From IMG/VR virus record IMGVR_UViG_3300032820_000012, positions 1-48,304 of that record: 48,304 nt of DNA. The stretch is one strand, 5' to 3'. This document shows, piece by piece, positions 1-48,304 of this stretch. The stretch comes from a virus. The notes under the pieces were generated by a model. It saw nothing but the letters and a program-made list of their open reading frames with translations. It was not told the DNA's origin and did no database searches. Each line of letters opens with the position of its first letter. Position 1 is the first letter of the stretch. Made by a program: the position numbers and the translations under genes.

Positions 1-717
1 ATGGGCTGGGGTTGTTTGTTGTTTACACAAATGCTGAGGCTGAACGAAACGCAATAGCGAAGGCTGCTGATCTTGGTATTGGGATAGATCCTCAGAAGCC
101 AGACCAGTGGGAACCTTTAGGGCTGCGGGCTGACCCCACCCCATACGAGATCCCCGGTGTCAACACCAACAAATACAGGTTGACTACATCTCGGAAGACC
201 AGCCGCATGGGGGCGATGAACAATATGTTCGACTCCCTGTTCGGGGGTCTTCACTATGGGGCTAGCGGGGAGGTAGTGAACCCAGAGTTGATGACTGCTT
301 TCAATCAAAGCAATGCTGGCATGAGACCTACCATGCAGAGTATTGAGTCACCGTTCCCTGAAGCAAACTATTACAACCCTCAGTTCCAGAATGGGGATGG
401 CTTGGGTATGGCCCATCCGGTTGGGGAAGACTGGGCCGATTATGCAGGGAGGTTGGATGTAGGGAAACGACTGCTCTATATCTTGGGAGAGCAGGAAACA
501 GATTCACCCAGTTCCGGTGAGTCCTACGATCTCCATACAGACCGTCTGGCAAAGTGGCTTGATGCCAAGGAGAAGGGGGAAGACCCTGACCCACACAATC
601 ACGCAATGGGTAAGTACCAGATCCTACCGTCCACATGGCAGGGGTTGTTAGCAAACTCCGGTATGGGGATTGGGGGGAACCCCAGCGTTGATGTTACGAA
701 TCCTCACGATCAGGATC
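1..717. repeat. Left copy of imperfect terminal direct repeat
   Basis: Bases 1-717 align without any gap to 47588-48304 (constant offset 47587). I counted 32 mismatches by eye, about 95.5% identity. Both copies lie in the same reading frame of a lysozyme-like virion gene, and about 14 codons differ in amino acid. The repeat runs to both edges of the window, so its true borders are not visible. The simplest reading is overlap of a circular or circularly permuted genome assembled from slightly different strains. A real diverged duplication is the alternative. Confidence 0.95.
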
Positions 718-1061
718 GGCTCGCTCAATGGGAAATAAATAGGCTATTGGATAGGCATCAGGGTGATATCGGTCGTGTCGCTGCCGAATGGTATACGGGC
801 CACGGGACTGCACATAAGAACTGGTTAGCAGGTACGGATGTGTCATTCAAAGAGCCTGATCCCAGCATGATGGAATACGCACGGGATGTAGTCAGGGCAT
901 ACCATTACTATTCAATAACTGGCGAGTTCCGATCGCCTGAAATGCTATATGAAGGACAGCATACCTTGGTTCCTTACGATTCAGAGGGTAACGCGATCTT
1001 GTATGAGGACGACCCTCGCGCACTCAACCGAAGAGATCCGTCTCGGGGCTGGGAATACTAA
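1..1061 (+). CDS. Virion-associated lysozyme / SLT-like transglycosylase (3' part)
   Basis: The reading frame is open from the first base (codons start at base 3), so this is the 3' part of a gene whose 5' part is seen at 47365-47587. Joined across the ends it would be 427 residues. It carries a lysozyme-fold signature: an E-rich segment (GEQETDSPSSGES), then AMGKYQILPSTWQ, then AAEWYTGHG, as in soluble lytic transglycosylases and phage structural lysozymes, where a Glu cleaves peptidoglycan. Its place among virion genes, away from the holin-type endolysin, suggests a virion protein that opens the wall during DNA entry. The catalytic Glu cannot be assigned with certainty. It overlaps the next gene as TAATG. 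Confidence 0.7.
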   Translation, partial: GLGLFVVYTNAEAERNAIAKAADLGIGIDPQKPDQWEPLGLRADPTPYEIPGVNTNKYRLTTSRKTSRMGAMNNMFDSLFGGLHYGASGEVVNPELMTAFNQSNAGMRPTMQSIESPFPEANYYNPQFQNGDGLGMAHPVGEDWADYAGRLDVGKRLLYILGEQETDSPSSGESYDLHTDRLAKWLDAKEKGEDPDPHNHAMGKYQILPSTWQGLLANSGMGIGGNPSVDVTNPHDQDRLAQWEINRLLDRHQGDIGRVAAEWYTGHGTAHKNWLAGTDVSFKEPDPSMMEYARDVVRAYHYYSITGEFRSPEMLYEGQHTLVPYDSEGNAILYEDDPRALNRRDPSRGWEY

Positions 1062-2326
1062 TGAGTGACTGGCCCGAAGGACAGACAGTCACTATCGATG
1101 GCGTGGAGTATGGCCCTGATGACATAGTGCCCGGTACCGACAAGACCTTTAACGATCCTTGGTGGAGCATTGTAGGGCCGGGGGGTATGACCAACTGGGA
1201 GGTGTTCGGGCCGGGTGGGGCGGGGGGGTATTGGACGGGTGATCAGGGCGGTTCTGATCTGGAAACTGGTTCAGGTGGTGGTTCTAGCAGGAGAACGACT
1301 AACCGAACCGGAGGCATGGGTGACGAAGACGACGAGGATCCCGCGCCGCTAGAGGGCTGGTTCGATGAGTTCGCACAGCATTTCCCCGGTTACGCAAAAC
1401 TTTTAGAGGCGTTCCCTTCGCTGATGGACACTGTTGGAGCGTGGTGGGAAGACGAAAAGGATTCCGATTACAACCAGCAATACAACAGTTTGTTAGGAGC
1501 GATCAAAGGATCTACTTGGTATGAGGATCACGAAGAACCGATGCGTGATTCGTTCGTTCTTCAGTTCACTGACCCTGCACAGTGGGCAGCGAACCTCGAA
1601 ACAAACCTATTCGATATAAAATCTTTTGCCAAAGAAGAGGGTTTGTACGATTACTTCAATAGCCGAAGCGGTTATTGGGACGGAATGGCCGAACAGGCTG
1701 AACGCAATGCTTGGAGCGAAGAGCAGATCCGCACGCGCCTAGTCCAAGACGGTCTGGCTTCTCCGACTGCCCCTGTGAGGGGACAGATCAAACGGAACAT
1801 GGACAAGATCAAATCATATGCGAACAGCATGATGGTCAATATGAGCGACACCGATGCCAGAAAGTTCGCCTCCTACATGGAAGCAACCGGTGGGTTCTAT
1901 CACATGGTCCCGACTGACCCCGATGGCCCTCCGGGGCCGGGGACAAGGCGAGAGTTCCAAGGTGCGATGTCATGGGCTGGTGTCCAAGACCACATACATG
2001 GACTAGCCAAGAACAAGTGGGGTTTCATCGACGTTGACGACCTTGCTGAACGTGGTTTAACAATCGCTGATACTCTTAGCGAGGTTAAAAATACGATCGC
2101 CACCACCCTCCAACTGAATTCTGAGAATATCAATCTCATGGGCATCGGAGCAGACGATCTGATCTTCGGTGAAAAGACAGACAGTGGTGATGGCCGACGG
2201 TTCATGGACATACAGGAAGCCGAGAACTGGGCGAAGAGGCAGTCTCGTTATGAGATGACTGACGGCTTCCGGGGTGACATCCGTGACCTTGCAGGTTCAA
2301 TCGCCCAAGCGTGGGGGACACGGTAA
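1061..2326 (+). CDS. Putative virion protein, 421 aa
   Basis: I do not recognise a family. The N-terminal 100 residues are rich in Gly, Trp, Asp and Glu with a Gly/Ser/Arg low-complexity linker (about residues 60-85). The rest is mostly helical and acidic. It starts with ATG overlapping the stop of the lysozyme-like gene and ends TAATG into the next gene, so it is translationally coupled on both sides. Its position between the virion lysozyme and another Gly-rich acidic protein suggests a structural or ejected virion component. Confidence 0.6.
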   Translation: MSDWPEGQTVTIDGVEYGPDDIVPGTDKTFNDPWWSIVGPGGMTNWEVFGPGGAGGYWTGDQGGSDLETGSGGGSSRRTTNRTGGMGDEDDEDPAPLEGWFDEFAQHFPGYAKLLEAFPSLMDTVGAWWEDEKDSDYNQQYNSLLGAIKGSTWYEDHEEPMRDSFVLQFTDPAQWAANLETNLFDIKSFAKEEGLYDYFNSRSGYWDGMAEQAERNAWSEEQIRTRLVQDGLASPTAPVRGQIKRNMDKIKSYANSMMVNMSDTDARKFASYMEATGGFYHMVPTDPDGPPGPGTRREFQGAMSWAGVQDHIHGLAKNKWGFIDVDDLAERGLTIADTLSEVKNTIATTLQLNSENINLMGIGADDLIFGEKTDSGDGRRFMDIQEAENWAKRQSRYEMTDGFRGDIRDLAGSIAQAWGTR

Positions 2327-3810
2327 TGGCTACTGACAACGAGTTCTTCGACTTCTTGGCATCAGCCGACGACGAGGTAAAGGGTTTCTTTGAGCATCTT
2401 GCGATGCTGCAAGATACCGGGGGTATCGAAGCGGTAATCGAATTTGCGTTGGACCCCTTGGAGACCGGTGAGACTACTGCGGGGATCATCTCAGAGGGCG
2501 CTGCCGAGGCACTGCGGGCACAGGACATCCCCAATATCAACGATGCAGATACGTTTTATTGGCAGTTAGGTGAGACTGAGGTCGCTGGAGGGGTGCTTGG
2601 GGCAGGGCCAGAGGGCGGCAATCAGATAATGGCGCACACCAGCGACGGTGACGACGGTATCGTTGTCGTTCCCCCCGGCGATGGGGGTGGTCAGGGCGAC
2701 GACGGCGGCGGTCAGGGTGGCGGCGACGATAGTGGCAGCGGGGAAGGTGGCGATGGCGATACGGGGCCGGACATTGGATTTGGTGGGCAAGGTCCGGGTG
2801 GTGGCGATGATTTCGATCCCAACCCGGACGCAGGAGCATTCCAACCCGGTGCTTGGTTTACCGACCCGGACCCAGAGGTCGTGTCGGAACCGGGAATCCC
2901 AACGATGTCCGAAACGGATCTCGTCTATGCCCGGAACCTGCTAGAAGCAGAACTACGAATGGCTGGGTTCGATACGAACGCGATCGGCAGGCTGTTGGAG
3001 GACTGGATTATCCCACGGCTAAAAGGCACCTATGTTGACGCCGAGACAGGCACAGTGATGTTGCCACCGGATGAAGCAGCCGACTTGTTGCCTGAACTAT
3101 ACGAACAGCATGAGTTCAAGGTCAGGTTCCCCGGCTACCACCCACGGATAGACGGTGGGTACAACGCTATCGACATCCAAGATTATCTTTCTTATGAAGA
3201 CCGTTTCCATGAACTGATGACGCAGTACGGTCTTGATTCGATCATCGCAGAAGGTGGCCGAAGCACAAAAGAATACATCGGTAACCTCATCAGTGGGAAC
3301 GTCTCGTTGCAGCAGTTGGACACCCGGATCACAAGAGGGGTGGCAGCAGTTCTGGACGCCCCCGAAGAGGTGCTGCAACAGTTCGAACAGTGGTATGGGT
3401 CAGAGGGGGAGAACGCCCTGTTGGCCTCCTACCTAGATCCCACAGCGGAACTCACGGATCTTGCGACAAAGGCTGGGGCTGCTATGGCCGGTGGCTTGGC
3501 AAAAAGATCTCTTGACGAGCAGGGTATTTCTAAGCAGATGGCGGAAGATATCGCTGATCTTGACTACTCCAATCAGCAACTCCAAGAGGCATACACCGCA
3601 TTGGCGGGGCAGGCTTCACTGTTTGCAGAACGTGCAGGCGAAGAGGACTTTAAGATTACAGATGAAGGTGTATCAGCCGCACTTCAATTAGATAGCGATG
3701 TCATGGACAGAGTTAATCGTCGTAGACGAGAGCGTGCGGCTGACTTCGCAGGCGGTGGCGGTGCTATGGTATCGGGTACGACTACAGGATTCGGATCGGC
3801 TAATGCCTAA
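2326..3810 (+). CDS. Putative virion protein with Gly/Asp low-complexity region, 494 aa
   Basis: The ATG at 2326 overlaps the preceding stop (TAATG) and is preferred to an in-frame GTG at 2311. Residues about 100-180 are a low-complexity stretch made almost only of Gly, Asp, Gln and Ser (for example GDDGGGQGGGDDSGSGEG). It is followed by a helical domain of about 300 residues. The C-terminus is basic (RRRRERAADFAGGGG). I recognise no family. The gene belongs to the late operon between the lysozyme-like protein and the holin, and is probably a virion protein. Confidence 0.6.
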   Translation: MATDNEFFDFLASADDEVKGFFEHLAMLQDTGGIEAVIEFALDPLETGETTAGIISEGAAEALRAQDIPNINDADTFYWQLGETEVAGGVLGAGPEGGNQIMAHTSDGDDGIVVVPPGDGGGQGDDGGGQGGGDDSGSGEGGDGDTGPDIGFGGQGPGGGDDFDPNPDAGAFQPGAWFTDPDPEVVSEPGIPTMSETDLVYARNLLEAELRMAGFDTNAIGRLLEDWIIPRLKGTYVDAETGTVMLPPDEAADLLPELYEQHEFKVRFPGYHPRIDGGYNAIDIQDYLSYEDRFHELMTQYGLDSIIAEGGRSTKEYIGNLISGNVSLQQLDTRITRGVAAVLDAPEEVLQQFEQWYGSEGENALLASYLDPTAELTDLATKAGAAMAGGLAKRSLDEQGISKQMAEDIADLDYSNQQLQEAYTALAGQASLFAERAGEEDFKITDEGVSAALQLDSDVMDRVNRRRRERAADFAGGGGAMVSGTTTGFGSANA

Positions 3811-3907
3811 AGTTGGTAAGAAGAAGTTTGCCTATACCAAAAAGGGTAAGGCTGCTGCTAAAAAGCACGCTAAGAAAACCGGAAAGAAGGTAAAGAGTGT
3901 TTACTAA
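3803..3907 (+). CDS. Tiny lysine-rich protein, 34 aa
   Basis: An ATG at 3803 overlaps the preceding stop by eight bases and opens a 34-codon frame. About 15 of 34 residues are Lys (GKKKFAYTKKGKAAAKKHAK). It ends at 3907, inside the start of the holin-like gene at 3897. Small basic peptides of this kind occur in other marine and environmental phages. A nucleic-acid-binding or condensing role is inference from charge alone. Confidence 0.55.
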   Translation: MPKVGKKKFAYTKKGKAAAKKHAKKTGKKVKSVY

Positions 3908-4088
3908 GGATGTTCTTGAGCGGGTAGCCGCTACCTTTATTCAGGCGTTCCTCGGTATCTTTGTTGTTGGTGGGGATATCGGTAATGCTAAGGCGGCTGC
4001 GTTGGCTGGTGCTACGGCTGCGTTGAGTCTTGTCAAGGGTGTTGTTGCCTCTAGGTTTGGTGACGGATCGGCGTCGGCAGCGTCGTAA
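3897..4088 (+). CDS. Holin, r1t-like
   Basis: 63 residues from a GTG start that overlaps the preceding stop. It has two hydrophobic helices (about residues 11-27 and 33-50) joined by a short turn with charged residues, and the ERxxxTFxQAFL-type N-terminus and Ala-rich second helix typical of the r1t-like holins of actinophages and lactococcal phages. It would form lesions in the inner membrane that release endolysin. It sits directly before two further membrane proteins, while the M15 endolysin is about 7 kb downstream. Identification rests on pattern, length and topology. Confidence 0.65.
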   Translation: MFTKDVLERVAATFIQAFLGIFVVGGDIGNAKAAALAGATAALSLVKGVVASRFGDGSASAAS

Positions 4089-4606
4089 TGTCTGACGATG
4101 TGGTTGACCAACTAAAGAAGGTCCAAGTATCTAAACTAACCTTGGGCCTTGTTGGGTCGATCATTGCTGTCAGTGCTGTAGTTACTTGGAACGCTGCTCA
4201 GGTCGCCAGCCGTATAGATCAGTTGGAGCATTCGGTAGCAGAGATTGAGGTCGTTGATACCAGCAATCTTGTTACCAGCGCCCAGTTGTTAGCAGCCATT
4301 CAGGCTATTCCCGAAGTGGATCTGTCTGGTCTAGCCACTACTGACATGGTGGAATCTTTGGTGGCGATAGAGCAGGCCGCTTATGAGGATGTATCTGACG
4401 ACCTTGAAGACCTACAGGATTCAGTCGCCGCCCTGTTGCTTGATGCTGACAGGGAGCCTGAGTGGGTTGACGAGATCGAAGAGATCCAGCAGCGCCTAGA
4501 GGAAATGGGTTGGGAACTAGGTGACTTGTGGTGGCGTACTGATATGAACGAGCAGGCTTGCCGCACCCGGAAGTGGTGCGATGACTGGTACGACGAGAAC
4601 TGGTGA
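4088..4606 (+). CDS. Single-pass membrane protein with coiled coil, 172 aa
   Basis: It starts with ATG overlapping the holin stop (TAATG). One transmembrane helix lies at about residues 18-37 (LGLVGSIIAVSAVVTW), followed by a long acidic, heptad-like helix and a Trp/Cys-rich C-terminus. Next to the holin it may be a lysis accessory or membrane-anchored virion protein. A spanin-like role is possible but not shown, since a Gram-positive-type host would not need one. No family was recognised. Confidence 0.6.
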   Translation: MSDDVVDQLKKVQVSKLTLGLVGSIIAVSAVVTWNAAQVASRIDQLEHSVAEIEVVDTSNLVTSAQLLAAIQAIPEVDLSGLATTDMVESLVAIEQAAYEDVSDDLEDLQDSVAALLLDADREPEWVDEIEEIQQRLEEMGWELGDLWWRTDMNEQACRTRKWCDDWYDENW

Positions 4607-4782
4607 GTAACGTAACCAAACTCATAGCAGGAATCACTGCGCTACTTGTTGCCATCGGCACGTTAGTCGGCACAATCACTATGACAATAGGTAAGAAGGA
4701 TACACCAGCGGGTGTGACTATCGTTTTGAATAGCCCGGAAGCGTATGAAGCCTTCCTTTCCAACCATCCGGGCGCGCCGTAG
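4603..4782 (+). CDS. Small membrane protein, 59 aa
   Basis: A GTG at 4603 overlaps the preceding TGA (GTGA). The 59-codon frame starts with a strong transmembrane helix (about residues 6-28, LIAGITALLVAIGTLVGTIT) and ends with a short soluble tail. With the holin and the 172-residue membrane protein it makes a three-gene membrane cassette. It is possibly a second holin or antiholin; this is inference from position and topology. Confidence 0.5.
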   Translation: MSNVTKLIAGITALLVAIGTLVGTITMTIGKKDTPAGVTIVLNSPEAYEAFLSNHPGAP

Positions 4783-4868
4783 TAGCAATCCCGTGTCTGG
4801 GTGTGCTAGGGTTACTCATGTAGGCCGCCTGTGACGCCTTAGGCCGGGTGTGTCGCTTACAACATAGC

Positions 4869-4894
4869 CGCTAGGGACTCCCACGCTCCTAGCG
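4869..4894 (+). other. Inverted repeat upstream of the capsid operon
   Basis: CGCTAGG at 4869-4875 pairs with CCTAGCG at 4888-4894 across a 12-base loop. There is no T-run after it, so it is not a classical terminator. It lies in the only sizeable gap (4783-4998) of the structural operon, upstream of a promoter-like sequence. It may be a transcript end, processing site or protein-binding site. Confidence 0.4.
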
Positions 4895-4919
4895 CGTACA
4901 AAGTGGAGGCCGATCCGGC

Positions 4920-4975
4920 TTGACAACCGGCGAGGTTCATACATAGTCCCACCACATAGACCCTCCTACTATGTG
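4920..4975 (+). promoter_or_regulatory. Candidate promoter and operator before scaffold and capsid genes
   Basis: TTGACA at 4920-4925, a perfect sigma-70 type -35 box, lies 16 bases before CATAGT at 4942-4947 (4 of 6 match to TATAAT). Just downstream, CACATAG (4953-4959) and CTATGTG (4969-4975) form a perfect 7-base inverted repeat that repeats the CATAG of the -10 region. This would give the scaffold-capsid block its own high-level promoter with a possible operator over the start site. A good ribosome site (GGAGAG) precedes the ATG at 4999. Confidence 0.5.
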
Positions 4976-4998
4976 CGACACGGCAACGGAGAGACATC

Positions 4999-5484
4999 AT
5001 GGATGACTACCCAGAAGATGACACTGGCGGGATCAAAGACTTGCGTGACGCCGCAGAACGTGGCAAGAAAGCAACGCAGGAACTTGATGCTATGAAACGC
5101 GAGATGGCGTTTCTAAAAGCCGGAGTCGATACAGATACGAAAGCAGGGCAACTTCTCTACAAGGCTTACGACGGGGAACTGGAAACAGACCTCCTTCGTG
5201 CCGAAGCAGCAGAGTTGGGCATCCTTCGGGAAGCCTCAGCCCCGGTTCGGGAAATGTCTGATGATTCAGATCGTCAGGCAACTCAGGAACGACGGGCGCT
5301 TGCTGAAAACACGGTTCCACCTGAAAACCAGACAGAAAGCCCATACGACGCAGGTCATCGTGAGTTCAAGGCGATGATGGATGCGGGTCGTCCGAAGGAA
5401 GACTCCGCAGCCACGTTCATTCACACGGTGCTAGAAGCAGCGGGTGGGGCGGACCCTGATTCACGGGTTCTTACTGACAGGTAA
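4999..5484 (+). CDS. Putative capsid scaffolding protein, 161 aa
   Basis: A small, highly charged, helical protein. It has an acidic start (MDDYPEDD) and a coiled-coil-like stretch at about residues 12-45, with no Cys. It lies one small gene before the major capsid gene, the usual place for a scaffold protein that shapes the procapsid and then leaves. It is preceded by GGAGAG and by a candidate promoter, and overlaps the next gene as TAATG. Assignment is by position and composition only. Confidence 0.5.
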   Translation: MDDYPEDDTGGIKDLRDAAERGKKATQELDAMKREMAFLKAGVDTDTKAGQLLYKAYDGELETDLLRAEAAELGILREASAPVREMSDDSDRQATQERRALAENTVPPENQTESPYDAGHREFKAMMDAGRPKEDSAATFIHTVLEAAGGADPDSRVLTDR

Positions 5485-5834
5485 TGCCTACATATGTTTA
5501 CCGATGTTCTGAGTGCCATGTTCAGTACGAACTGGTACAGCGGATAGCGGACAATCCCGACAAGGTTTGTCAGGATTGTGGAGAAGAAACTGCGAAGCGG
5601 ATTCTCCAATCGCCAGCCTTAACGGCTGCGGCTGCGCCATCTCAGAAGAATAAGGTTCCTCCACCTCAGGCCAACCCGGTCTGGGAGAAGGGAACCGCTG
5701 GTGAAACTAGGCGGGATGGATCCTTTGTTCCGTATCTGGACAAAGAGGGTAGTCGGATAGGTGTCAAAGACTTTGCCGATAATCGCAAAAAGTATGAGCG
5801 GATTCTGCGGAGGAAAAAGAACCAATCCACTTAA
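5484..5834 (+). CDS. FmdB-type zinc-ribbon protein, 116 aa
   Basis: It starts MPTYVYRCSECHVQYEL and continues with CQDCGEE. This CxxC...CxxC pattern with a PTYxYxC start is the FmdB zinc-ribbon family, often labelled putative regulatory protein. The last 60 residues are a charged tail. It sits between the scaffold-like and capsid genes, so it may be a minor virion or late regulatory protein. It has no known enzymatic role. Confidence 0.65.
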   Translation: MPTYVYRCSECHVQYELVQRIADNPDKVCQDCGEETAKRILQSPALTAAAAPSQKNKVPPPQANPVWEKGTAGETRRDGSFVPYLDKEGSRIGVKDFADNRKKYERILRRKKNQST

Positions 5835-5853
5835 CTACTAGGAGCGTGAAATC

Positions 5854-7035
5854 GTGACCATCGTAGGTTACTCAGGCAAAGTCACCAGTTATGACTTAGC
5901 CGTCGGCGTCAAGATCAACATGGACGAACTCATTTATATGATTTCGCCCATTGATTCGCCATTTATCAACGGTATCGGGACTGATGGGCGACAGTTGCTT
6001 GCCAGTTCTGGTGTCGATCAGACAGAATTCAAATGGATGGACGAGGAACTTTTGCTTCCCCGTGCACAGATATCAGCAACGACGGGCGCTGGAGGGGCAG
6101 GTACTACAGAAATCACTGTCTCCACTAGCGATGTCTTTAAGTTCCAGATTGGCGATCTTCTGAACAATGGTGCAGAAGATGAGACTGTCAACGGAGCGAT
6201 TAAGATTGTTACCGATATAACGACCGGTACGGGAGTTATAGAGGTACAAGACTGGATCAATGCTTCAGTCTGGCCTGTTCCAACAGTAGACGACACGATT
6301 ATTTGTGTCGGTACTGCGCTGGTTGAGGGTTCCGATCCGGGTACCGCCCGGTCGGCTGACCGGACGATCCGCTCAAACTACACTCAGATTTTCGGGCCGA
6401 CACCCGTTAACATGACTCGTACTGAGCAGCAGATCACCCGGTATGGCGTGAGCGACGAGTTTGCCAAGCAGTTGTATGGCCGCTCAGTTGAGAACGTCAT
6501 CACCCGTGAGCAGGCTTACCTTTACGGTAAGCGACGCGATGATACAGCCAACAAGCGCCGGTCAACTGGTGGCTTGATGGATTTCATCACGACCAACACC
6601 GACGCCAGCAGCACAACGCTGACTACTACTGCGTTGGAGTCGTTGATGCAGAAGTGCTACAACGCAGGCGGTATTCCCGATCTTTTGATTGCGAATCCTG
6701 CTTCGTTTGCTACTCTCAACGACACCACTAACACCGACACGGTGCGTCACGTTATCGATGACCCCCGCCGTGGCCGGGTACCTGTCATGTCTGTGTTCAC
6801 CGAATTTGGTGAGACACAGTGTGTCAGGAACCGCTGGATGCACTCCGAAAGTGCGTTTGTTGTCCAGAAGGATGGTGTTAGCCGCCGGGTTATGCAGCCT
6901 CTCGTAGTTGAGCCGCTTGCAAAGACCGGTGATAGTGACAAGGTGCAGATCGTGTGTGAGGAAGGCCTTCAGGTGAAGGGCGAACAGCACATGGCGAGGT
7001 TCACCAACCTCCGTGGTTACACAGATACTCCGTAA
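5854..7035 (+). CDS. Major capsid protein, HK97 fold, SU10/DUF5309-like
   Basis: 393 residues from a GTG start with AGGAG ten bases upstream. The N-terminus (TSYDLAVGV, then ISPIDSPFINGIG) and middle (SNYTQIFGPTPVNMTRTEQQI, shown here only in part as TQIFGPTPVNMTRT) fit the SU10-like/DUF5309 capsid proteins of many environmental podoviruses and siphoviruses. Following segments (RRSTGGLMDFI, IANPASFATL, MSVFTEFGETQCVRNRWM) match the E-loop and A-domain style of HK97-fold shells. It follows the scaffold-like gene and precedes the connector gene. A tandem repeat and a strong hairpin follow its stop. Confidence 0.8.
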   Translation: MTIVGYSGKVTSYDLAVGVKINMDELIYMISPIDSPFINGIGTDGRQLLASSGVDQTEFKWMDEELLLPRAQISATTGAGGAGTTEITVSTSDVFKFQIGDLLNNGAEDETVNGAIKIVTDITTGTGVIEVQDWINASVWPVPTVDDTIICVGTALVEGSDPGTARSADRTIRSNYTQIFGPTPVNMTRTEQQITRYGVSDEFAKQLYGRSVENVITREQAYLYGKRRDDTANKRRSTGGLMDFITTNTDASSTTLTTTALESLMQKCYNAGGIPDLLIANPASFATLNDTTNTDTVRHVIDDPRRGRVPVMSVFTEFGETQCVRNRWMHSESAFVVQKDGVSRRVMQPLVVEPLAKTGDSDKVQIVCEEGLQVKGEQHMARFTNLRGYTDTP

Positions 7036-7056
7036 CCTTTAACTCCGTAACCTTTA
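7027..7056 (+). repeat. Tandem 15-base duplication at the end of the capsid gene
   Basis: ACTCCGTAACCTTTA occurs twice back to back (7027-7041 and 7042-7056). The first copy contains the capsid stop codon and the second places another TAA just after it. This looks like a recent local duplication. Confidence 0.8.
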
Positions 7057-7061
7057 ACAAA

Positions 7062-7110
7062 GTAGGTTTGTGGGGGGCAGTGGGATCTACCCCTGCCCTC
7101 CACTACCTAC
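7062..7110 (+). other. Strong hairpin after the capsid gene
   Basis: GTGGGGGGCAG (7070-7080) pairs with CTGCCCTCCAC (7093-7103) over 11 pairs including one G-U. GTAGGT (7062-7067) pairs with ACCTAC (7105-7110) beyond a small internal loop. There is no T-run, so it is more likely an mRNA-stabilising or processing hairpin, or a weak terminator, that sets capsid expression above that of later genes. That role is inference. Confidence 0.6.
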
Positions 7111-7122
7111 TAGGATCGGTCT

Positions 7123-8070
7123 ATGCCTACTATTGCTGACGCCATTACGGATACGAAACGACTGTTGAATAGTAATACACGCACCGAATTGGATGCACTT
7201 GCAGCAGGTATAACTGCCGTTGAGTCTCCTATTACCCTGAAGCATGAGACCGACGGCATCCGTGCTGGTTCTTATATCTCCGTAAGCACCAAGAACGGAA
7301 CCACCCAGTTGCCTGAGACCATGTACGTTCATTCTCGCAACGGCGAGAGCGTGTATGTGGAGCGGGGGATGGACGGCAGCACAGCACAGGCTTGGGATGC
7401 AGACACTACATTGATTGAAGTTGAGCCACGGTTCACCGGCCATCAGATCCATCAGGCATTGATCAATTCTATTAATGCTTTGCCTGAGAATCTGTTCGCA
7501 GTAGCCACTGTTGCGGTGGACTTCTCAACCTCCGCAAGCACCGCAGACGTTACATTTGAAAATAACAGTTTTACTCAGATTTTATCTGCGACACGAACAG
7601 CCCATGCAGGTGGAGACCGGCGACTCGGATTCAATGTGACAGTTCAGGAATACCCTGTCGGCACATTCAAACTGGTACGACGCGAAGGTATTGAGAAGGC
7701 AATAACCGTCAATCTGACGTATGCTTATCCCTTTCTCGTAGCCGCTGGTCTACCTCTGAGTAACGATCTTGTAAATGATCTTGGAATGTCGTCTGAGATG
7801 ACAGATATTCCCACATTAGGAGCAGCATCCGCGTTGATGCTTGCTGAGGAGTCAACTCGTCTTGATCTTCATGCCGCTGGTGATTCGAGGGGTGACGGCG
7901 CATTGAATCCCGGCGATCGGAGTCGCTATTCAATGATATTACAGGCGCAATATGATCGTCGGGTAAGTCAGGAGGCCCGTCGTCTGATGGCGAAGTGGGG
8001 GATACGGACAGATGCAGCAACTTCTTCTGTATTCCCGACAACGATCCGTCGGACGAATGTTCGTATTTAA
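7123..8070 (+). CDS. Putative head-tail connector/adaptor protein, 315 aa
   Basis: It directly follows the capsid gene and its 3' hairpin. The N-terminal half has a segment typical of phage neck proteins (ETMYVHSRNGESVYVERGMDGS, shown here only in part as YVERGMDGSTAQ; this type of 'RG.dGT.a..h' motif recurs in connector-like proteins). The C-terminal half is helical (ASALMLAEESTRLDLHAAGD). Position after the capsid and before the nozzle-like gene suggests an adaptor joining portal and tail. The exact family is not certain. Confidence 0.5.
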   Translation: MPTIADAITDTKRLLNSNTRTELDALAAGITAVESPITLKHETDGIRAGSYISVSTKNGTTQLPETMYVHSRNGESVYVERGMDGSTAQAWDADTTLIEVEPRFTGHQIHQALINSINALPENLFAVATVAVDFSTSASTADVTFENNSFTQILSATRTAHAGGDRRLGFNVTVQEYPVGTFKLVRREGIEKAITVNLTYAYPFLVAAGLPLSNDLVNDLGMSSEMTDIPTLGAASALMLAEESTRLDLHAAGDSRGDGALNPGDRSRYSMILQAQYDRRVSQEARRLMAKWGIRTDAATSSVFPTTIRRTNVRI

Positions 8071-8072
8071 CC

Positions 8073-9956
8073 ATGCCTGTTCCGCCAGCCTCCGGGTTAC
8101 ACAAGTCTGTTCGGGATGCCCTTCCTGTTCGGTTAGGTGATCGTAAATATAATATCGATGTTACTCGCTTGGTGCGGTCAACTATAGATCCAATCCGTCA
8201 AGGGTTTGATACACAGGGGCAGCCGGGTGAGCAGTCATTAAATCAGGCAGGTGTTTGGAAGCGCAGTAGGAACGACTGGGAGTTGGGTGCTGGTCAGCGT
8301 GAAGCGGACTCACCTGAGTCGGCGCTACGCAGGTTCAATACCAGCCTTGGTGTCAACCCTTGGGTGAAGAATGAATTGACATTACATAAAGCAACTGCCG
8401 AAACGCGCTCAACATCCAACTCGGATCTGTTCATGGTCGTTGCGGATAGTGGCACGGAACGTGCCTACATAGCCGACGGGTCGGATGTGTACCAATCGAC
8501 TAACGGTACTGCATGGACCGTTATTTCAAATCCTGCCGGTGGGGCTATCACGGCGATGGCTACCGATGGCTACTACGTCTATGTGGCTTCGGCTGCTGGT
8601 GCGGGAGAGATTCAAAGAATCTCTGGAACAGCGGTGTCTGGTGCCTCACTCAATACGGATCACTGGGTGATCGATGATGTCGATGGCCTGTGGATAGCCA
8701 ATGGCTATCTCATTACATCCATCGCTAAACGTCTCACTGTCGTATCGGTTGGTTCTGCCTTGGCAACCAACGCTGACATAACTTCAGCGGCCTTCACTCA
8801 GGTTAGCGAATGGAAATCAGTAATCGGTACTCCGGTTGGGATCTATGCTGCCGGTAACCAAGGCGACCAAGGCAAGATTTACTACGTTGGGATCAACGAT
8901 TCGACATCTGCTCTCAATGTCCCAGTCATAGTGGCAGAACTCCCACTCGGGGAGAAAATAAATGTTCTCGCAGAGTATGGTGGCCTGCTGATTATAGGTA
9001 CAACTAAAGGGATTCGTGTAGCACAGATCACAGGTCAAGGCTATTTGACATACGGACCACGGATCGATATCACCAACGGCGTTAGTGTCTTAGAACCACA
9101 GGGAGAGTTCGTTTGGTTCGGGTGGAAGAATTACAACGGTACGAATACTGGGCTTGGTCGGCTGAGTTTGAAAGAACTAACTGGTCCGTTGGTACCGGCG
9201 TATGCGAGTGACCTTATGGCGGTGGCACAAGGGGACATTGAAGGTGTGGTTACTCTTGGTGATATACGAATCTTCTCGGTCGCAGGAGAAGGCGCTTACC
9301 GGGAACAAGATACCTATGTGACCTCTGGTACTGTCGATGAAGGAAGATTCAGATGGGGTATCACCGAACTGAAGACTGCTGTGTCTGTCGATCTGAGGCA
9401 CGGTGCCCTTATTGCAGATCAATCTATTGCTATCACCCTGACCGACGACGCGGGTGGTACGGATACGATTACATCCGACACAGTTGGGAATGTGACACCA
9501 GATATTCAAGTTGCCGAAGGTGTGACAGGCGAATACATTACCCCAAGTCTTACTTTAACTGGGACGGCTGCGGCTACTCCCACGCTATATAGGTGGACGA
9601 CACGGGCCATACCTATGCCGTTTGTGGCAGAGGTAATAGCGTTGCCGATTATCTTGACGACCTTTACTGAACATGATAACCGTGAGGTTTATCAAGATAT
9701 TTATGAAGACTACACCTATCTTCGTACACTTTTAGAAGATCGAAAGTTAGTTACGTTCATCATTGGAAATGAAACTAAGAATGTGTACGTTTCAGGTCTT
9801 GCCTATGCGGAAGGTTCGATTTATAAGTGGTCGGATAGTATTCAGCGGTTGGAAAACAGGCGGGACCGGTGGGTGGAAGGTGTGATTACAGTTACTTTGA
9901 TAACTGTGCAGACTGGTGTCACGCTTGTACCGACCGATGTGAGTAGTACCGGATGA
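8073..9956 (+). CDS. Putative tail nozzle protein, beta-propeller-like, 627 aa
   Basis: The ATG at 8073, just after the preceding stop, is preferred to an in-frame upstream start inside the previous gene. After a linker rich in Arg and Trp, most of the protein is a run of short beta strands with repeating loops (GTERAYIADGSDVYQS, GAITAMATDGYYVYVAS, YGGLLIIGTTKGIRVA, EFVWFGWKNYNG). This resembles a beta-propeller such as the tail nozzle of short-tailed phages. It overlaps the tail fibre gene by four bases (ATGA). The nozzle role is inferred from fold pattern and position. Confidence 0.5.
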   Translation: MPVPPASGLHKSVRDALPVRLGDRKYNIDVTRLVRSTIDPIRQGFDTQGQPGEQSLNQAGVWKRSRNDWELGAGQREADSPESALRRFNTSLGVNPWVKNELTLHKATAETRSTSNSDLFMVVADSGTERAYIADGSDVYQSTNGTAWTVISNPAGGAITAMATDGYYVYVASAAGAGEIQRISGTAVSGASLNTDHWVIDDVDGLWIANGYLITSIAKRLTVVSVGSALATNADITSAAFTQVSEWKSVIGTPVGIYAAGNQGDQGKIYYVGINDSTSALNVPVIVAELPLGEKINVLAEYGGLLIIGTTKGIRVAQITGQGYLTYGPRIDITNGVSVLEPQGEFVWFGWKNYNGTNTGLGRLSLKELTGPLVPAYASDLMAVAQGDIEGVVTLGDIRIFSVAGEGAYREQDTYVTSGTVDEGRFRWGITELKTAVSVDLRHGALIADQSIAITLTDDAGGTDTITSDTVGNVTPDIQVAEGVTGEYITPSLTLTGTAAATPTLYRWTTRAIPMPFVAEVIALPIILTTFTEHDNREVYQDIYEDYTYLRTLLEDRKLVTFIIGNETKNVYVSGLAYAEGSIYKWSDSIQRLENRRDRWVEGVITVTLITVQTGVTLVPTDVSSTG

Positions 9957-10930
9957 CTGAGCGTTTCTTCCCTACTTACGGTTATGGTTCGACACCGCCT
10001 CGGGCGCAGCAGCGTATCGGCACAGGTGGGTTCACGGAATACAAGGGATCAGCCTCAGACGGTGGCGGGTCTGTCCGCCTTAGCGTGATCGACAGTCCGC
10101 ATGATGCTTTTACTGCGTATGGGCAACTTGAATTCGGTACCGGCCATGCGGATGAAATATATAGTGCCCGACAAAGAACCTTTCAAGGTATCCATGATAC
10201 CAATGGACAGTATGGTCAGTTACAAATAAACCCACCGTCGTTTATTGACGATGGCTGGATCGCTGCTTGGTGGGGTAGAGAGTATTCGGATACAGGTTCA
10301 CCTGCGTATAGCAAGTTGTTCTCTGCTACTGGTGTATCCGATCTTAATAATGACAACCCGTGGGAAGCAATAACTTACTGGTCGCGCGACTCTAATATAG
10401 GTGGTTATATCCAACATTATGCTGGTAACTACTACTGGTATGACAACGCCGACTCGGGCAGTATCACCACCCTGCTGACACTGAACAGTTCAGGCAACCT
10501 CGCTGTCACCGGCAGTATCTCCAAGGGATCCGGCACATTCGACATCGCTCACCCCGTGCTAGAGGGCAAGCGGCTACGCCACTCATTCATTGAGGGACCA
10601 CAGGCTGACCTGATCTATCGTGGCACTGTCACACTAGGCACCAATCCGACAGCCATCAGTATGGACACAGAGTTTGGTATGGCTGAGGGCACATGGGAAG
10701 CGTTGAACTGTACGCCGTGGACTATGGCTGCTGCCTCCGGTGAGGTAGTGGAGTGGTCGTTCGAGGGGGACACGCTCACCATTACAGGCGACGAGGGCAC
10801 GGTGTGTAACTGGATGGTGATAGGTGAGCGGCACGACTCGCACATGATTGCCACCGACTGCACCGATGAAGAGGGTAGGATCGTATTGGAGTACGATCAG
10901 CCTGAACCGGTGGAACATATATGGGAATAA
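9953..10930 (+). CDS. Tail fibre protein, 325 aa
   Basis: The N-terminal part has the short-strand pattern of fibre shafts with loops such as LLTLNSSGNLAVTGSI. The C-terminal ~130 residues, starting HPVLEGKRLRHSFIEGPQ and ending in NWMVIGERHDSHM, match the conserved terminal domain found in many cyanophage and other marine phage fibres. It lies between the nozzle-like protein and the endolysin, with four-base and ten-base overlaps. It probably contacts the host surface. Confidence 0.7.
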   Translation: MTERFFPTYGYGSTPPRAQQRIGTGGFTEYKGSASDGGGSVRLSVIDSPHDAFTAYGQLEFGTGHADEIYSARQRTFQGIHDTNGQYGQLQINPPSFIDDGWIAAWWGREYSDTGSPAYSKLFSATGVSDLNNDNPWEAITYWSRDSNIGGYIQHYAGNYYWYDNADSGSITTLLTLNSSGNLAVTGSISKGSGTFDIAHPVLEGKRLRHSFIEGPQADLIYRGTVTLGTNPTAISMDTEFGMAEGTWEALNCTPWTMAAASGEVVEWSFEGDTLTITGDEGTVCNWMVIGERHDSHMIATDCTDEEGRIVLEYDQPEPVEHIWE

Positions 10931-11643
10931 TAGTTACTAAGAAATCAGTGGATCTCTCATTGCTGCATCCTCGGTTCCTCACGCGGTTGGATCGCTTCTT
11001 TAACGACGATCGGGTCGCTGGTCACATCGCAGTCTGTTCTGGTTGCCGTTCTTACGCAGAACAGAAACGGTTCTACGACAAGTACCGTGCTGGCAAAGGG
11101 AATCTTGCTGCTAATCCAGATTGGTTACGTCCAGATGGATTCTTTCGCGGGTCGTTCCATCAGGAGCAGCCGGATGGTTACTCATACGCCGTTGATCTAT
11201 CTGCCATAGGCGCGGTTAGTAAGCCAACTATCACCCGTGTAGCAGCAGAATATGGGATACTCCCTACGGTCAAGGGTGAGTGGTGGCATTTCCAGCCTCG
11301 TAATGGTAAGGCTTGGTTCGATGTGACCTCAAATAAAGTACCTGTTCATGTAGCAGAACCAGTGATGGACTGGGGTGCGCTTATAGCATGGCACAAAGAG
11401 ATCGGACGGAAGATCGGTGCGTCTCCATTGCGTAGGGGGTCACGGGGACCAGAGGTAGATGTCATTCAGAAGCGACTCAATGCGCTAAACTTCTGGTGTG
11501 GTACTGCCGATGGGATATTTGGTTGGAAAACCAAGTCCGCAGTCAAGCAGTTCCAAAGAGCAATGTTGCACTCACCGAATGGTGTCGTCACATCAAAAGT
11601 TTGGACGGCCCTGTGGGATCCCAAGGTAGTGGATGGCCTCTGA
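10921..11643 (+). CDS. Endolysin: M15 (VanY-like) carboxypeptidase with peptidoglycan-binding domain
   Basis: Residues about 1-135 form a D-Ala-D-Ala carboxypeptidase-like zinc peptidase. Its ligands are H80 and D92 (GSFH...AVDLS), with E120 and H123 in EWWHFQ. Residues about 165-238 form a peptidoglycan-binding type 1 domain (LRRGSRGPEVDVIQKRL, DGIFGWKTKSAVKQFQ). It would cut cell-wall cross-links at lysis after the holin opens the membrane. There is no signal peptide, as expected for a holin-dependent endolysin. It overlaps the fibre gene by 10 bases and the next gene by 11. Confidence 0.9.
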   Translation: MGIIVTKKSVDLSLLHPRFLTRLDRFFNDDRVAGHIAVCSGCRSYAEQKRFYDKYRAGKGNLAANPDWLRPDGFFRGSFHQEQPDGYSYAVDLSAIGAVSKPTITRVAAEYGILPTVKGEWWHFQPRNGKAWFDVTSNKVPVHVAEPVMDWGALIAWHKEIGRKIGASPLRRGSRGPEVDVIQKRLNALNFWCGTADGIFGWKTKSAVKQFQRAMLHSPNGVVTSKVWTALWDPKVVDGL

Positions 11644-11851
11644 TATATCGTTAGCAGACTTTGCTAACCGTCCCAAGAATGGGAAAGCATGGATTGATGA
11701 TCTCCCTGATGAGATTTTCAATCAGATATGGGATGCCCGACATATGGGTAATATCGGCAAAGAAACCTCCGCTGCTTGGTTACGGACACTTGGTTACGCA
11801 GATGTAACCGCTGGCCGTGTTGAGACGGTGATGGCCCGTGAGCGCCGATAG
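11633..11851 (+). CDS. Small protein, possible DNA-binding helix-turn-helix, 72 aa
   Basis: The ATG at 11633 overlaps the endolysin stop, and its end overlaps the GTG of the metallophosphoesterase gene. The sequence (PDEIFNQIWDARHMGNIGKETSAAWLRTLGY) looks like a compact helical domain with an HTH-like middle. The tight coupling suggests it works with, or was once fused to, the following phosphoesterase. The family is not recognised. Confidence 0.55.
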   Translation: MASDISLADFANRPKNGKAWIDDLPDEIFNQIWDARHMGNIGKETSAAWLRTLGYADVTAGRVETVMARERR

Positions 11852-12899
11852 TCTCTCTGAGTATTCACAGCAAGAGGAAGCACTGAAAGCCTTACGAGCA
11901 GCGTCTAAATACAAGACGGATGCAGAGATAGCAAAGGCACAGGTACGAGGTTTAACTGCGGAACTTCAAACGCTTGAACAACAAGTTGATCTTCTCAGCA
12001 ATCTGAAAGCCGGTTCTGTCAAGCCACCCTCTTGGCTTCGTCCCAAGAAAAAGGCCAAAGACACTGGCATAGTCTGTGCCGTCCTTTCCGACACGCACTT
12101 TGATGAGATTGTCTCGCCTAATGAAATCCAAGGACGTAACGCATACAACAGAGAGATCGCTGTCCAACGTCTCCGAAAGTTCTTTGAGAAGATCGTTCTT
12201 CTGACCAATGATTATCTCACCGGTCTGAACTACTCGGGTTGTGTTCTCTTCCTCGGTGGCGACATCTTCTCGGGGGACATCCACGATGAACTGACACAGA
12301 CCAACGAAGACACCATGCTCGGTTCCGTCCTGTTCTGGACTGAGCAAATCTCCGCTGGGATTGGCATGTTGGCCGACGAATTCGGAGAGGTTTATGTTCC
12401 ATGTGTCGTCGGCAATCATGGCCGTCGCACCCGGAAACCCCGTGCCAAACTCAGGGCTAGGGATAACTTCGATTGGTTCCTTGCTAAGACTTTGGAATCT
12501 CAATGGCTTTCTGATGACCGTGTTACGTTCGATATTCCTGATGGGACGGACGCTTTTGTTCCTGTCCATGATGCAACCTATCTCCTTACTCATGGGGATC
12601 AAGCCAGTGGTGGTGGTGGGATCGGAGGGATCTGGCCTCCAATCATGCGGCTAGTTGCCCGCAAACGAAACAACAACGACTTCACCTGCATGGTCTTGGG
12701 TCATTGGCACCAGTTGGTTATGGCTCCTTCGTCTGGTTTCATTTTGAATGGGAGTCTGAAGGGATACGACGAGTTCGCTTCAGTGATGAACTTTCCTTGC
12801 GAGCCGCCACAACAGGCGCTTTGGATCAATGTTCCTGACAAGGGGATCCTGTGGCAGACACCGATTCTTGTCTGTGACAGGAAGGCTGAGGGTTGGTAA
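11838..12899 (+). CDS. Calcineurin-like metallophosphoesterase
   Basis: 353 residues from a GTG start. A coiled coil (about 10-60) precedes a complete metallophosphoesterase domain: D85-x-H87 (SDTHFD), GGD at 140-142, GNH at 192-194, H252 in LTHGDQ and GHWH at 288-291. These are the metal ligands of the family, which includes nucleases such as SbcD/Mre11 and other phosphodiesterases. The substrate is unknown. It is the last gene of the rightward arm, and its stop codon is followed at once by the stop of the convergent gene. Confidence 0.8.
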   Translation: MSADSLSEYSQQEEALKALRAASKYKTDAEIAKAQVRGLTAELQTLEQQVDLLSNLKAGSVKPPSWLRPKKKAKDTGIVCAVLSDTHFDEIVSPNEIQGRNAYNREIAVQRLRKFFEKIVLLTNDYLTGLNYSGCVLFLGGDIFSGDIHDELTQTNEDTMLGSVLFWTEQISAGIGMLADEFGEVYVPCVVGNHGRRTRKPRAKLRARDNFDWFLAKTLESQWLSDDRVTFDIPDGTDAFVPVHDATYLLTHGDQASGGGGIGGIWPPIMRLVARKRNNNDFTCMVLGHWHQLVMAPSSGFILNGSLKGYDEFASVMNFPCEPPQQALWINVPDKGILWQTPILVCDRKAEGW

Positions 12900-13046
12900 C
12901 TATCCTATTTCAAGTAGTCCTGTAGCATGGCAGAGTGGGCACTCGTTGTCATAGTGGTCCTCATCCAAGAGACCTTCACCGACCCATCCGCCACAGTTCC
13001 AACACTGGACGTATGACTTGGAACGACCGTGCTGGTCACGGCCCAT
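12900..13046 (-). CDS. Zinc-ribbon mini-protein, 48 aa
   Basis: The ATG at 13046 opens a 48-codon frame that overlaps the end of the preceding gene. It has two CxxC pairs (QCWNCGGW and ECPLCHAT) and is otherwise acidic, which is a complete small zinc ribbon. It is the last gene of the leftward operon, and its TAG lies directly against the TAA of the metallophosphoesterase. Function unknown. Confidence 0.6.
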   Translation of the reverse strand: MGRDQHGRSKSYVQCWNCGGWVGEGLLDEDHYDNECPLCHATGLLEIG

Positions 13047-13263
13047 CTAAACTCTTCACCACTTGATCAAACTTGGCCTCGTCTAAGAGTTTCTGCATAA
13101 CACTTCCTTCTGAAGCATCAACAAGAAGGAACATCAGCATGGCTGCCGTCCCTCTGGCTCGCATCTCCCAGATCCGTGTCTCTGGATCAAGGTTGAGCAT
13201 GACTCCCCAGTTCTCATCAAGGTTGGGCCACTCTTCATAGTCCTCATCGAACTCGTCGCCCAC
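13036..13263 (-). CDS. Unknown acidic early protein, 75 aa
   Basis: It has a strongly acidic N-terminus (GDEFDEDYEEWPNLDEN) and a hydrophobic helix in the middle (GTAAMLMFLLVDAS). It starts with ATG touching the stop of the HNH gene. No family recognised. Confidence 0.55.
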   Translation of the reverse strand: MGDEFDEDYEEWPNLDENWGVMLNLDPETRIWEMRARGTAAMLMFLLVDASEGSVMQKLLDEAKFDQVVKSLDGP

Positions 13264-13622
13264 TAGAGAATCCCCCGTTCCTTAGCGATAGCATACAGCC
13301 TGTCTGCTTCTGCATCCCAGTCGAATTTCATAATGGTTTCTCTTAGAACTACAAGTTCTTGGTATTTATCTGCACCAATCATTTCGTTTGTAAACTCTCC
13401 AAATTCTACCGGGTTATCGGTGTAGTGCCTGTGACATCTAGCACACAGACAGAAGGCATTATCTAGGGATGTCCTAGTCCAACTGTATTTCCGACTGATT
13501 ATGTGAGCGCATTGCAAGTTGCTACTAGAACCACACTTCTCGCAAGCACCCCGGTCTCTGATTATCTGTGCGTGTAACTTAGTTGCTTTGCCTTTGTTGC
13601 CCTTGCCATAGATGTTGCTCAT
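13263..13622 (-). CDS. HNH endonuclease
   Basis: 119 residues with a CxxC zinc pair (CEKC, 27-30), then the HNH core: H40 in CAHIISR, N55, and the CARCHRHY block (C60, C63, H64, H66). The family cuts DNA with one metal. Phage HNH proteins of this size often assist packaging or act as homing nucleases, but this one lies in the early operon far from terminase. It overlaps the next upstream gene by four bases. Confidence 0.8.
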   Translation of the reverse strand: MSNIYGKGNKGKATKLHAQIIRDRGACEKCGSSSNLQCAHIISRKYSWTRTSLDNAFCLCARCHRHYTDNPVEFGEFTNEMIGADKYQELVVLRETIMKFDWDAEADRLYAIAKERGIL

Positions 13623-13837
13623 TCGTATCCGAACCTACCACTGCCGCACTGAGGACACTGGCCTGTGGGTTTAGGACCGTTGGGTCTCTGTGCCCATTCG
13701 GCTTTGCATTTGAGGCATGTGCATTGCCACCAAACTTCCGCGCTGAAATCTATTTTATTTAAGGGCGGGAGGGGGCAGCCCTCTGCATAGTCTTTGAGAT
13801 AGGAATCTCTGTCTAGTGCCTCACGAATTGGTTTCAT
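13619..13837 (-). CDS. Zinc-ribbon early protein, 72 aa
   Basis: Two CxxC pairs (CTCLKCKAEW and CPQCGSGRFGYE) after a helical N-terminus. It overlaps its neighbours at both ends. It is probably a small nucleic-acid- or protein-binding zinc ribbon of unknown role. Confidence 0.6.
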   Translation of the reverse strand: MKPIREALDRDSYLKDYAEGCPLPPLNKIDFSAEVWWQCTCLKCKAEWAQRPNGPKPTGQCPQCGSGRFGYE

Positions 13838-13988
13838 TAAACGGTTTCAGTTTCCCGATGTCGGTGATCCTGATAGCCGTGTCTTCAGTCATCTGTACGA
13901 TATCTTCCAGTTCACCGATCGCTTTCCCCACACGCCAGCGTCGTGGATAATCAATCGTGACCCGCAAATCAATGGTTTTGGTTTTCAT
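13821..13988 (-). CDS. Unknown early protein, 55 aa
   Basis: The ATG at 13988 overlaps the TAA of the gene before it (TAATG) and is preferred over a longer in-frame start. The protein starts MKTKTIDLRVTIDYPRR and is a small alpha/beta domain. Unknown function. Confidence 0.5.
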   Translation of the reverse strand: MKTKTIDLRVTIDYPRRWRVGKAIGELEDIVQMTEDTAIRITDIGKLKPFNETNS

Positions 13989-14158
13989 TAGGCTCCATCC
14001 CTGTGTTCCTTCTGTTCTATCACATCGTGTGCCCGTCGGTGGGCAACGTCGTAATCTAAGTCCCACCCCACCATTTCGTTGTTGTCCCATACAATCCATC
14101 CGATGCGAGTCAAGCCTGCACCTAAATAGATCGTCTGTTTCTCCAACTTCACAGTCAT
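13988..14158 (-). CDS. Unknown early protein, 56 aa
   Basis: The ATG at 14158 overlaps the TGA of the gp3-like gene (ATGA), and the end overlaps the next start (TAATG). The sequence is MTVKLEKQTIYLGAGL followed by a Trp-rich segment (GWIVWDNNEMVGWD). The exact fit into the chain of overlapping genes supports it. No family recognised. Confidence 0.5.
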   Translation of the reverse strand: MTVKLEKQTIYLGAGLTRIGWIVWDNNEMVGWDLDYDVAHRRAHDVIEQKEHRDGA

Positions 14159-15033
14159 ACGGGAATGAATTTCGGTGGGGGATTAGGGTTCTTCTTCATT
14201 GGGACTGAGATGTGTTGGGAGTCACCAGTGATCTCTGCTCCCTCTTCTATTACCTCGGCATCTACAACTGCGAGCATTGTGAAGTCGTCAACCTGTTTCT
14301 GAACCGTTTCGGTTAGAGCAGGAGCCTCTATCTGAGCCTGAGGTCGGGCAGCACCAGCCATAATCTCCACGGGGGACGTATCCGTACTTAGTTTAGGTAC
14401 AACGAAGTGTTTTGTCTGCCCCCCACTTACTTTGGTTCGTTTCTCAAGACTGAGTACGCCTTCCACAATCCCAATCGTTTGCATTTGTGCTATGACCTGC
14501 GCCATTGCAGGCAGTTCCTTTGAAGCGTTCCATCCTTTAGACTCCAGCCTCCATGTGCCTCCAAATCTGATCTCAGGAAGGATCACACTCAGCCGTGTAT
14601 AAGGACGACACTTCATCTGCTTCCCCTTCTCAATCAACTGCGAGCAATGACATGGAACGATGTCGATGTCCGTGCCATCAGGAGTCTTTATTTCAACTTG
14701 GGCCTCAATGCCGTCACAACGGCGGAGCAGCCCTCCACCAGACCACTCCTCGTACCACACATCAATGCTGTTCTGAGGCAGGAACACCCTTATTGAATCT
14801 GCTTCAGTAACTACTTCCCATTGGTCTTTAGGTGACGCTTTCTTGTCACTCCATGCCCTCATTCGACCCCCGTAGCGGGCAGCAATGGCCTCAATAGCAC
14901 CCACATCCGGGGAAGTGAATCGGAAGGTCTCTAAAGCCTTCATAGCCCGGTCTGTTTTGATACCAAGACGTATCCGTCCCTGTTCTGGCATCCGTCCGTA
15001 GTCTTTTGCAATAGGAACAATATCTTTAGGCAT
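14155..15033 (-). CDS. phiC31 gp3-like protein (recombination directionality factor-like)
   Basis: 292 residues from the ATG at 15033, which overlaps the preceding stop by eight bases. A longer in-frame start would run deep into the upstream gene. The landmarks ETFRFTSPD (35-43), YGG (54-56), WYEEWSGGGLLRRCDG (93-108) and a cysteine set (C106, C128, C130, C142) match the gp3-like family. In phiC31 that protein switches the serine integrase to excision. Many actinophages carry relatives without a shown integration role. No integrase is seen here, so a different DNA-binding or recombination function is likely. Confidence 0.7.
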   Translation of the reverse strand: MPKDIVPIAKDYGRMPEQGRIRLGIKTDRAMKALETFRFTSPDVGAIEAIAARYGGRMRAWSDKKASPKDQWEVVTEADSIRVFLPQNSIDVWYEEWSGGGLLRRCDGIEAQVEIKTPDGTDIDIVPCHCSQLIEKGKQMKCRPYTRLSVILPEIRFGGTWRLESKGWNASKELPAMAQVIAQMQTIGIVEGVLSLEKRTKVSGGQTKHFVVPKLSTDTSPVEIMAGAARPQAQIEAPALTETVQKQVDDFTMLAVVDAEVIEEGAEITGDSQHISVPMKKNPNPPPKFIPV

Positions 15034-15379
15034 CTGGCATGTCCTCTTCGTCGTTATACAGTTCAGAGTTGTAGGTAGTGGCGCTGGCATCCTTCCCTTG
15101 GTGCCTCGCAGCCATGTATTTCCTAACATGAGTTGCTTTAGCCCGTGCTTGCTGGATGGTTTTAGGTGAGACCTTATTGATTGGTGCCTTGGGGTTATCT
15201 TCCCATCCGTAATCCTCACCCAAGATAATCTGCTTACGGATGTAGTTGTGTGTCATTTTCAATGACTCAACTATTGAATGCCATTCAAAATAAGTCAGAT
15301 CAATGACATGGTGTGCAGGATCGTCATCAGCATGGGCATTCGTATCGATGTAGACAATCTCTAGGAATGGTTCTTCCAT
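15026..15379 (-). CDS. Unknown early protein, 117 aa
   Basis: The ATG at 15379 overlaps the TAA of the nuclease gene (TAATG). It starts MEEPFLEIVYIDTNAHADD and has a basic helical middle (KTIQQARAKATHVRKYMAARH). It lies between the Cas4/RecB-like nuclease and the gp3-like gene, so a role in DNA processing is possible but unproven. Confidence 0.55.
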   Translation of the reverse strand: MEEPFLEIVYIDTNAHADDDPAHHVIDLTYFEWHSIVESLKMTHNYIRKQIILGEDYGWEDNPKAPINKVSPKTIQQARAKATHVRKYMAARHQGKDASATTYNSELYNDEEDMPDA

Positions 15380-16323
15380 TAGAACCCCCTGTGATGATCG
15401 GAAACACAGAGGTCTTGGTAACGACAATAGTTACATTGCCATGCCTTACCCTTGGCAATCAACGCTCCGTCTTGATGCTGGTGCCATATCCCAGTAGCAG
15501 GATCACTGATCACCGCACCCTCAGGGATGTCAGGATCAGACTCACTGAATGAACGGGGTACACCTTCGATACCGGGCACACCGTGAGCAGTCTTAGCAAT
15601 CCATTCCAGTCGTTCGATCTCCTGCTTGGCAAGAGGAACGAACTGGTCCGGGGTGTAATGCCACTCCGCTCCGAACCGACCATAGTTGTCAAAGCCTTTA
15701 GCCTCTGCCCAACCGGGACTCAGCAACTCCACTGCCAGATAGCAAACAACTAACAGGTCAGCGTTAAGGGCATTGGCATAGAGAGATCCTTGTAGTACTG
15801 CACCGTGCCGTGGTCCCTCCCCCTGAATGGACTTCTTGAATCCAGTGCCGTTGATTGTCTTCAGTTCAACAACAATCTTCTTGTTCTCTTCAGGGTCGGT
15901 TGCCCCTTGCTGGGCGACTTCGATCACCATATCGATATGACCGAATCCGTGTTCACCAAGAGGGGTCTCCATCTCTTCGTGAACTATCACATCCATATCG
16001 TTAGCGACCCAACGCTCAATCGCAGGCGACAGATGAGTATGAACTATTGACCCTAACCCCATACGCCAGTGGTCCGCTGGTGTTATCGGGTTAGAAGATT
16101 CATGCCCCATCGTGGCGTAAGCAACTTGTCTTGCACAAGTCCCGGCTTGTGAACCACGCCAGAGGGTACCGCTTGGAACCGGAGGAGGATCAGTGTCGTT
16201 TCCGAAATAGTCCCCGATCTGGTTTAGAACTAGCCGATGAATATCTCGGACAGGATGGATGTCGTTGGAAATCAATCTCAACTCTTTTCTAATAGGCATT
16301 ACAGCGAAGGCGGGAGGTGACAC
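15379..16323 (-). CDS. PD-(D/E)XK nuclease, Cas4/RecB-like, with Fe-S cysteines
   Basis: Numbered from the GTG at 16323 (314 residues): C63 (GTCARQ), H95, D131 (GHID), E153-x-K155 (VVELKT), Q178 (LQGSLYANAL) and the C-terminal triad C297/C300/C306 (CNYCRYQDLC). This is the PD-(D/E)XK exonuclease fold with the four cysteines that hold an iron-sulfur cluster in Cas4 and AddB. It probably resects phage or host DNA for recombination with SSB. An ATG at 16299 is an alternative start. The GTG lies inside an inverted repeat. Confidence 0.8.
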   Translation of the reverse strand: MSPPAFAVMPIRKELRLISNDIHPVRDIHRLVLNQIGDYFGNDTDPPPVPSGTLWRGSQAGTCARQVAYATMGHESSNPITPADHWRMGLGSIVHTHLSPAIERWVANDMDVIVHEEMETPLGEHGFGHIDMVIEVAQQGATDPEENKKIVVELKTINGTGFKKSIQGEGPRHGAVLQGSLYANALNADLLVVCYLAVELLSPGWAEAKGFDNYGRFGAEWHYTPDQFVPLAKQEIERLEWIAKTAHGVPGIEGVPRSFSESDPDIPEGAVISDPATGIWHQHQDGALIAKGKAWQCNYCRYQDLCVSDHHRGF

Positions 16324-16352
16324 ACTTCCATTCCCCAGAGAAATGTGTCACC
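16316..16352 (-). promoter_or_regulatory. Inverted repeat over the nuclease start codon
   Basis: GGTGACAC (16316-16323) and GTGTCACC (16345-16352) are a perfect 8-base inverted repeat 21 bases apart. It covers the GTG start of the nuclease gene and its GGGGA ribosome-site-like sequence, so it could act as an operator or hide the start in the mRNA. The surrounding gap 16324-16539 holds only very short frames: a 19-codon one at 16520-16461 and a 50-codon one at 16451-16299 ending TAATG at the alternative nuclease start. I do not call these genes. Confidence 0.45.
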
Positions 16353-16539
16353 CCCCATGAAAGGGCGGACGGATAGGGTCGTCATTCTGAGGGGTTGGAA
16401 GGACGCACCTACCCGCCCGCGAGTGGGTGAGGCAGCCCGTATGCCCACCATGATGCCGACTCAGAGCCGTTTCTTGGTGTCGTGAACACGCCCTGTTACC
16501 AGTGCGATAACTCTAAACATACGGACTACCTCGCTCTGC

Positions 16540-17559
16540 CTAGGCAGCGGTTCGTAGGGAAACCAACGCCTTGTCAGAGAGTGGGGTCTTGCCTTCAATA
16601 GCACGCAGGAAGGACCGCTCTTCGGTCGGCTTACCTCTTCCCAAATCATGCTGCTCTGCACCTTGGATGGCATTATAGGCCAACCACCGGTTACCACCAC
16701 GCATGGTGCCGAATTCCTCGCACTCCTTCACCCAACGCTCCTTGAACGCCGTGCGCTTGGTCAAGATGTGTGTCCACTGCCTGTCTTCAAGCGGTAGCAG
16801 ATGACCAGTTGTCGGATCCCTCCACGGCTTCGGATCAGGTACCAGATCCTTAACCAACAGTCGGAACTGCTCGTCGGTGAAGTCCTGATCTTTCATAACT
16901 AGGGCCATGTTCGTGAATGCCTCAGCCCGCCTCATATGATCGATCACGATCCTGCTACGCATGTCCAACGTGGCATTGTGGTTCTTGGTATGTCGAACCT
17001 TGAACAGTGGGACACTACCAACCAACTGGTTCATGCAGAACAATCGCTGGATGTTGTCGTGTACCGCTGTCGCCCACTGTGCATTGAAGGAACTGATCCA
17101 CAACAACGATGACTGGATCTTGTCACCACCACCCAGATCAACTGGATCATGTAGTTGCTGACTCAATGCAATCCGTTCGCCCTTTCCGAACACGGTACAA
17201 GCAGTAGTAGAGTTCGGAAACATTTCCTCTGCTACATCTGCCAGATAGTTGTAACTGGGAAGCGTCGGGTAGTTCCCCGAATGCAATCCAAGTACGTCAC
17301 CTGTGTCTTTACGGACTACCCACTTATACAGCGGAGTTCCACCGTCGGGGCCGTTCCCATCTGTAGGTATCGGGTACCGGTCGTCACCACCATAGGTAGT
17401 GCCATTATCGTCACGCCAACGGGCCGGTGGATAGATCACATCAAAGTCTGCATCTGCTTTCGCAAGCATTTGATGTGCTGTTGTGGTCTCTTTTCCTGTG
17501 TCCAGAAATGGATGATCCCCTTTCGAGGTCCAACTTACTATTTCCCTTAATCGTGCCAT
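16540..17559 (-). CDS. DUF932 phage/plasmid-like protein, 339 aa
   Basis: It matches the DUF932 (phage/plasmid-like TIGR03299) family by its length and internal pattern: a conserved LGLHSGNYPTLPSYNYL block, a FGKGERIALSQQL block, a central LLWISSFNAQWA strand set, and a long helical tail. The family is widespread in phages and plasmids near SSB and recombination genes, but its function is unknown. AAGGAG precedes the ATG, which overlaps the upstream stop by one base. Confidence 0.7.
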   Translation of the reverse strand: MARLREIVSWTSKGDHPFLDTGKETTTAHQMLAKADADFDVIYPPARWRDDNGTTYGGDDRYPIPTDGNGPDGGTPLYKWVVRKDTGDVLGLHSGNYPTLPSYNYLADVAEEMFPNSTTACTVFGKGERIALSQQLHDPVDLGGGDKIQSSLLWISSFNAQWATAVHDNIQRLFCMNQLVGSVPLFKVRHTKNHNATLDMRSRIVIDHMRRAEAFTNMALVMKDQDFTDEQFRLLVKDLVPDPKPWRDPTTGHLLPLEDRQWTHILTKRTAFKERWVKECEEFGTMRGGNRWLAYNAIQGAEQHDLGRGKPTEERSFLRAIEGKTPLSDKALVSLRTAA

Positions 17560-17813
17560 CAGTTCTCCTTTTGTTGAAGGGCACTTAACATTATTGACTG
17601 CTTATAGTTATCTATTGCTTCCTGTTCTTCTGTCTTTAATGCTTCTACAAGCACTTTAGTCAGGAGAGTTTCGCATTGCTCTGCGATTTCTTTGGTATAT
17701 TTTGCGTAGATTTCAGCGAGGGGCATGTCCCATATATTGACAGCCATATCCTCAGCAATGGCGCTGTACCCAGCGTCAAAGTCATCGGTAATAACCTCTT
17801 TCCAATGTGTCAT
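17559..17813 (-). CDS. Unknown early protein, 84 aa
   Basis: An acidic, all-helical small protein (EIYAKYTKEIAEQCETLLTK) ending in QQKEN. It overlaps the genes on both sides. No family recognised. Confidence 0.55.
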   Translation of the reverse strand: MTHWKEVITDDFDAGYSAIAEDMAVNIWDMPLAEIYAKYTKEIAEQCETLLTKVLVEALKTEEQEAIDNYKQSIMLSALQQKEN

Positions 17814-18016
17814 GCTCGCTTAACCCCGAGCCATGCAGCCATGTCATCGTTACGATTCTCCCGAGCAATCTCTTCGGGACCAATGATGTCGTCAGCCATC
17901 TCTTCCTTGCGAGTTAGTTCTTTACGACCCTCTTCGAGTTTCATTTCCAACTCCTCGCAGAGACCCTCCAACTCCTCAGTGTCCATCATTTCTATGTCTT
18001 GCAACCACATACTCAT
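17810..18016 (-). CDS. Unknown coiled-coil early protein, 68 aa
   Basis: A short, very Glu-rich protein with a clear heptad-like stretch (ELEGLCEELEMKLEEGRKEL). It overlaps both neighbours by four bases. It probably forms a coiled coil and binds another protein; the function is unknown. Confidence 0.55.
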   Translation of the reverse strand: MSMWLQDIEMMDTEELEGLCEELEMKLEEGRKELTRKEEMADDIIGPEEIARENRNDDMAAWLGVKRA

Positions 18017-18318
18017 AGAACCCTCTTCTTCTCTTGAATCTTCTTTATTTCTCCCATATTCAGTTCTTTCTGAACTTCGGGATCAATAGCAGGTACGGGT
18101 GGTGCGTATGGGACAGGAGGTTCGGCTTCCTTCTTCTTCGTCTCGTCCCATAAGACATTCAATACTTCTGACAGTATCGCCGCAGTTCTAGCCTGATCTA
18201 TCCTGTCATTGAACGGCCTATATTGCAGTCCGGTATTGAAAGAAGTAATGATCTCCCTGATTTTCCTCAGTTTGTATATGTTGGTTCGCTCACTCATGAG
18301 TTCCTTGCTCTCTGCCAT
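18013..18318 (-). CDS. Unknown early protein, 101 aa
   Basis: It has a helical N-terminus (about 1-65) and a Pro-rich linker (EPPVPYAPPVPAIDPEV) before a short basic tail. Four-base overlap with the next gene, 25-base overlap with the previous. No family recognised. Confidence 0.55.
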   Translation of the reverse strand: MAESKELMSERTNIYKLRKIREIITSFNTGLQYRPFNDRIDQARTAAILSEVLNVLWDETKKKEAEPPVPYAPPVPAIDPEVQKELNMGEIKKIQEKKRVL

Positions 18319-18626
18319 ACATTCTGAGGAGTTCCGTGCCTTCGCTTGGAAGGAACAGTGACTTGTGTATCACAGGCAGGACAGATCACTGGTTGAATGA
18401 TTCCTTTCTTGACTGCTTCAACAAAGATCGGACCCAACAGGCGAGGTTCCCGAAGTTCAATGCCCCTCTTTGATAGCCAATTCATTACATCATCACTAGT
18501 GAAGTCCATACTGCTGTATATGCAAGCAAGGATAGCGTGCTTAACCGCTATTCTATCGGTTACAGAGGATGCAACACGGACCTGTTCCATCGCTGCATCT
18601 CGTTCAATCTGATACTTCTCCGTCAC
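18294..18626 (-). CDS. Unknown early protein with CxxC, winged-helix-like, 110 aa
   Basis: The GTG at 18626 gives a four-base GTGA overlap with the preceding stop. A longer in-frame ATG at 18665 is possible. The central part (MDFTSDDVMNWLSKRGIEL, then FVEAVKKGII) looks like a small winged helix, followed by one CPACD zinc-like pair and a basic tail. A DNA-binding role is inference. Confidence 0.5.
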   Translation of the reverse strand: MTEKYQIERDAAMEQVRVASSVTDRIAVKHAILACIYSSMDFTSDDVMNWLSKRGIELREPRLLGPIFVEAVKKGIIQPVICPACDTQVTVPSKRRHGTPQNVWQRARNS

Positions 18627-19078
18627 TCGCCATCGACTACGGCTAGGAGTGGGTTGCACTTCCACTCAATGATGTCCTGCTCAACTTCCTCCTCAGTCCA
18701 TTCACCGGGAGGCGCAACCTTCTTCGTTACCTTCTCAGTACCAACCACATGCTTCTCGCATACCTCTTCACGATTACACACGATCTTGTACCTGACTGGC
18801 TGCTTCTTGCCGAAGTCCATGAACAACCTGAAGTAAGAGTCGGAATACTCTTTCCTGATCTGTTCAGTGCCCTTCAGTCCCGCTCGCATCGCACGACTGA
18901 TAGTGGCAGGTACGGTCTCCTGATTTCCATCTGCATCAGTCGGTAGATCCCAGTCCCAGATGTAGGTATAGCAATCAACTTGGATCTCTTTTGGCAGATC
19001 GGCTGCATGTTCGTCAATGAAGTCAGCGAATGTCCGCAAGTTGTCAGCCAGATGAAAGGCTTTGTTATCGTCCATCAA
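18623..19078 (-). CDS. Unknown early protein next to SSB, 151 aa
   Basis: The N-terminal half is alpha/beta (FHLADNLRTFADFIDEH). The C-terminal half holds the motif YKIVCNREEVCEKHVVGTEK followed by VTKKVAPPGEWTEEEVE, a pattern I associate with small proteins near SSB in other actinophages. No function is known to me. It overlaps the SSB stop by four bases. Confidence 0.55.
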   Translation of the reverse strand: MMDDNKAFHLADNLRTFADFIDEHAADLPKEIQVDCYTYIWDWDLPTDADGNQETVPATISRAMRAGLKGTEQIRKEYSDSYFRLFMDFGKKQPVRYKIVCNREEVCEKHVVGTEKVTKKVAPPGEWTEEEVEQDIIEWKCNPLLAVVDGE

Positions 19079-19476
19079 AACACCTCTTCCGGGGGCAAGT
19101 TCGAGGGCTGCCCACCATTGCCCTTGGGGTTCTTGGTGATATCGACTTCAGCCCACTTCAGGGTTGGGCCGATCTCATTCACAAGCAGTTCCAACTTCGA
19201 TCGATTCTGACCGTCGTCTGTCTGCCACTGGTTCATCTTCAACTTGCCAGTTACAAGCACACGGTCCCCCTTCGCTAGCGAACCAGCGACATTCTCAGAG
19301 CCGTTGTTGTTCCAGATCGATAGGTCCACGAACGTAACAGTTTCCTTCCACTCTCCGGTACGAGTGTCCTTAAAGGACTCGTTCACTGCGATGGAAGCGT
19401 TGGTCACGCTCTTGCTTTCGAAGATCCTCAACTCAGGATCTCGGGTTAGATTTCCTACTAAGGTAACGCTATTCAC
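19075..19476 (-). CDS. ssb: Single-stranded DNA-binding protein
   Basis: 133 residues with the start of the SSB OB fold (MNSVTLVGNLTRDPELR), the central strand block (FVDLSIWNNNGSENVAGSL, KGDRVLVTGKL) and a short acidic C-terminal tip (LPPEEVF) used to recruit partner proteins. It would coat single-stranded DNA during replication and recombination. It is one of the few replication-type genes here, so the phage must depend on the host replisome. Confidence 0.9.
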   Translation of the reverse strand: MNSVTLVGNLTRDPELRIFESKSVTNASIAVNESFKDTRTGEWKETVTFVDLSIWNNNGSENVAGSLAKGDRVLVTGKLKMNQWQTDDGQNRSKLELLVNEIGPTLKWAEVDITKNPKGNGGQPSNLPPEEVF

Positions 19477-19816
19477 TGGTTGCCTTGCCTTTCTGCGTAT
19501 CGCTGATTACGCCGCTTTTGATGGAAGATACCCTCACAAACTCCTGCTCCTTTTTAGCGATGTCATCCAAGAAATACTGGAATGATCGCTCTTTCACAGG
19601 CCAATCCTCTTGAGAAGTATGTCCTTGTAGGAAGGCATCTTCTAGTCCTTCATCAGTGCCACAGTCAGAACAAACCCATACTGATCTATCATTGACTCCA
19701 CGGGTAGTGCGACTGAGTGCATTGATCTCTTGTGGGTCCATCAATGAGAACTCTCCACAACGGGGACAGTTAGCAACGGGGGGTGGTCTATTGAAGTTCA
19801 GCATTGCGTGCTGCAT
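19469..19816 (-). CDS. Zinc-ribbon early protein, 115 aa
   Basis: Two CxxC pairs (NCPRCGEF and CSDCGTDE) spaced about 30 residues apart form a zinc ribbon, followed by a charged helix (ERSFQYFLDDIAKKEQEFV). The start may be the ATG at 19816 or the one at 19804. It lies directly upstream of SSB in the operon. Unknown function. Confidence 0.6.
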   Translation of the reverse strand: MQHAMLNFNRPPPVANCPRCGEFSLMDPQEINALSRTTRGVNDRSVWVCSDCGTDEGLEDAFLQGHTSQEDWPVKERSFQYFLDDIAKKEQEFVRVSSIKSGVISDTQKGKATSE

Positions 19817-20147
19817 TCTCCTTATTCTTTAGGATTGTTTCCATGTCGTAGAAAGCACGACCCAGTTCTGTCACTACCATGTCCTGTAGCACATCACGAC
19901 TGGGCTTGATATGGCTGCGCTTGTCCAGAACCTTGCCGACTGCTGCTTCGAATGCTTCTGCCGTACTGCACGCACCCCCAGCAGCCCCGTAGTTCTCCAG
20001 CAGATTTCGAACGCAACTTTCTATTACCTCGTTGGGTACATCGTTGTTCTCCAAATACGATTCGATGTGTGAGTCCAGATTGCTATCAGCCCACGTTTCG
20101 ATGGCTGATTCAACTTCTTCATCAGGAAGTTCTGCTGTGATCTCCAT
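19788..20147 (-). CDS. Unknown acidic early protein, 119 aa
   Basis: The ATG at 20147 overlaps the preceding stop (TAATG) and is preferred to an in-frame start 45 bases upstream. It is acidic in the N-terminal half (ELPDEEVESAIETWADS) and helical throughout. No family recognised. Confidence 0.55.
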   Translation of the reverse strand: MEITAELPDEEVESAIETWADSNLDSHIESYLENNDVPNEVIESCVRNLLENYGAAGGACSTAEAFEAAVGKVLDKRSHIKPSRDVLQDMVVTELGRAFYDMETILKNKENAARNAELQ

Positions 20148-20401
20148 TAGACAGTCTCCTGTTCTATGTTCTGTCCAAACATTTGATGGCATTTACCAAT
20201 AAGAAAGACACAAGTCTGCATATCTTGCAGACCACCAAGTGTGAAATCCCTCTCTAGCGTGTGGGTACGCTTGACTAGGATCTCACTTAAACCAGTTATC
20301 AACTGGCTTAGTTCCATGTCCGTAAGAGCCAAATGGTTTAGATGAGGTATCCCATCTCTTTTACTATCCATAATAGTATGAATGATGGTTTTTTCAGGCA
20401 T
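20147..20401 (-). CDS. Unknown early protein, 84 aa
   Basis: A helical small protein with the block LALTDMELSQLITGLSEIL in the middle. It overlaps both neighbours. No family recognised. Confidence 0.5.
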   Translation of the reverse strand: MPEKTIIHTIMDSKRDGIPHLNHLALTDMELSQLITGLSEILVKRTHTLERDFTLGGLQDMQTCVFLIGKCHQMFGQNIEQETV

Positions 20402-20612
20402 AACTGTTGCTCCAAATCTCTTTAATCTCTGCCACTTCGTTCGCAGTCAGAGAGTCCTTTTCAATTAACTGAATCAAACGCAACTTCGCATAGTCGCTGT
20501 GAGCAATACACACGCTCTTCGCCTCTGCACTCAGCGGTGAACACTCACAACTCGTACAGATACACCGGTCTCCGTCGTACGAGGTACCCCAATGATGAGT
20601 TTTATGGCTCAA
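20394..20612 (-). CDS. Cys-rich early protein, 72 aa
   Basis: The N-terminus has His and Cys clusters (HKTHHWG, then CICTSCECS) that could bind zinc. The rest is one or two helices. It overlaps neighbours by four to eight bases. Unknown function. Confidence 0.5.
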   Translation of the reverse strand: MSHKTHHWGTSYDGDRCICTSCECSPLSAEAKSVCIAHSDYAKLRLIQLIEKDSLTANEVAEIKEIWSNSYA

Positions 20613-20806
20613 TTGATATTACCTTTCTGCCTCTTCTCTCGAACAGGAGCGGCTTTGTCAAGGTTCCCCCCACGCAAACGGTTGTAATCACCCAATGTCA
20701 GAGTGTCGTACATGGTTGTGACATCAGTCGGAGGCAGAGGACGTTTCTTCCTCGTATCGTTAGACCGAGGCTTACGAATGCGTCGTCTTTCAGGCTTTGT
20801 TGTCAT
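20609..20806 (-). CDS. Basic early protein, 65 aa
   Basis: A very basic N-terminus (ERRRIRKPRSNDTRKKRPL) and a short helical middle. It has four-base overlaps on both sides. The charge suggests nucleic-acid binding; this is inference. Confidence 0.5.
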   Translation of the reverse strand: MTTKPERRRIRKPRSNDTRKKRPLPPTDVTTMYDTLTLGDYNRLRGGNLDKAAPVREKRQKGNIN

Positions 20807-21030
20807 TTGAAGAACCTATTCCCGTAGGTGGTCTCGGACTTACCACATTCACAATCACCATTACCTAATGGACCAGTAATGGAATGGACAGGGAAATCAG
20901 CAATCAGTTCCTTCACCTGTTCCCAATCAACTGTATCTTCTCCCGCAAAGGAATCATCCCATGCCGGATAAGGACCATCAGCAGGCATAGGAGGGGGACA
21001 ATGACGGAATGTCTCCTCGGTCTCACTCAT
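20803..21030 (-). CDS. Unknown early protein, 75 aa
   Basis: A Pro-rich start (HCPPPMPADGPYP), an acidic middle and one CxC pair (GDCECGKS) near the end. The ATG overlaps the preceding stop (ATGA). Unknown function. Confidence 0.5.
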   Translation of the reverse strand: MSETEETFRHCPPPMPADGPYPAWDDSFAGEDTVDWEQVKELIADFPVHSITGPLGNGDCECGKSETTYGNRFFK

Positions 21031-21158
21031 ACCCGTGGATCCGTTGACCAGCGATAATCCTCAGCCAGTTCCCTGTCACACAGATGACAACGATCACCAC
21101 ACTCGCATGGGTCATCAGGCGGGTCATACCACGAATCAGGCATATGGAAGTCAGGCAT
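21027..21158 (-). CDS. Zinc-finger-like mini-protein, 43 aa
   Basis: The ATG at 21158 lies inside the end of the upstream gene, and the stop overlaps the next start (ATGA). It has four close cysteines and a His (CECGDRCHLC) in an otherwise acidic peptide, which would fit one zinc site. Support comes from exact overlaps at both ends. Confidence 0.5.
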   Translation of the reverse strand: MPDFHMPDSWYDPPDDPCECGDRCHLCDRELAEDYRWSTDPRV

Positions 21159-21441
21159 GATGACCCTTACATCCATCTACAGCGAATACATACTTGCCAC
21201 ATTCTTTGCATACTGGGTGCATCACAACCTCGTCATTTTCCTCAACAACAACGTCATCAAATCGTGGATCATCAGGTCTTACTGGTGTAAGCATAGCATT
21301 GGTCAGGTCTTCTAACGCGGACTCATTGTTCGCATACAGCAAATCTGTCAACGCTCGGGCTTCATCAGGGTCCAAGACAATCGCTACGATGTCTTCACCA
21401 CTCACTACGCTAGCCACACCGGCCTCGCTCCCTAACATCAT
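21151..21441 (-). CDS. Unknown early protein with C-terminal zinc knuckle, 96 aa
   Basis: The start is placed at the ATG at 21441; a second ATG at 21438 and a longer in-frame start at 21477 are possible. The middle is a helical domain (LDPDEARALTDLLYANN). The end carries CKECGKYVFAVDGCKGHH, a Cys/His set that could bind zinc. Unknown function. Confidence 0.5.
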   Translation of the reverse strand: MMLGSEAGVASVVSGEDIVAIVLDPDEARALTDLLYANNESALEDLTNAMLTPVRPDDPRFDDVVVEENDEVVMHPVCKECGKYVFAVDGCKGHHA

Positions 21442-21685
21442 GTCCTGCCTTCTCCAACAGGAACCAGATGTAGTCATCGTTGAACGTGTCCATAATCCTT
21501 AGATACTGATAATGCTGCTGGGCAGTGGTGTAATGAGGCCACCACCGGCAGATACGGTCACGCTCGGCCTCAGCAAGTATCTGACCCTGCTCCCATAGTT
21601 CTTCTAAAGACTCTCGCTTCTGCTGTCGTCGGCCAAGCAGCAGCGGACCTAATAGCCTTTTAAGTTTCTCTAAGTATCTACGCAT
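21410..21685 (-). CDS. Unknown basic early protein, 91 aa
   Basis: The ATG at 21685 has AAGGA six bases upstream, which decides this start over a longer in-frame one. The N-terminus is basic (MRRYLEKLKRLLGPLLLGRR) and amphipathic, and the rest is helical with many Trp and Tyr. It is the first gene after the terminator at 21794-21837, so a separate promoter upstream is likely, though I see no convincing one in 21686-21793. Confidence 0.55.
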   Translation of the reverse strand: MRRYLEKLKRLLGPLLLGRRQQKRESLEELWEQGQILAEAERDRICRWWPHYTTAQQHYQYLRIMDTFNDDYIWFLLEKAGHDVRERGRCG

Positions 21686-21793
21686 CAGTTTCCTTTTTGT
21701 TGGAAGATACCCAACACAATCCCCAACCCTCATTGCTGATCAGTAAAAGACCAATGTCGCTGTTCGCTGACATCCCGGCGGTTCGGTTGGTTG

Positions 21794-21837
21794 AAAAAAA
21801 GGGGGGGAGGGGGCCGACCCGGTGTGGGCCGACCCCC
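21794..21837 (-). terminator. Intrinsic terminator on the leftward strand
   Basis: Read on the minus strand, the RNA forms a 12-pair G/C-rich stem (21837-21826 with 21820-21809), with two G-U pairs and a five-base loop. It is followed by a C-run and then seven U (A at 21794-21800). On the plus strand the two G-U pairs become C-A mismatches, so the structure works only for leftward transcripts. It would separate the first early genes (23414-21853) from the rest of the arm. The eight-base gap before the U-run is longer than usual. Confidence 0.6.
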
Positions 21838-21852
21838 TCGTTGTCCCTTGGC

Positions 21853-22509
21853 TCAGATGGCCGCTAGTTCGGCGCCCCGATGGCGTCCCTTGCTCTGGTT
21901 GATCTCGTAGTCGCGCTCCCTAGAGGCACGCTCCTCTTCGACCTTCTCAGAGTAGAGGTCGTAGGTCGAAGTGTTCCAGTTCAGAGACACGAACTCTTCA
22001 AACCATTCCTCTGCTGGGATCGTTGGCTTCATAAGGGCCGTGAAGACCCACCAACTTGACCAGCGTCCACGGATCGTAGCGGCCCAGTTGCCCTGAATCG
22101 CTATGATCCCGTCGGGTGACTTCGGGGTTGCTCCCAATACCAGCGAGTACCGTGTGGCCTTGCTGCGGTAGTGGTTCGGGTGGAAGTAATCCACGGCAAC
22201 ACCGTTCAACTCGAAGGTGTACGACAGTCGATCTTCCTGATCAAGACCATCGAACGCACCATCCAGAATCGCAGGGTTACCCGGCTTCTCCGCCCAAGTG
22301 AACGAACCCCGGTTGTCAGGGCTGAACTCGGTAGGACGCTTGAGTTCGGACTGGAATCCGTCGAACTGCATCTTGAACGTGGATGTCGGAGACACCCCAT
22401 TCCTGAGCGAGTTCAAGTCCCGATACTCTTTGAGTGATCGGCACAACTCGTCCATGCGAGCCTGTCGTTCTTCGGTTGTCCCCGTTAACGGATTGCTACC
22501 GTTAACCAT
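21853..22509 (-). CDS. Unknown early protein, 218 aa
   Basis: It has a helical start with a coiled-coil-like stretch, a beta-rich middle (SYTFELNGVAVDYFHPNHY, LVLGATPKSPDGIIAIQGNW) and a very charged helical tail ending HRGAELAAI. No family recognised. It is the largest gene of the first early block and is followed at once by the leftward terminator. The ribosome site is weak (AAAAAGA). Confidence 0.6.
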   Translation of the reverse strand: MVNGSNPLTGTTEERQARMDELCRSLKEYRDLNSLRNGVSPTSTFKMQFDGFQSELKRPTEFSPDNRGSFTWAEKPGNPAILDGAFDGLDQEDRLSYTFELNGVAVDYFHPNHYRSKATRYSLVLGATPKSPDGIIAIQGNWAATIRGRWSSWWVFTALMKPTIPAEEWFEEFVSLNWNTSTYDLYSEKVEEERASRERDYEINQSKGRHRGAELAAI

Positions 22510-22556
22510 TCTTTTTAGGATACTGATGTCAGTCTCTCTTTCTCTCTATTCGAGCC

Positions 22557-22576
22557 TCAGAGCGGTTTTGCTCTGA
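22557..22576 (-). promoter_or_regulatory. Hairpin in the gap between two early genes
   Basis: TCAGAGC (22557-22563) and GCTCTGA (22570-22576) form a perfect 7-pair stem with a six-base loop. It lies in the 74-base gap before the 218-residue protein. There is no T-run, so it is more likely a processing or attenuation element than a terminator. Confidence 0.4.
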
Positions 22577-22583
22577 AGCACCC

Positions 22584-22745
22584 TCACACCTTTGGTGTTC
22601 GGAGGTCTATTCCTTCACAATCATGGATCCATCCGGGGTAGTCCCCGAAATCACCGCAGATCGTGCAATGTTGCCAATCGCTGTCGAACTCGTTCAGAGT
22701 GAACGGGTAAACAGCGGCGTCGATCAAACGCTGCCAAGCCGTCAT
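22584..22745 (-). CDS. Small Cys/His protein, 53 aa
   Basis: The ATG at 22745 overlaps the TGA of the preceding gene (ATGA). The sequence MTAWQRLIDAAVYPF leads to a CTICGDF and HDCEG pair that could bind zinc. The overlap and composition support a real gene. Unknown function. Confidence 0.5.
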   Translation of the reverse strand: MTAWQRLIDAAVYPFTLNEFDSDWQHCTICGDFGDYPGWIHDCEGIDLRTPKV

Positions 22746-22996
22746 CGGTCCAGCAGGTTCGTATCAACAAGAACTTCACGGTGGTCAACGATGACCTCAG
22801 GCATCTCGTCGTTGAGTGCAACCAACGCATTACGCTGGAACTCGTTGATCGCCTCCATCTCTCGGGCGAAGTGCTCTAGACGGAGCGTGGGACTGATCGG
22901 TCGGACGTACGGCTGACCGTTATCCAATGTCCCGGTCACCATCTTGACCATCTTGTTACCAGCCATCTTCATATCCACAATCTTCCAGTTGTTCAT
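22742..22996 (-). CDS. Unknown early protein, 84 aa
   Basis: A strong ribosome site (AAGGAGA, seven bases before the ATG) supports this start. It begins MNNWKIVDMKMAGNKMVKMV and continues as an alpha/beta small domain (EINEFQRN-like helix near residue 49). The 145 bases upstream (22997-23141) hold no convincing gene. No family recognised. Confidence 0.6.
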   Translation of the reverse strand: MNNWKIVDMKMAGNKMVKMVTGTLDNGQPYVRPISPTLRLEHFAREMEAINEFQRNALVALNDEMPEVIVDHREVLVDTNLLDR

Positions 22997-23141
22997 CGTG
23001 CTGTCTCCTTGCTATAGGGACGCCCATCGTAAAACAGGCGTAGTTGTGTATCACTCGCAGGAAGGACCAATGTCCATTCCACTCGCCTCCAGTGGTCCAA
23101 GAGAGCCGGAAGGAGCGTACTCAGGTGTTGGGGTTGGGGTG

Positions 23142-23414
23142 TCAAGAGGTGAATGCCTGCTCAGGCGTGGGCTTGCCGACCTTCTCGCAGACGGTGGTCC
23201 AGTGCGGCTTGTTGATCCAGCGCACCGTGTCGGCAGTCGCTTCGCTCGGCTCGACGGCAGAGAAGGCGAAGGGAGTCCACATCCCGGTGGTGTGCTTTGG
23301 ACCAATCGCCCAACGACGACCAGTGCACTTCTTCGCAAACTTACCAGCGAAGACGCCAGTGGTTATCTCTGTGCGCGGGCTGTTAGGGCGCTGACTTGCT
23401 GTTGTGTTCGGCAT
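23142..23414 (-). CDS. First leftward gene, unknown protein, 90 aa
   Basis: GGAGG lies nine bases before the ATG. The protein is basic in the first half (FAGKFAKKCTGRRWAIGPK) and ends PTPEQAFTS. It has no recognised family. As the gene next to the control region it is the likely first expressed early product. Its ribosome site sits within a small hairpin (23420-23438). Confidence 0.55.
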   Translation of the reverse strand: MPNTTASQRPNSPRTEITTGVFAGKFAKKCTGRRWAIGPKHTTGMWTPFAFSAVEPSEATADTVRWINKPHWTTVCEKVGKPTPEQAFTS

Positions 23415-23419
23415 GGCTG

Positions 23420-23438
23420 AGAACCTCCAATTGGTTCT
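23420..23438 (-). promoter_or_regulatory. Hairpin over the ribosome site of the first early gene
   Basis: On the minus strand AGAACC and GGTTCT pair over six bases around the loop AATTGGA. The GGAGG ribosome site is partly in the loop and partly in the stem, so folding would lower translation of the 90-residue gene. No ligand-type structure is seen. Confidence 0.4.
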
Positions 23439-23519
23439 GGTAGTTGACTATTACCCCCACGGCCCCCACGGGACTGGTCAGAGGCAGTCACAATCGGGTT
23501 GTGTGTGTCACTTGGCATG

Positions 23520-23556
23520 GAACAGATGTTCGGGCGCATTTCCCGAACAGATGTTC
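23520..23556. promoter_or_regulatory. Two SOS (LexA)-type boxes flanking a hairpin
   Basis: GAACAGATGTTC occurs at 23520-23531 and again at 23545-23556, each fitting GAAC-N4-GTTC, the LexA box of Bacillus and mycobacteria. Between and overlapping them GTTCGGG (23528-23534) and CCCGAAC (23542-23548) make a 7-pair hairpin. The paired boxes lie about 105 bases upstream of the first leftward gene, a position suited to repress it. A phage repressor using the same palindrome is an alternative, but no repressor gene was recognised. Confidence 0.6.
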
Positions 23557-23611
23557 TGTGGCAACGTGGCATACACGGGAACCGATTTGACGGCCTCCCC
23601 GCTTATGGATG

Positions 23612-23627
23612 GACGATCACGATCGTC
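23612..23627. promoter_or_regulatory. Short perfect palindrome
   Basis: GACGATC and GATCGTC are separated by two bases. This is typical of a dimeric regulator site, but the protein is unknown. Confidence 0.35.
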
Positions 23628-23658
23628 GGCTGACCCCTCCTGACCTCAGAGGCTCCGA

Positions 23659-23676
23659 CGATTCGCCTGCGAATCG
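23659..23676. promoter_or_regulatory. Short perfect palindrome
   Basis: CGATTCGC and GCGAATCG are separated by two bases, an 8-base perfect inverted repeat. Nearby TCCGACGAT recurs at 23654 and 23772. The role is unknown; it could be a regulator or initiator site. Confidence 0.35.
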
Positions 23677-23700
23677 GTGGAGAAGAGGGCATCCGATGTA

Positions 23701-23747
23701 GATCGAACTGGTGTTCGGGTGCATTCCCCGAACGGCCAGTTTGATCA
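23701..23747. promoter_or_regulatory. Third SOS-type box within a long imperfect palindrome
   Basis: CGAACTGGTGTTCG (23704-23717) matches the CGAAC-N4-GTTCG consensus exactly. It overlaps the second copy of the GTTCGGG-N7-CCCGAAC hairpin (23713-23733). The whole stretch is a longer imperfect inverted repeat starting GATCGAACTGG and ending CCAGTTTGATC. Confidence 0.6.
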
Positions 23748-23800
23748 AGTCGGGTGAGGGGTCAGAGTCGTTCCGACGATCTGGTCATCCAGCCGTTAGC

Positions 23801-23824
23801 GGACAGGCCCGTGGTAGCCTGTCC
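23801..23824. other. Perfect 8-base hairpin
   Basis: GGACAGGC (23801-23808) and GCCTGTCC (23817-23824) pair around an eight-base loop. It has no adjacent T-run in either direction, so it is not a simple terminator. Confidence 0.5.
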
Positions 23825-24160
23825 CAAGATAAGCGAGACCGATACCCTTTGCGGTAGCCGGACATTGCCCCCATCCCCAACCGTCACTCGGACAGCATGA
23901 CCTGCGACGATCCACAACTTTAGTCCAGTCGGGATGGGGTCGATGTTCGGAGGGTCATTAGGACCGTGTGGGGGGTAAACAGTTGTTTTAGCCGGGGGGG
24001 ATGTGCCATTAGCCCCTTGGATATTAGAGTGTCTGACTGGTTAGGGTCTGTATGGACACCGGGGTCTTGGTGTGGGGTCTTATTTGTAGGTATAGGCACC
24101 CCTTGGGTTCCCTCCGTCCGTTTGTGGCACGGTTCCGCCTGACCTAGTACCATCTTTGGT

Positions 24161-24196
24161 CTGCCCCTGCGCCTCTTGGCTTTGTGCAGGGGGCAG
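24161..24196. other. G/C-rich hairpin near the right end of the control region
   Basis: CTGCCCCTGC (24161-24170) pairs with GCAGGGGGCAG (24186-24196) with one bulged G and a 15-base loop. There is no T-run on either side. It may be a structural element of the control region or a site read through by transcription. Confidence 0.45.
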
Positions 24197-24266
24197 TAGC
24201 CCTTCTTACGGGCGAACGTAACCGGGTGAGGGTTCGCAGACCTCGGTTTATGTATGCCCTGTGGTC

Positions 24267-24295
24267 TGGACGGGGCGGTGTTATAGTCCTATCAT
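24267..24295 (+). promoter_or_regulatory. Candidate promoter for the rightward arm
   Basis: TGGACG (24267-24272) lies 17 bases before TATCAT (24290-24295), matching the sigma-70 boxes at 4 of 6 and 5 of 6 positions. An alternative -10 is TATAGT at 24282-24287. It lies about 40 bases before the first rightward gene and is followed by a GGGAGG ribosome site. Confidence 0.45.
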
Positions 24296-24336
24296 ACACG
24301 GCGACGGTTGCAACGTCTTTTCGGGAGGCTTTTTTC

Positions 24337-24723
24337 ATGGCGGAGATTTCGGACTATCTGGAGAAGAAGATTCTGGATTACGTCTTGCGTGACACGGCGG
24401 ATTGGGCACCGGCTGCGGTGTACCTTGCTTTGCACACGGCGGATCCGGTTGATGCGGGTTCGGGTGCGGAGGTTTCTGGTGGGTCGTATGCCCGTCAGGC
24501 GATCGCGTTTGATGCTGCTCATGCTACGACTGGTGTGACGCAGAATACGGATATTGAGACTTTCACTTCGATGCCTGCGGCTACTGTGACTCATATCGGT
24601 ATTTGGGATGCGGCGTCTTCGGGGAACCTGCTTTTTCACACGCCGGTTACTTCGTCTAAGACGGTGGGTTCCGGTGACACCATTTCGGTGGCTGTCGGGG
24701 CGATTACGATTACGCTTGCCTGA
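24337..24723 (+). CDS. Tail fibre-like structural protein, 128 aa
   Basis: The start is the ATG at 24337, with GGGAGG eight bases upstream. The sequence contains ALHTADPVDAGSGAEVSGG and ARQAI, then THIGIWDAASSGNLLFHTPV, a pattern found in small phage tail or fibre proteins of environmental phages. It is the first gene of the rightward arm and begins a block of adhesion-type genes. The stop overlaps the next ATG (TGATG). Confidence 0.6.
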   Translation: MAEISDYLEKKILDYVLRDTADWAPAAVYLALHTADPVDAGSGAEVSGGSYARQAIAFDAAHATTGVTQNTDIETFTSMPAATVTHIGIWDAASSGNLLFHTPVTSSKTVGSGDTISVAVGAITITLA

Positions 24724-24923
24724 TGCATGCTCCAAAGCCCCCAAAGGTTCCGCTGGAGGTCTCGCAGGCGAAGAAGAGGGTAAAGCGTCCGCCGAAGAAG
24801 AATACTACGGCTGGGTATACTTTGGACCCCGGTCAGAAAGCGGCCCTAGAGAAGAAGTTCGATAGGAGTTGGCATAGCACATTTACTAGTTTTTCTTTTT
24901 TCGACTCTTTTAAGAAGAAGTAA
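24723..24923 (+). CDS. Small basic Lys/Pro-rich protein, 66 aa
   Basis: ATG overlaps the preceding stop. The first half is Lys/Pro-rich (KPPKVPLEVSQAKKRVKRPP) and the end is Phe/Ser-rich (FTSFSFFDSFKKK). It is wedged between fibre genes, and the next gene starts immediately after its stop. Unknown function. Confidence 0.5.
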   Translation: MHAPKPPKVPLEVSQAKKRVKRPPKKNTTAGYTLDPGQKAALEKKFDRSWHSTFTSFSFFDSFKKK

Positions 24924-25532
24924 ATGGCTACTGCATATCCCGGTGCGCTTGATACCACCGGTTCTCAGCAGCGGACGGACATTGCATCCACCGACGACCT
25001 TGATGCCAGCGGTAAAGAGCATGATGTCATGCACGTTAATCACGCTGGCGCTCTTGTCGCGTTGGAAACGAAACTTGGTCTGACTGACTCCAACGCTGTT
25101 GATGGTGCGGTTCTGGTTGGGTCGGCTGCGTCTACTACTTCGTGGACGACCACTCCGACCATTGGTGGCAATACGACTGTTTCGGGGACGTTGACTGTTT
25201 CCGGTCAGATGTTCACTCATCTGACTGTCGAAACCGAATCGGGTACGACTCATGCCCCCACGGAGGGCGACGAGAACAAATACATTCTCACCACTCATGG
25301 AACAGGTTGTACCGTCACGCTGCCACAGAACTCCGCTACAGACGCAGCCTTTGCTGTTGGTACAACTATCTACTATGAGCGCAACGGGGCGGGAACGCTC
25401 ACGTTCGCTGCTGGCACCGGCGCGTCCATAACGTCGAAAGACAGCACCTTGACTTGTGGCGATAGGTACACGGCTGTATGCGCCTTGAAGATCGGTACGA
25501 ACGCTTGGTCGCTAATCGGTAACATCGGTTAG
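24924..25532 (+). CDS. Tail fibre-like structural protein, 202 aa
   Basis: It has the HDVMHVNHAGALVALETKLG motif near residue 35, which is common in phage fibre and tail proteins. This is followed by Thr/Gly-rich strand repeats (GGNTTVSGTLTVSGQ) and a C-terminal beta domain (TVTLPQNSATDAAF, YYERNGAGTLTF) like the receptor-side domains of fibres. It starts directly after the preceding stop. Its role is attachment, by inference. Confidence 0.65.
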   Translation: MATAYPGALDTTGSQQRTDIASTDDLDASGKEHDVMHVNHAGALVALETKLGLTDSNAVDGAVLVGSAASTTSWTTTPTIGGNTTVSGTLTVSGQMFTHLTVETESGTTHAPTEGDENKYILTTHGTGCTVTLPQNSATDAAFAVGTTIYYERNGAGTLTFAAGTGASITSKDSTLTCGDRYTAVCALKIGTNAWSLIGNIG

Positions 25533-25536
25533 TCCG

Positions 25537-26757
25537 ATGTCCATGTTTCTGTCTGTAGTTGCCGGTCAGGGTGGCATCGCTCCCTGTGGCGCACCGGGCA
25601 CCCTGTCGCTTGATTCTGCAACTGCATCGACAATCGCCCTATCGTGGTCGGCACCGTCCGAACTGGGTGGCGGTACCGTTTCCGGGTATCGGATCAAGCG
25701 GGACGGGTCGGTCATCGTGGCCGACACCAGTTCGACTGGGACGACTTACACCGCTACGGGTCTTACGGCAAGCACTTCGTACAGTTTCACTGTCGCAGCG
25801 ATCAACGAGGCGGGTGCCGGTACCGACGGGAACACTCCCAGTTTGTCAACTACCGCAGCGGTGCTGATCTACTCAACGACGGGCACTGTGGTTACTACCG
25901 ATTACACCCGTTCTGGCACCAAGACCCGTTCGTTGAAGTGGACTTCTTCCGGCACGTTGACTGTTACTTCCATGCCGACCAATACCGGGATGCAATGGTT
26001 GACGGTCGGTGCTGGCGGTGGCGGTGGCGGTGGTTCTTGCGGAGGCGGCGGTGGAGCGGGCGGAACGTATTATCACACCCGGATCTACGATTCCACTGTT
26101 GACACCTACACGGTGACTGTTGGTGGAGGGGGTAATGGTGCTTCAACAGAGTTCAGTCAGTCCACTCAGGGGGGGTACAGCAATGTCCTCCACACTAATC
26201 AGACCACGGAAATGCAGGCCGGTTTGGACGGCGGCGGTTTCGGCGGCAGCCCTCGGGATAGCGGCGGGATCCAACGTGCCGGAGGTACCGGCGGTTCCGG
26301 CGGGGGTGGCGGAGCCTCCGGTGGCAGCGCCGGTAGCGGTGGTGCAGGGTTAGCCCCATCTCCTCAGGGGAACAATGGGGGAACTGCTCAGGGGGCATAC
26401 TACTGGCATCCGTCTGCTGGCGGCGGTGGAGGATACGGTGCTGCCGGTGGTAACGGTACTACGGCCAACATAGGGGGAGTGGGCGGAATCGGGGCCAACT
26501 TCGACTATGAAACTGGTTCTGACATCGGGTACGGCGGAGGCGGTTCCGGCGGAAGCAACAGCGCCCAATACAACACCGCCGCTGCTGCTTACGGGGCAGG
26601 TTATGGCGGCTGGGTGAACTTTGCTCCCACTTCTGGTGCCGCCAATCGTGGCGGTGGCGGCGGTGGTGGAGGTCGGACTTCATCGGACGGGTCGGCGTTC
26701 GTTGGCGGGAATGGTGGCTCTGGGGTAGTTATCGTCTACTTTGACTATGAGTGGTAG
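25537..26757 (+). CDS. Adhesin with fibronectin III domain and glycine-rich domain, 406 aa
   Basis: Residues about 18-105 form a fibronectin type III domain (SWSAPSELGGGTVSGYRIKR, TGLTASTSYSFTVAAINEAG). From about 165 to the end the protein is dominated by poly-Gly loops (GAGGGGGGGS, GGGGGGGG) and ends GGNGGSGVVIVYFDYEW, the signature of the glycine-rich adhesin domain in some phage tip proteins. This suggests a receptor-binding protein whose Gly-loop surface can vary. Gly-coding repeats make the gene prone to slippage and recombination. Confidence 0.7.
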   Translation: MSMFLSVVAGQGGIAPCGAPGTLSLDSATASTIALSWSAPSELGGGTVSGYRIKRDGSVIVADTSSTGTTYTATGLTASTSYSFTVAAINEAGAGTDGNTPSLSTTAAVLIYSTTGTVVTTDYTRSGTKTRSLKWTSSGTLTVTSMPTNTGMQWLTVGAGGGGGGGSCGGGGGAGGTYYHTRIYDSTVDTYTVTVGGGGNGASTEFSQSTQGGYSNVLHTNQTTEMQAGLDGGGFGGSPRDSGGIQRAGGTGGSGGGGGASGGSAGSGGAGLAPSPQGNNGGTAQGAYYWHPSAGGGGGYGAAGGNGTTANIGGVGGIGANFDYETGSDIGYGGGGSGGSNSAQYNTAAAAYGAGYGGWVNFAPTSGAANRGGGGGGGGRTSSDGSAFVGGNGGSGVVIVYFDYEW

Positions 26758-26759
26758 CA

Positions 26760-27245
26760 ATGGCCCACTTTGCTAAAATCAACGAGGACAACATCGTTGT
26801 AGATGTCTTGGTGGTTGCCGACGCCGACGAACATCGTGGGCAGGAGTTCCTAGCCGACGATCTTCGCCTTGGCGGGACATGGATACAGACCTCGTACAAC
26901 ACCGTCGCCGGGGGACACAGGTTGGGGGGAACCCCTGTGCGTGGCAACTACGCAGGCGTAGGACTCATCTACGACCCCGACTTGGACGCCTTCTACCCGC
27001 CCCAGCCTTTCCCTTCGTGGACCTTGAACGAATCTACTTTCCAATGGGAAGCCCCCGTTCCTAAACCGGACACAACGACCGGTAAGTATTACGACTGGAT
27101 TGAGGACGACGGGGAGTGGGTGGAGATAGTCCTAGAGGTCACACCGGGCGGCACCGACGACAACCCGTATCCCGGCGATGGGAACAACCCGCCGTTCTAC
27201 CAGTGGAACACCGAAACCAACGAGTGGGATCTGGTCCCAGAATGA
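26760..27245 (+). CDS. Conserved fibre-cluster protein, 161 aa
   Basis: The ATG at 26760 follows the previous stop. It starts MAHFAKINEDNIVVDVLVV and holds GTWIQTSYNT, YAGVGLIYD and PPQPFPSWTLNE. This is a conserved pattern I know from many marine phages, including cyanophages, where it is linked to fibre genes but has no known function. It ends with a Trp-rich, Pro-rich acidic tail. It overlaps the methyltransferase gene by four bases. Confidence 0.6.
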   Translation: MAHFAKINEDNIVVDVLVVADADEHRGQEFLADDLRLGGTWIQTSYNTVAGGHRLGGTPVRGNYAGVGLIYDPDLDAFYPPQPFPSWTLNESTFQWEAPVPKPDTTTGKYYDWIEDDGEWVEIVLEVTPGGTDDNPYPGDGNNPPFYQWNTETNEWDLVPE

Positions 27246-27787
27246 GCGTCGCAGAAGCCTTGATGGAAGAAACCAGAGAACTGGGCGGCATCTCTGGTTT
27301 GCAGGTCGCCCCAGATTTGGCGACCCTGCTGTCGATCTTGACACACGCCTGTCAACCCCGCTTCGCTGTTGAGGTTGGTACCTTCACCGGCCTTTCTTCG
27401 CTGGCGATAGCCGAAGCCCTACCCGAAGGGGGCCGCTTACTGTGCTGCGACCCCGATCCGAAGCACACGGCGATGGCTCGCCGGTACTGGCATAGGGCCG
27501 GGGTGGGTGACCGCGTGGAGTTGGTGGTAGCACCAGCCGAGGAAACTCTCCCCCTGTTGGACGAACAGGTTGATTTCGCTTTCATAGACATCCTCCACCC
27601 ACGGGCCGTTTACGACCTGCTTCTACCCCGGTTGGCACCCCACGGACTGATCGCAGTCGATAACGTGATGTATGAGACTGGTGACACAGGATTCGTAGAC
27701 TACGTTGAGGCCGATGAGACAGTTGAGTCTGTCCTTCTGGTACTTGGTGGGGGACTCACTCTGATTCGGAAGCGGTGTGTCGAATAA
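27242..27787 (+). CDS. SAM-dependent O-methyltransferase (family 3-like)
   Basis: 181 residues with a class I methyltransferase core: motif I VEVGTFTG (43-50), the acidic D70 after LLCC, D116 in FAFID, and D140-N141 in IAVDNVMY. The last three are the usual metal-binding residues of the caffeoyl-CoA/catechol O-methyltransferase family. The Lys usually found four residues after D116 is replaced by another residue here. It lies in a block of fibre genes with ATGA and TAATG overlaps, so it may modify a glycan, a virion part or a host small molecule. Substrate unknown. Confidence 0.75.
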   Translation: MSVAEALMEETRELGGISGLQVAPDLATLLSILTHACQPRFAVEVGTFTGLSSLAIAEALPEGGRLLCCDPDPKHTAMARRYWHRAGVGDRVELVVAPAEETLPLLDEQVDFAFIDILHPRAVYDLLLPRLAPHGLIAVDNVMYETGDTGFVDYVEADETVESVLLVLGGGLTLIRKRCVE

Positions 27788-28533
27788 TGGCTATTGACTA
27801 TCGCCAGTCCGGCATCGACTATCGGGACGGGGATTACGACTATCAGGGTGTCAAAACTTTCCTCATCACCGCTGCGATCACCGGCACCGGGACTGTAACT
27901 GCGGCAATAGTAGAAGAAGCCTCCATCACGGCGGCGATGACTGGTACTGGAACCGTAACTGCGGCGATAGTCGAAGAAGCAGCCATCGCTGCTGCGATTA
28001 CTGGAACCGGAACTGTTACCGCAGCAATTGTCGAAGAAGCCTCTATCGCTGGTGCGGCAACCGGCACGGCAGCCGTTGTTGCTGCTCTTCAGTCGTCGGT
28101 CGCCCTTCAGGGGGTAATCGCCGCTACTGGTGCTACGACCGCAGCGTTGAGCCAGAACTCGTATATAGCCGCTGCTGTCACCGGAAGCGGTGCGACGGTC
28201 ACGGCGATCATCGGGGAAGAATTCCTCGTAGCGGCCATTACCGGTACTGCGGCGGTCACGGCGACACTCATCGAAGAGGCGTTCGTCGCGGGTTCTATCA
28301 CCGGGACGGCTTCGGTTACAGCGAACCCGGTTGAAGAAGCGGCCATTGCGGCGGCGATTACCGCTACCGCGTCGGTTACGGCCAATCCAATTGAGGAAGC
28401 GTTGATTGCCGCAGCGATAACGGGTACGGCAGCACTGACTACGGTACTCACCGTTAGGAAGCCGATTCCGCATGTTATTCTTACTGTCACCCAACCAAAT
28501 GATGTAACTTTGCTAGTTTCAGCAATCGGTTAA
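27787..28533 (+). CDS. Fibre-like protein made of ten 20-residue repeats, 248 aa
   Basis: After a Tyr/Asp-rich head (residues 1-24), ten consecutive units of exactly 20 residues run to about residue 225. The pattern is like IxAAITGTGTVTAAIVEEA, with alternating small and branched residues and an EEA turn. A fixed period with strand-type residues suggests a beta-solenoid shaft. The tail (LTVRKPIPHVILTVTQ) is different. The 60-base DNA units are partly identical, so the copy number could change by recombination. The ATG overlaps the preceding stop. Confidence 0.7.
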   Translation: MAIDYRQSGIDYRDGDYDYQGVKTFLITAAITGTGTVTAAIVEEASITAAMTGTGTVTAAIVEEAAIAAAITGTGTVTAAIVEEASIAGAATGTAAVVAALQSSVALQGVIAATGATTAALSQNSYIAAAVTGSGATVTAIIGEEFLVAAITGTAAVTATLIEEAFVAGSITGTASVTANPVEEAAIAAAITATASVTANPIEEALIAAAITGTAALTTVLTVRKPIPHVILTVTQPNDVTLLVSAIG

Positions 28534-28542
28534 GGAGTAGTT

Positions 28543-28851
28543 ATGGCGATCTATGATAAAGGGGATTCGGTTAGGTTGACGGCCACGTTTACCAGTGATG
28601 CCGTTAATACCGATCCAACCGACACTACCGCCGATGTTGTGTTTACTTGGCGACGACCATCTGGGAAGAACACAGCCGGAACTGCTGGTACGGATTCGAC
28701 CCCAAGTCCGACAAGGAGCGCCACAGGGATCTATTACACAGATTTGGTCCTTGACGAAGTAGGTGTGCATACCGTCCAAGTCAAAGGGTTAGAGGGCGTC
28801 GTTGCCGCAGATATTATCGAATTGCAAGTAGCAAAGTCAGTCTTTGCGTAA
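28543..28851 (+). CDS. Small beta-rich structural protein, 102 aa
   Basis: AAGGAG lies seven bases before the ATG. The sequence is Thr-rich and strand-rich (DSVRLTATFTSDAV, DVVFTWRRPSGK, GVHTVQVKGLEG), like a single Ig-like domain. It overlaps the terminase start (TAATG). It is probably a minor fibre or decoration protein. Confidence 0.55.
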   Translation: MAIYDKGDSVRLTATFTSDAVNTDPTDTTADVVFTWRRPSGKNTAGTAGTDSTPSPTRSATGIYYTDLVLDEVGVHTVQVKGLEGVVAADIIELQVAKSVFA

Positions 28852-30545
28852 TGACAGGGAATGCAAGTAAAGCCAAAGGTGAAAGTAATCGTAGACTCTT
28901 TTTAGAGGCGATAGAACACCACGGGAAGATTAACGACTCGTTGGAAATCGTCGGGGTTACACGGTCAGCGTATGAGAAGTGGCGGCAGCGCATCCCTGAG
29001 TTCGCCGCCAAGGTTGATGCGATCAGACTCAGATTTGCTGAAGAGGGTCCGCCTGAAGAGAAGGGTGGATCATTTCAGGACTTTAGGAACGAATACTTCG
29101 GACATATGTCTCCGTGGTTCCATATCGCAGCGATAGACGCATACGAGAAGACCCCTCCCGGCAATATCACCCTGATCCTCTGGCCCCCGGAACACGGCAA
29201 GACAACGCTCGCTGAGGACTATTTCTGTTACAAACTGGCTGTTGACCCACAATTCAGGATCACAGTCGGATCCGAGGGTCAGGATATGGCCCGTAAGATT
29301 CTGGGCCGTATCCGCTCACGGATGGAACCTCACGGACCTTTCCCCGGATATGTAGCGAAATACGGACCTTTTGTCCCCCAGAACCAATCTGGGCGCAAAA
29401 CCGCACAACCTTGGGGTGCCGACTACTTTAGTGTGTTCAAGAAGTCAAGGCACGATGAACGTGACTATTCGATGGTTTCCTTGGGTTGGCGGTCCAAGAT
29501 TGCCGGTACCCGTACCGATCATCTACATATTGACGATATCCAGTCAAGGGTGTCTCTTAACCTGACAGAACAGATGTTCGAGATTTTCCGGCAGGACTGG
29601 CTGACCCGTCCCGGTGAGAATGGACGAACCAGCATTAACGGTACCCGTGTCGGTGAGGACGACTTCTACGAGCGAGTCATGCTGCAAATCGATGAAGACA
29701 TCCTCAAAGTCATTCGCTTCCCTGCAATCGTAAATAACGCTGATGATGAGCCGGAACCGCTGTGGCCGGAAATGTTCACATTGGACTCGTTGGACCGCAT
29801 CCGCCGCAAGGTCGGAGAAGAAGCATGGTCTCGGAACTACATGCAGGAGCCGTCAAGTTCACTCACGGCTACGTTCACCGACGATTCTATTAAGAAATGC
29901 CTCAATCCCCTACGGTCCACCCTTCACGACCCGCCTACGGACTGCACGGTCTACATAGGGTTAGATCCTGCTTTGGGTGGGAACAACTGCGTTATGGCAG
30001 CCACACCGCATGAGGACAAGTTGAAGATCCTGTTCCTGCGGGAAGACATCGGTTTGACCCGCAACGAACAGATTCTTGGCATTGTCGAAGACGCCGTTCT
30101 CCGGTGTCGCAAGAACGGGGCAAGCGTCTCTGATGTAGTTATTGAGGCGATGGTCTTCCAGAAGGGCTTGTCAAGAGACCAGCGCCTTATCGAGATGACC
30201 GACCAGTATGGTTTCAGGGTACGAGAGCATCTAACTGGAATGAATAAGTATGACGAAACCATCGGGATCCCGTCGATGGCGCTGTCATTTATGCGCGGCG
30301 AGATTGAGATTCCGTATGCGGAGGACGCTCCGACGCGCCATCAGGCTGATGAACTGATCCGTCAGTTAAAGTCGTGGCGCCCGCTAGTTCGTGGCACGCA
30401 TCTTCGGCAAGACAGAGTTATGGCGTTGTGGTTCATTTGGATTCTTTGGCGGCAGAGAAGGGCCGCATTCCAAGTGGACACTAGCCAGTTTAACTATAAG
30501 GGGCTACCTTATAGTAAGAGGCGTGTGGGAATCGGGGCGTACTAA
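28851..30545 (+). CDS. terL: Terminase large subunit with fused small-subunit-like HTH
   Basis: 564 residues. The C-terminal nuclease (RNase H-like) has D372 (YIGLDPALGG), E432 (VVIEAMVFQ) and D521 (RQDRVMALWF). The ATPase has Walker A PPEHGKTT (112-119) and a Walker B-like DHLHIDD (223-229). Residues about 10-65 (NDSLEIVGVTRSAYEKWRQR) look like the DNA-binding HTH of small terminases. No separate small-terminase gene is seen nearby, so the two activities may be joined. The enzyme packages DNA into the procapsid through the portal encoded next. Confidence 0.85.
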   Translation: MTGNASKAKGESNRRLFLEAIEHHGKINDSLEIVGVTRSAYEKWRQRIPEFAAKVDAIRLRFAEEGPPEEKGGSFQDFRNEYFGHMSPWFHIAAIDAYEKTPPGNITLILWPPEHGKTTLAEDYFCYKLAVDPQFRITVGSEGQDMARKILGRIRSRMEPHGPFPGYVAKYGPFVPQNQSGRKTAQPWGADYFSVFKKSRHDERDYSMVSLGWRSKIAGTRTDHLHIDDIQSRVSLNLTEQMFEIFRQDWLTRPGENGRTSINGTRVGEDDFYERVMLQIDEDILKVIRFPAIVNNADDEPEPLWPEMFTLDSLDRIRRKVGEEAWSRNYMQEPSSSLTATFTDDSIKKCLNPLRSTLHDPPTDCTVYIGLDPALGGNNCVMAATPHEDKLKILFLREDIGLTRNEQILGIVEDAVLRCRKNGASVSDVVIEAMVFQKGLSRDQRLIEMTDQYGFRVREHLTGMNKYDETIGIPSMALSFMRGEIEIPYAEDAPTRHQADELIRQLKSWRPLVRGTHLRQDRVMALWFIWILWRQRRAAFQVDTSQFNYKGLPYSKRRVGIGAY

Positions 30546-32368
30546 TGGCGTATACATTCGAAGAGATCGTCGGGATTGTCCGTATGCGGCAATCCAGTCA
30601 AAGTGATCTTTTGGACCGTATGAATGAAATCAAGGATCGGTATAACGGTGATTATGTTATACCACTTCCATCGATGGATGACGAGCCAATTCTTCCTCCG
30701 CTTACCCCGGCATTGATTTCAGAAAATATTGATGCTATAGCACAGCGGGCTGCCTCTGTTACCCCTTACATCGGATGTCCTGCTGTCGATCCCGGTAAAG
30801 AGCGAGGCAAACGGTCACGCCAGTATGCCGATATTCGCAGGCGGGCACTTGCCTCAACGTGGTACCAGAATAAATACAAGATCAAGATGAGGCGCGCCTA
30901 TCGGCATCTCGCCGGATATGCCACAACGGCATTGGTTGTTATCCCCGATTTCGATATGGGTATGCCAAGGATCGAAGTTCGGGATCCGCTAGGGGTCTAC
31001 CCGGAACCACAGGCTGCGGAGAACTACGACGTTCCTCGCAACTGCGGAATGCTTTACGGCAAGTCGGGAGACTGGCTGCGGGCGCACTACCCAAAGAGCC
31101 GCCAAGAGAACGGTGGCGTAGTCGCTCCTGACAACAATGCCTGTCAGGAACTCTGGGATTGTGTCGAATGGATCGATGCCGAGGACATCGTTATTGGCAT
31201 CATGGGTCCACGATACGGGGCGCAAGGACAGAAGGTGCCACAGTCAACTTCGCAGGAGTTGTCTCGTTACAAAAACAAGGCCGGAAGGCCGTGTGTCATC
31301 ACGCCCGGAAAGGTGACGTTGGATCGCATCGCATCTTCGGTGTCGAACATCGTCGGCATGGTTGACCTGATGGCGAAACTTATGGCGCTTGAACTGATCG
31401 CCCAAGAAAAGGCGATCTTCCCAGATCGTTACATTATTGGACGGTCTGGACAGGTTCCGATGATTGTCGGAGGAGAATGGAAAGATGGCCGTGAAGGACA
31501 AGTCAACGTACTGCTTGACGCAGAACAAATCGGAGAACTCCGAGGCGCGCCCGACCAGCAAACAAACATCGCCATCGATCGGCTCGAACGCAATGCCCGC
31601 GTATCGACAGGAACGGTCCCGCAAATCGGTGGGGAGTCGTACGGCGCTCTTCGCACTGGTCGGGGGATTGACGCTCTCATGGGCGCTTCTCTTGACCCAC
31701 GGGTACAGGAACTTCAAGAAATCATGGAAGCGCATCTTCCCCATCTGAACGAATGTCTATTCGCTACTTGGCAGGGGTATTGGGGAAATAAGACAATCTC
31801 AACCTTTACCGGCTATACCGGTGATTTCGGACAGGTTGAGTTCACTCCTGATGAACACTTTGAAACCTATGACAACGTGGTGTCGCATTCGATTCCCGGT
31901 GCCGACGTACAGGGAACAACTATCCAGTTGGGACAGTTGCTCCAAATGAAGGGTATTAGTTTGGCTACCTTCAGGGCGCGGCATCCGTTCATTGACGACC
32001 CGGAGGCGGAAGGACGCCGGGTGGATGAAGAGTCATTGGAAGAAGCGGTTATGGCTGGAATCCAACAGCAGGCCGTACAGGGGATGCTCCCGATTATCTA
32101 TATAGCGAAGATAGAGAAATTCCGCAAAAAGGGTCACGACATCTTTGAGTCCATTCAGAAGGCAGACGAGGAAATCAGCAAGGAGCAGGCGGCATTGGCA
32201 CCACCTCCCGAGGAGGGACAGGCGATGGCACCGGAAGAAGCGTTGGGCCTTCAAGGTCCACCGCAGGCAGCGTCACCGGAGCAGCCGTTGCCTCCCGAAG
32301 CACAGCAGATGTCTCCTGAAACGGCTGTTGCCCAGATGCAGCAGGCGCTCGCAGCGGGTGGTCCGTAA
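30545..32368 (+). CDS. Portal protein, 607 aa
   Basis: It directly follows the terminase (TAATG overlap). The N-terminal half has RYNGDYVIPLPSMDDE and the ISENIDAIAQRAAS helix common to portals, then an alpha/beta stem region. A long helical C-terminus ends in Pro/Gln-rich low complexity (about 560-607), as seen in portals of short-tailed phages. Twelve copies would form the DNA entry vertex. Assignment rests on position, size and the overall pattern. Confidence 0.75.
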   Translation: MAYTFEEIVGIVRMRQSSQSDLLDRMNEIKDRYNGDYVIPLPSMDDEPILPPLTPALISENIDAIAQRAASVTPYIGCPAVDPGKERGKRSRQYADIRRRALASTWYQNKYKIKMRRAYRHLAGYATTALVVIPDFDMGMPRIEVRDPLGVYPEPQAAENYDVPRNCGMLYGKSGDWLRAHYPKSRQENGGVVAPDNNACQELWDCVEWIDAEDIVIGIMGPRYGAQGQKVPQSTSQELSRYKNKAGRPCVITPGKVTLDRIASSVSNIVGMVDLMAKLMALELIAQEKAIFPDRYIIGRSGQVPMIVGGEWKDGREGQVNVLLDAEQIGELRGAPDQQTNIAIDRLERNARVSTGTVPQIGGESYGALRTGRGIDALMGASLDPRVQELQEIMEAHLPHLNECLFATWQGYWGNKTISTFTGYTGDFGQVEFTPDEHFETYDNVVSHSIPGADVQGTTIQLGQLLQMKGISLATFRARHPFIDDPEAEGRRVDEESLEEAVMAGIQQQAVQGMLPIIYIAKIEKFRKKGHDIFESIQKADEEISKEQAALAPPPEEGQAMAPEEALGLQGPPQAASPEQPLPPEAQQMSPETAVAQMQQALAAGGP

Positions 32369-32835
32369 TGGGAAGCAGGCGGGACAGCAAGGGGCGCGGC
32401 GGGCAGAAGATAGCGGCTGCACCGATGGGCGGCGACACCGGTTATGGAGAACCCGGTGCGAACCGGCAGGCTCAGAACCCCAACGTCCCAGAAGGGGTGA
32501 CACCGGGCATTCCCCTACCCAAGACACGGACTATCAATAACGGGGCGGGGGGCGTCGCGGCGGCACAGGTGCAGCAACCCGGCGTGGATGCTATGACGGC
32601 AGCGCAGGGGTACAACCCGAGCGTCACGGCGATGAACGCTCCTGACGACGACCCTTCCTTGGCGATTACAGCAGGACTCGCCCGCAGGTCAGTGGATCCG
32701 GCTAAACTTTCAGGTAAGCGTGTAGCAGCAACGAATGCGATGATTCTTGAAAGGCTTGCATTGTCCGGGGCAGAAGGGTACCCAGAATTCGTTTCCGCTG
32801 CTGAGGGGCAACGGATGCGGGCAACCTCGCAGTAA
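32368..32835 (+). CDS. Unknown virion-cluster protein, 155 aa
   Basis: Pro/Gly/Gln-rich and probably largely disordered in the first 100 residues (VPEGVTPGIPLPKTRT), with a short helical end. It overlaps the portal stop and the giant gene's ATG (TAATG). It may be a minor virion or assembly protein. No family recognised. Confidence 0.5.
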   Translation: MGSRRDSKGRGGQKIAAAPMGGDTGYGEPGANRQAQNPNVPEGVTPGIPLPKTRTINNGAGGVAAAQVQQPGVDAMTAAQGYNPSVTAMNAPDDDPSLAITAGLARRSVDPAKLSGKRVAATNAMILERLALSGAEGYPEFVSAAEGQRMRATSQ

Positions 32836-35800
32836 TGGCCGAGACCCTTGGTGGTAGTGGTGGCGGCGGGGTTTCGATCGGCACTGGGGCTACACGACGG
32901 CGTGGTGGTACCAGTAGTCAAAGCACGGCGCTAGAGGACGAGTATTACGCCGACCGGTTGCATATGATACGGATGGCTTCCGGCGACGGGTTGCTCTTCG
33001 GGTTCAATCCAGATGTTTGGATCGATCTTATTTACTCTGACCTGTCGGATGAAGAAATGATCGCATCTGTTCTGGAATCGGTAAGCCATATTGAACTCCA
33101 AGAACGGCTCAAAGGGATAAGGGAGTTCACCAAACCGGCTCAGAACCAGTTGTGGGCGGCATTCCCCAAGGCCACACAGGCGCTACTGAACAGCAACGGG
33201 TACTCCCCTCCCAAGGACAGGCCGGACAAAATCAGTTGGTGGAATCCGTTCGATTGGGATGACTCACTCAGAGAAGGCAGAATCGGGAACGTCCCGATAA
33301 GCAAGGTAGTAGGGGTTCCCTTAGCCGCTATGACTTCGCCTTTCAGGTACGTTGTTTCCCCTGCTGCCCGAGGGGCTTGGGAGGGAGTCAACAAGTCTCT
33401 TAACTTCAGTTTCCGGTTAGGTCGAACGCTGCATAACCAGATGGATCCAACGGCGATGGCGCAAGAGGAACCGCTGGTTAGTGATCCCTTTCTAGGTATC
33501 AAACGGCCTGCGGGTACTTCTGTCAGGCTTCCTCAGCGTTACGCCCAGTTGATTACCAGTTTCCCAACACGGTGGAAGAACGCCGAATATGAACATGCGT
33601 CCTTTTCTTTGGAGTCACGCGCCAAGGCTCTCGAACTGTTAGGTAACCAACAGGACTACGACATAATGATCGGCGGGTTCCGAACCGGCGAGAGTGACGT
33701 TTTAGGTGCGGCTATTAAATACTTCACTGAGAAGAGAGCCGAAGCGGGCAGCCCCGACCCTGAGGGGGAGGCGCTGATAGATGTAAATAACTGGTTCACA
33801 AGCGGCGTGATGGACAGCAGGGAGTGGAAGGCTGCGGTAGAGGAACTAGACGCAGGCAACTTCGAAACGTCTCATCTCCTTGCGAAGCGGTACGACGAGA
33901 TGGTCCGAAATGTTCCGGGGTGGATTGGCGGCTTTGCAGACGCTCCTGAAGATCCTGCGGACATGGGAGGATTCCAGAAGTTCCGCTATACGACAGGGAT
34001 GATTGGCTTTGTCGGTATTGGAACGATGGCAAGCGCCATCGTGTTTGATCCGATTACATGGGGAACAATCGGGTACGGGTCAATGGTTCGGGGTGCCCGA
34101 GCGGGTATTCGTACGGCCCAGATGGGGAACTACGAGAACACGGTTCGGACGATGCACAGGACAGCATCGGCTTTCAAGATTCATTCTACGTTCCGAGCGG
34201 GAGAGCGAACTGAAGAAGCCGCCCGGTCGATAATGGCAACCTTCAAATACTACCGGTCTGGTAAAAGCCCGGAAAGGATGATGGCTACCGGCGGGCGCGT
34301 CAGGGGGATCTTCCGCCCCAAGAAGAACCTAACAAACGAGTTCGCAGAATATGTTGCTGAACTAGGACCAAACTATGTAGGTAGAAGTCCGTGGTACATA
34401 CGGCGACAGTTCAACAAAGTAATCAATCCTGAAATCGACAGGATCGTCAAGGTCTTTAACGAGTACGAGATTTGGCGGAACACCGAGGTTCTTGCGGCAT
34501 CAAGGGCTGGTGTTCCGATTAAAACTCCCGGCCCAGTCGTGGAGTTTTTAAGAAGTAACCCCAAATATCGGCGTGTCATCGAAGACATGATGAGGTGGCA
34601 CACCGACAGGATGAACAACTACCGGATAGCCGACCAGACGGTACTTGGCAAGATGGGTGTCACCCTGAAGCAGCCGGGGCTGAATAGTTGGGACGGCGTG
34701 TGGGAGTTCTTCGCAGAAGAAGCAGGCCACTTCGCGCTACAGAACGGTCTCGGTGGGCACCTGAAGACCAAGTTGTTCTTCCCACGCCTAACGAAGTTCA
34801 ACCGGATGCGGATAGCGGGCACTGAAGGGCTACTTGGTTATTTGGATAACTTCACGAACCGGATGCGTAACGCATGGCCGCATGTTCAAGCAGAGGCAGC
34901 AGCCGGATACATAATAACCAAGGAAGGATATCTGGGCCAACGTCTCTTCTTGGATGTGAAGTCAGGGGTGCTGCCCGGATTGTCGGCCAAGGCAAGGGAA
35001 CTACCTGCTAAGGCTTATGCAGAAATGTTTGAGACTTCGGGCACCTCGCGGAGCATTGCCGGTGGGCCGGGTGCGTTTGTGAGAATTAGGCCGGGGAGGA
35101 GAGCCAAGCCGCCAGAAACGTCAGATCGTGTTATCCGCAAATACGGTATAACGCTTGAAGACTACGCAATCCTGAACCGACAGATGGCTACATATGAAAC
35201 CAAGGTTCATAGGGATCTACATGAGATTTACAAGGCGATCCATTTAGAGGAACCGATCCCGAAGGATATAGATAGGTCTTTGGTAAAGATCGTTGAAGAA
35301 AGAGCGCCAACGCTATCTGACTTCTACACACTCCATGAAGACACCTTCGGGTTGCTGAAGTTCACCAAGGATGGCAAGCCGCAATACCCGAGGATGAAGG
35401 CATGGAACCGTCGGGGACAGATGTATGTGATCAACCGGCGGACAGCAAGGAACATGCCACCGGGGAGCAGCCAAGCCGAATCGGCTCAGATGTACCCCGG
35501 AATGATTCAAGGCGTGGCCTATAGGACATGGGACGACTTGATAGATGAGGGTGTAACAATCCTCAACACTAACTTTGCTACTGCTGCTGGCAAGGCGGGA
35601 TACAAGACACCTGACGAACTATTGACCGCAGTCAAGGTACATGGTTACCGGCGAGTTGTAGACAAACTAAATGCACCGACACTTGAATGGGCCGCTCCTC
35701 GGCGTTGGAAAGTAAAGGATCTAAAGAAGTTCTTAGACGAGGACATCGGGATCGTCCCCAGAGAAAAGGTACTTTACGACAGGGCCGGAAAACTTACTGA

Positions 35801-38800
35801 CAAAGGGATGGCACTTGTCCATAGCACCCTGTACCACCCTGCCCGCATGGCAGCAAAGTTCACACGCAGCGTCCCCAGAAATCGATTTATTGATGTAACT
35901 AATTCGAGGACTGCTATCCAAGAGTTCACTGCGCTGGCAGAACTCGGCTTCATGGCTGAAATGCCACGGCCAGTAATCGAAGGGTACATCTCGGCCTTTG
36001 TCCACGGTACCGAAGGGGTCCGTTGGGATATCCAGTCACGGTTCCTCATGGACTTCATGGGTCGTACCGGTGCGCTGGTATATGGCGGTCAAAACATCCA
36101 GCGTTGGTTCAACAGGTTTATTCGACAGGGTTCCACGGCTTACTCCAATGTCGCCAACGACGCGATCATCGGCGGGATGCCCCTCTACCGGCGTGCCATA
36201 TTCCCCGGCGAAGCGCACGGCGCTCAGATGTCCAAACTGAACATTCTTCCCAGTTACAGGGAACTTGGAGAAGCCTCCTCGTACATGAACATGATGCGAA
36301 TGATAGGGCACTCAGCATTTGGCCCTGCCATGTTGGATAAGTTTTTCGCCCGGTTCTGGCGGCCAGCGGTCCTGATGCGTATAGGCGTCGGCCTTCGTAA
36401 CGGTGTTGATGAAACGCTGCTCATGGTTCTTCGAGAGGGTCCGAGGTCGTTTGCGAATGCGAAACTAGCCAAGACTGCTATCGGTACACAGAAGCATTTT
36501 GACCACCTTGGCCGAGCGATTCCAGTTCTGACAACTGATCAGACCCGTAGGAGCGTCATTGTCAGTCCGATTGCTCGCACATGGCGGGCTGTCGGTGACG
36601 TTCTAGGTATTGGCGATCCAGCCATGACTCGTAAGGCAGTGCAGGTTGCGAAAGAGAAGCATCTCTACAACTGGGATGCGCTGGGGGCGGCAAGGCAGGA
36701 AAAAGAGGTTATCGCTGCAAGGAATCTTCTTACTAAAGATTCAGAAACTATGGGGATCAGGGTAGCGGCGCATAAGGGGTGGAAGCCCATTATGCAGATG
36801 CTTGAAGCATCAGCGAGAATAACGGGACGGGTGTTTCATCAGTCAGCGAGACTTCCTTTCGTGCCGACGAAACAGCAGGCAGCCCAATGGGCATTGGCAA
36901 GGCAGCATGATGGAGAGCGGTTCATATACGCCAAGATGAAGCAGATGACGAATCCGGTGATTCTTGATTCGGCAAACGATCTGGTCTTTTCTCCGTTCCG
37001 TTCCTACTTCGGTGGAATGAGTGGGACTTCACTAGATGAAGTATTGAAACTTCAGGGTCAGCGTTCTGACGCAGCAGGGAACGCTATTCCTTATATCGAA
37101 CTGGACTATGCCAACAGCCAGATGACTTATGTGAAGATGGACGCAGGGGGTAGCACACAATTCGGTCTGTTGGAGGCAGCGAGTCAGCGTCTCTACACCA
37201 TGCAGACTTCTCCTGAAGCGGTTGCTGCTGCGCGGGCAGGAGCGCATCACGTTGATGAGGTGTTGGAAGGATTCTTCAGAAGGAATCTGACTGACGACAT
37301 GATCGGGGTGATGAGGGAGAGGGTCGGTATAGCAGGTACAGGGAGGACGACAGTACGCAACTATGAGATTTCTATCCCGGCGGGTACGGCACCGGAAGGC
37401 GAACTGACGGCTGTTCGTACCTTCAAGATGAACTATAGGTATGAGAAGTCTCAGGCTGTCAAGGCTCTGGGGAAATCAGAAAAGGTCACAGGCGATAACA
37501 CTTTCGATGCGATTGTTGCTGGGCAGCGAATGGCTACTACACGCACAGCAGCACAGTTGGGGCCGGTGAAGAAGGGTGACACTGTTCTCTTCATAAGAGA
37601 TTCCGACGGCGCGCAGGTCTATGTCAAGATAACTGATCGGTATAAGCCAAACCAGAAGATCAGCCGAGAGGCATGGGCGGAACTAGAGGGCTACGGTTCA
37701 CCGATTCCAGATGCGGAATGGGCGAAGTACGGCAACATGGAACAGATTACTTTCAAGACGATCTCTCATCCGTTCAGAGGTGCCGAAGTGCCAAGGCATT
37801 TGGAACCGGGGGTCAGCCCATTTGCCGGGTCGGTGACATTCACAGATAACGCGGTGTCTGAGTTCGCTGGACAAGCAGACTTCCTTGCGACGGGAGCCTC
37901 TTTCTCGGATGTCTCGGGTGCTGTTCGAGCGCAGGGCGGCAACATCATCAGCAAGGGGGTCACTAGCGAACTCCTTGATGGGTCAACGGCGGCGGCTAGG
38001 ACGGCTTACGAACTCATTGACGACATCGATCCGCTGATGCGTAGTTACCTGCGGGCCTATTGGGAGAACGCACCGAAGTTCCAGCCGGGAGAGGCGTGGC
38101 ACGGCTTTCCGCTGCACGGTTATACCGACCCATTGGATATCGCAGATGCACTTGTCGGAATGGGCCGGACTGAAGCAGAAAGAAATTTCTTATCGTCCAT
38201 ACTCCGTCCCACATTGGGGGCAGCCGACCATGAGGCTTCTAAAGCGTTGGCATGGTTATCTCATCGTGACCTGAAGATGGGTGACCTGTTAAGCGATGTG
38301 GCTAAGTCTGAAGAGGCACAGAGGGCAGCGTGGATGTCGGAGGGAATGACCATACTGGGACAGGATCGTAATAACTCTATGGTGCGGTCTACCGGCATTG
38401 ACCCAGTGATCCAGCGCACGATGACTATGCCTAATGAGTATGAGATTGGGTTCTTCTTCCCGCAGGTTCCCGGTGATGTAGGTGTTGCTCTTGCTTATAT
38501 GTTCAAGCACCCGGAAACAATGATCGCTAACGAAATGCGACAGATGTTGGGGACCATGCTTTCCCGTGAGTTAGGGAGCCGTGACTCAGCACGGGTGGTT
38601 CTCAATACGTTGGACCCGATGATGAGTCCGCACGGGAGCATGACTCCTGATGCGTGGCTGGGGTTCTACATGGCTGACGCAGACCGAATCATCTCATCAG
38701 CGATCGCATCACAGCCCGCCTCACCGGCAGCACTCGCCAGCACCCTTGATGAGATGCTAGGAGTTAAAGAACTTACAGATGTTGCAGGGATGCGTATCCC

Positions 38801-41800
38801 GCTTCTCACTGGGGCACATAACCCTGAGAAAACTGAAAAGGTTCTACATGCGCTGAGGGATTGGCGCACATGGCTGCATGAGGGAGAGATCCCAGCCCCG
38901 CAGGTCGCTGGGGCTTTGATGGACGACGCTACTGAAAGCCTAACCGGAGGCTGGGGTGTTGTCCGACGCCTCCTGACTCACGACGAATACAAAGCAACTC
39001 CCGGTTACGGCAGGTACTACGGCACAACCGGTGGGCACAAGTTCGCTCGCCCCTCCGGTGCTGGCCCCGCAGAGGCGCAGCCGGTAACAGTCACAATCAT
39101 TGGCGATACATGGGGCAACTCGAAGAGTGTTCCTAGCGGTTGGACTGAAGAGTTGGCGGACGGTGTACCAACAGGAAACTGGACTGTTGCCGGGGTAGGG
39201 GATACCGAACGGATGGCGGCTGTTGCGGCGCGGGAATGGGTGGAAGAAGAAGTAACACATCTTTCGAATTCGATGCTGTCGTTGCCGACAGGATCACGGG
39301 TCAGGTACCACGCACCTAGTAGGGAAGCCCGAGATGCGGGTTACGACCAGTTCGGAAACTTGGTAAATAAGGTACTTACGACGATTAACGATCATGCGGG
39401 GCAGTCAACGATTGGTCAGTTGGAACGCGCTATCTGGGAGGTCGTGGGTGATCTGCCACCGGGTGCGGGGATTCCTGATGGAGCATGGGTAGGAGGCCCA
39501 AAGTTGTTCCACGGTTCCGAACAGGAACTCAGCGCCTTTGTTCGCAAGGATCCCATAGGCGCAAAGTCATTGGGCGGGCGTTCCGCTATGGGAGAGGCGT
39601 TGTATACGACGCCTGATAAGGAGTTTGCTGCGGGGTATGGGGTTGTCCATGAAGTGCAGTTCATCGGGAAGACACCTACGGGTACGCCCCGTTTGCTGAA
39701 CTATGGCGCTACGGGAATACACGATGACGCCCGGAAGGCCGTTCTGGACACGTTAGAGCATTTCGGTGATCTGCTGAAGGCACACGCTGGCACAAGGCTG
39801 TGGACCGATGCTGAACTGGCCCCGCTGATGGAGAAGTTGTTTAATCCGCGTACGACCTTTGCCGATGTCCACGGGTTTGCCGATGCGGCAGTTATAGGCG
39901 GATCCGAGAGTACCTTGCGAGGGTTTATGAAAATGGTGGCGGAGAGAAACACCGTAGAGGGGATGCCCTTCCACGTTTCTACCCATACTCCGGCATCAGT
40001 TAGAAACCAAGTAAACGAAATGGTGTCTCTAGCGTTGGACAGACTGCGAAAAAATCTCCACGATGCTGGTTACCACGGATATGTGGCACCGAAGGGTGGT
40101 GGGTTCCACCAAGCGCAGATGGCGCCAGAGGCCCACGGGGTAGCAGCGGAACAGTTCGGAGACGCAATCGCTTGGTTTGCTCCTGAGAAGGATCTTAGGA
40201 TAATCAAGGGAGTAGAGAGAGATTTCATCGGTACTGTCGGAGGCGAGAAAGGCACGAACGGCATTCGGCGTATCTTCACTGAACATGGATCCGACGAGAT
40301 GGTTCCTACTATCGAACTCATCGGAGAGCCGTTCGGTGCCGTAACAGAAGCATTCCCCAAGGCAGTACGTTACGACGCTGCTGCTGCTGGCAAGTCAGAG
40401 GCGGCGGCACTCCACACAGATGTCAACGTACCAAGAGAACCCCAGTATCTAGGCGAAACGATGGGGAGGGCACGACCGACTGAGGCGAGCGGCGGCAGGG
40501 CGCGGCCTCGCACGGGTGAAGAACGTGCAGCGGGAGAAGAGATATTGACTCCTGAGCAGGCTGGCGGGGTTGGTTGGGGTGTCACAAGGAAGAAGGGGGC
40601 GCGTCGCAATCCTAAGGAATGGCTGTGGGGAGGTAACAAACCTAAGCAGGACTTCCAAGAGGTAAATGCGATCGACCCGGCGGCTCTCTGGGAGTACCGG
40701 GATGCGCTGCTCAGGCAGATGATAGAGCGGGGCGAGGTCGATACTATTTGGCCGTTCTTCCGTGACGGCCCTTCACCGGGGAGTGTTACAGAAGGGCTGT
40801 CACAGGTTGACGGTATAATCGCCGGGTCTGGTACCCATGCGCCTCGTAACCCTGTCGAAATTGTTTCGAACCTGACTCCCAAACTGCTTCGAGACAACCC
40901 TGACAAGATATTCCTATACGGCGACAACCTTGAAGGTTGGGGTAAGGCCGGTCAGGCAGCCATCCGAGATGAACCGAACGCTATTGGTATCCCAACAAAG
41001 AAGTACCCCGGTATGCAAGAGGGCCACTTCTTTAGGGACAGTGAATATGCACAGAATGTGCGACATATCGATGAGGCGTTCGATCAGATCCCAGAAGGTA
41101 CAACAGTTGTAATCCCGAAAGCCGGTTTGGGAACTGGTCGGGCAAGGATGCAGCAGACAGCACCTAAAACCTTCGATTACCTACAGATGCGTATCAGTGA
41201 GATGCAGGGCATCCCCTCCCCCACGCCGATCATCGGTAAGGGAGGAGTCCAAACTCACGGGAAGCCGCCGGGTGCGAGAAGGGCAGCGGGGGAACCGGGG
41301 GGCAGGATCCCCGGTTGGCTTCAGCAGACACGCGCCGTTGCTGGAGAGGGAAGTGTCCCGATCTCATGGGAAGCCAGAGTCGGGAACCCTTCAGCGGTCG
41401 CACGCCATGTGAAAGCCCGAGTGTACGAACCTGCTAGTCAGGCTCCACGAACGATGTGGACATGGGATACCACGATGCAGCGGCCTGTCACGCCTAGAGA
41501 CATGGGCGGGTTCGATGTTACTGGTGGGCCACTGGGCGAACATATAGGGGTCAGCCCGTACAGCCTCCCAGAAGAGATGTTGGAACAAGCCGCGCATCCT
41601 TCCACTATCAAAAAGAATGTTCTCTGGCAGGACAAGCAGGGCGACATGATGTGGCTGCGGGAAGGACAGGAAGAAACAATTCCGTGGTTCAATCCGGGTG
41701 AAGTCTCTGGCAGCATGCCTACCGGGCCAACAGTGGTCCACGGTGATCAGGGGAAGAACATAGTTCTTTCCAACTGGGGTGAGCATCCCATGACCTTCCG

Positions 41801-44800
41801 GGGTAAGCGGTTCAATACTGCTGAGGGTGCTTTCCAAGCCCATAAGGCTGGCGAGTATTACGCCGGTTTCGAACATCTGTCTGGGAAGGAGGCCCGTGTC
41901 GCTGCCCGTCATGGAGGGGCAGCAGGTAAGGGGGCGGAACCCGGCACCTATCAGGGAGTCCAGAAGATCATCTCTGGTGGTCAGACCGGCGGGGATGAGG
42001 CTGGGCTGTTCGCTGCGGAAGAACTTGGGATCGCAACCGGCGGTCATATGCCTAAGGGCTACAGAGTAGAGGGTGGAACCAACGAGGCGTTGGCGCAACG
42101 CTTCGGGTTGGTGGAACATGAAAGCCCCCAATGGGTTCCTCGCACCGCTGCGAACACTCAGAACTCAGATGGCACGATCTGGTTTGGAAATGAGAGTCCG
42201 GGCAAGGGTGCTACCAGACGGGAAGCACGGAACGCCGGTAAGCCTTTCATAGACAACCCGACCAAGGAACGGTTCATTGAATGGCTAGAAGAAAACAATA
42301 TCCAAGTTCTGAATGTTGCTGGCAATAGGGCGTCTTCGAACCCGGAACTCTATGAAGCGGTTAAGACATTCCTTACGGACTCACTATCTGAAACACCTGT
42401 GGTGTCTGCTGGGAAACCGATCCCTACGCTCGAAACGGTAATAGCAGGCGAACGCGCAGATGTGACCCTGATGCGGGAAATCCTAGACGCCAAGTACGAC
42501 CAGATCCCTGCCTTCAGAACTGCCTTGCTTGAATCAGGGGAAATCACCCATCCCAGTGTAGATGCGTTCTGGGCAGAGACAATGCCCCGGCTGCTCACCG
42601 ATCTACGAGCAAAGAAAATGATGGAACAGGGCGAGTGGGTTTCAATGGGTGAACAGTGGCTTGGCCCGTACGATGTGGTCAACCAGATCGAACACGCAGC
42701 CGCTACTGGGGTGGATGAACTAAACAACTTGGTTTCCAACTTTTCGCGTGTTGGTAAATCGACTATGGCCCAAAAGGGCGAGATGCACCATCAGATCAAT
42801 ATGGAACTTGCCGATTCGGTAGATGGGATTGTGAGTTCCGGGCGTGTCACTAGGTGGGGCAACTCTTCCCTGCTGCCCCCTCAGATACTTGCTCGGGTTC
42901 CTATCACAGCAAAACCAACCGCAGGCGAGCGGACACTTAGCGTAGCCCGCAACTTCTTCGACGGCGCTGTCAACCCCATGATCCGTGCTATTTCACGCGA
43001 ACCTATGTTCGACTTCTATTTCGCTGAAGCCCTGCCAATGACAAGGGCAGTCCGCAACTATTACCAGCACGCACCTGAGTCCTTCAGGGCGTTGGAACGA
43101 GTCGCTAAAACTTCGAATGAGAAGATACCAGCCGAGGTTTATGCCCATCGAAGGCTGAACCCTGCCTACGTTGGGCATGGTCCTGAGCAGACCCGCTTGA
43201 CAATCACCCGCAGGATAGACGAGAACGGGGTTGAACAGGTCTATATCCCTGAACTAGAGGAGTTCATTGAGTTTGGAATACCGTGGGCACCCTACGCTCT
43301 ACCCCCAGAAGGGGCACCTGCGTTAATCGGTTCTGTTGAACATCTCAACAGCGGCCTGACTAGGTACAAGCGACTAGCGGAACTGTTGGGTGATTACCAG
43401 CAGGGGATCCGTCCACGGCATGAGATCGTAGAGCAGATATTCCGTGTCGATGATGCTGTGCGCCCGAAGATCGGTGCGCTAACTGAAGATCAGGCTCTCG
43501 GTTTCTTGGTTGATGCCGGTCGTTTGGGAGACGAGGACTTCTTCCGGGTGCTGATCACTGAAGGACCGCCCCCCAACCTACGCCCGGTGGCTAGTGGTAC
43601 TTGGTTCGATACGTTCCCAGAACACCGCGAGTTCTTTGTCAATATGTATATGAAGAACAAGGAGAGGATGCTTAAAGCCAGTGACGAAGGCAGGCAGGTA
43701 ATCGATGAATATGCTTTGTTCACCCGGCAGGTAGTGGAATACGTCAACTTGAAGAGCCTGCAAGAACAGGCGCATGTCAATATCGCATCGGAACGAGCGT
43801 TGTGGCAAACGTCACTCTTCGTTGATGACCACTCCCTACGGTCACAATGGCAGGAATCAGTCGGAACGATGGTCCCCTTCTGGTTTGCCGAAGAGCAGTT
43901 CCTCCGCAGATGGCTACGGACATTGGAGGTTCGCCCGGATGCGCTACGGAACCTCTCTGCTGCGTTGTTCGCATCGGAACGATCAGGTCTGACATACGAA
44001 GACGACATGGGAACCATGAGGGTATTTGTGCCGGGTAGTTCCTTCTTCCCCTACATGATGGATAACTTCACTCAGTTCCCCTTCCTTCAGAACCTAATGG
44101 GAGAGGAGGGGATCGGATTCATCGGTGGCGATATGACAAGCGTTACCAAACTGCTGCTCCCCGGCTACGGCGAAACCACCGGGAACCTTCAGTACGGTCC
44201 TATGGCTGGCATCCCGCTGCTGGGTCTGTCCACGCTGGATCCGACGCTACGAGGGCAGGGCATACTCGGGTTCCACGATAATATCGTCGGTCGGTACGGG
44301 TACGACTCTGAAGCGTCTGAGTTGATATGGCAGACGATTGTCCCACCACCGATAGCGAAACTCCTCGCTGTTGTAGGGATAGAAGTCGGTGATGTCGGCG
44401 GGACACACGCTAAGTCAATGATGTCTGCGATTGAAGCAGCGGCAGTCAATGGCTGGCTACCCAGCGAACAGGAGATGCGAGAGTTTCCGAATCAGGAGTT
44501 GGAGACCCAGAAGGTCTACGACGCTCTCAACCATGTCGCCAAACAACTCATGCTTATTCAGAATCTTTCTTGGTGGGGTGGGCTGGCTACGGGAACGCCC
44601 CGGTCCTTTGTTGACGATCCCAACTGGGAATGGAACCAGAAGTTTCAGCAGTTGCGGGATACGGGGATCCCCTACGAGCAGGCTTTCCGCGAGATGCTGG
44701 AAGAATACCGGACTGAGTTCTGGGATGAGTACGTCGGAGAACACTTTGGAACTCCCGACTGGGCACAGAACTGGGAAGAAGCGGACGCTACGACACAGCG

Positions 44801-45641
44801 AGGGATCACTCAGGCGTTCAAGTCTGAGTGGCTAACTGAACTGTTGCGAATCTCGGCTTTCCAGCAGGGCAAGACCGGCAAATACACGGTTGCGGCAACG
44901 CCACAGACGGTAGCGGCTTTGGACTGGATGACATCAGAGGGAGTGCCGTATCTGATGGATGCTGCTCCGCTTGCTTCAACCTTCTTTATCCCACGGGGGA
45001 ACACTGAAGACGAACGGATGTACGAATCGGAAGCCCGCGCTCTGCAACTCGCTAGGGATATGAGGTTTGAGAAAACCCCGGAACAATACCTAGAGTCGAT
45101 CTATATCTCTGCTGCTGGCATCGCCTACTATGGGTATGCCGAGGCGGCAACGAAGGATCTTGTCGCTGCGCGTCTGGCCGGGGATCGGGATCTAGTGAAA
45201 CTGATTGAAAGGAGGTGGGATAACTTCAACAGGGACTTCAAGAAGGTTCATCCCATCTTTGCCGCATCGACGCATTTGTCGCAGTCCAAGATGCGCCGTG
45301 AGAATCTGATGACGGACATGCGGTTGTTGCTTGCAGACCCTTCGATTGTCCCTGATCACACTCCGCATAAGGACGACATCCTTGCGGGTATGGCATTAGT
45401 CGTGTCTATGGATAATCAGTTGGATCTCCTAACTGACCGTTCCGACAAGGATGCACAGCAGGCCCGTAACCGGATCAAGTTTGACCATATGAAGAAGATG
45501 GAAGCCCTGCTGGAAGGCAGGCCGTGGTTGAACGAGATGTATTACAACCTATTTGTTCCTCTTATTTCCGAAGAGTGGACGATTAAACTACAGTTGGGGC
45601 AGTTCGCAGACGAGGGCTTGACAGTGGGGATTAATAACTAA
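32835..45641 (+). CDS. Giant polyvalent virion protein, 4268 aa, with ASCH, ART, DUF7831, NADAR and SLOG domains
   Basis: One uninterrupted 12.8 kb frame. Residues 1-1500 and 3270-4268 are helical, virion-protein-like flanks; a hydrophobic stretch lies at about 386-425. The middle is an enzyme-like island: ASCH-like (about 1530-1640), ADP-ribosyltransferase (2220-2452; H2226, Y2257, acidic residue near 2443), DUF7831-like (2672-2792; FLYGDNLEGWGKAGQ), and a NADAR domain whose halves (2966-3034 and 3198-3263) flank a cpYpsA-type SLOG domain (3043-3185; SGGQTG at 3047-3052). This fits the polyvalent proteins ejected with phage DNA to counter host defences. Its place after the portal suggests it is packaged and injected. 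Domain roles are inferred. Confidence 0.8.
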   Translation: MAETLGGSGGGGVSIGTGATRRRGGTSSQSTALEDEYYADRLHMIRMASGDGLLFGFNPDVWIDLIYSDLSDEEMIASVLESVSHIELQERLKGIREFTKPAQNQLWAAFPKATQALLNSNGYSPPKDRPDKISWWNPFDWDDSLREGRIGNVPISKVVGVPLAAMTSPFRYVVSPAARGAWEGVNKSLNFSFRLGRTLHNQMDPTAMAQEEPLVSDPFLGIKRPAGTSVRLPQRYAQLITSFPTRWKNAEYEHASFSLESRAKALELLGNQQDYDIMIGGFRTGESDVLGAAIKYFTEKRAEAGSPDPEGEALIDVNNWFTSGVMDSREWKAAVEELDAGNFETSHLLAKRYDEMVRNVPGWIGGFADAPEDPADMGGFQKFRYTTGMIGFVGIGTMASAIVFDPITWGTIGYGSMVRGARAGIRTAQMGNYENTVRTMHRTASAFKIHSTFRAGERTEEAARSIMATFKYYRSGKSPERMMATGGRVRGIFRPKKNLTNEFAEYVAELGPNYVGRSPWYIRRQFNKVINPEIDRIVKVFNEYEIWRNTEVLAASRAGVPIKTPGPVVEFLRSNPKYRRVIEDMMRWHTDRMNNYRIADQTVLGKMGVTLKQPGLNSWDGVWEFFAEEAGHFALQNGLGGHLKTKLFFPRLTKFNRMRIAGTEGLLGYLDNFTNRMRNAWPHVQAEAAAGYIITKEGYLGQRLFLDVKSGVLPGLSAKARELPAKAYAEMFETSGTSRSIAGGPGAFVRIRPGRRAKPPETSDRVIRKYGITLEDYAILNRQMATYETKVHRDLHEIYKAIHLEEPIPKDIDRSLVKIVEERAPTLSDFYTLHEDTFGLLKFTKDGKPQYPRMKAWNRRGQMYVINRRTARNMPPGSSQAESAQMYPGMIQGVAYRTWDDLIDEGVTILNTNFATAAGKAGYKTPDELLTAVKVHGYRRVVDKLNAPTLEWAAPRRWKVKDLKKFLDEDIGIVPREKVLYDRAGKLTDKGMALVHSTLYHPARMAAKFTRSVPRNRFIDVTNSRTAIQEFTALAELGFMAEMPRPVIEGYISAFVHGTEGVRWDIQSRFLMDFMGRTGALVYGGQNIQRWFNRFIRQGSTAYSNVANDAIIGGMPLYRRAIFPGEAHGAQMSKLNILPSYRELGEASSYMNMMRMIGHSAFGPAMLDKFFARFWRPAVLMRIGVGLRNGVDETLLMVLREGPRSFANAKLAKTAIGTQKHFDHLGRAIPVLTTDQTRRSVIVSPIARTWRAVGDVLGIGDPAMTRKAVQVAKEKHLYNWDALGAARQEKEVIAARNLLTKDSETMGIRVAAHKGWKPIMQMLEASARITGRVFHQSARLPFVPTKQQAAQWALARQHDGERFIYAKMKQMTNPVILDSANDLVFSPFRSYFGGMSGTSLDEVLKLQGQRSDAAGNAIPYIELDYANSQMTYVKMDAGGSTQFGLLEAASQRLYTMQTSPEAVAAARAGAHHVDEVLEGFFRRNLTDDMIGVMRERVGIAGTGRTTVRNYEISIPAGTAPEGELTAVRTFKMNYRYEKSQAVKALGKSEKVTGDNTFDAIVAGQRMATTRTAAQLGPVKKGDTVLFIRDSDGAQVYVKITDRYKPNQKISREAWAELEGYGSPIPDAEWAKYGNMEQITFKTISHPFRGAEVPRHLEPGVSPFAGSVTFTDNAVSEFAGQADFLATGASFSDVSGAVRAQGGNIISKGVTSELLDGSTAAARTAYELIDDIDPLMRSYLRAYWENAPKFQPGEAWHGFPLHGYTDPLDIADALVGMGRTEAERNFLSSILRPTLGAADHEASKALAWLSHRDLKMGDLLSDVAKSEEAQRAAWMSEGMTILGQDRNNSMVRSTGIDPVIQRTMTMPNEYEIGFFFPQVPGDVGVALAYMFKHPETMIANEMRQMLGTMLSRELGSRDSARVVLNTLDPMMSPHGSMTPDAWLGFYMADADRIISSAIASQPASPAALASTLDEMLGVKELTDVAGMRIPLLTGAHNPEKTEKVLHALRDWRTWLHEGEIPAPQVAGALMDDATESLTGGWGVVRRLLTHDEYKATPGYGRYYGTTGGHKFARPSGAGPAEAQPVTVTIIGDTWGNSKSVPSGWTEELADGVPTGNWTVAGVGDTERMAAVAAREWVEEEVTHLSNSMLSLPTGSRVRYHAPSREARDAGYDQFGNLVNKVLTTINDHAGQSTIGQLERAIWEVVGDLPPGAGIPDGAWVGGPKLFHGSEQELSAFVRKDPIGAKSLGGRSAMGEALYTTPDKEFAAGYGVVHEVQFIGKTPTGTPRLLNYGATGIHDDARKAVLDTLEHFGDLLKAHAGTRLWTDAELAPLMEKLFNPRTTFADVHGFADAAVIGGSESTLRGFMKMVAERNTVEGMPFHVSTHTPASVRNQVNEMVSLALDRLRKNLHDAGYHGYVAPKGGGFHQAQMAPEAHGVAAEQFGDAIAWFAPEKDLRIIKGVERDFIGTVGGEKGTNGIRRIFTEHGSDEMVPTIELIGEPFGAVTEAFPKAVRYDAAAAGKSEAAALHTDVNVPREPQYLGETMGRARPTEASGGRARPRTGEERAAGEEILTPEQAGGVGWGVTRKKGARRNPKEWLWGGNKPKQDFQEVNAIDPAALWEYRDALLRQMIERGEVDTIWPFFRDGPSPGSVTEGLSQVDGIIAGSGTHAPRNPVEIVSNLTPKLLRDNPDKIFLYGDNLEGWGKAGQAAIRDEPNAIGIPTKKYPGMQEGHFFRDSEYAQNVRHIDEAFDQIPEGTTVVIPKAGLGTGRARMQQTAPKTFDYLQMRISEMQGIPSPTPIIGKGGVQTHGKPPGARRAAGEPGGRIPGWLQQTRAVAGEGSVPISWEARVGNPSAVARHVKARVYEPASQAPRTMWTWDTTMQRPVTPRDMGGFDVTGGPLGEHIGVSPYSLPEEMLEQAAHPSTIKKNVLWQDKQGDMMWLREGQEETIPWFNPGEVSGSMPTGPTVVHGDQGKNIVLSNWGEHPMTFRGKRFNTAEGAFQAHKAGEYYAGFEHLSGKEARVAARHGGAAGKGAEPGTYQGVQKIISGGQTGGDEAGLFAAEELGIATGGHMPKGYRVEGGTNEALAQRFGLVEHESPQWVPRTAANTQNSDGTIWFGNESPGKGATRREARNAGKPFIDNPTKERFIEWLEENNIQVLNVAGNRASSNPELYEAVKTFLTDSLSETPVVSAGKPIPTLETVIAGERADVTLMREILDAKYDQIPAFRTALLESGEITHPSVDAFWAETMPRLLTDLRAKKMMEQGEWVSMGEQWLGPYDVVNQIEHAAATGVDELNNLVSNFSRVGKSTMAQKGEMHHQINMELADSVDGIVSSGRVTRWGNSSLLPPQILARVPITAKPTAGERTLSVARNFFDGAVNPMIRAISREPMFDFYFAEALPMTRAVRNYYQHAPESFRALERVAKTSNEKIPAEVYAHRRLNPAYVGHGPEQTRLTITRRIDENGVEQVYIPELEEFIEFGIPWAPYALPPEGAPALIGSVEHLNSGLTRYKRLAELLGDYQQGIRPRHEIVEQIFRVDDAVRPKIGALTEDQALGFLVDAGRLGDEDFFRVLITEGPPPNLRPVASGTWFDTFPEHREFFVNMYMKNKERMLKASDEGRQVIDEYALFTRQVVEYVNLKSLQEQAHVNIASERALWQTSLFVDDHSLRSQWQESVGTMVPFWFAEEQFLRRWLRTLEVRPDALRNLSAALFASERSGLTYEDDMGTMRVFVPGSSFFPYMMDNFTQFPFLQNLMGEEGIGFIGGDMTSVTKLLLPGYGETTGNLQYGPMAGIPLLGLSTLDPTLRGQGILGFHDNIVGRYGYDSEASELIWQTIVPPPIAKLLAVVGIEVGDVGGTHAKSMMSAIEAAAVNGWLPSEQEMREFPNQELETQKVYDALNHVAKQLMLIQNLSWWGGLATGTPRSFVDDPNWEWNQKFQQLRDTGIPYEQAFREMLEEYRTEFWDEYVGEHFGTPDWAQNWEEADATTQRGITQAFKSEWLTELLRISAFQQGKTGKYTVAATPQTVAALDWMTSEGVPYLMDAAPLASTFFIPRGNTEDERMYESEARALQLARDMRFEKTPEQYLESIYISAAGIAYYGYAEAATKDLVAARLAGDRDLVKLIERRWDNFNRDFKKVHPIFAASTHLSQSKMRRENLMTDMRLLLADPSIVPDHTPHKDDILAGMALVVSMDNQLDLLTDRSDKDAQQARNRIKFDHMKKMEALLEGRPWLNEMYYNLFVPLISEEWTIKLQLGQFADEGLTVGINN

Positions 45642-47365
45642 TGGCAGATCCACCAACGGCAACGAAGCCGCCGCCGCCGGATGACGCAGGCGATCCAAAC
45701 GATACCGGTTTGGAGGACAAACCAGAAGGGAACCAGACAGCCGTGACCGCACAATGGCCGGGGTTGAAACAGATTTACCTTGGCGCATCGGGCGAACAGT
45801 TGGGGTTCGATCGGTTAGTAAATATACTGTTGGACAACCGCATATTCGTTGTCAATGCAATGGACGCAGCCCCCGGATCGACAGAAAGTATCGACCTGTT
45901 CGGCTTGGGGGAGCAGCCGACAGAGGCAGGCAGAGCGCCAGTAACGAATTGGGAAGAAGTCCAATTCGACAACTACAACATGGTCGATCTTCAAAGCGAG
46001 CAAGGCAGGCTGTACGTCGCCAAGTGGCTCCATGCCGACACAACAGATCCGACAGCGTGGGATGATCTCTCCACTGCCCAGCAGCAGGCTTATGACCCCA
46101 AAGTTACTAAAACTGTTGGCAGCAACCGCTTTATGTATATCTCTCCGACAGCCTCGTCGGATACGGGTACAGGTGCGGCGTGGTATGACACGCCAGAAAA
46201 AACCCATATCGGTGTTATTCCCAGTTTCGATGGGACGCCGATGGGTGATGTCCGCACCCTTGAAGAAGTATTAGTAGGGCTGCCACTGGACAAGGCTTCC
46301 CTCTACCATCTGATGACAAACTTGGCGCGCAACAACGCTGACTATTTCCGAGGAGTCCAAGCCCAGTTGGGGATGATGGGCTACTACGGGGAGGACGCTG
46401 GAAACGTCAGGTGGGGCATAGCGCAGGACATGGATCGGAACGCGATGTTCCGCTTTGTTTCAGAGATGCTTACCGACCATTTAGCAGCAGCCGGTGACGC
46501 GCGTAGGGTCGGATTGCCTCTGCCCTCGTTGGAAATAGATGACTTCATCGATAAGAAGTTCAACGATTATGTCGGTGGTTGGATTTCGAAGATGGTGGGT
46601 GGGGCCGCGAGCGACCCAACTCAGGGCTTCATAGACGATCTGGCTAGTCAGATAAAGTCTTCTGCGGAAGCGCAGGACATAACGGTCGATGATGCGAAGG
46701 CAGCAGAGATTTCCCAGTTGGTCCGAGGGGTTCTTGGCAGCGGAGAAGTTAATCTTGATAGCGCACTTAATAGGGATTTGATGGGGCTGGCAGTCAGCGA
46801 CGAGGCTGTAGCAACTGCTGATGCGTTTCTATTCGGCCCCGGTGGGTTCTATGGAAATCCTGAGGACATCAAGATTGGGGTACAGGGTTCGCATAGAGAA
46901 CTACTCCGTCTCGCTGGCCTCGCTGGCGTAGACGTAGATGTAGGAAAGGCCGAGTATGGCGGGCATAGGCCGACGCTTGATACCGATCAGCGGAAGAACG
47001 TCGCACGGTTCCTGTTCCATGTCATTAACGAAACTGTCGGGGCTGGAAACATGACTGCGACAGGTAACTACTTTGCGAACACGATCGGTTTCCAAGAGTT
47101 CGGGCACCGAAACTTCGACAGTAACTCCCTTACAAAGAACATTATTGCTGCCCAGAACCCTGCGCTTTCACCGACGTTCAATCAGACGATGGAAGCACAG
47201 ACCGAAGAACGCCTTGGCGCTATGAACGATATCGAAAGCCGTGTAATGGAGGCGTTGGGTACCGCTGAAGAGATGGACCGGACGCAGCGGACACGCGCAG
47301 CATTCGATGTCTTCAGGTATTTCTCTCCCGGCACGAATGCACGACGGAGCAGGGTGGCAGGGTAA
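45641..47365 (+). CDS. Putative virion protein, 574 aa
   Basis: A Pro-rich start (PPTATKPPPPDDAGDPNDTG) is followed by a mostly helical protein with a repeated GG-containing middle. It overlaps the giant gene and the lysozyme-like gene with TAATG junctions. Position between these suggests an internal virion or ejection protein. No family recognised. Confidence 0.6.
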   Translation: MADPPTATKPPPPDDAGDPNDTGLEDKPEGNQTAVTAQWPGLKQIYLGASGEQLGFDRLVNILLDNRIFVVNAMDAAPGSTESIDLFGLGEQPTEAGRAPVTNWEEVQFDNYNMVDLQSEQGRLYVAKWLHADTTDPTAWDDLSTAQQQAYDPKVTKTVGSNRFMYISPTASSDTGTGAAWYDTPEKTHIGVIPSFDGTPMGDVRTLEEVLVGLPLDKASLYHLMTNLARNNADYFRGVQAQLGMMGYYGEDAGNVRWGIAQDMDRNAMFRFVSEMLTDHLAAAGDARRVGLPLPSLEIDDFIDKKFNDYVGGWISKMVGGAASDPTQGFIDDLASQIKSSAEAQDITVDDAKAAEISQLVRGVLGSGEVNLDSALNRDLMGLAVSDEAVATADAFLFGPGGFYGNPEDIKIGVQGSHRELLRLAGLAGVDVDVGKAEYGGHRPTLDTDQRKNVARFLFHVINETVGAGNMTATGNYFANTIGFQEFGHRNFDSNSLTKNIIAAQNPALSPTFNQTMEAQTEERLGAMNDIESRVMEALGTAEEMDRTQRTRAAFDVFRYFSPGTNARRSRVAG

Positions 47366-48304
47366 TGACTTGGGCGTATGAAGGATCAACGCAGGTTCTC
47401 AATGGGCTATGGAAGCCTTTCGGAGACCGAGCCTTTGGTCTGATAAATCTTCTTGGGTCTACGGTCGTCCCCATCCGTGGCAAGAGTACGATGGAACAAG
47501 AAGAAGACCTATTCAACGCGCTCTACGACATACACGGTGAGAAAACAGGATTCCTAATGGATCATCCTGCCATCAGCCCATTCCCAGATGGGCTGGGGTT
47601 GTTTGTTGTTTACACAAATGCTGAGGCTGAACGAAACGCAATAGCGAAGGCTGCTGATCTTGGTATTGGGATAGATCCTCAGAAGCCAGACCAGTGGGAA
47701 CCCTTAGGGCTGCGGGCTGACCCCACCCCATACGAGATCCCCGGTGTTAATACCCACAAATACAGGCTGACTACATCTCGGAAGACCAGCCGCATGGGGG
47801 CGATGAACAATATGTTCGACTCCCTGTTCGGGGGTCTTCACTATGGGACTAGCGGGGAGGTAGAGAACCCAGAGATACGGACTGCTTTCAATCAAAGCAA
47901 TGCTGGCATGAGACCCACCATGCAGAGTATTGAGTCACCGTTCCCTGAAGCAAACTATTATAATCCCCAGTTCCAAAATGGGGACGGCTTGGGTATGGCC
48001 CATCCGGTTGGGGAAGGTTGGGCCGATTATGAAGGGAAGTTGGATGTAGGGAAACGACTGCTCTATATCTTGGGAGAGCAGGAAACAGATTCACCCAGTT
48101 CCGGTGAGTCCTACGATCTTAATACAGACCGTCTGGCAAAGTGGCTTGATGCCAAGGAGAAGGGGGAAGACTCTGACCCATACAATCACGCAATGGGTAA
48201 GTACCAGATCCTACCGTCCACATGGCAGGGGTTGTTAAAGAACTCCGGTATGGGAAGCGGGGGGAACCCCAGCCTTGATGTTACGAATCCTCACGATCAG
48301 GATC
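47365..48304 (+). CDS. Virion-associated lysozyme / SLT-like protein (5' part, cut by window end)
   Basis: ATG at 47365 overlaps the preceding stop. 313 codons are visible. It starts MTWAYEGSTQVLNGLWKPFG and reaches the repeat at 47588, then continues with the same lysozyme signature as the left copy (AMGKYQILPSTWQ). It gives the missing N-terminus of the gene at the left edge. Compared with that copy, about 14 residues differ (for example N to H, V to E, D to G), but the signature motif is unchanged. Confidence 0.7.
   Translation, partial: MTWAYEGSTQVLNGLWKPFGDRAFGLINLLGSTVVPIRGKSTMEQEEDLFNALYDIHGEKTGFLMDHPAISPFPDGLGLFVVYTNAEAERNAIAKAADLGIGIDPQKPDQWEPLGLRADPTPYEIPGVNTHKYRLTTSRKTSRMGAMNNMFDSLFGGLHYGTSGEVENPEIRTAFNQSNAGMRPTMQSIESPFPEANYYNPQFQNGDGLGMAHPVGEGWADYEGKLDVGKRLLYILGEQETDSPSSGESYDLNTDRLAKWLDAKEKGEDSDPYNHAMGKYQILPSTWQGLLKNSGMGSGGNPSLDVTNPHDQD
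47588..48304. repeat. Right copy of imperfect terminal direct repeat
   Basis: This aligns to 1-717 without gaps, with 32 mismatches, and extends to the last base of the window. Confidence 0.95.

Follow-up and report, generated by a model that had tools for sequence, protein, structure and literature searches.

A cpYpsA-type SLOG domain nested within a predicted NADAR domain of a giant phage polyprotein

The sequence analysed here, a linear phage contig from IMG/VR with 48304 bases, is referred to at its full length as the window. Its gene order is terminase, portal, a small ORF and then a polyprotein of 4268 aa (Table 1), and a major head protein is encoded at 5854-7035 of the contig. Upstream of its NADAR and SLOG sequences the polyprotein carries a DUF7831 domain, which also accompanies NADAR/SLOG modules in the phage loci L045, L209 and L253. 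It further contains a candidate ASCH-like domain, and the segment homologous to it adjoins SLOG in L039 and L253. Phage 'polyvalent proteins' have been described as virion-embedded and injected (PMC9503650), and the polyprotein fits this description by its size, by its combination of DUF7831, NADAR, SLOG and ASCH-like domains and by its place among terminase, portal and head genes. Judging from this gene position, its packing into the phage head and its injection are probable.

Table 1. Coordinates of the polyprotein, its domains and the neighbouring genes in the window.
Feature	Position	Strand	Basis
Terminase large subunit	28851..30545	+	phrog_38, E 6e-50
Portal protein	30545..32368	+	phrog_104, E 2e-9
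Multidomain polyprotein with the nested module, 4268 aa	32835..45641	+	ORF list; collinear ortholog L001/L002
ASCH-like domain of the polyprotein	37491..37691	+	PF04266, E 0.01, weak, under cut-off
DUF7831 domain, upstream of the NADAR/SLOG module	40869..41186	+	PF25176, E 2.6e-34
NADAR first half, about residues 2965-3025 (E2997, Q3001, K3004, R3021, R3025)	41727..41909	+	unsplit-NADAR profile; tblastn to unsplit NADARs
Linker 1, residues 3026-3043	41910..41963	+	between profile matches; pLDDT <50 at start
Inserted cpYpsA-type SLOG, about residues 3044-3186	41964..42392	+	PF12694; 3imk superposition; standalone cpYpsA borders
Linker 2, residues 3187-3202	42393..42440	+	pLDDT about 46; least constrained stretch
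NADAR second half, about residues 3203-3263 (H3239, D3243, W3246, R3258)	42441..42623	+	unsplit-NADAR profile; L208 identity

A single NADAR domain with the YbiA fold and of the ADP-ribosyl N-glycosidase type, at about residues 2965-3263, is almost certainly split in this protein by a complete insert of the cpYpsA type, cpYpsA being a circularly permuted family of YpsA within the SLOG superfamily. Such an interrupted NADAR fold had been proposed in the original prediction, and structural models, profile searches and BLAST searches now agree on it. The motifs read at that stage are at their correct positions (LSNWGEH at 2978, EARVAARHG at 3019, SGGQTGGD at 3047, LMREILDAKY at 3212, VDAFWAE at 3242 and LLTDLRAKK at 3253), as are E2997, D3243 and W3246, and all of them fall within the polyprotein ORF. 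The two halves, originally drawn at 2966-3034 and 3198-3263, were rightly located, and their borders have been refined to those of Table 1. By alignment, the termini of standalone cpYpsA proteins coincide with the borders of the insert.

For the insert, Pfam cpYpsA (PF12694) was matched over positions 1-142 of 145 with an E-value of 4.6e-31 when the insert was run alone (108 bits vs a cut-off of 26.2), and over residues 3045-3182 with an E-value of 9.7e-30 when it was run in a longer segment. For the flanks, the Pfam NADAR profile (PF08719) gave two collinear stretches with a total E-value of 6e-4 (20.5 bits vs a gathering cut-off of 35.1). Since the closest unsplit relatives also stay under this cut-off, at 19-24 bits, the NADAR subfamily appears to be divergent. 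When the halves were run separately, the first matched Pfam positions 9-50 (E 0.11) and the second positions 88-135 (E 0.13), and the second half of an ortholog matched positions 86-132; being only marginal for single halves, the Pfam profile had to be replaced by a better one. We therefore used a profile of 129 positions built solely from unsplit phage NADARs, which recovers both E. coli YbiA (E 1.9e-43) and the NADAR structure 8bau (E 2.4e-20). In the whole polyprotein it matched residues 2965-3025 with its positions 3-63 (i-E 4.4e-14) and residues 3205-3260 with its positions 70-127 (i-E 1.8e-12), so that the two stretches, ordered and non-overlapping, together span positions 3-127, leaving a few positions unmatched where the insertion lies. 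Of 400 shuffled halves, not one scored at E <= 10 with this profile. PF08010 (Phage_30_3) also weakly matched the first half (E 0.0086) and the unsplit relatives (E 2e-5).

Searches of viral contigs with the SLOG domain, followed by NADAR alignments, yielded unsplit NADARs of the same subfamily in other giant phage ORFs (L208, L204, L206, L035, L045, L242, L245 and L246). In tblastn both halves matched the same unsplit NADARs at directly adjacent sites, with up to 60% and 68% identity respectively; in L208, for example, the matches lie at 4007-4162 for the first half (60%) and at 4220-4369 for the second (68% over 50 aa). Profile and BLAST searches agree in assigning both halves to the same NADARs. 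The nearest relatives were L242, L208 and L204 for the first half and L208, L242 and L204 for the second, and the half-by-half identities to 21 relatives were strongly correlated (Spearman 0.89), as is expected if a single NADAR gave rise to both. When the window protein and its ortholog were aligned with 22 unsplit NADARs, the insert stayed free of residues from any unsplit NADAR. Throughout, the input was the natural sequence, parts of it or a gapped alignment.

The predicted structure points the same way. Joint alignments of unsplit NADARs and SLOG proteins placed NADAR on SLOG and were dropped, so two AlphaFold2 models were made from separate alignments, one with NADAR rows only and one with SLOG rows and the NADAR halves as separate rows, in which the halves are joined solely by the window protein and its ortholog. 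With NADAR rows, both halves were modelled at pLDDT >90 over most of their length, and the SLOG domain was poor, as was to be expected with two SLOG rows in the alignment; this model matched YbiA (2b3w) with Z 12.9 over 136 aligned residues (model residues 1-314), and in Foldseek alone YbiA was its top match (E 0.084, probability 0.99). With separate rows (mean pLDDT 86.7, pTM 0.63), the model matched YbiA with Z 13.8, rmsd 3.0, 144 aligned residues and 24% identity (model residues 1-315), and cpYpsA 3imk with Z 24.4, rmsd 2.0, 148 aligned residues and 35% identity (model residues 64-226); all other structures compared with the models gave Z <= 7.2. A middling Z can mislead for helical folds, but here identity and coverage are in line with the margin over the next-best structure. 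In the predictions, the two halves pack as a YbiA fold and the insert as a Rossmannoid fold of the cpYpsA 3imk type, as originally anticipated, with the pose of SLOG relative to NADAR unreliable because pTM is only 0.63.

The same nesting was found in an ortholog on an independent contig, IMGVR_UViG_3300037190_000206, with 82% identity along the whole polyprotein. Both NADAR halves and the SLOG insert are under purifying selection: NG86 dN/dS between window and ortholog, a single-pair estimate over short stretches, was 0.25 overall, with 0.16 in the first half, 0.27 in SLOG and 0.29 in the second half, the loosest stretch being the linker after SLOG (0.71 over the 22 codons 3187-3208). Among 6740 ORFs of the collected loci we found NADAR in 84, of which seven are split: that of the window, plus six from overlapping loci that all belong to a single other contig. 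In the SLOG-led search of viral contigs, where tblastn confirmation used the nested protein, the ortholog alone was nested among the best 80 of 237 relatives, and searches of phage and plasmid records returned only separate SLOG proteins. When DNA was scanned with a degenerate pattern of a NADAR motif and, at fixed spacing, a SLOG motif, all 20 viral hits proved false, the match not lying in one open frame. Nested cases elsewhere are possible, for example rare ones in bacterial genomes. The original prediction knew of no described nesting, and likewise we found neither a nested NADAR-SLOG arrangement nor a domain insertion in NADAR or DUF1768 in the open-access literature searched. What is new here is the nesting itself, which has no counterpart in close relatives or in that literature.

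The location of the insert can be read against the ADP-ribose contacts of the P. nicotianae NADAR, which are E43, K50, K75/R79, G78, V81, Y84, D86, W89, R93, E125, D130 and W133, the loop contacts V81, Y84, D86 and W89 being with adenine and ribose (PMC11543638). By alignment and spacing, as opposed to superposition, E43 maps to E2997, K50 to K3004, K75 to R3021, R79 to R3025, E125 to H3239, D130 to D3243 and W133 to W3246. The catalytic Glu E2997 and the phosphate-binding Lys K3004 (compare E43/K50 and E88/K95) are invariant in the 24 aligned sequences. Because the insert starts immediately behind R79 and stops ahead of the LMREIL helix, it would open loop 80-89, in which the adenine side is cradled, and SLOG thus appears, on alignment, to be inserted in the ADP-ribose-binding loop of NADAR. 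The original prediction had also brought in the DarT-NADAR type, and this did not hold: the DarT1-associated NADAR has an Asp (D171) at the catalytic position and phage NADARs have a His at the E125 position (PMC11543638), and in the window H3239 occupies the E125 column, which makes this NADAR phage-type and not DarT1-type. The Trp said to be replaced before the second half is indeed absent, but a W89-type Trp is also missing from the unsplit L208, L204, L206, L035, L045, L242 and L245, so its loss is a trait of the whole subfamily and was not caused by the insertion. Since the opened loop carries the adenine and ribose contacts and W89 is absent in the subfamily, the ligand or the activity may differ.

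Among known proteins, E. coli YbiA (2b3w) shares the fold across both halves, the conserved E..Q..K and D..W and the final Arg, but it is free of an insert and has a W89-type Trp and an E125-type Glu, both of which the window NADAR lacks. T4 gp30.3 is a small, unsplit protein of its own, whereas the window NADAR is split and part of a 4268-aa protein; phage NADARs of the gp30.3 type (Phage_30_3) share with it the His at the catalytic Glu position, and its first half weakly matches their family. Likewise, the cpYpsA 'putative molybdenum carrier' 3imk has the whole domain fold of the insert but is a stand-alone protein. In the polyproteins L035, L204 and L045 both domains occur within one giant phage protein, as they do in the window, but side by side, and the same domains are side by side in the phage SLOG fusions with NADAR and Macro domains described by Iyer et al. 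2022 (PMC9503650). NADARs hydrolyse guanine-ADP-ribose, and a gp30.3-type phage NADAR was active in vitro on guanosine-ADPr (PMC11125620). Viral SLOG domains, which mostly belong to a YpsA-like clade, have been proposed to sense or degrade cADPR-type signals, an ADP-ribose-type ligand being predicted for them (PMC9503650).

Side-by-side SLOG and NADAR modules of phages were thus known already and are thought to counter NAD+/ADP-ribose-based immunity, with sensing or gating by the SLOG partner so far a matter of guesswork. For the nested module we infer catalysis, ligand and gating in a reading on which we are evenly divided: both domains would be active on related ligands, with some coupling between them. 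NADAR would remove ADP-ribose from DNA, or cleave small ADP-ribose derivatives of host defences, and SLOG may bind or process a related nucleotide where the NADAR pocket opens, and thereby share or gate its substrate. Lying inside a polyvalent protein that would be packed in the head and injected, the module could aid the phage against ADP-ribose-based defence. Sensor-gated hydrolysis of this kind is plausible. More specifically, the position of SLOG in the ADP-ribose loop of NADAR might create a composite or ligand-gated active site, which we consider tentative and rather unlikely; were it true, the phage would inject an enzyme in which one domain senses a defence nucleotide and ADP-ribose adducts or signals are destroyed by the other. 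With a SLOG domain seemingly placed within the NADAR ligand loop and natural unsplit relatives at hand as controls, the gating question becomes directly testable, and the protein would also offer a clear example of an enzyme domain inserted by module shuffling into the substrate loop of another, in phage polyproteins.

We also take seriously, without favouring it, the explanation that NADAR and SLOG are each active without depending on one another, the nesting being an accident of domain shuffling, free of gating, in a protein that gathers counter-defence modules. The same modules do occur in many orders (NADAR-SLOG in L035 and L204, DUF7831-NADAR-SLOG in L045, SLOG-ASCH-DUF7831-NADAR in L253 and SLOG-NADAR in L095), and the two linkers, about 18 and 16 residues long and low in pLDDT, could uncouple the domains; however, the insertion point appears to be the ligand-binding loop and not a remote one, and the arrangement was kept in two diverged phages. 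It is improbable that the insertion abolished catalysis and left NADAR as a scaffold or substrate-binding platform that holds SLOG, because, despite the break in the ADP-ribose-binding loop and the lack of W89, this Trp is equally missing in unsplit relatives, the Glu, Lys, Arg, His, Asp and Trp positions are retained, both halves are under purifying selection and the fold is predicted to be intact. An assembly chimera, or flanks that resemble NADAR by chance, could be suspected from the Pfam NADAR score below the cut-off but is refuted by the nested ortholog on an independent contig, and the i-E values of both halves and the shuffled controls also speak against it.

Returning to the nested domain as the product of an insertion, its origin can be approached through two more distant phages (L251/L259 and L253/L258) that have the C-terminal region (29-31% over 1168 aa) in common with the window protein, along with other segments. 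Each of them carries an intact NADAR immediately ahead of this region, with its SLOG several hundred residues further upstream, and this, together with the many unsplit NADARs, indicates that the nesting is derived. Beside the insert we saw no convincing direct repeats. In the SLOG tree the SLOG of the window groups with that of L045 (support 0.975) and not with those of L258/L259, so that a relocation of SLOG within the same polyprotein is not favoured; as the window NADAR is also nearer to L208/L242 than to L258/L259, an incoming module, or a SLOG from another polyprotein, is likelier than an internal move.

The window polyprotein and those of two more distant phages (L251/L259 and L253/L258) have in common a C-terminal region, conserved over about 1000 amino acids, and an N-terminal part, and between these shared parts the order of accessory domains is reshuffled relative to the window. 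NADAR and SLOG are repeatedly adjoined in giant phage proteins by DUF7831 (motif YGDNL..G.AG), which is likely a further ADP-ribose-related module, and the tandem order DUF7831-NADAR-SLOG is also seen among such proteins. An ASCH-like domain is another recurrent member of this module set, and its position differs between related polyproteins.

Features in the window and in compared loci (L numbers)
Feature	Locus	Coordinates	Remark
ASCH-like domain	window	37491-37691	weak PF04266 match
ASCH-like domain	L039	3580-3780	
ASCH-like domain	L253	2993-3421	
DUF7831 domain	window	40869-41186	also L045, L209, L221, L253
DUF1768-annotated gene, 7.2 kb	L193	2848-6447	crAss-like phage cr126_1

Giant NADAR-bearing proteins also occur in crAss-like phages, as in cr126_1, where NADAR lies close to the N terminus of the product of the DUF1768-annotated gene. 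In cyanobacterial proteins of more than 1300 amino acids (L121, L123, L129, L158), NADAR-like repeats alternate with SLOG, and the L158 protein has a Macro-like segment in addition.

A nearly identical stretch is common to 19 viral contigs (L003-L022 except L010), in which the match has a constant length of 145 nt and terminates at a GGQTG-like motif. Its upstream part is not an open frame and looks like conserved intergenic sequence.
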